Positions 1 to 42,032 are shown, counted from the stretch's first letter. The stretch is DNA of 42,032 nucleotides from Thermoplasmatota archaeon (GCA_030616985.1 JAUWWG010000004.1:1-42032); one strand, 5' to 3'. Translations and numbers: made by a program. The notes: a model not told the origin generated them from the letters alone.

Positions 1-2
1 AA

Positions 3-68
3 AAATATTATCGACCTAAGCTTGATAATACCAAAGATATTTTGAAGTTGAAGCAATACCTAACATGA
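3..68 (+). CDS. possible 3' end of a gene truncated by the window edge (KYYRPKLDNTKDILKLKQYLT*)
   Basis: open frame from the window edge to TGA at 66-68; too short to identify. Confidence 0.25.
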   Translation, partial: KYYRPKLDNTKDILKLKQYLT

Positions 69-92
69 TTTTTGAAAACATTGCTTTTCTTT

Positions 93-1274
93 TCATCGCT
101 TTGTCTCTTTAATAAAATATAATATTAAAAGTGCTGGTCCTACTACCCATGCTGCATAGAGGAAGAAACGATGATATCCAAGTATTAAAACAAGAGTTCC
201 ACTGAATATTGCGATACCATAATCTCCAAAGTTAGTTATACTTGTTAATATAGAAAATTGGGTGGCACCAATTTTTGGATTCGATATATCCATAAATAAA
301 GCCATCAATGCTGAAAAGGTTGATCCGCCTTGTAAAAATCCAATTATCGGATAAATTATTGCTAATATCTGCCATGTATTTGCAGTTATTAATAGGGTGG
401 AAGGGATCATTGTACCAGTAAGGAAAATATATAGTGTTTTTTTCCTGCCCCATTTATCTGCCATTATTCCACCTGTTACTGCTCCTATTACAACGCCTAT
501 TGGAAATAATGACGTGATAAGCCCTATTTGGACAACATCTAAATTAAGAAAATTCATCATATATTCAGGAATAATAAAAAGTATCATTCCAAAATTCAAT
601 GCAGCAAAAAATCCAAATAAGGCAATAATGATTGTATTTTTTTTCTTAAATTCATGAATTAGTAACTTTGATATTTTTGGGCGTTTCTTTACAATTTTTT
701 TCTCTTGTATTATTAATGGTAAAATGATTGTTAAAAGTAAAATGAAACCAGTTACAATGAAAGCCATCGAATAATTAATATGTTTTGCAATAAATGAGAG
801 TAACATACTGCCAATTGCCATACCTCCAAATAAACTTCCAAACATAGCAGCATTTACTTTTCCTCGCTCATGTGCTTTTGTGACTTGTATTGCCCAAGCA
901 TCTGCAGCGATATCAAGAAATACAATGCCAATAACACCTATGAATAGGAATAATGTGAAGGGCAGTAGTGCAACTGTTGGATCAATAAAAGCGAGGGGGA
1001 ACATACTAATTCCTGCAGTTAAACCTCCAAAAATTATGAATGGCTTTCTTCCAAATTTTATGAAATAATCTGTCATTGGACCAAATAGGAATTTAAAAGT
1101 AAAGGGTAGTGATGCAATTCCAGCAACAAGTGTTGCTGTTGCAATTGAGATGTCTTTTTCTGTGAAATAAACTATGATAAGTACTATACCAAGAGCACCT
1201 TGTATTCCATTGGCAAAATAGAGATTTCCAAATAAAAGGTATTTTAAAAAAGGATGTTTAGAGATATCAATCAT
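93..1274 (-). CDS. MFS transporter
   Basis: 393 aa, about 12 hydrophobic segments, MFS loop motif GGIMADKWGRKKT. Confidence 0.85.
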   Translation of the reverse strand: MIDISKHPFLKYLLFGNLYFANGIQGALGIVLIIVYFTEKDISIATATLVAGIASLPFTFKFLFGPMTDYFIKFGRKPFIIFGGLTAGISMFPLAFIDPTVALLPFTLFLFIGVIGIVFLDIAADAWAIQVTKAHERGKVNAAMFGSLFGGMAIGSMLLSFIAKHINYSMAFIVTGFILLLTIILPLIIQEKKIVKKRPKISKLLIHEFKKKNTIIIALFGFFAALNFGMILFIIPEYMMNFLNLDVVQIGLITSLFPIGVVIGAVTGGIMADKWGRKKTLYIFLTGTMIPSTLLITANTWQILAIIYPIIGFLQGGSTFSALMALFMDISNPKIGATQFSILTSITNFGDYGIAIFSGTLVLILGYHRFFLYAAWVVGPALLILYFIKETKR

Positions 1275-2443
1275 AGGTTTTTTACCTCTAATTTCTGTTT
1301 TTTAAGCTTGATAAAGTACAATAATAAAAGTGCAGGGCCAAAAACCCATCCAGAATAGAGAAATGTACGGCTGAAACCAAACATTGCAATCAAAGTTCCG
1401 CTCATTGTTTCCCCCCCAGCCATACCAGCATTTCCCAGACTTGTTAAAATTGAAAATTGGGTGGCACCAGTACGGGGATTGGTTACATCCATACACATAG
1501 CGCATTTTGCTGTCATGTAACCCCCTTGTAAGAATCCAATTATACCATATATAATAGCCAAAATCTGCCAGGTATTTGCAAATATGAGCGAAGCTGATAA
1601 ACAAATACTTGCTCCAATAAAAACATAAAGAGTTCTTCTCTTATTCCATCTATCAGCTATTGCTCCGCCAACTAACGAGCCTACTGCTGCAGTTACGGGG
1701 AATATTGCTACAATCAATCCTATTTGGGCAATATCTAACTGAAGAACAGTTTTCATATATAATGGAATCAAAACTATCAACATCCCCTTATTTATGTCAA
1801 CTATTGGCATAAAAATAGCTATAAGCTGTGTTGTTCTTTTCCTAAATTCACCGATGAGAAGCTTTGTTACTTTTTGATGCTTTTTAATTATTTTGACTTC
1901 CTTGACAATGAAGGGAAAAAGAATTATCAGGAAGACGATTAAGCCAGTTACCAAAAAGGATATGTTATACCCAAAGATTTTTGCTATGATGGCAAGCAAA
2001 GAACTGCCAAGAGCCAAACCAGCATATTGACCAGCGAACATTGCACCATTTATTTTTCCCCGTTCTTCCTCCCTTGAGATTTCAATTGCCCATGCATCTG
2101 CAGAGACATCAAGAAATCCTACCCCGCAAACACTTATGAATAAGAAAAACGTAAATGGTATTAATGCTGTACGGGGGTCAATAACAGTGAGAATAGAAAG
2201 ACCACCAGCAAATAGCAGACCTCCAAGAATTATAAATCGTTTTCTCCCAAACCGTATGAAATAATCTACTATTCCACCCCAGACAAATTTAATTGTCATA
2301 GGTATTGAAATAATTCCAATCACAAGAGTCGTTATTGGTAGAGAAAAACCTCGTTCTAAAAAATATACAGGGATTATTACAAAGCTAATGGCCATAATTA
2401 ATCCTTCGGAGAAATAGAGACTGCCAAATAAGAAATATTTCAA
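1271..2443 (-). CDS. MFS transporter, tandem paralogue of 93-1274
   Basis: 390 aa, GGAIADRWNKRRT motif, clearly similar to the neighbouring ORF; 4-bp overlap with it. Confidence 0.85.
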   Translation of the reverse strand: MKYFLFGSLYFSEGLIMAISFVIIPVYFLERGFSLPITTLVIGIISIPMTIKFVWGGIVDYFIRFGRKRFIILGGLLFAGGLSILTVIDPRTALIPFTFFLFISVCGVGFLDVSADAWAIEISREEERGKINGAMFAGQYAGLALGSSLLAIIAKIFGYNISFLVTGLIVFLIILFPFIVKEVKIIKKHQKVTKLLIGEFRKRTTQLIAIFMPIVDINKGMLIVLIPLYMKTVLQLDIAQIGLIVAIFPVTAAVGSLVGGAIADRWNKRRTLYVFIGASICLSASLIFANTWQILAIIYGIIGFLQGGYMTAKCAMCMDVTNPRTGATQFSILTSLGNAGMAGGETMSGTLIAMFGFSRTFLYSGWVFGPALLLLYFIKLKKQKLEVKNL

Positions 2444-2632
2444 ATAACTGCTTTTACTAATGTCAATCGTAATAGTTCCCTCCGTACAGATGTTATTTAT
2501 TAATAAATAATATAATAATTAATCTTAAATAATTTCCCTAATGGTTTTATTGCAACATTTATAACAATATTATTGTTCACTCCTCACATCCATCAGACAA
2601 AACGAGATTTGACAAAAAATTCATAAAAATAA

Positions 2633-2678
2633 AATCATGCTAACCATCAACCTCATAATCAGCAAGTAATAATGTTAA
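2633..2678 (+). repeat. intergenic 46-bp repeat copy 1
   Basis: aatcatgctaaccatcaacctcataatcagcaagtaataatgttaa; near-identical to copies at 3933 and 5361. Confidence 0.85.
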
Positions 2679-2909
2679 TTTTTTAACGCTCACATAATGA
2701 TTTTAACCACTAAAAACACATTTTATATTTGTCAAAACCTGAATGCTCTTTACATATAATCGCGATAATTATTGACAATAAATTATTGATTTTCTTAATG
2801 TTTCAAATAAAACACAAGAACATTCCACAATACCATAAGAGCTTCGTATCCATGGTACTTGTGCAATAACAGGAATGGTTTTTATATCCTATTAAATAAT
2901 TCACTAGTC

Positions 2910-3923
2910 ATGCGGGGCAAAATAAAAGATTACATAATTCTTATCCGTCCTTATTGGATTGTATTCTTCGGATTAATTCCAGTTATTGGAGCAATGTGCA
3001 ATGGGCAATTCAATTTTTTCCGATTATCAGTATTGTTTATAATTGGTATGTTTATCTACATTTTCGGATCTGTTCAGAATGATTATTTTGATAGATATAT
3101 AGATAAGAAATCCAAATATGTATCAGAAAGACCACTTGCCTTAGATACAATTTCTGAAAAAGAAGTGATTTTTATAATTCTATTCTCCTTAATCATATCA
3201 CTCTCACTAGCATATATCTTCTTATTTACTTTGTTATCTTTTTCTGTTCTATTATTATCCTTTTTCTTAATAACTCTATACAATAAATATAGCAAACACA
3301 TATCTGGAATGGAATATGTGCTAGGGTTGAGTGCGTGTGCTTCGGGATTATTTGGAGCCCTAACAACATCAGATAATCTAACCCCTCTTGTACTGTTCAT
3401 AGTACCACTAAGTCTGATGCAATTTGTATTTGATGTAGGAGTTTTAGCAAATTTAAAGGACGTGAAGTATGATGCAAGGATAGGCATTAAAACAACTCCT
3501 ATAGTATTTGGAGTGAAAGTAATAAATGATGAATTAAAAATTCCAACATCATTTATTCTCTATGCTTTTTTCATTAAAAGCATTCATATTATGATAGCGA
3601 TATTTATTTTTCTAACTGGATATACATCTTTTTTCATATATACCCTTCCAATTCCAGGTATACTTTTTTTTATCTTTTCTATAGCAGTAATCTATACTTT
3701 ATGGAAGGCTATATCTACACCTTTATTAAACAGGGATAAAATGCTTATATATATAGGATTAAATGAATTTCTAACATATTTACTTATTCCAGTTGTTCTC
3801 ATGACTTATCTGGTAGAAAATACCAATATCTTTGTACCCATTCTTTTGATAGTTGGTCCAATCCTCTGGCTAATACTATCTCTTAGGGTTGTTTTTGGAA
3901 AGGGAATGATACCATTGGAATAA
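2910..3923 (+). CDS. UbiA-family prenyltransferase-like integral membrane protein
   Basis: ORF track 2859-3923; internal ATG at 2910 preferred because a TATA-like tttttatat lies about 25 nt upstream (leaderless). NDYFDRYIDKKSKYVSERPL resembles the UbiA NDxxDxxxD motif. Confidence 0.75.
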   Translation: MRGKIKDYIILIRPYWIVFFGLIPVIGAMCNGQFNFFRLSVLFIIGMFIYIFGSVQNDYFDRYIDKKSKYVSERPLALDTISEKEVIFIILFSLIISLSLAYIFLFTLLSFSVLLLSFFLITLYNKYSKHISGMEYVLGLSACASGLFGALTTSDNLTPLVLFIVPLSLMQFVFDVGVLANLKDVKYDARIGIKTTPIVFGVKVINDELKIPTSFILYAFFIKSIHIMIAIFIFLTGYTSFFIYTLPIPGILFFIFSIAVIYTLWKAISTPLLNRDKMLIYIGLNEFLTYLLIPVVLMTYLVENTNIFVPILLIVGPILWLILSLRVVFGKGMIPLE

Positions 3924-3932
3924 TTTTAATAT

Positions 3933-3978
3933 AATCATGCTAACCATTAACATCATAATCAGCACGTAATAATGTAAC
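3933..3978 (+). repeat. intergenic 46-bp repeat copy 2
   Basis: aatcatgctaaccattaacatcataatcagcacgtaataatgtaac. Confidence 0.88.
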
Positions 3979-4045
3979 AAGTGTTGCAACCATCAAATTC
4001 TTAAATAAGATATGCATTATAATAATCATACGAGAGGCTACGAAA

Positions 4046-5362
4046 TTGAAGAAGATAATTGGAATTTTTTTTTGTACATTATTAATTGGCACGATTATTC
4101 CAGTTGGAATAAATGCTATTGAAATCTATAATCCACTTGATGGTGGTTGGCTTGAAGAACGCGATGGAATAAAAATCCTTCATATTAGCGGTTCATCTTA
4201 TGAAATGGGATATCAATATGGCTTTCTATTAAAAGAAGAGATACTTGAAAACTCTCGGGCTGTTATCAACTTTTTGGAGCAGGTTGGATTTTTTTATAAC
4301 GATCTTCTTGATGTATGGAATGTGATGAAGGTTTATGTTCCACCAGAGATAATTAAGGAAATGAATGGTATGGCAAATGGTTCAGAAATTTCTTTTGAAC
4401 AGATTTCTGCTATAAACATGCTTGGGCCGATTTACCATGATATAACTTGCTGTGGCAGTGCTGCCTGGGGTCCAGCAACTTCTGATGGTAATCTATATCA
4501 CATGCGTAGCTATGATGCATCTCTTAACATAAGAGATCCAATTAGTGGTAAATATTTGCAAGAGAATCAGATTCTGATAGTCCGTAAACCAAATAATGGA
4601 TATGCATCATTGTATCCAGCAATTGCCTGTGATATTGGAATTGTGGGAGGAATAAATGAAAACAGCATAGGGATTGGATACAAATTATCTTGGAGTCCTG
4701 AAGATAAGACCTTTCATGGAACTCCTAAAGAGTTTAGAATGAAGATGATACTTGATCATGCGTCTACGGTAGAGGAGGCGATAGATATTGTCAACGCAAA
4801 CAAAACAAAAGGCGCAAATTTCATCATCTCCGACGGAAAAATTCCTATAGGATTTGTAGTTGAACAGAGTGCAAACTTATCATATGTAGGCACATGGAAT
4901 AATACTGTAGAATCAAATCGCCCCTTCTGGAGAATTGATCATGTTGTTAGAAGAACAAACTGCTTTATAGACCAAACATTGGCATCCGTTCAGAGACATC
5001 GTTATAGTCCAAGAAGTTTTTTGCTATGGCTATCTTGGAAGGTTGGTTTTTTGGAAGAAAATAATTTGTTCCCTCATTGGAAACACTATTGGATACTTAG
5101 TAAAGATATAGAAAAACATTGGGGAGATATGAATTTGAATAATACTATGTCCATGCTTCGAACCGTTTATAGCGGAAAAACAGATATTTCTTGGGCCATA
5201 CTGACAAAAATATTTGAATTTTTTAGGCCGATGCATCAATGGGTTGCGTGTCCTGAAACAGGCGATATAGTTATTTCTTTTGCAAGCGCAGATAGGGCCG
5301 CGCACGAAAATCCAGCGTATTACTTTAATATGTATGAATTGTTAAATTCTGAACCACCGTAA
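4046..5362 (+). CDS. secreted C45-family (acyl-CoA:6-APA acyltransferase-like, Ntn hydrolase) peptidase
   Basis: signal peptide MKKIIGIFFCTLLIGTIIPVGINA; GSSYEMGYQYG motif; ITCCGSAAWGPATSDGNLYHMRSYD candidate Cys nucleophile region; TTG start. Confidence 0.75.
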   Translation: MKKIIGIFFCTLLIGTIIPVGINAIEIYNPLDGGWLEERDGIKILHISGSSYEMGYQYGFLLKEEILENSRAVINFLEQVGFFYNDLLDVWNVMKVYVPPEIIKEMNGMANGSEISFEQISAINMLGPIYHDITCCGSAAWGPATSDGNLYHMRSYDASLNIRDPISGKYLQENQILIVRKPNNGYASLYPAIACDIGIVGGINENSIGIGYKLSWSPEDKTFHGTPKEFRMKMILDHASTVEEAIDIVNANKTKGANFIISDGKIPIGFVVEQSANLSYVGTWNNTVESNRPFWRIDHVVRRTNCFIDQTLASVQRHRYSPRSFLLWLSWKVGFLEENNLFPHWKHYWILSKDIEKHWGDMNLNNTMSMLRTVYSGKTDISWAILTKIFEFFRPMHQWVACPETGDIVISFASADRAAHENPAYYFNMYELLNSEPP

Positions 5363-5406
5363 TCATGCTAACCATTAACATCATAATCAGCAAGTAATAA
5401 TGTTAC
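5361..5406 (+). repeat. intergenic 46-bp repeat copy 3
   Basis: aatcatgctaaccattaacatcataatcagcaagtaataatgttac; begins inside the stop codon of the preceding gene. Confidence 0.88.
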
Positions 5407-5460
5407 GAATGTAAAATTATATAAGTTACCTTTTGTTGATAATAATGAGGTGTGAGAAGA

Positions 5461-6032
5461 TGGAAGAAAAGTGTAATTATAGCGGCGGAGAGTTTTGGCC
5501 GCGGAAAATTAAGGAACACTGGAAAGCATTTACGGTCTTTATTATTGGTTGTGTAGTTACTATCGTGGGAGCGCTTATGGTTCTTTTTTGGTTCATTGAG
5601 ACTTCTCCAATTGGAGCTATGGGTACCGCAACCATCGGAGAATGGACCTTAGCGTGGATTTGGGAGTTTTTCATATTTCTTATATTGTGGGAGTTATTGA
5701 TTGTAGGGATACCTGTCGCGGTTGCTTTTGGAGTGGGTTGGTATTTATTTTGGAATAGATTATCAGCTGAGGAGAAAGCAGAGTTTAAAGGTAGAGATAA
5801 AAACAAACATCGTGGAACATCTGCTGGTGGTTGTTTTGGGTTCGTTATGTTCATTGCGTATTCAATTTACATTTATATCAAAGGAGATTTTTTCACTCCA
5901 TTTGGAGATTATCCTTATACATATTGGGTGTATTCCTGGTTCCTAGCTTTAGCCTGGTTGCTCGTAATTTTTGGTATCCCAGCAGCAATAATTCTGACCA
6001 TTGTATATTTTAAAGTATGGCGCAAAAAGTAA
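5461..6032 (+). CDS. multi-pass membrane protein of unknown function
   Basis: ORF 5433-6032 with hydrophobic segments; ATG at 5461 preceded by gaggtg and TATA-like ttatataag. Confidence 0.65.
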
Positions 6033-6081
6033 TGGTATAGTATTATAAAAAGCAAAAAATCAGAGCGTTTCTTCTACCACA

Positions 6082-6117
6082 AACCATGCTAATCATTAAC
6101 ACTATATACTAGCAACC
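6082..6117 (+). repeat. degenerate fourth copy of the intergenic repeat
   Basis: aaccatgctaatcattaacactatatactagcaacc aligns to the 5' half of the family. Confidence 0.45.
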
Positions 6118-6129
6118 CTTACCTAATTT

Positions 6130-6277
6130 ATGCCTAAACAAAAACTAACTCTAAGCATCGATAAAGATATAATAACTCAAGCCAAAAAAACAACAAATCA
6201 ACCTCAGTTCATTCCTTGAAATCCGCCTGATCGACTACCTTGCAGATAAGGAGAAATGCTCCCGACGGGGTACATAA
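6130..6277 (+). pseudogene. frameshifted DUF6364/ribbon-helix-helix antitoxin-like relic
   Basis: MPKQKLTLSIDKDIITQAKK in one frame, then NLSSFLEIRLIDYLADKEKC in another; together resemble a DUF6364-like small protein. Confidence 0.5.
6255..6269. repeat. attachment-site direct repeat, distal copy
   Basis: AATGCTCCCGACGGG identical to 12185-12199. Confidence 0.75.
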
Positions 6278-6366
6278 ACTTTTAACTCTGTTGAAAAAGT
6301 TAACGAATTGCCAATATCACACAATAAACCCTTTTTTTTCTTTTTTTATTAACAGGAGGTATCCTA

Positions 6367-7443
6367 TTGGTTGTTAAATCAATAGGACATGAAGAGAATT
6401 CATCATCTAGTAGTTTACTTGACACGTATTCACGAATAATTCAAAAAAACCAAATTAAGTTAATAGATGTAAACGAGATTAAAACTAATCAGAAGAGGGC
6501 GAATATCATCGCATTGGAACATTATATTGGAGAAATAAAAAATGAATATATTGAGAATTTTAAAGATACTTCTGTTATTGAAAGATGGTTTTCTCCTGTT
6601 GATGATTTGAATAAGCTTCTCCTTTCTTTTGCATTGAAGTCGTTTAAATTTTATCTTGCTAAATCTGAAGAAGAAAATAGATATATTTTAGCATATTCTG
6701 TAGATGGTGAAGAGATATTCATAGAATTGGATAATAGATATTGTAAAAGCTACCAGGAGAAAATAAAAAGACGTGCTAATTATCTATCTTGGAAGTATCA
6801 GAAATCTACGTCTGTTTTACTCACGCTGACAATAGATCCCAAGCTGTATTATGATAATAAATACAGGATGTGGATGGATATTAAGAAACAGTATAATCGT
6901 TTTATTACGGCAGTAAAGTATTATTTTAAGAAACGAGGTGTCAAATCTCCACCGTATGTGTGCACTATTGAGGCACAGAAGAATGGTAATCCTCATTTGC
7001 ATATTTGCTTTCTTGGAGCATCTAGAATAATGGATTACCGTAAGTTAAGGGACTTATGGAAACTGGGTTTTATATGGATTAACAGGGATAGTGCAGGAAA
7101 AAAAATCAGGAATCCTATAAATTATCTGATGAAGTACATCACCAAGACGTACACTAATACAAATGAATACAACCAGTTAACTCAAGCTCTGTGTTGGTTG
7201 TTTAATATTCGTTCGTATCAATGCTCACGTGGGTTGATAACACCATTGAAACCAAAATCTGATTCTGAATGTAGTTCTGAATATTTGGTAATTGTTGATG
7301 ATAGTATTCCACTATCTTTTCTGTATCAGAATATCGATTTTGTTAAACGGTTAAACGACCCGATCTTTAGAAATAAGTATACAAATTATGATCCAAATGG
7401 TTATCGTAAGAGGAGGGAAAGATTTTATATGAGATATACTTGA
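6367..7443 (+). CDS. HUH-superfamily rolling-circle replication initiator (Rep)
   Basis: LLTLTID (motif 1), GNPHLHICFLG (HUH-like motif 2), NYLMKYITKTY (Tyr motif 3); TTG start after aggaggt. Confidence 0.75.
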   Translation: MVVKSIGHEENSSSSSLLDTYSRIIQKNQIKLIDVNEIKTNQKRANIIALEHYIGEIKNEYIENFKDTSVIERWFSPVDDLNKLLLSFALKSFKFYLAKSEEENRYILAYSVDGEEIFIELDNRYCKSYQEKIKRRANYLSWKYQKSTSVLLTLTIDPKLYYDNKYRMWMDIKKQYNRFITAVKYYFKKRGVKSPPYVCTIEAQKNGNPHLHICFLGASRIMDYRKLRDLWKLGFIWINRDSAGKKIRNPINYLMKYITKTYTNTNEYNQLTQALCWLFNIRSYQCSRGLITPLKPKSDSECSSEYLVIVDDSIPLSFLYQNIDFVKRLNDPIFRNKYTNYDPNGYRKRRERFYMRYT

Positions 7444-7551
7444 GAAGAGGCGTTGATTGGAAAATTCTGAATATTCTAATAATAAGGATCATAGAACAAA
7501 ATTATAACGATGAGGTTTTTATAAGAATCTTTCTGATGGTGATAAGAGGAA

Positions 7552-7657
7552 ATGAGGGCGACGGGTACGGAGCGTCATCCAATATTAAAAGAGGAAGGGA
7601 GTATCCATCTTAATTAGTAAGGTTGTGATGGACTACGACCGATCCTAGTTGCCTCAT
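7552..7657 (+). ncRNA. candidate structured RNA between rep and the ATPase gene
   Basis: TATA-like TTTTTATAAG 7516-7525; closing stem ATGAGG(g)CGAC 7552-7562 with GTTGCCTCAT 7648-7657; inner hairpin GTATCCATC 7601-7609 with GATGGA(c)TAC 7627-7636; no ORF. Confidence 0.4.
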
Positions 7658-7682
7658 GCTCCTATTTATCGGCATATTATGT

Positions 7683-7802
7683 GTTTGATTCAATTCTTAT
7701 CAAACATAAAACAAATTTGGTGTGGCGGGCTTGCCGGAGGCAAGGGCGCACAAATTGTTTACGCTAAACGTATAAAACAATTTAAATATCAATAAATTGT
7801 TT
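7683..7802. repeat. cluster of inverted repeats in a non-coding region
   Basis: GTTTGAT/ATCAAAC 7683-7705; cttgcc-gga-ggcaag within 7721-7760; AAACAATTTA/TAAATTGTTT 7775-7802. Confidence 0.65.
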
Positions 7803-7855
7803 AATAGATGAATTTAGCTATACTATTTAAAACAAAAGGTTAACGAGAGTATAAA

Positions 7856-9277
7856 ATGATTAAAAAAATTCATATAAAAAATTTTAGAAGCATAATTAAC
7901 CAAGATATTGAATTAAGACCATTAACTGTTATAGTTGGTGCAAATAATACAGGAAAGTCAAATTTAATTAAATGTTTAGATTTTTTAGGAAATTTATCAA
8001 GAAAAGGATTGAGAGAAAGTATAAAGGATAAAGACGGATTTAATAATATTCTCCCAAAAATATATGATGAAAAAAAATTAAAAGGGAAAAAAACTGAAAT
8101 TGATGTTAATTTTAAAAGTGAACCTTATAAATTTGAAAATGAAAAGGAAAGAGAACTATGGTGTAATTATTCTATTGAATTTGGACTAGAAGCTAATGAA
8201 AGAATAAAAGTCGAGAAAGAAATAACTAAAGTTTTTGATATTTTAGGGGTGACAAGCAGATTAAATAAATCAGTTAAAAAATATAATAGAAAATCAGAAA
8301 TAATAATAGAGATAGCAAAAAATAAAATAGGAATTTCAAGTAATCCTGGACTAACCTCAAGAAATATTGATTTATTTTATAATTGGATGCTTCCTGGTCC
8401 AATATTAGATTCGGTTGATTCAATAAAAAAATCCAGTTCAACACATAAAAAAATTTTGGCACCTCTAATTGGATATACTTTATTAAAATCAAGAGGGAAA
8501 GTTAGTACAATGATGGCAGAGAACCTAACGCCAGATAATTTATATGAGTTAGCGGCTAAAGCTGATGAAGATTATGATTCTATATTTGGAACTATTTTAT
8601 CAGAAATATCACCACATTTTTTAAGAATAAGATCAGCATTAACGAATATTAATCGTTATGATTTTTTAATTAATATTTTAAGGAAAGAACAAAATATATC
8701 ACAAGATAAAATTTTAAAATTAACTGGAGATAACTTAACTTCTGTATTACAATCAGTATCAAAAGAAAATAAAGAAGCATGGAATCGTATTTTAGACACT
8801 CTATCAAATATATCGCCAATGATTAATGATATTCAAACTAAAAAATTTTTAAGAGAAAAACTTTATATAGAATTTGAAGAAATATTTGGTGGAAGGCCTA
8901 TAGAGTCTTGGGAAGCATCAGATGGAACTTTAAGAGTTTTAGCAATTTTAACTGCTATTGAAAGTCAAAAACCATATGCCACTGTCCTAATAGAAGAACC
9001 TGAAATTGGACTACATCCTTGGGCATTAAAACATTTAATTGAACATATGAAAGAATTAATTGAAAAAAATAATATTCAAATTATTATAACAACACATTCC
9101 GATCAAATATTAGAAAATGTAAAAATGGATGAAGTATTGGTTTGTTCAAGAAATGAAAAAGAAGGTACTGTATTTAAGACTTTAAAAGAAATATCACCTA
9201 ATTCTAATGAAGATATGAATTCTATAGGAAGAAAATGGAGACAGGGACTTATCGGAGGAGTCCCAGAATGTGTATAG
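7856..9277 (+). CDS. OLD/RecF-like AAA ATPase (AAA_15/AAA_21 type)
   Basis: IKNFRSI and VGANNTGKSNLIK (Walker A), TVLIEEPEIGLHP (Walker B), IIITTHSDQIL (H-loop). Confidence 0.88.
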   Translation: MIKKIHIKNFRSIINQDIELRPLTVIVGANNTGKSNLIKCLDFLGNLSRKGLRESIKDKDGFNNILPKIYDEKKLKGKKTEIDVNFKSEPYKFENEKERELWCNYSIEFGLEANERIKVEKEITKVFDILGVTSRLNKSVKKYNRKSEIIIEIAKNKIGISSNPGLTSRNIDLFYNWMLPGPILDSVDSIKKSSSTHKKILAPLIGYTLLKSRGKVSTMMAENLTPDNLYELAAKADEDYDSIFGTILSEISPHFLRIRSALTNINRYDFLINILRKEQNISQDKILKLTGDNLTSVLQSVSKENKEAWNRILDTLSNISPMINDIQTKKFLREKLYIEFEEIFGGRPIESWEASDGTLRVLAILTAIESQKPYATVLIEEPEIGLHPWALKHLIEHMKELIEKNNIQIIITTHSDQILENVKMDEVLVCSRNEKEGTVFKTLKEISPNSNEDMNSIGRKWRQGLIGGVPECV

Positions 9278-9939
9278 TAAGACCTGCAATTGGTTGTATT
9301 GTTGAAGGTGAAGGTGAAAGAGTATCATTTAAAAAATTAATATACGGAATAAATGGCACAATAGTAAAACCAATTCATATATCAAAGGCCCAAGGAAATG
9401 GAGATATCACATCAAATTTAGAAGAAAAATTAACCGATTTAGCTGAAACCCATATGCCAATAACAATAATTGTTTGTTTAGATTATATTGATGCAAAAAA
9501 AAATAATCCTATTATTAAAACGTGTGAAGATTTGATTAAAGAACTTTCACAAAGGGCAACCAATTGGTTAAAATCAAAAAGAATAAAGGAATCTCAAAAA
9601 CCTAAACAGATATCGATTGTTACAATAATACCAAAATTAGAATGTTGGTATTTTGCTGACAGTACTTATATTAAAAGTAAATGTGAAGTCGACATATCAA
9701 CAATTAGTTTCCCAAAAAAAATAATAAATGCAGATGCAGATATTCGTTGTCCTCAAAAATTAATAAAAATTTTATTCCCAAGTAAAAAGATTAAAAGCCC
9801 CAAATTCGCTAAAGAAATCTTAACAAGCGGTGATCCTTCTGTGATGAGAGAGAATAGTAGATCTTTTAGAAAATTTTTTGATGAAGTAGAAAGTGCGAAA
9901 GTAAGGCATGATTCTTACCTTAAATTAAATTTTGGATAA
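9268..9939 (+). CDS. TOPRIM-like DUF4276-family partner protein
   Basis: GCIVEGEGERVSFKKL and IIVCLDYID acidic motifs, LECWYFAD; ATG at 9268 with GGAGGAG 9254-9260; overlaps ATPase end by 10 nt. Confidence 0.7.
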   Translation: MCIVRPAIGCIVEGEGERVSFKKLIYGINGTIVKPIHISKAQGNGDITSNLEEKLTDLAETHMPITIIVCLDYIDAKKNNPIIKTCEDLIKELSQRATNWLKSKRIKESQKPKQISIVTIIPKLECWYFADSTYIKSKCEVDISTISFPKKIINADADIRCPQKLIKILFPSKKIKSPKFAKEILTSGDPSVMRENSRSFRKFFDEVESAKVRHDSYLKLNFG

Positions 9940-10083
9940 TTTATACAAGTTTTCAAAAAATAAGGTTAATGGAACAAAATTATTTCGATGGGATTGTAAT
10001 CAGCATCCTCATTATGACGATAAGTGGTTTCCATTAAAACGTGTCGGGCTTTTAACTTTTGCAATATGTGCCCGCCTCAGGAT

Positions 10084-10791
10084 TTATTTGGTAATGGAAT
10101 CTGAATATAATACTGCATATTTTACACCTGTAAGAATAGCTTTATGTTCAGGGTATAATTTTGTTAATTCCTTAAAAGTATCAATATCAAATTTTCTAAA
10201 AAATTTATTGGATTGTAGTACACGTTTATCTTCAACACCATAACTTTTTATTTTTATATCTGGAATAAATGTTGGATCAAGATTTCTAATATTAGCGCTG
10301 ACTTTTTCAGTATCGATATTTTTTACATGTTTATATTTTCGTATCTCAGACTTAAAATATTCTGAAATTGCATTTAGACCAAGGATTCCAAGTATATCTT
10401 TATGTGTTCGAATTATGCGATGGTGATATTCACCATTTTTTGTTTTAATTACTTGTGTTGCACCAATAATTATTCGAAAACTTTTACTGTCAATGAGATT
10501 TTTTATATCTGTTGTCCGTATAATCTTTGTATCTCTCTTAATGATATTTATTAAAGGTTGTGATAGTGAACGGTATCGATCACTTTTCCATGAAGGCTTT
10601 TTCTGATGTCTTTCAAATAAAATTCCTTCATATTCCTGAAAGTTCTTTGTATACATTCCAACATTTTTATTTTTAAATATTTTAGCGATAGCCATTCCAC
10701 TAATAAAATCTGAGTAAGCTCCTGCATAACAATTTGTCAATGTTTTAGATTTTTCCAAATCTTCCCATTTTGGTTTTTTATTAGGTTGCAT
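10084..10791 (-). CDS. hypothetical protein of the integrated element
   Basis: 235-aa ORF divergent from the integrase; no family recognised. Confidence 0.65.
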   Translation of the reverse strand: MQPNKKPKWEDLEKSKTLTNCYAGAYSDFISGMAIAKIFKNKNVGMYTKNFQEYEGILFERHQKKPSWKSDRYRSLSQPLINIIKRDTKIIRTTDIKNLIDSKSFRIIIGATQVIKTKNGEYHHRIIRTHKDILGILGLNAISEYFKSEIRKYKHVKNIDTEKVSANIRNLDPTFIPDIKIKSYGVEDKRVLQSNKFFRKFDIDTFKELTKLYPEHKAILTGVKYAVLYSDSITK

Positions 10792-10857
10792 ATTTACACG
10801 ATCTTAATTTTATGTAAATAATTTGACTTATATAAACATATTTACATTCATGTAAAT
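10792..10857. promoter_or_regulatory. divergent promoter/operator with inverted repeats
   Basis: ATTTACAT-tc-ATGTAAAT 10840-10857 and ATTTACA...TGTAAAT 10792-10819 between divergent genes. Confidence 0.6.
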
Positions 10858-10867
10858 ATTGACATAA

Positions 10868-12241
10868 ATGAAAAACATTAATAAGCCTAAATTTAATAGC
10901 CTTTTGCCAAAAAATAACGAGGCAGGAGGCAATATACAAGAATGGAAAAGAGAAATGGTATTAGGCAGAAACAAAGTAACTATCTCAACCCCAAAAGGGG
11001 AGGATGGGGTGATAAGAAATAGTAAATTTCAAAATTATGATGTTGGCATTATCAAAAAGATAGACAGTAAAAAATTATTGTATCCGTTAACTGTAGATTT
11101 CAGCAGATATGAAACAAATGAAGAATTATACTGTGCGGTTAAGACATGGTGGATTGAAACAAAAAAGAAAGCGGAAAAAACAATAGATGTCAGGATTAGG
11201 ACAGCTCGACAATTTGAAAGACACCCGGTATTTCCAATCAATTGGTTGATATTTGATGAAAAACCAGAACAAGTGATAAATTTATTGATGTATCTTGAAA
11301 ATGTAGAGTACAAGGAAAAAGGAAAAGAGTTAGATGTAAATAATTACGGTGTAAATCACATTCATAACCTTTGGAAGACGATAAGAACATTTGCAGAAGC
11401 AAGAGGAGTAGATATTTCATATTGGCCGTATAAACCACCGGAAAGACCAGAGAACAAAGTAAAAATAATACCAATGCCCCCAATGGTAAACAAATTAATA
11501 CATCATAAATATGCAAAAGCTCAATATACGAATAAACTGATAAAAACAATACTGACCATAGGATTTCAATCAGGATTACGACCAGAGGAAATAATAATAT
11601 TAAAAGTGAAAAACATAGATTTTGAAAGTGGAACAGTTATAATAACAGAGCAAAAGAAAAGACATAGAAATCGACAGATAAGACTAGAAAAACCAGTGAT
11701 GTATAGTAGACAGCAAAACAGTTTGAAAAATTGGATATATATCTGGAGAAAAAAGAAGACAAATGATGATGGTTTTTTATTTTTAAAACCAAATGGAAAA
11801 CCATTTGAAACAGTAGCTGATCTCAGAGGCTTCCTAGCGGATTATGTAAAACCAGTATGGAATGATTTTTGTCCTAAGATAATGAGGGATTGGTACGCAA
11901 TAGCTAAGATGATACAGTATATGGAGAAAAATGGCTCTTGGCAGATAAGGAAGGTTAAAAATAAATTAGGACATAAGAAACAGGATACTACAGAGATATA
12001 TGTTGAATTTGCTGAAATGTACTATGAAAATTTTAAATTTGATTGGTTAAAATCTGTCCTTAAATTTCATCAGAATAGTAAACGAATGAAAAAATTGATG
12101 AAAGAGGATTACAGGTCGAGCCAAGAAAATTTAAGCAAACGAAAAAAATGGGCTGGCTTAATCAAATTCCCTTCTGTTGGAATTAATGCTCCCGACGGGA
12201 TTCGAACCCGTGTAGCCAGCTCGAAAGGCTGGAATGATTGA
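10868..12241 (+). CDS. tyrosine recombinase/integrase whose 3' end is antisense to tRNA-Glu
   Basis: SGLRPEEIIILKVKNIDFE (Arg box), LGHKKQDTTEIYVEF (His/Tyr region); C-terminus NAPDGIRTRVASSKGWND is the tRNA read in antisense. Confidence 0.85.
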   Translation: MKNINKPKFNSLLPKNNEAGGNIQEWKREMVLGRNKVTISTPKGEDGVIRNSKFQNYDVGIIKKIDSKKLLYPLTVDFSRYETNEELYCAVKTWWIETKKKAEKTIDVRIRTARQFERHPVFPINWLIFDEKPEQVINLLMYLENVEYKEKGKELDVNNYGVNHIHNLWKTIRTFAEARGVDISYWPYKPPERPENKVKIIPMPPMVNKLIHHKYAKAQYTNKLIKTILTIGFQSGLRPEEIIILKVKNIDFESGTVIITEQKKRHRNRQIRLEKPVMYSRQQNSLKNWIYIWRKKKTNDDGFLFLKPNGKPFETVADLRGFLADYVKPVWNDFCPKIMRDWYAIAKMIQYMEKNGSWQIRKVKNKLGHKKQDTTEIYVEFAEMYYENFKFDWLKSVLKFHQNSKRMKKLMKEDYRSSQENLSKRKKWAGLIKFPSVGINAPDGIRTRVASSKGWND

Positions 12242-12261
12242 CCGGACTACACCACGGGAGC
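12187..12261 (-). tRNA. tRNA-Glu (anticodon TTC)
   Basis: minus strand GCTCCCGTGGTGTAGTCCGGTCAATCATTCCAGCCTTTCGAGCTGG...GGGTTCGAATCCCGTCGGGAGCA; anticodon loop CTTTCGA. Confidence 0.92.
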
Positions 12262-12269
12262 AAATTGAG

Positions 12270-12341
12270 CAGCCCTGTCCAGATTCGAACTGGAGTCGCT
12301 GGCTCCAAAGGCCAGCATGTTAACCACTACACCACAGGGCC
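12270..12341 (-). tRNA. tRNA-Gln (anticodon TTG)
   Basis: minus strand GGCCCTGTGGTGTAGTGGTTAACATGCTGGCCTTTGGAGCCAGCGACTCCAGTTCGAATCTGGACAGGGCTG; loop CTTTGGA. Confidence 0.9.
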
Positions 12342-12466
12342 TAGATGTCATGAATGTAGCGGGGAGGATTGCAATAATCATATATAGCGTTTTGGATATT
12401 TCAATATTTTATTTCATGGAGTATCGTTGCTTGTCCAAAACATACTCTTTTTGCATACTTTTGTAT

Positions 12467-12580
12467 ATGAAACACAAACTTCGATTTATTGGCAACAGTT
12501 CGTTTTTGACAATCCCGAAATAAGTATGTGATTTATATAATTTTCAGCACGAAGATAAAACGAGCATCGAATCAATTTAG
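12467..12580 (+). pseudogene. decayed SpoVT/AbrB-domain gene
   Basis: MKHKLRFIGNSSFLTIPK* then frameshifted CDLYNFQHEDKTSIESI*; aligns with 34571-34678. Confidence 0.45.
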
Positions 12581-12694
12581 AGTAGTAAATTCAACTAAAT
12601 GCTGACATAATAAAGTGGACTGAGTCACATTTTAGAGTTATATCAAGTGGCCGGATCTAACTACTAGATTATGCCCCCCCAAAGCACCAGTGAA

Positions 12695-12767
12695 TAGTCC
12701 CATCCAGATTCAAACTGGAGTCGCTGGCTCCAAAGGACAGAATGATTGACCGCTACAACACGGGGCT
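12695..12767 (-). pseudogene. tRNA pseudogene, chimeric Glu-like 5' and Gln-like 3'
   Basis: 3' part CTTTGGAGCCAGCGACTCCAGTTTGAATCTGGA matches tRNA-Gln; 5' part GGTCAATCATTC matches tRNA-Glu; mismatched acceptor and anticodon stems. Confidence 0.7.
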
Positions 12768-12872
12768 ATATTGTTTTGATATGGCGATCAAGAAAAGAAT
12801 TTCCGCATCCAACCTTCAACTTGGTATATGTAACCCCTTTATATATTTCGATTCTTATTTCCATAGGAGGTA

Positions 12873-13358
12873 ATGTGTTTGATAGATGGGAAACTTCCAG
12901 ATAAAATTTCTAATATGCTGAAGAATCAAAAATTAGTAGTTGCAACAGCTGAATCTTGTACAGGTGGTCTTATAGCACATACATTGACAAATATTTCAGG
13001 TAGTTCAGAATATTTTGATAGAGGAATCGTTTCATATAGCAATAGGGCCAAAATGGAATTATTAGATGTTCCTGAAGATATGTTGAAAAAATATGGTGCC
13101 GTTAGCATGGAAGTGGCAAAGACTATGGCAAAAGGCGTTAGAATCAAATCAAATGTAGATATTGGTATATCTACTACTGGCATTGCTGGTCCTACAGGTG
13201 GTTCTAAAGAAAAGCCAGTAGGTCTGGTATTTATTGCTGTTTCAACGGAGAGAAACACAGTTGTTAAAAAATTTAATTTTTCAGGAGATAGATCACAGAA
13301 CAAAAAAAGCACCTGTGACGCAACACTTGACATGCTTCTAGATGTTCTGACCAGATGA
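12873..13358 (+). CDS. cinA: CinA C-terminal domain protein / nicotinamide-nucleotide amidohydrolase
   Basis: ATAESCTGGLIAHTLTNISGSSEYFDRGIVSYSNRAK, TTGIAGPTGGSKEKPVGLVFIA. Confidence 0.9.
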   Translation: MCLIDGKLPDKISNMLKNQKLVVATAESCTGGLIAHTLTNISGSSEYFDRGIVSYSNRAKMELLDVPEDMLKKYGAVSMEVAKTMAKGVRIKSNVDIGISTTGIAGPTGGSKEKPVGLVFIAVSTERNTVVKKFNFSGDRSQNKKSTCDATLDMLLDVLTR

Positions 13359-13370
13359 TGGTGATATCGA

Positions 13371-14417
13371 TTGTTGCACATAGATGGTTCATATGGTGAA
13401 GGCGGGGGACAGATTCTACGTACTGCCGTTGCACTTTCAGTTTTAACAAAAAAACCAGTTGAAATAACTAATATCCGTGCTAATCGATCAAATCCAGGAA
13501 TAAAACCACAGCATTATGCAGCCATAAAAATTATAGGGAAACTATGCAACGCAGAAACAAGCGGATTAAACATTGGGTCATCCAGTTTAACATTCTCACC
13601 TGGGGAAATCACAGGTGGGGAGTATAATTTTGATATAGGTACTGCAGGGAGTATCATGCTAGTTTTTCAGGCATGCATACTATGTTCAGTAAAGACAAAA
13701 ACACCAATAACACTACGAGTAATAGGTGGGACAGATATAAAATGGTCACCATCATGGGATTATTTCAAACATGTTTTTCTACCATTGATGAAAAAAATGG
13801 GATTACCAGTAAGTGCACATTTGATAAGACGGGGATATTATCCAAAAGGAGGGGGCGAAGTCGTGCTCACCATCCAACCATTCAAAAACATCCAGCCACT
13901 ACAACTAGATAAAAAACAGGAATTTACAACAGTTGAGGGTATTATCAATATTGCAAATCTTCCAGAACACGTAAGCAAAAGGATGAAGCACGCAGCAATA
14001 AAAACATTGCTCAAAAAAAACCTGGAAGCAGCATTAAAAATAGAAAAAGCTACATCACTCTCTGCAGGTACTGGAATGACTGTATGGACACAAACACACA
14101 ATGCTATTCTTGGTGCAACAGTTCTAGGGGAAAGAGGCTTGCCTGCCGAAAAAATTGGAGAAAATGTTTCAATAGAGCTCATCCGTGAAATCGAATCAGG
14201 TGCAACACTTGATACCCATGCCTTTGACCAGATACTACCATATATGGTCCTGGCAAGAGATAATGAACAGTCTTCATGTATTGTGAAAGAGATAAGTAAT
14301 CATGCGCAGACTAACATGTGGCTTATTCGCCAATTCTTCAATAACCAAGATATATTCCATATAGAAAATAAAGAAGATTTTAAGATCATTAGAGTTAAAG
14401 GAGTCGGCTATTTATAA
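13371..14417 (+). CDS. rtcA: RNA 3'-terminal phosphate cyclase
   Basis: DGSYGEGGGQILRTAVALS, RANRSNPGIKPQH, RRGYYPKGGGEV, HAFDQILPYMVLA. Confidence 0.93.
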   Translation: MLHIDGSYGEGGGQILRTAVALSVLTKKPVEITNIRANRSNPGIKPQHYAAIKIIGKLCNAETSGLNIGSSSLTFSPGEITGGEYNFDIGTAGSIMLVFQACILCSVKTKTPITLRVIGGTDIKWSPSWDYFKHVFLPLMKKMGLPVSAHLIRRGYYPKGGGEVVLTIQPFKNIQPLQLDKKQEFTTVEGIINIANLPEHVSKRMKHAAIKTLLKKNLEAALKIEKATSLSAGTGMTVWTQTHNAILGATVLGERGLPAEKIGENVSIELIREIESGATLDTHAFDQILPYMVLARDNEQSSCIVKEISNHAQTNMWLIRQFFNNQDIFHIENKEDFKIIRVKGVGYL

Positions 14418-14539
14418 AAGTGTTTTATGTGAAATATTGTGCATACAATGTGCCGGAAAAATTCTAGTACTGAAAAAAATTCGATGATTGACGTATTAAA
14501 ATACGGCATATTTATAAACCACTATGTAATAGTAATTTC

Positions 14540-14632
14540 TGAGTCGGAGGTCGAATTTATAACAATTAGGTTTACTTTTTAGTGCATAGACTCACCCACC
14601 CCCTAGACCTCCTACTTTCCTCCTATTTTTAT
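14540..14632 (+). ncRNA. candidate small RNA with pseudoknot-type pairings and anti-SD motifs
   Basis: TATA-like TTTATAAA 14511-14518; TGAGTC 14540-14545/GACTCA 14589-14594; GGAGGTC 14546-14552/GACCTCC 14606-14612; two CCTCCT motifs, then ATTTTTAT. Confidence 0.4.
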
Positions 14633-14738
14633 AATATTAAAAGGAATATTTACTAATTTGTGTTTTCAATAATTTTGTGCCATGAGATTGATGAAAAATT
14701 GAATGGCAACAGTGAAAATAAAACTAGCATCACAAATT

Positions 14739-15446
14739 TCATCTGTTTAACATATCAAGGGATTTTATCTTATTTCTAACAAGATGTATCGATATTGCCA
14801 CAAATATCAAAGCAACAAATAGACTTATTACCAATCCTACAATGTCAAGAGAAACGAGAAAATTATAGAATGCATGAACAAAAATTGCCAGTATAAAAAA
14901 TGGAAGTACCCGCAATATTGATTTTCTCCTGATAATTGTTTTTCCATACCCATATCCAGTTAATGCAGTTGCAGAGGCATGCAGCAGACATCCGCCAAAA
15001 CTTCTTATTATAATCAAAACAAGGAAAACAAATAGCCCTTCAGATAAAAAACACCAGCCATATAGCAAATTTTCTGTTGCCGAAAAACCTAGTCCCGCAA
15101 CTGCGCCATAAATAAGTCCATCCTCAAGTTCGTCAAGCTCTTTTTTAACCGTTTTAGTTCTTAGTGCAAGGGGTTTTGTCAATTCCTCAGCAAAAGGAGC
15201 GATAATTATTGCCGTTACAAGACCAAGAATATTACCATCATCAAAGGAAATAGCAAGAGAAATACCAAGGATCAACTCTAAGATTATCGAGGCGACTATA
15301 GCAATAGTTGCCCCCCATAAAAAACATACGATTATCGGTTTCCATTTCTCCCTATTGTACTTTTCTGTGTTTCTAATCCAAATTGCATATAGTATTGGAG
15401 GTAAAAACGCAAAGGAAAACAATAAAATCGTCTCTAATAAGTGCAC
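14739..15446 (-). CDS. PrsW-family intramembrane metalloprotease-like protein
   Basis: APFAEELTKPLALR, HASATALTGYGYG, FVHAFYNF and multiple TM segments. Confidence 0.75.
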   Translation of the reverse strand: MHLLETILLFSFAFLPPILYAIWIRNTEKYNREKWKPIIVCFLWGATIAIVASIILELILGISLAISFDDGNILGLVTAIIIAPFAEELTKPLALRTKTVKKELDELEDGLIYGAVAGLGFSATENLLYGWCFLSEGLFVFLVLIIIRSFGGCLLHASATALTGYGYGKTIIRRKSILRVLPFFILAIFVHAFYNFLVSLDIVGLVISLFVALIFVAISIHLVRNKIKSLDMLNR

Positions 15447-15577
15447 AACATAGGAAAACCAGTAATAGTTTATTTAGTTTTTACTTTCTTGAAATATAGT
15501 GTAGAGTCCGAAATTATTTCCCACTTTAAAAAATGTTGAGATAAGCATATAAGGACGGGAAAGATTTATCGCGATTT

Positions 15578-16354
15578 ATGAGAATCGCACATATATCCGA
15601 CATACATTGCAATTATGGTAGTGATTTCAACAGCAAGGTTTTCGATAGTGCCGTAAAACTTTTAAATAAAACTGATTCGGATCTAGTTTTTATCTCAGGA
15701 GATTTAACTACTTGGGGACTCCTTTCAGAATATAAGCTTGCTAAGGAAAAGTTAAAGGAGATAAATGGTAAAATCGTCATTGTCCCAGGGAACCATGATG
15801 AACGGAATCTTGGATACAAACTATTCCCTGAGTTTTTTGGCGATCCAAGTTTTATACACATATACAAGAATCTAAGTTTTGTCGGTCTGCCATCAAGCGA
15901 ACCGGATAAAGATGACGGAAGACTTGGGAGAAGAAGACACAGACTCATAGAAAGGGGGATAAAAAAAGGTAAAAAGCTTACAATTGTTGGGTTTCATCAT
16001 CATCTCATTCCAGTACCTAACTCAGGTAGAGAAAAAAACATCATTGAAGATGCTGGCGAAACTCTTGACATCATCTTAAAAAATGAAGTACCACTTGTTC
16101 TTATGGGACACAGACACGTCCCTTATGGTGTTAAAATTCATAAAACACTACTTGTGAATGCAGGTACTTTTTCTTGTAACAGAACCAGAGCGCATTTTGG
16201 ACACACCTTTAACATCATTGACATAGACAATGAGAACATTACAGTCACGGTTGTCGATATTACAAACAATAAACAGAAAAAAATGATTAAGTTTAATCTA
16301 GAGAATGGACATTATAAAAATAGATATTATAACCCAGACATCAGAATAGAGTAG
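15578..16354 (+). CDS. calcineurin-like metallophosphoesterase
   Basis: RIAHISDIHCNYG, FISGDLTTWG, VPGNHDERN, GHRHVPYG. Confidence 0.9.
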   Translation: MRIAHISDIHCNYGSDFNSKVFDSAVKLLNKTDSDLVFISGDLTTWGLLSEYKLAKEKLKEINGKIVIVPGNHDERNLGYKLFPEFFGDPSFIHIYKNLSFVGLPSSEPDKDDGRLGRRRHRLIERGIKKGKKLTIVGFHHHLIPVPNSGREKNIIEDAGETLDIILKNEVPLVLMGHRHVPYGVKIHKTLLVNAGTFSCNRTRAHFGHTFNIIDIDNENITVTVVDITNNKQKKMIKFNLENGHYKNRYYNPDIRIE

Positions 16355-16432
16355 CTGTTTTTTTCGTAATGCTTATTTACGGAAATTGCAATTCAGGTAT
16401 GAATATCACGTTAATTGAGATGGAGGTTCTCG

Positions 16433-17671
16433 TTGGATCCAACGTTATTGTTCATCGCAGGTGGTGCAGCTGCTATCGGTTTTTACATGGCATGGAGCAT
16501 CGGTGCAAATGATGTTGCCAATTCCATGGCTACTGCGGTAGGTGCAAAGGCAATCACTTTCAAGCAGGCAGTACTCATTGCAGGCATTCTAAATTTTGCC
16601 GGTGCCATACTTTTAGGCCCCCATGTTGCTGGAACAATCAAAGGCGGCATTGTAAAGAGCAGCATAATTGCAGATCCTCACACTTTACTACTGGGTTTTG
16701 TAGCATCACTTCTTGCAGCTGCATTGTGGGTAACTCTATCAACTTGGAGAGAACTACCAATTTCCACAACGCATTCAGTAATTGGTGCATTGATTGGCTT
16801 TGGCATAATTGCAGGAGGCGTATCCTCAATTGACTGGACAGTCATGGGAAAAGTTGCATCGAGTTGGGTACTTTCACCTGTTGTTGGTTGCATAATCGCT
16901 TTTTTTGTGTTTAAAATCATAGTAAAAACAATTTTTGCCAAAGACGAACCCGTGAAAGCTGCTAAGATTGTTGGTCCACTTGCTATTGGCGTTACTGCAT
17001 TTTTAATTGTTTCATCCCTATTTTTAAAAACCAAATTGAGTGAAATGAGCGGGGTATCGGATTTACCCCAGGTACTTTTAATTTCGACAGTTATTTCTGC
17101 GATTGCTTGTATAATAGCAACGGTTTTACTTAGAAATGTTGAAGCCAAATCTGTCGAAGATTATGCAACTGTTGAAGGTATTTTTAGGAAATTGCAAATT
17201 GTTACCTCATGTTATGTTGCATTTTCACATGGTGCAAATGATGTGGCCAATGCTATAGCCCCAGTTGCAGCAATTATTCCTCTGGCCAAAGGGGAAATGA
17301 GTTTAACTGCAGGAATTCCTACTGAACTATTGGCACTTGGTGGAATTGGGATAGCCTTGGGATGTATGACATGGGGACGCAGAGTCATGAAGACAGTAGG
17401 GGGAAGGATAACAAGTCTCACCAATACAAGAGGTTTTTCAGTAGATTTTGCAGCTGCTACAACAGTACTTGTGGCATCAAAATTAGGTCTCCCTATCTCC
17501 ACATCCCATACGGTTGTCGGGGCAGTCATTGGAGTTGGGCTTGCCAGAGGTTTGGAAGCCGTTGATTTAAGTATAATTAAAAAAATTGTTGTTTCATGGT
17601 TGCTTACAGTACCCATTGCTGCTGCCACATCAGCGGTAATTTTTATATGTTTAAGAGCGATAGTGGGATAA
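16433..17671 (+). CDS. PiT-family inorganic phosphate transporter
   Basis: two GANDVAN motifs; ISTTHSVIGA and ISTSHTVVGA; TTG at 16433 after ggaggt preferred to the listed 16415. Confidence 0.9.
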   Translation: MDPTLLFIAGGAAAIGFYMAWSIGANDVANSMATAVGAKAITFKQAVLIAGILNFAGAILLGPHVAGTIKGGIVKSSIIADPHTLLLGFVASLLAAALWVTLSTWRELPISTTHSVIGALIGFGIIAGGVSSIDWTVMGKVASSWVLSPVVGCIIAFFVFKIIVKTIFAKDEPVKAAKIVGPLAIGVTAFLIVSSLFLKTKLSEMSGVSDLPQVLLISTVISAIACIIATVLLRNVEAKSVEDYATVEGIFRKLQIVTSCYVAFSHGANDVANAIAPVAAIIPLAKGEMSLTAGIPTELLALGGIGIALGCMTWGRRVMKTVGGRITSLTNTRGFSVDFAAATTVLVASKLGLPISTSHTVVGAVIGVGLARGLEAVDLSIIKKIVVSWLLTVPIAAATSAVIFICLRAIVG

Positions 17672-17688
17672 GAAATAGGTGAGAAAAA

Positions 17689-18387
17689 ATGAAAAATAAA
17701 AGAGATCATTTCAGAGCACCAGTTGCTGATACCTTTAGGAGGAAGTCACCTTTTGGTCAATTACTAGAGCACATGGAAAAAGTTAGGGAATGTATTGATA
17801 TTCTCGGAGATGGATTAATTAGTTATTATAAAGGAAACTATAAAGGATTTTCAGAATTAGCTGAGAATGTATCAAAAATTGAGCATGAAGCCGACCTTAT
17901 AAAAAGAAATTTACGCAATCATCTTCCCTCTTCACTTTTTATGCCTGTGGATAAAGGTAAATTTTTGTGGGCGTTAAGAGAACAGGATGCAATTTTAGAT
18001 CATGCAGAAAACCTAGCCAATATGCTTGATATGCGCCATACAAAGATTCCGGAAAAACTGCAGGATGTGTTCATTGAACATGCAAAGATCGTTATGAAAA
18101 CAGTAGAGGCAATGCAGGATGCAGTTGGAAACATTAGAGATTTGATTGAAACAAGTTTCGTAAAACGTGAGCGGGAGCAAACTAAACAGTTTATTTACAA
18201 GGTTCATGAATATGAGTGGAAGGCTGACCAGAAAAAGCTTGAGATGACAAAAGGAATCTATAAGCTCGAAAAGAAACTTGATCCTATGGATGTTTACCAC
18301 TTGTTAAAGATTGCTGATTGGGTTGACGATATTGCAGATCATGCAGAGAATGTCGCTGATTGGATAAGAGCAATGATAGCAAAATAA
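17689..18387 (+). CDS. DUF47 / PhoU-like phosphate transport accessory protein
   Basis: PFGQLLEHMEKVREC, EADLIKRNLRNHLPSSLFMPVDK, DDIADHAENVADWIRAM; directly downstream of PiT. Confidence 0.88.
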   Translation: MKNKRDHFRAPVADTFRRKSPFGQLLEHMEKVRECIDILGDGLISYYKGNYKGFSELAENVSKIEHEADLIKRNLRNHLPSSLFMPVDKGKFLWALREQDAILDHAENLANMLDMRHTKIPEKLQDVFIEHAKIVMKTVEAMQDAVGNIRDLIETSFVKREREQTKQFIYKVHEYEWKADQKKLEMTKGIYKLEKKLDPMDVYHLLKIADWVDDIADHAENVADWIRAMIAK

Positions 18388-18396
18388 GGTTTGTCA

Positions 18397-19272
18397 TTAT
18401 TCATATAATTTTATTGCATTGATGTTAACAGGTACATTCATAGATGTAGCAATGGGATCACACTTTGTTCTCATAAGATATGCTATAGGATGATAATTTG
18501 TTTCTGAAAAAGATTCATAGTTTGCCATTCCCTTGCAAATTATCAAATCAACCTGTTTCAATGCACTATCAAGATCAGATGGGAGTTTGTTAAAATCCAC
18601 GCCAACTGCAAAGCACCCTGTTGTCAGAATTTTGTCTACAACTTCTTCAAACTGTAGCTTCTCAGCATCCTCCATGGTAGCATCACTAAGAACTGGTTCA
18701 CCTTTGACAACTAAAGTCAGAAACAATTCTGGGTTGAATCTCTTTAGCTCACGACAAAGAATCTTATCAAATACTATCTCTCCACAGTTATCTGTAAATA
18801 ACAAGATATTTTTTGATTTTTTTAATAATTCCTTTAACCTTACCGAGTCGTCATATCCAAGTCCATCAGCTACTGTTTTTTCAAAGATATCTTTCAGCAT
18901 CTCTGGACGTATACCTACCCCCTCAATTCCAAAATCCATAGTGTTCCCAACAATTGAACATAGCATACTCATTTTCAATGGATCATTGGACTCTTCAACA
19001 AGTTTTTCAACCTGTGGAACAAGTGACATCGCAACTTTGTTGCTTTGGTTTTTTAAATCTTTATATGGATCATCACCAAGTGTTTCATAAACCAGTTTAT
19101 GCACCTCTGTAGCAATTGTTGCACTGCATCCATTTGGATCATAAAGCTCAGAGAGAGCCTGACAGGCATTATGTATAACCTTGGTTTTGATTTTAGGATC
19201 TTTAGTACTCTGTTCTGCTTCAAAAATAATACGTTTTAGTAAACATGGTACACATTGCGATTGAATCTTCAT
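18397..19272 (-). CDS. DUF89 (ARMT1-like) phosphatase/methyltransferase-family protein
   Basis: CVPCLLKR N-terminus, LLFTDNCGEIVFDKIL, ICKGMANYESFSE. Confidence 0.85.
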   Translation of the reverse strand: MKIQSQCVPCLLKRIIFEAEQSTKDPKIKTKVIHNACQALSELYDPNGCSATIATEVHKLVYETLGDDPYKDLKNQSNKVAMSLVPQVEKLVEESNDPLKMSMLCSIVGNTMDFGIEGVGIRPEMLKDIFEKTVADGLGYDDSVRLKELLKKSKNILLFTDNCGEIVFDKILCRELKRFNPELFLTLVVKGEPVLSDATMEDAEKLQFEEVVDKILTTGCFAVGVDFNKLPSDLDSALKQVDLIICKGMANYESFSETNYHPIAYLMRTKCDPIATSMNVPVNINAIKLYE

Positions 19273-19311
19273 ACAAAATCCCTAGAAACAAAACTATCTA
19301 TTATAGTCTTA

Positions 19312-20916
19312 CTACTGCAGTTGTTTACAGAGATATACCCCATCATCCATGAAATCATGTTTTCTATAGTACTCCTTAACTCCAACACCACTTAGGACAA
19401 ATAAATGTTTTTTATCGAATTCTTCAAGGCAAATGCATTCTGCCTCATCAATGAGTTCTTTTCCAAATCCCCTATGTTGCCATCCCTTTTTTGTTTTTTG
19501 TCCAATTGAAAGCTCCCTTCCAAGCACTTTCAACTCCCGTATGATCATACAAGGATTTTTTAAGAGCTCATGACGGTGAGGTAGTACAACATCACGCAGA
19601 CGAAGATAAGCAATAAGCAAATCATGTTTTTTCTCAACAAGAGAGATAAAAATTTCCTCTCCACCACTGGCATCATAATAAATGCTTTCAAGGCCGATGT
19701 CTCCCTCATCGATCTCAATTTTTTCTTTTAACAATTTATGACCAATCTCTCGACATCTGATGCACCTGCATGTTTCACCATGTTTTTTCATCTCACTTTC
19801 TACCAGCTGACGTAGATTACTCTTGTCAACACCTGCATCGATATATGGTGCTGGAATATCTCGTTGAATCCTTTGTATGCGAACCCATTCTGGAACATAA
19901 CCCTTAAGTTTTGCAACTAGCTTTACTGCTCCCTCATTAGAAAGCAATTCATATTCACCTTTTTCCCACAAACCATATAATTGAGTTCCCTTGATTACAA
20001 GTGTTGGGTAAATCTTAATCATATCTGGCTTAAAGTCAGGATCCTCAAAAATAGTCTGAAACGACTCAACATCCATCTCTATATCAGATCCAGGAAGACC
20101 AGGCATCATGTGATAACATACCTTAAAACCACATTCCTTGGCAATACGGGTGGCAGATATGGAATCCGTAACTGTATGACCTCGATTCATACCATACAAA
20201 ACATCGTCAAATACTGTCTGAACTCCCAGTTCAACTCGAGTTGCACCAAGTTCCAAAGCATTGTCAGCATGCTGCAGTCTAAACCAATCTGGCCTGGTCT
20301 CAACGGTGAGTCCTATACAGCGAGATAAGGCAGTTTCATTCTTCTTTTTGGCCATTTCTAACGATGGTGATTCCTCTCTGTTGAGGGCATCAAAACACCT
20401 TTTGACAAACCATTCCTGATAAAAAGGAGTTCTGGCTGTAAAAGTACCACCCATTATAATAAAATCAATTTTATCAACAGGATGACCAATTGCTTTCAAC
20501 TGCTCTAGTCTGCTTTTAGTCTGCAAAAAAGGGTCAAAATCATTTAATAACGCCCTCATGGCTGCGGGTTCATAACCAGTATAACTCTGAGGAGTATTGG
20601 TTTCAGGTCCACCAGGACAAGGAATACACCGCCCATGTGGACACTCCTCTGGAGAAGTCATAACTGCAACGATAGCAACACCAGATATTGTACGCATTGG
20701 TTTCTTACGCAGTACATCAATAACAGCTTCTCTTTCCAATTCTGAAAATTCAGAAGGCAAACGAGCTAGTATCTCACTATCAGGGGGAACACTATTGAGC
20801 TTGTATTTCTTACAGAGCTTGACTTTAGTCTTATGCAACTCTCCCTTAGATTGAATCTTTTTAGAAAGGATAAGATCTATAATCTCGGAATAGAAAGACA
20901 TCAAAAAGCCCATCAT
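19312..20916 (-). CDS. Elp3-family tRNA U34 acetyltransferase (radical SAM + GNAT)
   Basis: CPHGRCIPCPGGPETNTPQSYTGYEPAAMRA, GHTVTDSISATRIAKECGFKVCYHMMPGLPGS, C-terminal GNAT RGFGKELIDEAE. Confidence 0.93.
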   Translation of the reverse strand: MMGFLMSFYSEIIDLILSKKIQSKGELHKTKVKLCKKYKLNSVPPDSEILARLPSEFSELEREAVIDVLRKKPMRTISGVAIVAVMTSPEECPHGRCIPCPGGPETNTPQSYTGYEPAAMRALLNDFDPFLQTKSRLEQLKAIGHPVDKIDFIIMGGTFTARTPFYQEWFVKRCFDALNREESPSLEMAKKKNETALSRCIGLTVETRPDWFRLQHADNALELGATRVELGVQTVFDDVLYGMNRGHTVTDSISATRIAKECGFKVCYHMMPGLPGSDIEMDVESFQTIFEDPDFKPDMIKIYPTLVIKGTQLYGLWEKGEYELLSNEGAVKLVAKLKGYVPEWVRIQRIQRDIPAPYIDAGVDKSNLRQLVESEMKKHGETCRCIRCREIGHKLLKEKIEIDEGDIGLESIYYDASGGEEIFISLVEKKHDLLIAYLRLRDVVLPHRHELLKNPCMIIRELKVLGRELSIGQKTKKGWQHRGFGKELIDEAECICLEEFDKKHLFVLSGVGVKEYYRKHDFMDDGVYLCKQLQ

Positions 20917-21023
20917 GTCAACAGATAAAAATCTTTGTTATCCTGTTACATTCAACAATAGCAGTAAGATACCTTTATTAACAAAATTAATATTGTAAGC
21001 GAAAAAACAGGGGACAAGAACCA

Positions 21024-22013
21024 TTGGACATAATAAAAACAAATAATTTGACGAAAAATTTCGATGACCTTACTGCAGTTGATACTATATCATTCTCCGT
21101 AAAAAAGGGAGAAATCTTTGGTTTTCTAGGACCCAATGGTGCAGGCAAAACAACCACAATAAAAATGCTTACTACGTTGTTACATCCAACAAAAGGTTCT
21201 GCCGAGGTTGCCGGATTTGACATTATTGGTGCAAGAGATAAAGTTAGACGAAATATAGGAGTTGTATTCCAGGAACCTGCTCTTGATATAGAGCTTACTG
21301 GAAGAGAAAATCTTGAGTATCATGCAAGAATGTATGGTCTCAGTAGAGACAAAAGAAAAACTAGAATAGAGGATGTTCTAAATCTAGTTGATCTCGAAGA
21401 TAAAAAAAACGTTCTTGTGAAAAATTATTCTGGTGGTATGAAAAGAAGGCTTGAGATAGCACGTGGCCTGATGCATTATCCAACGGTTTTGTTTCTTGAT
21501 GAACCCACGCTTGGTCTTGATGCACAAACAAGAAGAGCCATATGGAATTATATTGGGAAGATGAATAAAGAAGAAGGTACCACCATTTTTTTAACAACAC
21601 ATTATATGGATGAGGCTGACTTTCTTTGCGATAGAATTGGAATTATAGATCACGGCAGCATCCTTGTTATCGATTCAGTTACAAATCTTAAAAATTCTGT
21701 TGGTAATGACGTAATAACGCTTTCATGTTCAGATATGGTCAAATTAGTCAAAAGATTGGAAGAAGAATCATGGATTAGTAATATAGAACAACATGACTCG
21801 TTTGTAACGCTGGGTGTGGAAAAAGGGGAAGAAAAGATACCCGTTATAATTGAGATCGCTCAAAGTCTGAATATAAGAATTAAATCAATCAGCGTCAGAA
21901 AACCAACACTTGATGACGTATTTCTCCATTTTACAGGTAGAACAATGCGCGACCAAGAGGCAACAAATACTACTAGAAGTGCACCCCCTAGATTCCATGG
22001 TAGGATGAGATAG
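21024..22013 (+). CDS. ABC transporter ATP-binding protein (DrrA-like)
   Basis: GPNGAGKTTTIKML, YSGGMKRRLEIARGLMHYPTVLFLDEPTLGLD. Confidence 0.92.
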   Translation: MDIIKTNNLTKNFDDLTAVDTISFSVKKGEIFGFLGPNGAGKTTTIKMLTTLLHPTKGSAEVAGFDIIGARDKVRRNIGVVFQEPALDIELTGRENLEYHARMYGLSRDKRKTRIEDVLNLVDLEDKKNVLVKNYSGGMKRRLEIARGLMHYPTVLFLDEPTLGLDAQTRRAIWNYIGKMNKEEGTTIFLTTHYMDEADFLCDRIGIIDHGSILVIDSVTNLKNSVGNDVITLSCSDMVKLVKRLEEESWISNIEQHDSFVTLGVEKGEEKIPVIIEIAQSLNIRIKSISVRKPTLDDVFLHFTGRTMRDQEATNTTRSAPPRFHGRMR

Positions 22014-22015
22014 TT

Positions 22016-22777
22016 ATGAAATCTGTAGAATTTCAAGCAATCTATATTATGTGGCTACGACAGATGAAACGTTTTGTCCGATCCAAAAGCAGACTTGTCT
22101 CTTCCATAGTGAAGCCTTTGTTTTTTCTTTTTATTATTGGATCAGGTTTTAGAGTAGCTACATTTGAGGGAGTGGATGATTACTTATCTTTTCTTGCTCC
22201 AGGCATCATTGCAATGGCAATCTTGTTTTCTTCCATGTTTACTGGTATTTCAGTATTATGGGATAAGCAGTTTGGATTCTTGCAGGAAGTTTTAGTAGCG
22301 CCAGTTAGCCGTTTTTCAATAATAATTGGACGTACACTTGGTGGTGCCACAGTAGCATTAATCCAGGGATTTATAATTCTACTAATTGCTTTAGGCCTCG
22401 GTGTGAAGATATCTGGAGTTTTTGGTTTGTTGTTAACTTTTGTTTTCATGATCCTTATAGCATTCACAGCAGTTGGATTTGGTCTCGTACTTGCTTCTAA
22501 AATGGAAGATTTCCAAGGTTTCCAACTTATAATGAATCTGCTTATAATGCCTCTTTTATTTCTATCATCAGCGTTTTTCCCAGTTACTGCCAATCCCACG
22601 ATGAAAACAATATCTTCTTTCAACCCATTATTTTACAGGGTTGATGGCCTACGCGGCAGTCTAATAATAGATACAGCTACTGTAAACCCCCCTCTGTTGG
22701 ATCTTTTAGTTGTTTTGGTGGTATGTATTATCATGATGGGGCTTGGTAGTTATTTTTTCAGCAAAAGCGAGGTGTGA
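22016..22777 (+). CDS. ABC-2 type transporter permease
   Basis: membrane protein directly after the ATPase; FQLIMNLLIMPLLFLSSAFFPV. Confidence 0.88.
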   Translation: MKSVEFQAIYIMWLRQMKRFVRSKSRLVSSIVKPLFFLFIIGSGFRVATFEGVDDYLSFLAPGIIAMAILFSSMFTGISVLWDKQFGFLQEVLVAPVSRFSIIIGRTLGGATVALIQGFIILLIALGLGVKISGVFGLLLTFVFMILIAFTAVGFGLVLASKMEDFQGFQLIMNLLIMPLLFLSSAFFPVTANPTMKTISSFNPLFYRVDGLRGSLIIDTATVNPPLLDLLVVLVVCIIMMGLGSYFFSKSEV

Positions 22778-22866
22778 TACGCTTTTAATTTATATGGAGA
22801 AAAAAGTTAAATAAACAAGGTATTCTGCACAAAATTGAAATAAAAGTAGCAACAAATAATGCCTAT

Positions 22867-23736
22867 TCACTTTGTTTTCTCCTCTACACAGTTTCTAAAT
22901 GTTTTAATCATGTTTCTCAGAGAACATGCCACTGTTACTGGCCCAACACCACCAGGTACAGGCGTAATTTTCCCAGCTTTTTCCTTCACAGAATCAAAAT
23001 CTACATCTCCGCATATGCCATCCTTTGTATTTACTATTCCAACGTCTATTACAAAAGCGTTTTTCTTTACATAATCACTTGTTATTATCCTTGGTATCCC
23101 TGTGGCTGTTACAAGAATATCTGCTCTAGAAGTGTATTGTTTTGCATCCTTGGTGAAAACATGACAAACGGAAACCGTGGCATTCCTATTAAGAAATAGA
23201 GCAGAAAGTGGCTTTCCCACGACATTGCTATGGTTAACAACGACTACATCCTTTCCCTCAAGATCCATGTTTTCGTATTCCAAAATAGTAAGTACCGATA
23301 GAGGAGTACATGGTACAATATGTTCATTACCTATTAGAGTTCTACCCATATTATATGGAGTAAATCCCTCCACGTCCTTTTTGGGATCTAGTGCATTCAT
23401 CAGTTTATCTGAAGAAATATGACCGGACATGGGAAACTGTATCAGAATTCCATGAACTCTTTTGTCTTCATTTAATTCAGATATGGAACGTAAAATTTCA
23501 TTTTCAGAAACATCCTGTGGAAACTCTAAATGATTTGACACTATCCCTGCCTTTTTACAGGCATTATCTCTTAGCCTCAAGTAAAGCGCTGATGTTTGAT
23601 CCTCACCAATTTTAATTGTGGTTATACTCGGCGTAGTTTTGTATCTTAATTTTAATTGCTTTACTTCCTCAGCAGTTTTTCTGTGTAGCTTACCTGCTAT
23701 TTCCCTTCCATCAATAATTTTCGCAGTCATTTTCAA
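22867..23736 (-). CDS. folD: bifunctional methylene-THF dehydrogenase/cyclohydrolase
   Basis: HGILIQFPMSGHI, DPKKDVEGFTPYNMGR, VVVVNHSNVVGKPLSALFLNRNATVSVCH, TPVPGGVGPVT. Confidence 0.92.
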   Translation of the reverse strand: MKMTAKIIDGREIAGKLHRKTAEEVKQLKLRYKTTPSITTIKIGEDQTSALYLRLRDNACKKAGIVSNHLEFPQDVSENEILRSISELNEDKRVHGILIQFPMSGHISSDKLMNALDPKKDVEGFTPYNMGRTLIGNEHIVPCTPLSVLTILEYENMDLEGKDVVVVNHSNVVGKPLSALFLNRNATVSVCHVFTKDAKQYTSRADILVTATGIPRIITSDYVKKNAFVIDVGIVNTKDGICGDVDFDSVKEKAGKITPVPGGVGPVTVACSLRNMIKTFRNCVEEKTK

Positions 23737-23761
23737 TTCAAAAAGTAAAATTTAGGTGGGG

Positions 23762-24595
23762 TTATAAATCCTCTGGTTTTCTGCCTATCGCATAGAATTG
23801 TGGGAAGAAATTGAGTTGTACGCCCTCATCAAGTGATTTTAGATATTCATATTCCCATTTGTCAATTTCTTCTTCGGAAAGTCCTGCACCTTTCAGTGCT
23901 TTTACATAGAAATCCCTTGCGTGTAGGTAATATGATTTATCCTCTTCACAATTCCATATACGATTGTTTCCTATGCCTACTTTAGTTTCAAGTCCGGCCC
24001 TTACAAATAGCAAACGAAGTTTTCTACCGATATGTGGATCCCCTCCCCGCTCTTTGATTGCTTTACCAGCAAATACTGCATCAATCTTTGGGTTTTCAGG
24101 ATAGTGTAATTTGCCACCGTAATCAGGTTCAAGAGATGCAAGTACTCTACCACCAGGTTTTGTAACACGCGTCATTTCATTGATTACCTTCTGCGGATTG
24201 TCCACCCACATAAAAAAAAGATTGCAGGTGACAATATCAAAAGTGTTATCTCTAAATGGAATGGTTTCCGCACTACTAACGTATAGCTCCACGTTTTTAT
24301 AGTCTTTGAGAATGTTTTTTGCTACTTCTATCATATCGCCCGACCCATCTATTCCAATCACTTTACCCTTCGTAAGGTGAGCAATATCCTTTGTAACGGT
24401 TCCTGATCCGCAGCCCACATCTAAAATATTTTTTGCATCCTTAAGTCCTACCTCTAGATAGAGAGGCAACCTTTCTTCTGCCGTTTCCAATGCCTGCAGT
24501 TCCAATTTTTTAATGAAATCTTTAAAATCCTCTTTTGATCTTTTATGAAATTCAATATTCTTCTTTTTTTTCATTTTAATGACAAAAACAGACAT
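23762..24595 (-). CDS. class I SAM-dependent methyltransferase
   Basis: ILDVGCGSGTVTKDIA, NTFDIVTCNLFFMW, RVTKPGGRVL. Confidence 0.88.
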   Translation of the reverse strand: MSVFVIKMKKKKNIEFHKRSKEDFKDFIKKLELQALETAEERLPLYLEVGLKDAKNILDVGCGSGTVTKDIAHLTKGKVIGIDGSGDMIEVAKNILKDYKNVELYVSSAETIPFRDNTFDIVTCNLFFMWVDNPQKVINEMTRVTKPGGRVLASLEPDYGGKLHYPENPKIDAVFAGKAIKERGGDPHIGRKLRLLFVRAGLETKVGIGNNRIWNCEEDKSYYLHARDFYVKALKGAGLSEEEIDKWEYEYLKSLDEGVQLNFFPQFYAIGRKPEDL

Positions 24596-24670
24596 TACTC
24601 TGTTCAGTATAAATTTTTCTTAAAAACAACCTCTACTTTTTTAAATAGATGACTTTTATTCAGTATCCAT

Positions 24671-25969
24671 ATGAAAGAAGTTGTCCTTCAGGTTGCATTA
24701 GACCTTCTAAATGAACATAGAGCACTTTCTATAGCCCAGGATTCAATAAAGGCCGATAAAGACTGTTGGCTGGAAGCAGGAACCCCCCTCATTAAAAGTG
24801 AGGGCATGGATATAATAAGAAAACTCAAGCAAACATTTCCAGATAACACAATCGTTGCTGATATGAAAATCATGGATACTGGTGCGCTTGAGGTTGAGAT
24901 GGCGACTAAAGCTGGAGCAGATGTCGTATGTGTGCTCGCTGCATCTGACGATAGCACAATAAAAGATGCGATGAAATCCGCAAGGAAATACGGCTCAAAA
25001 ATCATGATTGATCTAATCGGCGTTAAAGACAAAGTAACTCGTGCAAAAGAACTAGAAAAACTAGGTGCCGATTACCTTTGTATACATGTTGGCATAGATG
25101 AACAAATGATTGGAAAAAAACCTATTGAGGTTCTTACATCTATCGTTAAAAAAACCGAAATACCAGTCGCCGTTGCTGGCGGACTAAACAGCGAGACTGT
25201 TGCAGAGATTGTCAAGACGGGTGCAAGTATAATCATTGTAGGTGGTGCTATCACTAAGGCTAAAGATGCAATCAAGGCAACAAAACAAATAAAAAAAGCA
25301 ATAATCGAAAAAAAACCTATTGAGTCTACTCTTTTTAAGAAATACGACAAAGCTCACCTGAAAGAAGCATTTTCAATGGTTTCTACACCAAATGTCTCTG
25401 ATGCAATGCATAAGCAGGGTGCAATGCAAGGCATTAAACCTGTTGTTCCTGGTTTCCATATGGTTGGCAGGGCACTCACTGTTCGTACGATTGATGGAGA
25501 TTGGGCAAAACCTATAGAAGCAATAGATAAAGCAAACAAAGGCGAGGTTATAGTAGTGGACGTAAATGGTGGAAAAACAGCAATCTGGGGAGAACTCGCA
25601 ACGTGGAGTGCGAAGCTTAAGGGACTTGCGGGTGTGGTGATTGACGGGACAGTTAGGGATCTTGACGATATAGTGAAAATGAATTTCCCAATTTTTTGTA
25701 GACATATTGCCCCAAACGCCGGTGAACCAAAAGGTTTTGGAGAGATTGGTGCTGAGATAAAATGTGGTGGTCAAACCATAAGAACTAATGATTGGATTAT
25801 CGGTGATGATTCAGGGGTTGTTGTGGTACCGCAGGAAATATCCCAGGAAATTGCCAACCGTTCATTAGGTGTTAAAGAGACTGAGAACCGTATCAGGGAG
25901 GAAATAAAAAGCGGCGGTTCACTTGGAAGTGTCCTTAAATTAAAGAAATGGGAGAAGAAAGTGGGATGA
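24671..25969 (+). CDS. fused 3-hexulose-6-phosphate synthase / RraA-like protein
   Basis: N-terminal EAGTPLIKSEGMD...VADMKIMDTGALE (HPS) fused to VSDAMHKQGAM...DGTVRDLDDI (RraA-like). Confidence 0.88.
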   Translation: MKEVVLQVALDLLNEHRALSIAQDSIKADKDCWLEAGTPLIKSEGMDIIRKLKQTFPDNTIVADMKIMDTGALEVEMATKAGADVVCVLAASDDSTIKDAMKSARKYGSKIMIDLIGVKDKVTRAKELEKLGADYLCIHVGIDEQMIGKKPIEVLTSIVKKTEIPVAVAGGLNSETVAEIVKTGASIIIVGGAITKAKDAIKATKQIKKAIIEKKPIESTLFKKYDKAHLKEAFSMVSTPNVSDAMHKQGAMQGIKPVVPGFHMVGRALTVRTIDGDWAKPIEAIDKANKGEVIVVDVNGGKTAIWGELATWSAKLKGLAGVVIDGTVRDLDDIVKMNFPIFCRHIAPNAGEPKGFGEIGAEIKCGGQTIRTNDWIIGDDSGVVVVPQEISQEIANRSLGVKETENRIREEIKSGGSLGSVLKLKKWEKKVG

Positions 25970-26952
25970 GTAACGTTATATTCTTTACAGATTTAGAAAA
26001 ATTTCATGATGCGTTAGCCCATTTTAATATCGAGAGTTTTGCCGGAAAAAAAGTTCCCGTCAAACTTCACATGGGTGAACTCAAAAACAAGTATTTTTCC
26101 AAGCCTGAATTTGTAAAACATGTGATTGACGAGTTGAAAATGGCACATGCAGAACCATATCTCTTTGATACAACTGTTGCTTATACTGGACTGAGACATT
26201 CTAAAACTGGCTATCGCAAATTAGCTAAAATGCATGGTTTTACCGCGAAAAAAATCGGTTGTGATGTAGTGATAGATGATAAAGGCGTTCCAATTACTGT
26301 TGAAAACAGAGAGTATGAGGTCGCTGAGCATCTCGTCGAGTCGACCCATATCTTTGCTTTGTCTCATGTAAAGGGCCATGTTGCAACAGGAATGGGTGGA
26401 GCCATTAAGAATTTTGGTATGGGTGGTGTAACAAAAGAAACAAAAATACGGATGCATCACGGCAGCAGACCCATTTATCAAAAAGATGCTTGTACATATT
26501 GTGGTGCCTGTGCTGAAGTATGCCCGTTTAATGCTTTAAAAGTAAAGGAGAATAGTTGGAAACAAAATATGAAATCTTGTTTTGGATGTGGAGTATGCAT
26601 TGATGCATGTAAGAGTGGTGCCTTAACATATAAGGATGCTGATTTTCAATATGTCCTTGCGTGTGCAACAAAGGCATGTATTCAAGATAAAAATGTGATC
26701 TACCTAAATGAAATAAAACGGATTGCAAGAAGCTGTGATTGTGACCCATTTGCAGGACCAGTTATATGTCCAGATATTGGTTATCTTGTATCTGATGATC
26801 CCGTGGCAATAGACAAGGCATCTTTAGATCTGGTCAATGATGTTAAAAAGGATGTTTTTGAAAAAGAAAATAATATTAGTCCATTAAAACAAATAAAATA
26901 TGGTGAGGAGATAGGGCTAGGATCTCCCTCATACCAACTTATCGAAATTTAG
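25948..26952 (+). CDS. DUF362 protein with 4Fe-4S ferredoxin domains
   Basis: HVKGHVATGMGGAIKNFGMG, CTYCGACAEVCPFNAL, CFGCGVCIDACKSGAL. Confidence 0.87.
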   Translation: MGEESGMSNVIFFTDLEKFHDALAHFNIESFAGKKVPVKLHMGELKNKYFSKPEFVKHVIDELKMAHAEPYLFDTTVAYTGLRHSKTGYRKLAKMHGFTAKKIGCDVVIDDKGVPITVENREYEVAEHLVESTHIFALSHVKGHVATGMGGAIKNFGMGGVTKETKIRMHHGSRPIYQKDACTYCGACAEVCPFNALKVKENSWKQNMKSCFGCGVCIDACKSGALTYKDADFQYVLACATKACIQDKNVIYLNEIKRIARSCDCDPFAGPVICPDIGYLVSDDPVAIDKASLDLVNDVKKDVFEKENNISPLKQIKYGEEIGLGSPSYQLIEI

Positions 26953-26967
26953 AAGATGGTTTTTTGC

Positions 26968-28350
26968 CTATTTCTTTACAACCTGTGGTTTATAGATCAT
27001 GGCAAGAGTCGCTGCTATGAAACACATAATGGCTGCTGGGACGAATGCATACATAAAGCTCATACCAGCATCTTGTACCGCACCAGCAAGTATTGGTCCA
27101 ACAACACCACCTATACCATATGAAGTAAATACGAAACCGTAGTTTATACCTATATTTTCAGAGCCAAATGAATCCGCAGTTGCTGCTGGGAATAATGCAA
27201 AATTTCCTCCAAAATTAAACCCGATAAGTGCGGCTGCTACGTAGAACATATACGGGCTTCCAGCAGTATAAAAGAACAATGCCATCATTATTCCCTGGAA
27301 GGCAAACATTGCAATAAGTGCTTTTCTCCTTCCAATTTTATCAGAGATCTGCCCCCATATAATTCTACCAAGTCCATTGAAAATTGGTAAACATATTGCT
27401 GCACCAATCACTGCAAAATCTATGGCATCTCGCATAGAGAAACCATATGCTTGAAATCCATCTGTTGCACTCTTTGCAAAATTTTGAATATTACCTATAA
27501 CCATTAGACCTGCCAGAGCGCCAAATATAAACATCACCCATAACAGATAAAACTGTTTTGTTTTTAGCATCTCTTTTGGAAGCAGATCAGAAAGGATTTT
27601 TTTCTTTTCTGATGATTTTACCTCTGGTGGATTCCATCCAGCAGGTTTCCAATCAGCTGGAGGATTTTTCATTGCAAGAGCCCCAAGAACAACAAGAATC
27701 AAAAATGCAATACCATACAATCTAAAGCAGCCATCAACATTAGCAATAGTATAAGCAAAAGTACCAGTCTGTTGTGTAATAATTCCACTGAACCCAAGTA
27801 TACTAGGCGGATTTGCCATGAGAATCCATATAAATGCACCGAATCCAAATCCAGCAACAGCCAATCCACTCAGAAGTCCTTTTTTATCTGGGAACCACCT
27901 TACTCCAACAGCAATTGGAACAACATAAGCTAGACCAATACCTGCACCGGCGATTATGCCTATGCTAATCAATTTTAAAGCAAAATTGTCGCCAACAAAA
28001 CTTCCTATGATATATCCAAAACCAAGAAGAGCGCCACCTGCTAATGCAACCTTTTGCGGCCCAATTTTTTTCTGAAGTCTTCCCCCAATAATTGTAAATA
28101 ATGCAAATGTTGCAAGTCCTGCTGCAAATATTGCCTGTGTCTGTGTCTTATTAAATGCAAATTCACTAATAGCCGTCTCTGTTCCCTGTAATGGTGTTGT
28201 AAAAGCAGACCAAGCATAAATCGCACCAAGAGCAAGCTGTATCATAATAGCCCCAACAACTATCATCCATCTATTCATAACCTTAGATTCCTGATTTTTC
28301 AAACTTTTGTCAACCATGGTTAACTCCTTGAGTTCCGCTGAATAAAACAT
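26968..28350 (-). CDS. MFS transporter, oxalate:formate antiporter (OFA)-like
   Basis: LGAIYAWSAFTTPL; YVVPIAVGVRWFPDKKGLLSGLAVAGFGFGAF. Confidence 0.85.
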   Translation of the reverse strand: MFYSAELKELTMVDKSLKNQESKVMNRWMIVVGAIMIQLALGAIYAWSAFTTPLQGTETAISEFAFNKTQTQAIFAAGLATFALFTIIGGRLQKKIGPQKVALAGGALLGFGYIIGSFVGDNFALKLISIGIIAGAGIGLAYVVPIAVGVRWFPDKKGLLSGLAVAGFGFGAFIWILMANPPSILGFSGIITQQTGTFAYTIANVDGCFRLYGIAFLILVVLGALAMKNPPADWKPAGWNPPEVKSSEKKKILSDLLPKEMLKTKQFYLLWVMFIFGALAGLMVIGNIQNFAKSATDGFQAYGFSMRDAIDFAVIGAAICLPIFNGLGRIIWGQISDKIGRRKALIAMFAFQGIMMALFFYTAGSPYMFYVAAALIGFNFGGNFALFPAATADSFGSENIGINYGFVFTSYGIGGVVGPILAGAVQDAGMSFMYAFVPAAIMCFIAATLAMIYKPQVVKK

Positions 28351-28382
28351 TTATTTAAATATCTGTCGAGAAAATCGAAAGC

Positions 28383-28490
28383 CTAGTTCGACAGCATAAC
28401 AACAAATCCCATAAGAATCATGGTTAATACTATCAACAGTGCCAAAATTTTAACAGCCCATTTCCTAAAAGTTTTCTTGTTAAGTTTCAT
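28383..28490 (-). CDS. 35-aa single-TM microprotein
   Basis: MKLNKKTFRKWAVKILALLIVLTMILMGFVVMLSN*; ATG overlaps the leuS stop as ATGA. Confidence 0.6.
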   Translation of the reverse strand: MKLNKKTFRKWAVKILALLIVLTMILMGFVVMLSN

Positions 28491-31213
28491 TTTATCATAT
28501 CTCCTGGTACTTCTATATAAAAATCATCAAATTGTAAAACACCTTTATCCTTTTTCCCTTTGACTTTTGTCTCTTTTTTAACTTGAATATAACCATTCTT
28601 TATTAAAGGTTCATCTGGAGTTTTTTTATCGACAATCGATATCTCTGACCATCTGACATCTCCATGCCCTTCGATAGTTTTTATTAGTTCGTCTTGATGT
28701 TCCCCAATCCATTTGGTAAGTTTCCCACTTTCTTTTTTGAACAGTGGCCCTATTTTAGAATGAACAGGTTTAACCGAAGTAATTTTTTCTTCGACATCTG
28801 GCTTTCCAACAATAAATTCGTGATCATCAGGATAGTTTAATGTTGATTTAATTATTGATCCACTGGGTTTTATCTTGGAAATAATGCTTTTTGTAGAATA
28901 GGTTGCAGAGGACTGCATAGAAGCATTTAATGCCATACCCTGAGCGCTTTTCCATGAGCGCACCCAAGAAATGTAGTCTTTAACATATTCTCCAGCTTTT
29001 TCAGCCTCGTTATCGATGAGTATCATTTCAGGCCATGGTGAAACATGTACACTCGTACAACCCTCAAATTTTTTATAACATTGGTGATATATTTCTTCTG
29101 TAATATGTGGGAAAAATGGTGCAAATAATTTTAGAATACCCAAGCCCAGTGTGTATATCGTGTAGCTAATGCTTTCAACGTTTTCGTTTTTGTATATGGA
29201 TGATTTTGCCATTTCGATATAGTGATCTGCAAGTTCATGCCACAGGAAGTATTCAATTTCTTTCATTGCCGGGGAGTAATCAAATACATCCATTAGTTCC
29301 GTACATTTCTTTACTAGCTTGCTATATTTTGTTAGTATCCATCTGTCAATATCGATTAGCTCTGGTTTTTCTGGTTTAGCATCATTTTTGATTATGTTTG
29401 AAATGAATTTCTCAACATTCCATAGTTTACGAAGAAGCCTTGTTCCTCTTACAACATCCTTGTTTCTAAACGCGTTGTCTTCACCTAAAGCACAGCTTGC
29501 CGCATAGCATCGGAATGCATCAGTGCCGTATTCATCTATCAATTTTAGCGGGTCAATTACATTCCCAAGACTGGCATGCATGGGTGTCCCATCTTCAGAT
29601 AATATGAATCCCCCCATCATGATGTTTTCAAAGGGCTTCTCATCTGTCAAAAGATTGCACCTTAGAATTGTATAAAATGCCCATGTTCTAATTATATCAT
29701 GTGCCTGTGGCCTGAGAGACATTGGATACAGTTTTTTGAATTTCTCATCATCTCTATGCCAAAATGTGTTGTAGAGGGGGGATATTGACGAGTCCATCCA
29801 TGTGTCAAAGACATCTTCGCAGCCTTTGAGATTTCCTCCGCATTTTGGACATGTTTCTACTGGTGGTTTATCAATCGTGGGATCAATATAACAATCTTTG
29901 GATCTAGCAAGTACAACATGCTTACATTTTTCACATTCCCATAGAGGTATTGGTGTTGCAAAATATCTTTGACGGCTGATAACCCAGTCCCACTCAAGGG
30001 ATTCTACCCAGTCTATGAGTCGTATTTTCATGAACTCTGGGCACCATTTCATCTCATCACTGGAATTTAATACCATTTCTTTGAATGGTACAGTCTTTAA
30101 GAACCATTGTTCTGCATTGATAAATTCGACAGGGGTTTTGCAGCGCCAACAGACGCCCACATTCTGTTCCAGTGGACTTTGTGCAATAAGCAGGTCGTTT
30201 TTTTGTAAATCCTCAATTACATCCCTGCGTGCATCTTCAATTTTCATCCCCTTGTATTTGCCGCAGATATCCGTCATGCAGCCTTCTTCGTCAATACTCA
30301 TCTCAATGGGTAGTTTATACTTAAAAACCCAATTTAGATCCTCTTTGTCACCAACGGTACATATCATAACAATACCAGATCCAAACTCAGGATCTACAAC
30401 ATCATCTTCAACAATCTTTACCTCTTTGTTGAATAAGGGCACCTTTAACATTTGATCTGAAAGCCAAGGTGCACGTTCATCTTTTGGATGGACTGCAACG
30501 ATCTGACATGATGGAAGCATCTCTGGCCGCGTAGTTGCAATCTCAACGTACATTCCCTTATCATCTTTTCCAATTCCATAATAATTCAAAAGCTGCTCAG
30601 ATTGTTCTTTTACAAAATAGAATTTTATTGTGTTAAGTTTCGTTGTTCTATCAGCATATGTCACCTCTGCATCTGCCATGGCAGTCATGCAACGTGGGCA
30701 CCAGTTCACTGGAAATTTACCTTTGTAAATGTGGCCTTTATCATATAGCTCAATGAAGGATATCTGCGTAAGTCTCCTATAGTACTCCGCATTAGTCTGA
30801 TAATATATCGATGGATCCATACTTTCTCCCAGTATGATAAACTGGTCAGTCATGGTTTTGATATTTTTCTCAGCAAACTCAGAACAAAGTTTTGTGAATT
30901 CATGCCTATCTATATCTTTACGAGTTATATTCAGCCGTCTTTCGACACGTTCCTCAATCGGTATTCCATTCACATCGAAACATAACGGAAAAAACACATT
31001 GAAACCACACATACGTTTGTATCTTGCAGCAAAATCTATGTGCGTGTAATGAACCGCATGTCCTGCATGGAGTGGGCCAGATGCATAACGCGGTGGGACA
31101 TCTATACTATACGGCTTTTTATTGCTATCAAAATCAAAGTGATGGATTTTCATTTCCTGCCATTTTTTCTGCCATTTTTTCTCAATGGATTTCTGATCAT
31201 ATGATGTTGACAT
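28487..31213 (-). CDS. leuS: leucyl-tRNA synthetase, archaeal type
   Basis: PPRYASGPLHAGHAVHYTHIDFAARYKRM (HIGH region), CWRCKTPVEFINAEQWFLK; 908 aa. Confidence 0.85.
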   Translation of the reverse strand: MSTSYDQKSIEKKWQKKWQEMKIHHFDFDSNKKPYSIDVPPRYASGPLHAGHAVHYTHIDFAARYKRMCGFNVFFPLCFDVNGIPIEERVERRLNITRKDIDRHEFTKLCSEFAEKNIKTMTDQFIILGESMDPSIYYQTNAEYYRRLTQISFIELYDKGHIYKGKFPVNWCPRCMTAMADAEVTYADRTTKLNTIKFYFVKEQSEQLLNYYGIGKDDKGMYVEIATTRPEMLPSCQIVAVHPKDERAPWLSDQMLKVPLFNKEVKIVEDDVVDPEFGSGIVMICTVGDKEDLNWVFKYKLPIEMSIDEEGCMTDICGKYKGMKIEDARRDVIEDLQKNDLLIAQSPLEQNVGVCWRCKTPVEFINAEQWFLKTVPFKEMVLNSSDEMKWCPEFMKIRLIDWVESLEWDWVISRQRYFATPIPLWECEKCKHVVLARSKDCYIDPTIDKPPVETCPKCGGNLKGCEDVFDTWMDSSISPLYNTFWHRDDEKFKKLYPMSLRPQAHDIIRTWAFYTILRCNLLTDEKPFENIMMGGFILSEDGTPMHASLGNVIDPLKLIDEYGTDAFRCYAASCALGEDNAFRNKDVVRGTRLLRKLWNVEKFISNIIKNDAKPEKPELIDIDRWILTKYSKLVKKCTELMDVFDYSPAMKEIEYFLWHELADHYIEMAKSSIYKNENVESISYTIYTLGLGILKLFAPFFPHITEEIYHQCYKKFEGCTSVHVSPWPEMILIDNEAEKAGEYVKDYISWVRSWKSAQGMALNASMQSSATYSTKSIISKIKPSGSIIKSTLNYPDDHEFIVGKPDVEEKITSVKPVHSKIGPLFKKESGKLTKWIGEHQDELIKTIEGHGDVRWSEISIVDKKTPDEPLIKNGYIQVKKETKVKGKKDKGVLQFDDFYIEVPGDMIK

Positions 31214-31438
31214 TCTATTTTCTCCACTAGATATATATGTGAATTAGTAGAGGTCAAAGAATTTTTACTTATAAAAGCCACTCACCACAGAACCTGCTTT
31301 ATGTTTGTTCACGGGCCCAAGCTCCATTTTGATTATTTGTGTCTTTTATATCTCTACTGTCGCTATATCTACGATAATGCCACTTGCAATTATCAAGATA
31401 CATAAAACCTTTATGCATATGTTTTGCCTTGTGTAATT

Positions 31439-31479
31439 ATTTTTCTCCCCCAGATTTACAAGTTCATTGCTGTTTTTTC
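31439..31479. repeat. 41-bp direct repeat copy A
   Basis: atttttctcccccagatttacaagttcattgctgttttttc. Confidence 0.93.
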
Positions 31480-31497
31480 AAGAGATGGCCATTCTAA

Positions 31498-31644
31498 CTA
31501 CATAATCAGGTTTTTTTTCCATATGACCATAATAAAATAAAAAGCAAACGTAGTTGGAAATGCAATATTGAAGGCAAAACTTACAAAAATCAATAAAAAG
31601 CAAATTACAGGTTTCAATATTAGTATTGTATCTTTAACTTGCAT
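31498..31644 (-). CDS. 48-aa hydrophobic microprotein
   Basis: MQVKDTILILKPVICFLLIFVSFAFNIAFPTTFAFYFIMVIWKKNLIM*; GGGGGAG about 8 nt upstream. Confidence 0.55.
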   Translation of the reverse strand: MQVKDTILILKPVICFLLIFVSFAFNIAFPTTFAFYFIMVIWKKNLIM

Positions 31645-31704
31645 AATTTTCTCTCCCCCTGGTTGATACTTTGTATAAATTTATTTAATTGTAATGTCCT
31701 AGTG

Positions 31705-31745
31705 ATTTTTCTCCCCCAGATTTACAAGTTCATTGCTGTTTTTTC
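31705..31745. repeat. 41-bp direct repeat copy B
   Basis: identical to 31439-31479. Confidence 0.93.
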
Positions 31746-31828
31746 TTTTTTTCTTTTTTGAACTTAAGCATTCTCTCATGCATTTCCCTTACTCTCTTTT
31801 CTACATGATTTTGATAAATATTTGCCAT
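31730..31828 (-). CDS. 32-aa basic microprotein
   Basis: MANIYQNHVEKRVREMHERMLKFKKEKKKKQQ*; ggggaggtaaa directly upstream. Confidence 0.5.
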   Translation of the reverse strand: MANIYQNHVEKRVREMHERMLKFKKEKKKKQQ

Positions 31829-31946
31829 TTTACCTCCCCAGATCTGATTTAAAAACAGTACCTTTTATTAATATTTTGTTCGCAGGTGAATATGCAGGTA
31901 GATCCCGTAAAATATACAACTGTGTGACATCCAGTTCCTTAAAATA

Positions 31947-33092
31947 TCAGTCTTTGCTTGATGCGGTGGGCTTAGGTTCTTCTAGTGCCATCTTTCTAAA
32001 TTCTTTCACTTCATCAACAGAGGGTAAAACAGGTTTGATATGTTTCCTCTTCATCTTTTTATTATATTCCTCTATACTAATTTCTTCTAGTATTTTTCTG
32101 CCTTTTTCCCTAAGTTGATCCATAGAACCATTCACGGTGTCAACTGTACTCCGTAGCACTATGAAAAGAGGCGACATAAACTGGCGGAATAGCAGTGGAA
32201 ACCCTTCGAATCTGATATCCATACTTTTATCAACCCTCACTCTCCACCCGGGCTCCGCCCCTAACTCTGATATAGCAACGCCCATTCCAACGCTAAGTTC
32301 GTCTGAAAAAGTTGGATCCCCATTTATCCACTTGCCGTTCACTTTCAGTTCTGCCTCACCATGCATGGCATCAAGGAACCCTAAAGATTGGAAGGTTTCT
32401 CTCAATATCGGATCTGGAGCAACCATAACATCATACATCTCTTGAGTTGGAGCTAACCCGTACAACCTATAACGTGCAGGAATACCACCAGCTCTTGCTA
32501 TAGCTGCCAAAAGCGATAGCTGATCAAGACATACTCCACCTTTCGTCTTGAACGTTTGGAGAGCCCCCACAATGGGCTTAAAGATTAGATATTTATTAGT
32601 TTTAACCCACTTAAAAGCAGCTTGAGCAAATTCCTCATCTGACTTACTTTCTGCCCTTAATTGTTCTGCAAGAGCACGTATTTCAGGGGCATCTGATTCG
32701 CAGAAAAGTGTTGGCCTTAGGTATTTTTTGTTTTCATGCTTCAATTGACCTAGATTGTCAAGAATTTTTTTGTTTAGAAGCTTGGTAGAATCATATTGAC
32801 TCTCATCAGCAATATGTGCCCATGGTACTCGATGATTTCTCAGTCTTAATTTATATGAAGGTATATTTTGGATTATAGATTCAGGATGGTTTGCAACAAT
32901 AAATGATAATGGACCTATCGTCTTCAAAAAATTTTTCAAAAGTGGTCTTGGTATTAACAATCCCTTATCTATCCCCTCACTAATTTTTCTAAACATCTTA
33001 TCACCGTATTTCGCTCTAAATTTATCAAACTTTTTTAATATTAATATAAAATACTTACGTTTTACAACATATATAAATGTTTTCACATCCAA
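31947..33092 (-). CDS. transglutaminase-like (papain-fold) domain protein
   Basis: TKGGVCLDQLSLLAAIARAGGIPARYRLYG, HGEAELKVNGKWINGDPTF. Confidence 0.75.
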   Translation of the reverse strand: MDVKTFIYVVKRKYFILILKKFDKFRAKYGDKMFRKISEGIDKGLLIPRPLLKNFLKTIGPLSFIVANHPESIIQNIPSYKLRLRNHRVPWAHIADESQYDSTKLLNKKILDNLGQLKHENKKYLRPTLFCESDAPEIRALAEQLRAESKSDEEFAQAAFKWVKTNKYLIFKPIVGALQTFKTKGGVCLDQLSLLAAIARAGGIPARYRLYGLAPTQEMYDVMVAPDPILRETFQSLGFLDAMHGEAELKVNGKWINGDPTFSDELSVGMGVAISELGAEPGWRVRVDKSMDIRFEGFPLLFRQFMSPLFIVLRSTVDTVNGSMDQLREKGRKILEEISIEEYNKKMKRKHIKPVLPSVDEVKEFRKMALEEPKPTASSKD

Positions 33093-33335
33093 AATTTTTA
33101 TTGCAACATTTGTTACAATCTATTGTTGAGGTTCCTGTAGCATTAACCAATGTTTCTTAAATCGAAATAGAACAATACAATGGGAAAAGAAACACGAGTT
33201 TCTTAATTCAAAGAATTGAGTGGAATAATTGCAATTTTCCTTATCCAAAATCAAAATTAGTTCAAATTAGATTGGGAACTATTCAGAATAATAGCAAATG
33301 TGAGTTTTAAAGAAGAACAACAGATCCCATCTGTT

Positions 33336-33716
33336 TTATCTATCACCTAAAAGGATTTTAAGTTCTGTTATGTCTCTTTTGACCGCTTCTATTTCTTGCA
33401 GTTTTTCTTTTTCAAAACTTCCAATTATATTGTCTAAGGGCAACGTAAGTTTATAGATATAGATTGGTCTTCCTTTCCCTTCCTTTTTTAGATCTCTCTT
33501 ATCTATCCACCCTTTTTTCTTCAGCTCTTGCATTGCCACACTTACCTCTGGTTGCCTTAGATTTGCACCTTGCTCAACCTCTACAGAGCGGCATTCATCA
33601 ACCTGTGAGATATATGTAAGGGTTTTAGCTAGGTTCTTTGGCATTCCAAGCTCTGTAAATATATGTACTATCTTCCCATCTTGCTGAGTTAATTTATAAG
33701 GTGTATTTTCTTTCAT
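33336..33716 (-). CDS. winged-helix transcriptional regulator
   Basis: NLRQPEVSVAMQELKKKGWIDKRDLKKEGKGRPIYIYKL; paralogue of 37085-37459. Confidence 0.78.
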   Translation of the reverse strand: MKENTPYKLTQQDGKIVHIFTELGMPKNLAKTLTYISQVDECRSVEVEQGANLRQPEVSVAMQELKKKGWIDKRDLKKEGKGRPIYIYKLTLPLDNIIGSFEKEKLQEIEAVKRDITELKILLGDR

Positions 33717-33821
33717 TATTCATCATCCAACATAGTTTTTATATTTCGATACTTATAATATAAGGGGGACTATATAAATCTTATTATCTAGTAAATGTAA
33801 ATTTTAATATAAAAATAGGAT

Positions 33822-34514
33822 TTATTCCAAAAAATTCAACGCTTCTTCAATACGACCCAGTTCAATTCCAGTAGTAAGATTCCCAACAATTGCACCTTTA
33901 GTGTTTGCCACGAGCCCACTACCAATCAAAGGAACACCATGGTTAACCGTTCCAATCATAACACTTACATTGAAAATTTTTTCCAACTGTCTTTTCTCAT
34001 CTGGTGTAATCTTTGGATGACAAAGTAGTCCCTTATTGGTAACAGCTGCAGCCATACCAACAATATCCAAAGAACCAATGGTGCCTCTGTGGACTGGCAC
34101 CTTAAATACATCTTCTATTTCTTTTAGTGTTTCATCTTTTAGATGAGGGTGAACCAGTGCACCATTATCATTTACAAGAATATCATTACCAGCTGCATTT
34201 ATTTTATCTTCTATAACAAACACGTCCAGCCCCTGGTCCTCAATGATTTTAATATCTACAGCATCAATAAGATCAGTGACAATTGCCCCATTTGAATTAA
34301 TTGTAAGAAGAGATCCAACGATGTTTGCATCGGCTATGCTTATTTCCACAAGTGTTACATCCAAGGCAGAAATAACCTTTTTCTTTATTTTCTTGGAAAG
34401 CCCCCTCTGTATAAAGGCAACATCATCATTGGTCCTGCAAAGGACACCCACATTAGAATTTTCATTGAAATCTAATCGTTGGAAGCGGGATTTTTCATCC
34501 ATTTCTCTAGGCAT
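33822..34514 (-). CDS. eif6: translation initiation factor aIF6
   Basis: GSLLTINSNGAIV, VNDNGALVHPHL, GTVNHGVPLIGSGLVANTKGAIVG. Confidence 0.95.
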   Translation of the reverse strand: MPREMDEKSRFQRLDFNENSNVGVLCRTNDDVAFIQRGLSKKIKKKVISALDVTLVEISIADANIVGSLLTINSNGAIVTDLIDAVDIKIIEDQGLDVFVIEDKINAAGNDILVNDNGALVHPHLKDETLKEIEDVFKVPVHRGTIGSLDIVGMAAAVTNKGLLCHPKITPDEKRQLEKIFNVSVMIGTVNHGVPLIGSGLVANTKGAIVGNLTTGIELGRIEEALNFLE

Positions 34515-34570
34515 AGCATCTTACTCCAAATAACATATGTTTCAATATGGTTATATGTATGGTTTTTCGT

Positions 34571-34678
34571 ATGGAACGTAAACTTCGTGAAATTGGTGTA
34601 AGTATTGTCATAACGATACCGAGACAAGTATGTGACTTATATAAGTTTAACCCGGGGAGCAAAATAAGCATAAACTGA
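34571..34678 (+). pseudogene. 35-aa SpoVT/AbrB-like ORF, probably truncated
   Basis: MERKLREIGVSIVITIPRQVCDLYKFNPGSKISIN*; matches the start of AbrB-like swapped-hairpin domains. Confidence 0.5.
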
Positions 34679-34877
34679 ACCCTTGTTTGTATACTATTGA
34701 GAGTTCATTCCAATTCTCATCTGTTTAAAACTGTATTATAATTACAAATGCCTTAAAAACTTATTTTTCCATATGAAACACCAGAGTTTAAGGAGAAATT
34801 GACTAAAATAATGCATTTGAGTCGAGAATACTGAATCCATTAGGAGTTCGTATGAAATCCAGCCGCTGAAATATACG

Positions 34878-35531
34878 TTATTCACTTTTTTTCTTAGTGC
34901 CACTAGGTTTTTTAGAAGTAGTCTTTTTTGTGGTTTTGGGTTTAGCCTTGTCTTCTTCAGTTGGTTTAGATTCTTTAGCAGGTTTTTCTTTTGGTTTTTC
35001 TGTTTTCTCCTTTTTCTCAGATGGTTTTTCCTTCTTTTCAGACACTTTCTCAGGCTTTTTCTCCTCTTTTTCTCCATTTTCTTCTTTTGCCTTTGGAGCT
35101 TTCTTTTTCTTTATTTTTACTTCACCATCTGCAGTTGGGCTAACCTCGTAATCTTCGGTACCAGATATCTCACCAGGTTCTTCCTCAGCTTCAGGTTCCT
35201 CTTTTATTAAAATAGGTTCCTTTTTCTCTTTCTCTTCCTTCAGCAATTCACGTCTGGATTTTTTGAACTCGAGCTCAGGTAAATATGCCTCAACAACACC
35301 ATCATCAAATTTAACGGCCTTCACACGTATTTTACTAGGTATCCTGTACTTCCCGTGTGTCCAGAGAGCGTTATTCAGAGAATCATCCATCCAAATGTCT
35401 TTTGCCTCAATCTTCATATGTTTAGTCAAAAATTGTTTTACCCTCTTAACGGCTATAGGTGCCGCCATGGAGGACTTAAAACCTTTCTTCTTTAAAGGTA
35501 TAACATATATTTTTTCAATTTCTTCTGCCAT
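34878..35531 (-). CDS. rpl31e: 50S ribosomal protein L31e with long K/E/P-rich C-terminal extension
   Basis: MAEEIEKIYVIPLKKKGFKSSMAAPIAVKRVKQFLTKHMKIEAKDIWMDDSLNNALWTHGKYRIPSKIRVKAVKFDDGVVEAYLPE then >100 aa low complexity. Confidence 0.9.
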   Translation of the reverse strand: MAEEIEKIYVIPLKKKGFKSSMAAPIAVKRVKQFLTKHMKIEAKDIWMDDSLNNALWTHGKYRIPSKIRVKAVKFDDGVVEAYLPELEFKKSRRELLKEEKEKKEPILIKEEPEAEEEPGEISGTEDYEVSPTADGEVKIKKKKAPKAKEENGEKEEKKPEKVSEKKEKPSEKKEKTEKPKEKPAKESKPTEEDKAKPKTTKKTTSKKPSGTKKKSE

Positions 35532-35536
35532 GGTAA

Positions 35537-35695
35537 TCAAGCTTTCTTAAGTTTATTTCTACGCCAGTGACGCGTTTTAGGATGACGCGTGAAACGCCGG
35601 TTAGTTCTAATCATAATCCATGCGGGTACACGCCGGTTGCTTTTAGTAGCCTTATTCAAACGAAGTTTTTTGCCAAGTGATTTATGTGTTGACAT
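35537..35695 (-). CDS. rpl39e: 50S ribosomal protein L39e
   Basis: [52 protein letters not shown]; absent from the ORF track because it is short. Confidence 0.95.
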
Positions 35696-35701
35696 GATAT
35701 T

Positions 35702-36037
35702 CTACCTTCTCTCTATCTTTATATCTCTTTTCTTTGGAATTATCTTCGAAAGCAGCATACGTAACTGCTCATCATTTATTTTATTTTTTAATCTGCCACT
35801 CTGGGCAAGCGTTATGAGCTGATTCTCGATTTCCTCGGCCATTTCAGATCGAGCAACCTTTATCCTTCCAAGCCGTTCTTTTGCTTGTGTTGTAAGAATG
35901 CCCCGGAGAATCATCCTCCTTCTTTCGTCAAGCCCTTTTTTTTGAGCATCCTGTTCTTCGAGTGATTCTTGGAGTTGGCCCTGTTGCTGCAACTCCTGCA
36001 GTTTTTTTCGCCTTAGATTCTCAAGTTCTTCATCCAT
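35702..36037 (-). CDS. PDCD5-like DNA-binding protein
   Basis: MDEELENLRRKKLQELQQQ...RLGRIKVARSEMAEEIENQLITLAQSGRL. Confidence 0.92.
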   Translation of the reverse strand: MDEELENLRRKKLQELQQQGQLQESLEEQDAQKKGLDERRRMILRGILTTQAKERLGRIKVARSEMAEEIENQLITLAQSGRLKNKINDEQLRMLLSKIIPKKRDIKIERR

Positions 36038-36065
36038 AAATCCTAATTACTGATCCATTAATTAT

Positions 36066-36518
36066 TTAATATTTTTCCAGACCCGGGTAGTAAGCCCCAA
36101 CATTTTTCATGACTTCATGAGAGGTATTGTCTAAAAAGGACCTGCCTTTTGGAGTAAGCACACGACCTTTTCCTTTGATTCTTGTTACATATCCTGCCTT
36201 TTCAAGTTGCTGAACAGCCCTTCTTGCAATGGAGCCACTTCCACGTCTTGCCTTCGATGGTTTTGAACCGCGATTTTTTCTTCCACCGTATTCTGCCCTG
36301 AGCTGCTCTGTACCAATAGTATTTTTAATATAGATTTTACGTAGAATAGCTGCACATCTGACATACCACCAATCTTTATTTGTTGGAGGATTCTCCTTAT
36401 GTACACCTGTTCTAACATACCTATTTTCTTCAGGCAGAACAATAGATTTATCATTCTGCAATTTCTTTGCTACCTTGTCTATTAATTCCTTAGCCGGAAC
36501 ATCATATAACGTCGTCAT
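36066..36518 (-). CDS. rps19e: 30S ribosomal protein S19e
   Basis: TTLYDVPAKELIDKVAKKL, DWWYVRCAAILRKIYI, YGGRKNRGSKPSKARRGSGSIARRAVQQLEKAGYV. Confidence 0.95.
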   Translation of the reverse strand: MTTLYDVPAKELIDKVAKKLQNDKSIVLPEENRYVRTGVHKENPPTNKDWWYVRCAAILRKIYIKNTIGTEQLRAEYGGRKNRGSKPSKARRGSGSIARRAVQQLEKAGYVTRIKGKGRVLTPKGRSFLDNTSHEVMKNVGAYYPGLEKY

Positions 36519-36574
36519 ATATTCATTACTCCCACATGTGAGATTAGAATTGGGTAACGGTAATAAATGATAGG

Positions 36575-36922
36575 TTATTTAAGTATAGCGGATGGTTTTT
36601 CCTCAGTCTTTTTGAGTGGAATCCGAGTATATTTTCTACAATTATGACAGTAAACAACTATTTTTCCACCATGAATTCTTACCCTACAAGTAACATTTGG
36701 TAGAAGATATCTGTAGCAGTGTTTGCAGAATCTTCGTTTATATTTTTTAGGGATCGGTGCCAGGTTCCTCATAGATATTTTTCGTGCAAGTTCTACATAT
36801 CTGTTTGACAGGTTAAGTTCACCTGAAAGGGCATTTTCTTCCGCTAAGATGAATAATTTGTTGATCCTCCCCTTTGCTATTATTTTTTGCATTTTCTTGT
36901 CTAATGCTTTTTTCCTTGACAT
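36575..36922 (-). CDS. rnp4: ribonuclease P protein component 4 (Rpp21/Rpr2)
   Basis: RYVELARKISMRNLAPIPKKYKRRFCKHCYRYLLPNVTCRVR...VVYCHNCRKYTRIPL. Confidence 0.93.
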   Translation of the reverse strand: MSRKKALDKKMQKIIAKGRINKLFILAEENALSGELNLSNRYVELARKISMRNLAPIPKKYKRRFCKHCYRYLLPNVTCRVRIHGGKIVVYCHNCRKYTRIPLKKTEEKPSAILK

Positions 36923-37084
36923 AATAATCCTTTCGTTGTGGTTCTAAAATAGTTTTTTTCTGGCATCTAATTAATGTACTTTTTCCTACACATCAATTCT
37001 TTCTTTAAAAATCTATTTTCCCCGATGAAATTTTGAGTTATGCAAAATCTGGGCAAGATGATGATAAAAGTAAGAATTTATCTA

Positions 37085-37459
37085 TTATCCGATAATATTT
37101 TTGAGTTCAGATATGTTGTTTTCAACAGTTTCAAATTCTCTTAATTTTTCCTGCTCAATATTTTTCATTATTTCAGATAGTTGAACTATGGGATTATAGA
37201 CATGAACAGGTCTACCTTTTCCTTTCCCTTTAATGTCCTGTTTTGCTACCCATCCTCTTCGCCTTAGCTCTTGCATTGCCACACTTACTTCAGGTTGCCT
37301 CAGATTTGCCACCTGTTCAACATCTGCAGAGCGACATTCATCAATTTGTGAGAGATACATTATTGTTTTTGCAAGATTTCTTGGCATCCCAAGATTTGTG
37401 AAGAGTTGTACTGCTTCATCATCTTTTTCATCTAATACAAACAAGTTTTTTGTTTTCAT
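37085..37459 (-). CDS. winged-helix transcriptional regulator, paralogue of 33336-33716
   Basis: NLRQPEVSVAMQELRRRGWVAKQDIKGKGKGRPVHVYNP. Confidence 0.78.
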   Translation of the reverse strand: MKTKNLFVLDEKDDEAVQLFTNLGMPRNLAKTIMYLSQIDECRSADVEQVANLRQPEVSVAMQELRRRGWVAKQDIKGKGKGRPVHVYNPIVQLSEIMKNIEQEKLREFETVENNISELKNIIG

Positions 37460-37608
37460 ATTTTATTTCTCCATCATAAAACAAGTAGATACAATGCTTA
37501 ACAGGTTTTAAAACTAATGATTTATTAAAACATTTTCTATGGAATAATCATCCTCCTTTAAAGTAGATAAAGTTTACCCATGCCCCTGATTTTCATAATT
37601 TTTAAAAG

Positions 37609-38073
37609 TTAAATCTTTAAATATCTTGATGTTGCCTTATCAAACATATCACTCCAAGAATCAAAGATAGTATTAACTCTAATATATTCATTAAATTCTT
37701 CGCAGGGAATATTTTCAAACATTTCATGTGTTATAACTAAGATATCCTTTGGGACTAGTTCACTATTGATTATAAAATCGGTGAGATTATCATAGTCGGT
37801 ATATTTTTTCATAAACGCATTATTGAACAGTTTTTCAATAGATATCTCACCATCGCTGTTGTCGGGGGATTGATTGCAGTCTGAACGAACTAATTCTGCA
37901 TCAACAGAACATCCACAATCTGGACATACATAAGTAGAAGAGGAGCTATCAGTTAATTGATACATTTTTTTCCCACAATCTGGGCAATTCCCTTTTTCCT
38001 TCTTTACTTCATCCATCGTTTCCAAATTCATCCACTCAAATTCTATTAAATTGAATGATATTACATATCCCAT
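37609..38073 (-). CDS. zinc-ribbon hypothetical protein
   Basis: CPDCGKKMYQLTDSSSSTYVCPDCGC two CxxC knuckles. Confidence 0.65.
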   Translation of the reverse strand: MGYVISFNLIEFEWMNLETMDEVKKEKGNCPDCGKKMYQLTDSSSSTYVCPDCGCSVDAELVRSDCNQSPDNSDGEISIEKLFNNAFMKKYTDYDNLTDFIINSELVPKDILVITHEMFENIPCEEFNEYIRVNTIFDSWSDMFDKATSRYLKI

Positions 38074-38157
38074 TAATTGTATTTAAATCTACTGAGTTAA
38101 AGTGTCAAAATGAAAAAAATATGTCTTTTAGAATCTATTAGTGATGATAAACTCAGA

Positions 38158-38463
38158 TTAAGCGAGATTTAGCTCTTTTTTCCAGTCGATACCGATTTTT
38201 CTCTTATATTTCCCTGTTCTGGGTTCTGAATATAACTCAAATATTTCTCTTTTGGGTTTCTCAGGTAATTCAAATATTTCCTCTTTAGTATTTTCACAAA
38301 TGACTACCTGACATGGAAGAACTTTTGATTTTTCGGGTTCTACTTTCCTTTCCTCTTTTTCCATATTCTTTTTTTTCTCGATTTTATCTAGAAATTTATC
38401 TATCTCCCTTATTGCAAGCATTTCATCTATTTCCTTTACCATAGATTCGTAGTCTCTATTCAT
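38158..38463 (-). CDS. hypothetical charged protein
   Basis: 101-aa ORF; start overlaps the upstream microprotein stop (ATGA). Confidence 0.5.
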   Translation of the reverse strand: MNRDYESMVKEIDEMLAIREIDKFLDKIEKKKNMEKEERKVEPEKSKVLPCQVVICENTKEEIFELPEKPKREIFELYSEPRTGKYKRKIGIDWKKELNLA

Positions 38464-38579
38464 ATTTTGTTTACCCCTTTAGTGCATTTGGTAGTGTATA
38501 CTACACGTTGTCCAGTATGTTTCTTTATCATATCTTGAAGGTATCTCTTTTCTTCTTCAGAGTTAGGAGTTAATGCCAT
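38460..38579 (-). CDS. 39-aa microprotein
   Basis: MALTPNSEEEKRYLQDMIKKHTGQRVVYTTKCTKGVNKI* with ATGA overlap to 38463. Confidence 0.4.
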   Translation of the reverse strand: MALTPNSEEEKRYLQDMIKKHTGQRVVYTTKCTKGVNKI

Positions 38580-39067
38580 ATTTTTCACCACATACCGTAT
38601 TTTTGTAAGTTTGCTTATTAAGGCCTTGTTGTACAACTATTACCAGGTTTCTTTACAGCTATTACAAAATGATATTCTTAGAATCTATTGGTGTTAATTG
38701 GTACGGGATTAGAGAAAATATGACTCATATGAGGATGTGGTCACCTTAATGAGTAATCATGTGATGATTATAGTAATGCCCCAATGTCTACTATCATTAG
38801 AAGCGACAAAAAAGCTTATCGGAGTAGTAGTAATGATGCACTATTTCAAATATCATCTAAATTATGAGCAAGAAATCATCTTTTCTTTTGAAAATGGTTT
38901 AGTTAGCGAGGTTACAGCATATTCTAGATGTTCCCACAGGCTTACAGTATTTAGAAGCATCACCTAATCTTCTTCAAAAAATGGTTGAACGATATTGGTA
39001 AAAAATAAAAGCAAAAATATAAAAAAAAGAAAAAATTAAGGAATATTAAATTCCTTTTGTTTTATTA

Positions 39068-39565
39068 TTAAGCCCTTTCTGCAATGCTTGAGTAGGTGTA
39101 TGTTCCAAGGGTTGTGTCTGTGTCATCATGGATGATGGTAATTGTTACGTCAGCATGGGGTCCTCCATTGGCTTCAACGTCAATAAAATCTGATCCGCGA
39201 ACTAAGACATGAGCGAGAGCGGTGCTGAATGCAGCACTACTGATATTATAATATGTGTCTGCGGTCAAATTATATCCACCAGCTGCCGGTACTTCACTAT
39301 TTATCATAATAAAAACATCTGCGGTTGATCTTATAGCAAGATTGTCCCAATAAACATCAGAATCAGTGTTAATAATAGCTAATCTGTCATCATCTTCTTG
39401 TGCCAACAGCTGAACCGTTGGTACCTTTTGTTGTACACCGATCATTCCGCTTACATAGACATACACTGTTGCTGCTATCGCCACAGTTATTGCAACCATA
39501 AGAATAACACCGATAACAGCGGATACCGCCTCATCACCTTCTACAAATTTTCTATTTGCTTTCAT
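39068..39565 (-). CDS. type IV pilin-like (archaellin N-terminal type) protein
   Basis: RKFVEGDEAVSAVIGVILMVAITVAIAATVYVYVSG class III signal peptide. Confidence 0.85.
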   Translation of the reverse strand: MKANRKFVEGDEAVSAVIGVILMVAITVAIAATVYVYVSGMIGVQQKVPTVQLLAQEDDDRLAIINTDSDVYWDNLAIRSTADVFIMINSEVPAAGGYNLTADTYYNISSAAFSTALAHVLVRGSDFIDVEANGGPHADVTITIIHDDTDTTLGTYTYSSIAERA

Positions 39566-40154
39566 CCCATTCTCTCCTAAATTTTTTTATTTTTTAAGGC
39601 ATTAATAACACCAGAATATAAATAGTTTGTTTGCATGTAGTTGTGCAGGTAGCTGATATCCCATATCCACCACCAACACCATCTGTGTTATGTAATACCT
39701 CATCACTGTTTAGTTTTTTCTGTTATTTAAACCTACTCTGAAAAAATGCCAATTTGTAAAAAAGACAGTACACACTACCCGCAATCCTATAATCGCCATC
39801 CTAACCACCAAGAACCAGTTACCTGTATTTTTTACTTAGAACGTATTACCATGACAACATTATTGCCAAGAACACAACATGAACCACACCTCATAAAGGT
39901 AGGTTCTAATCGATACATTAGTTAGAGGAACATATGGGGCTTGAATCAGCCAAATACAAGTTATTGGAATGAAATTGAATGATTTGTTGATGTATCTTGT
40001 TTTCTTTAAAGACCCAGTTAATACCGACAGCATCGTTGTTAGATTATAGAGGCTTATAAAAACCGCCCCAAATGCATTTAAATAAAAAACACATAATGAA
40101 AGAAGTGATGATGGATAGGTTCTAAAGGACCAATAGTATTCAGATAAATTGTGA

Positions 40155-40961
40155 ATGGATGGAATGAAAATGCAAAAAGAAATAGTTAAAAAGGAGGAGC
40201 AATTTGTTTTAACAGGCGTACCTGGATTCGACGCCTTGTTCGAGCACGGCATCCCAAAAGGGTCTTCGGTTCTTGTTGCTGGGGGTGCTGGTACAGGAAA
40301 GACAAATTTCTGCTTACAAATACTTGCACACCAGGCATCTCAAGGGAAAAAGTGTTATTACATTGGCTTTAGAGAATCTTCAGAAAGATTAATACAGCGT
40401 ATGGAGAAATTTGGTTGGAATCCAAAGCAATTGATGGACTCGGGCAATCTGAAAATCAAGAGGTTTTTGACAAGTGAGATTTATTATTATGACAAAAAAG
40501 TTGGCAATGACTTTGAGGCCATGATGACAAAAGATGTTGATCCACTCCTTATGGAATTGGAACCATTAGCTATTGTTGAGGATGCCGGATTTAAACCAGA
40601 TTTTATCGTATTTGACTCCCTTACAGCAGTCTCCTCATCATTTAGGGGAAAAGAGCAATCGTATCGTATTTATGTTGAACAGCTATTCCGGTTTTTTGAA
40701 AAAATAGGAAGTACAAGCTTTCTTGTAACTGAAACAAAACAGATTCCTGAAATTTTTTCACCGACTGGTGTAGAGGAATTTTTGGCCGATGGAGTCGTTG
40801 TGTTCTACAACATCAGACGAGAAAATGGCAGGGAAAACGCAATTGAAATTTTAAAAATGCGAGATGAAAAGCATCAAAAGAAAATCGTCACCATGCAGAT
40901 TACAGAGAAGGGAATTAAAGTATATCCCAAACGGGAGATATCTGGCGTTTTGATGGCATAA
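40155..40961 (+). CDS. KaiC-like RecA-superfamily ATPase
   Basis: TGVPGFDALFEHGIPKGSSVLVAGGAGTGKTNFCLQIL, PDFIVFDSLTAV. Confidence 0.88.
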   Translation: MDGMKMQKEIVKKEEQFVLTGVPGFDALFEHGIPKGSSVLVAGGAGTGKTNFCLQILAHQASQGKKCYYIGFRESSERLIQRMEKFGWNPKQLMDSGNLKIKRFLTSEIYYYDKKVGNDFEAMMTKDVDPLLMELEPLAIVEDAGFKPDFIVFDSLTAVSSSFRGKEQSYRIYVEQLFRFFEKIGSTSFLVTETKQIPEIFSPTGVEEFLADGVVVFYNIRRENGRENAIEILKMRDEKHQKKIVTMQITEKGIKVYPKREISGVLMA

Positions 40962-41095
40962 ATAGCCCAGCATTTGACAGAAAATTTGTTACGTTGCCCA
41001 TCTACTAGAGGTGTTGTGCCTATATATGGAAACGAATTACATGATTACCCTATAGATTGTGATTATGATCTCCCACTACGTCGGTTCTGGTATTA

Positions 41096-41914
41096 CTATA
41101 CAGAGGTTAGATAGGCTTTATTATTTGCCAGGTTCGGATCAGGGAAAGTTGATGATACTATTTCTGCTATGCCAGTCATGTCGTTCCCAATATATCCAGA
41201 TGCATTGATGGTAAGAGCAACAGACTCCCCAACGGCAAGGTTGTTTATGCTCCAAATGCCCGTATTGTGATTATAATTACCCTTGCCCGTATTATTATTC
41301 CGATGGATCGAATCTTTCGGTAATGTAATACTTATCTTAACACCAGTTTTATTAATATCCCCCTTATAGTTGGTTGCTGTAATATTGAATGGTTTGAGAT
41401 TGTCTCCCATCGATAAGTATTGCTCGTCGATCGTATATTTGACACCTATATCACATTCTGGATGTATGTCTAGGGTTCCTACAAGTATCACTGAATTACT
41501 TTCTATATCAACCGTCATAATCTCGACTTGAGTACAGCTAATGTTATACTCAAATGGATAAACTATTCTTTCACCTATATTCCATACTCCATCACTCTTT
41601 GATTTGTCGTCCAAAAAATCTCTGGCAATAAAAGCATCATCGGATTCCCCTATCAATATCTCTGTGTCAAGACTTAATGCTTCTCCACTGTGATGCTCTA
41701 TGATTATATTGCTACCCTCTATTGTTCCAATCAATGTAACATTTGGCGAAGAGGTGGGAAACGGATAAGCAAACACAACAACATACAACGTAGAGAAAAT
41801 AGCTACAGCTATCCCTAATAGCAAAACAGTTCCAATGATCTCTGCCACCATGCTATTGGAATCTTTAAAGCTTCTGATGTTTTTCTTCCATTTTTTCATC
41901 TTTTTATCCACCAT
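41096..41914 (-). CDS. type IV pilin-like protein with C-terminal DUF11/CARDB-like repeat
   Basis: NSMVAEIIGTVLLLGIAVAIFSTLYVVVF; C-terminal NIGERIVYPFEY, GVKISITLPKDS...WSINNLAVGESVALTINASGYIG. Confidence 0.75.
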   Translation of the reverse strand: MVDKKMKKWKKNIRSFKDSNSMVAEIIGTVLLLGIAVAIFSTLYVVVFAYPFPTSSPNVTLIGTIEGSNIIIEHHSGEALSLDTEILIGESDDAFIARDFLDDKSKSDGVWNIGERIVYPFEYNISCTQVEIMTVDIESNSVILVGTLDIHPECDIGVKYTIDEQYLSMGDNLKPFNITATNYKGDINKTGVKISITLPKDSIHRNNNTGKGNYNHNTGIWSINNLAVGESVALTINASGYIGNDMTGIAEIVSSTFPDPNLANNKAYLTSV

Positions 41915-41933
41915 ATTAATTTAAAAATAATGG

Positions 41934-42032
41934 TTAGAGGTTTTTACTAACCCCCTTAACATCTATTATCCAGCCTGGAGCTATCTGAGCGTTGATCTTT
42001 ACATATTTCAGTTTGAGATTGACAGTAATTGA
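41934..42032 (-). CDS. 3' end of a gene truncated by the window edge
   Basis: ...SITVNLKLKYVKINAQIAPGWIIDVKGVSKNL*, just upstream of the pilin-like gene on the same strand. Confidence 0.45.
   Translation of the reverse strand, partial: SITVNLKLKYVKINAQIAPGWIIDVKGVSKNL

Follow-up and report, generated by a model that had tools for sequence, protein, structure and literature searches.

A probable integrated rolling-circle plasmid with a candidate defence gene pair at a tRNA-Glu gene of a Candidatus Thermoplasmatota archaeon

Small plasmids of uncultured Thermoplasmatota have, to our knowledge, hardly been described. Points of comparison are provided by other archaeal elements. Thaumarchaeal integrated elements carry defence genes as cargo, and those that target tRNA genes lie in the 3′ part of the gene (PMC6563490); one of them, NitAQ6f-E2, is a small element combining a tyrosine integrase with a rolling-circle Rep (PMC6563490). 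The plasmid pTP2 (NC_021208.1) of Thermococcus prieurii replicates from a rolling-circle origin that is functional in T. kodakarensis (PMC5988781). Kazlauskas et al. (PMC6668415) grouped some pleolipovirus Reps with pTP2-like plasmids, and HUH Reps are exchanged freely between plasmids and viruses (PMC6668415). With respect to integration, SSV-type suicidal and pNOB8-type integrases are archaeal tyrosine integrases that use tRNA genes (PMC8371274), and suicidal integrases with attP within the gene are described in an archaeal recombinase review. In haloarchaeal proviruses of the pleolipovirus type, attP lies within a coding sequence that integration splits (PMC7911831).

Here we present an element with counterparts to these features, found in a stretch of 42,032 nucleotides from a Thermoplasmatota archaeon (GCA_030616985.1 JAUWWG010000004.1:1-42032), hereafter the window. 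In all likelihood, positions 6270-12184 together with one att copy constitute an integrated rolling-circle plasmid of this Candidatus Thermoplasmatota archaeon, and the plasmid is probably still functional. The element is delimited to the base, its empty site is known and a candidate defence pair is aboard; it therefore connects the way in which defence genes spread among archaea with rolling-circle plasmids. Members of its integrase family stand next to tRNAs of 16 types in related genomes, and the combination of an integrase frame running into a tRNA with an arm motif offers a simple handle for finding many more such elements.

Limits of the element and its empty site

The first-pass annotation, made from the sequence alone, had described a 15-bp direct repeat bounding about 5.9 kb, one copy forming the 3′ end of an intact tRNA-Glu, and had placed between the copies an HUH-type Rep, an ATPase/TOPRIM-like pair of putative defence function, an orphan ORF and a tyrosine integrase. 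All of these calls were borne out (Table 1), the defence function itself staying putative. The repeat, AATGCTCCCGACGGG, is found exactly at attL and attR and nowhere else in the window at up to 2 mismatches, giving a unit of 5,930 bp; allowing 3 mismatches adds one unrelated site. In 42 kb, chance alone would yield about 1e-5 exact 15-bp copies, and in the whole 2.05-Mb assembly the two att places are the only mismatch-free occurrences of the 12-bp core GCTCCCGACGGG. ARAGORN reports the tRNA-Glu(TTC) gene, whose 3′ end is the right repeat copy, as intact, with tRNA-Gln(TTG) adjoining it at 12269-12341(-). The unit thus has direct repeats at both ends, one of which completes a tRNA gene, as in tRNA-targeted integrative elements. 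Its GC content is 29.5% vs 36.2% in the rest of the window. The arm-like motif at the left end is weak, with a one-base deletion relative to the consensus. Downstream of the intact tRNA-Gln, positions 12691-12766 hold a second, degenerate tRNA-Gln-like sequence (~85-88% to tRNA-Gln).

Table 1. Features of the element and its target gene, in window coordinates
Feature	Position	Strand	Basis
attL, displaced copy of the tRNA-Glu 3′ end (15-bp direct repeat)	6255..6269	+	Repeat search; rejoined junction matches G033
Left end of element, arm-like motif CTCTGTTG at 6286-6293	6270..6300	+	Cf. CTCCTGTT/AACAGGAG flanking the core of sister elements
rep, HUH rolling-circle replication initiator	6367..7443	+	PF23343, PHROG 3419, alignment, pTP2 and HRPV-1 matches
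HEC-01A-type AAA/ABC-like ATPase, Walker A GANNTGKS	7856..9277	+	PADLOC PDLC04179 4e-114; AAA_21 3e-33
HEC-01B-type DUF4276 protein, TOPRIM-like acidic motifs EGEGE and DYID	9235..9939	+	PADLOC PDLC04198 7e-37; PF14103 9e-12
Orphan ORF, 235 aa	10084..10791	-	No family match; absent from 80 other class genomes
Tyrosine integrase, 3′ end through att core into tRNA gene (antisense)	10868..12241	+	PF00589 2e-12; 14-integrase alignment; frame test
Right end of element, arm motif CTTCTGTTGGAA adjoining core	12163..12184	+	
attR, 15-bp repeat inside intact tRNA gene	12185..12199	+	Repeat search, ARAGORN
tRNA-Glu(TTC), target gene, intact	12186..12262	-	ARAGORN

The same annotation had proposed a search of relatives for an empty tRNA-Glu site, and had named the lack of such a site, with genes following the host, as one of the patterns that would speak against it. 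The opposite was found on both counts. In G017, a genome of the same family but another genus, the homologue of the window's orf199 (63% identical) stops 209 bp short of an intact tRNA-Glu(TTC), and no element occupies the interval; orf199 itself ends 222 bp before attL. After the tRNA-Glu, G017 continues with a tRNA-Gln, a second tRNA-Gln, the glutamyl-tRNA synthetase gene, CinA and RTC. When the window flanks (6082-6254 and 12185-12262) are rejoined, they align unbroken to two loci of G033, a sister species in the same genus, one alignment covering 218 bp at 82% identity and the other 199 bp at 81%. The rejoined sequence reaches bit scores of 213 and 187 there. With attL in its present form the scores are 172 and 125, and with attR 56 and 82; the crossover point is thus marked at base resolution. 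Relatives thus offer both an empty site, in G017, and uninterrupted flank/tRNA junctions, in G033, whose two loci hold tRNA-Glu fragments and no confirmed intact gene.

The left flank has a history of its own. Just outside attL, the ~170 bp at 6082-6254 recur at 82% beside the tRNA-Glu fragments at both G033 loci, on two contigs with different outer neighbours. By our reading they are a decayed ribbon-helix-helix gene fragment. Because the fragment recurs in this company, more than plain ancestral host DNA is present in the left flank, and an older unit ending in tRNA-Glu is suggested for the site, as if 6082-6254 were the end of another tRNA-Glu-targeting unit. Such an older integration history leaves the boundary of the present element unweakened.

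Replication gene, cargo and sister elements

The Rep belongs to Pfam family PF23343 (REP_ORF2-G2P, 2e-16), also matches PHROG 3419 (rolling-circle initiation) and starts at a TTG codon. It carries HUH motifs 1-3 (LTLTIDP, PHLHICF and YLMKY), as do the Reps of rolling-circle plasmids, and the two tyrosines of the third (Y253xxxY257) are invariant in the Rep alignment (n=5). The best named archaeal match outside Thermoplasmatota is that of pTP2 (3e-7; 27% identity over 46%, the Rep core), about equalled by a Priestia megaterium plasmid (6e-7); the pleolipovirus HRPV-1 matches weakly (2e-3), and a PDB sequence search returned nothing for Rep. Relatives in named records come from Ca. Thermoplasmatota isolate PFL35 and Thermoplasmatales HyVt-387, and this location in Ca. 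Thermoplasmatota MAGs agrees with the archaeal origin assigned at first pass.

The ATPase and DUF4276 ORFs overlap, and this adjacency of HEC-01A and HEC-01B is that of HEC-01, a candidate defence pair in PADLOC. HEC-01 is related to MADS mad3/mad4 and PARIS AriA, whose MADS and PARIS profiles score far lower here; the literature searched held no experimental work on HEC-01 itself. For the ATPase, sequence searches of the PDB found distant relatives only (OLD, PtuA); the DUF4276 protein had no PDB match, and a sequence search of plasmids gave no match to HEC-01B. For the orphan ORF, Pfam, NCBIfam, PADLOC and PHROG yielded no convincing match, and a structure model from the single sequence has a mean pLDDT of 35.7. 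Neither the orphan ORF nor the integrase matched phages in a sequence search of these. A 76-nt direct repeat (7474-7549 and 9952-10027, 74% identical, right copy SKNKVNGTKLFRWDCNQHPHYDDKW) flanks the ATPase/DUF4276 pair, which has the lowest GC content of the element (26.8%); the pair may therefore have been inserted as a module. GC-rich stretches also lie beside it, at 7720-7765 (GTGGCGGGCTTGCCGGAGGCAAGGGCGCAC) and, similar in sequence, at 10036-10078 (CGTGTCGGGC...GTGCCCGCC), the latter of which is matched at 84% by a stretch of contig C127 in the same genome.

HEC-01B and the orphan ORF each occur in one of the 81 class genomes, the window's own. Rep is found in five of the 81, one copy being weak and broken, and weakly in a few more genomes across the phylum; related integrases are present in 43. 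Given the sporadic occurrence of HEC-01B, the orphan ORF and Rep, the cargo of the element is not distributed along host lines. G011 holds a sister element at the same tRNA-Glu, 4.49 kb long with 17-bp repeats and, in the same order, a Rep-like ORF (PF23343 at 0.027 only, below the cut-off), an orphan and a related integrase. Nine further loci combine related integrases with tRNA-derived repeats of 13-20 bp, 3.7-14.4 kb apart, among which the cases with 13-14-bp repeats were not singly tested against chance. Cargo includes an AbiEi/AbiEii pair at L149 (3e-40, 2e-45).

Several loci were noted alongside these. At L041 (6934-10780; G047 contig C110), a related integrase lies at tRNA-Glu(TTC) by CinA/RTC with a Shedu SduA gene (3e-19) adjoining, that is, the same site with a different defence gene from that of the window element; a second att was looked for there and not found. 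At L033 (9492-11947; contig C228 of G039, a genome of the same family as the window's), a Rep relative (47-50%) and, after it, an ATPase lie between alaS and a TrkH-like gene. Families of inovirus morphogenesis proteins match this ATPase (PHROG 20922 'head morphogenesis', 7e-9; PHROG 1675, M13 protein I, 0.008), and the locus is a possible remnant of an inovirus-like element in Thermoplasmatota. At L038 (6327-8048; G033 contig C1), a two-gene module of 1.6 kb is bounded on one side by tRNA-Glu(CTC) and on the other by a further copy of the 3′ end of this tRNA, located where an integrase gene ends. It looks like a tandem, integrase-less unit; its assignment to AbiE was unsupported by PADLOC. 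Finally, G000 has, at L039 (8313-8660; contig C21), an integrase remnant of the related type that runs into that genome's other tRNA-Glu (CTC) gene.

The integrase and its 3′-terminal attachment site

The integrase frame does not stop before the repeat: it reads through and continues 56 nt into the tRNA gene, antisense. In an alignment of 14 integrases the catalytic residues R238, K263, R340, H369 and Y378 are conserved; the H of box II is replaced (KIMR), as it is in relatives at L040 and L041. We assembled 41 loci with an opposite-strand tRNA within 300 nt downstream of the integrase domain, and counted a frame as open when it had no stop between about residue 400 and a point 12 nt into the tRNA. 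The integrase frame is open into the tRNA 3′ end in 36 of the 41 loci, against 11 and 4 for the other two frames of the same DNA, which serve as an internal control; the loci are related by sequence and are not 41 independent events. The target tRNAs are of 16 kinds. In most of 11 reconstructed attP sites, the core has AACAGGAG, CTCCTGTT or a closely similar sequence at a distance of ~10-20 bp, the window element having the weaker arm motifs CTTCTGTTGG / CTCTGTTG.

Integrated, the protein ends in a C-terminal tail of 13 residues derived from the antisense tRNA; the circular form is predicted to end in 35 others. Across elements, the tails predicted for the circular form vary in both length and sequence, and the idea that the tail is a conserved regulatory switch, having no support beyond the open frame, was set aside. 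We see in this arrangement an overlap at the 3′ end and compactness, not a demonstrated switch. A broader proposal, doubtful enough that we put it forward only tentatively, is that these enzymes form an archaeal integrase class with attP built into the 3′ end of int and the frame kept open into the tRNA core, in which integration swaps the C-terminal tail and may help to set integration versus excision; the tRNA-Glu site would then be one of the places used by a large family of small Thermoplasmatota elements that carry cargo and switch between tRNAs. The 3′-terminal attP of this integrase family appears under-described: the searched passages of an archaeal recombinase review hold no description of attP at the 3′ end of int as found here.

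Proposed life of the element and comparison with known systems

What is known of these protein families suggests the following course. The integrase would recombine the 3′ end of tRNA-Glu(TTC) with the 15-bp attP core, which is contained in the 3′ end of the int gene itself, leaving the tRNA whole on the right and a 15-bp scar on the left. Excision driven by Int would release a 5,930-bp circle in which 12199 is joined to 6270 (predicted junction ...CTTCTGTTGGAATTAATGCTCCCGACGGG followed directly by GTACATAAACTTTTAACTCTGTTG...) and attP is restored, and the vacated site is predicted to read ...GCAGATAAGGAGAAATGCTCCCGACGGG followed directly by ATTCGAACCC... on the chromosome. Rep would nick one strand at an origin and so start rolling-circle replication, and the HEC-01-type pair would travel as passenger defence, or exclusion, cargo. 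Among the element genes, no copy-control, excisionase or transfer gene was recognised.

The defence cargo would also suit a chromosomal defence or genomic island, once mobile and now fixed, with its repeats as relics and its Rep and Int as remnants. We consider this unlikely: Rep, Int and the two HEC genes are all full-length and retain their key residues, no difference separates the two copies of the 15-bp repeat and the close species is without the cargo, although older decayed material does adjoin attL and the element is known here from chromosomal DNA alone.

The first-pass annotation had left a choice between an integrated rolling-circle plasmid and a virus-derived element. Of the two, the plasmid fits better because the element holds no capsid, coat or packaging gene. 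Decidedly improbable, in our judgement, is that it is a reduced provirus or satellite of a small ssDNA archaeal virus, inovirus- or pleolipovirus-like, which kept Rep and Int but either no longer has its virion genes or obtains them from a helper. None of the five element genes is a virion gene by Pfam or PHROG, the morphogenesis ATPase, coat or spike genes of inovirus or pleolipovirus proviruses being absent among them, and the G011 sister element is likewise without a recognised virion gene. The link to viruses remains through the Rep family only. Rep is of the ORF2/G2P type with a weak match to pleolipovirus HRPV-1, and archaeal inoviruses have been reported (PMC6813254); a virus-derived origin is possible because the close Rep relative in G039 adjoins an inovirus-type morphogenesis ATPase. 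However, HUH Reps pass between plasmids and viruses (PMC6668415), so that Rep is no proof of viral origin. Coincidental repeats around ordinary chromosomal genes, which the conservation of tRNA 3′ ends and the commonness of short partial matches might invite, are next to impossible in view of the chance expectation given above, the empty sites and the layout shared by sister elements.

An integrated rolling-circle plasmid thus remains our preferred reading, and it can be set against the systems described earlier. From NitAQ6f-E2 (PMC6563490) the element differs in host phylum, in having a PF23343/pTP2-like instead of an SNJ1-like Rep, and in an integrase frame that overlaps the tRNA. Its Rep core resembles that of pTP2, but pTP2 is a free plasmid of 2 kb, for which neither an integrase nor defence genes are annotated. 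SSV-type suicidal integrases have attP inside int, which integration splits into N- and C-terminal parts (PMC8371274), whereas here the core lies beyond the catalytic domain and int stays whole except for its last residues, only the C-terminal tail changing. The present integrase behaves like the pNOB8 type (PMC8371274), but has attP at its own 3′ end. In pleolipovirus-type att sites (PMC7911831) the coding sequence that is split is a separate ORF downstream of int, whereas here the core is in the 3′ end of int itself. Integrated archaeal rolling-circle plasmids with defence cargo are a known type of mobile DNA, of which the present element is a clear, fresh and well-delimited example.
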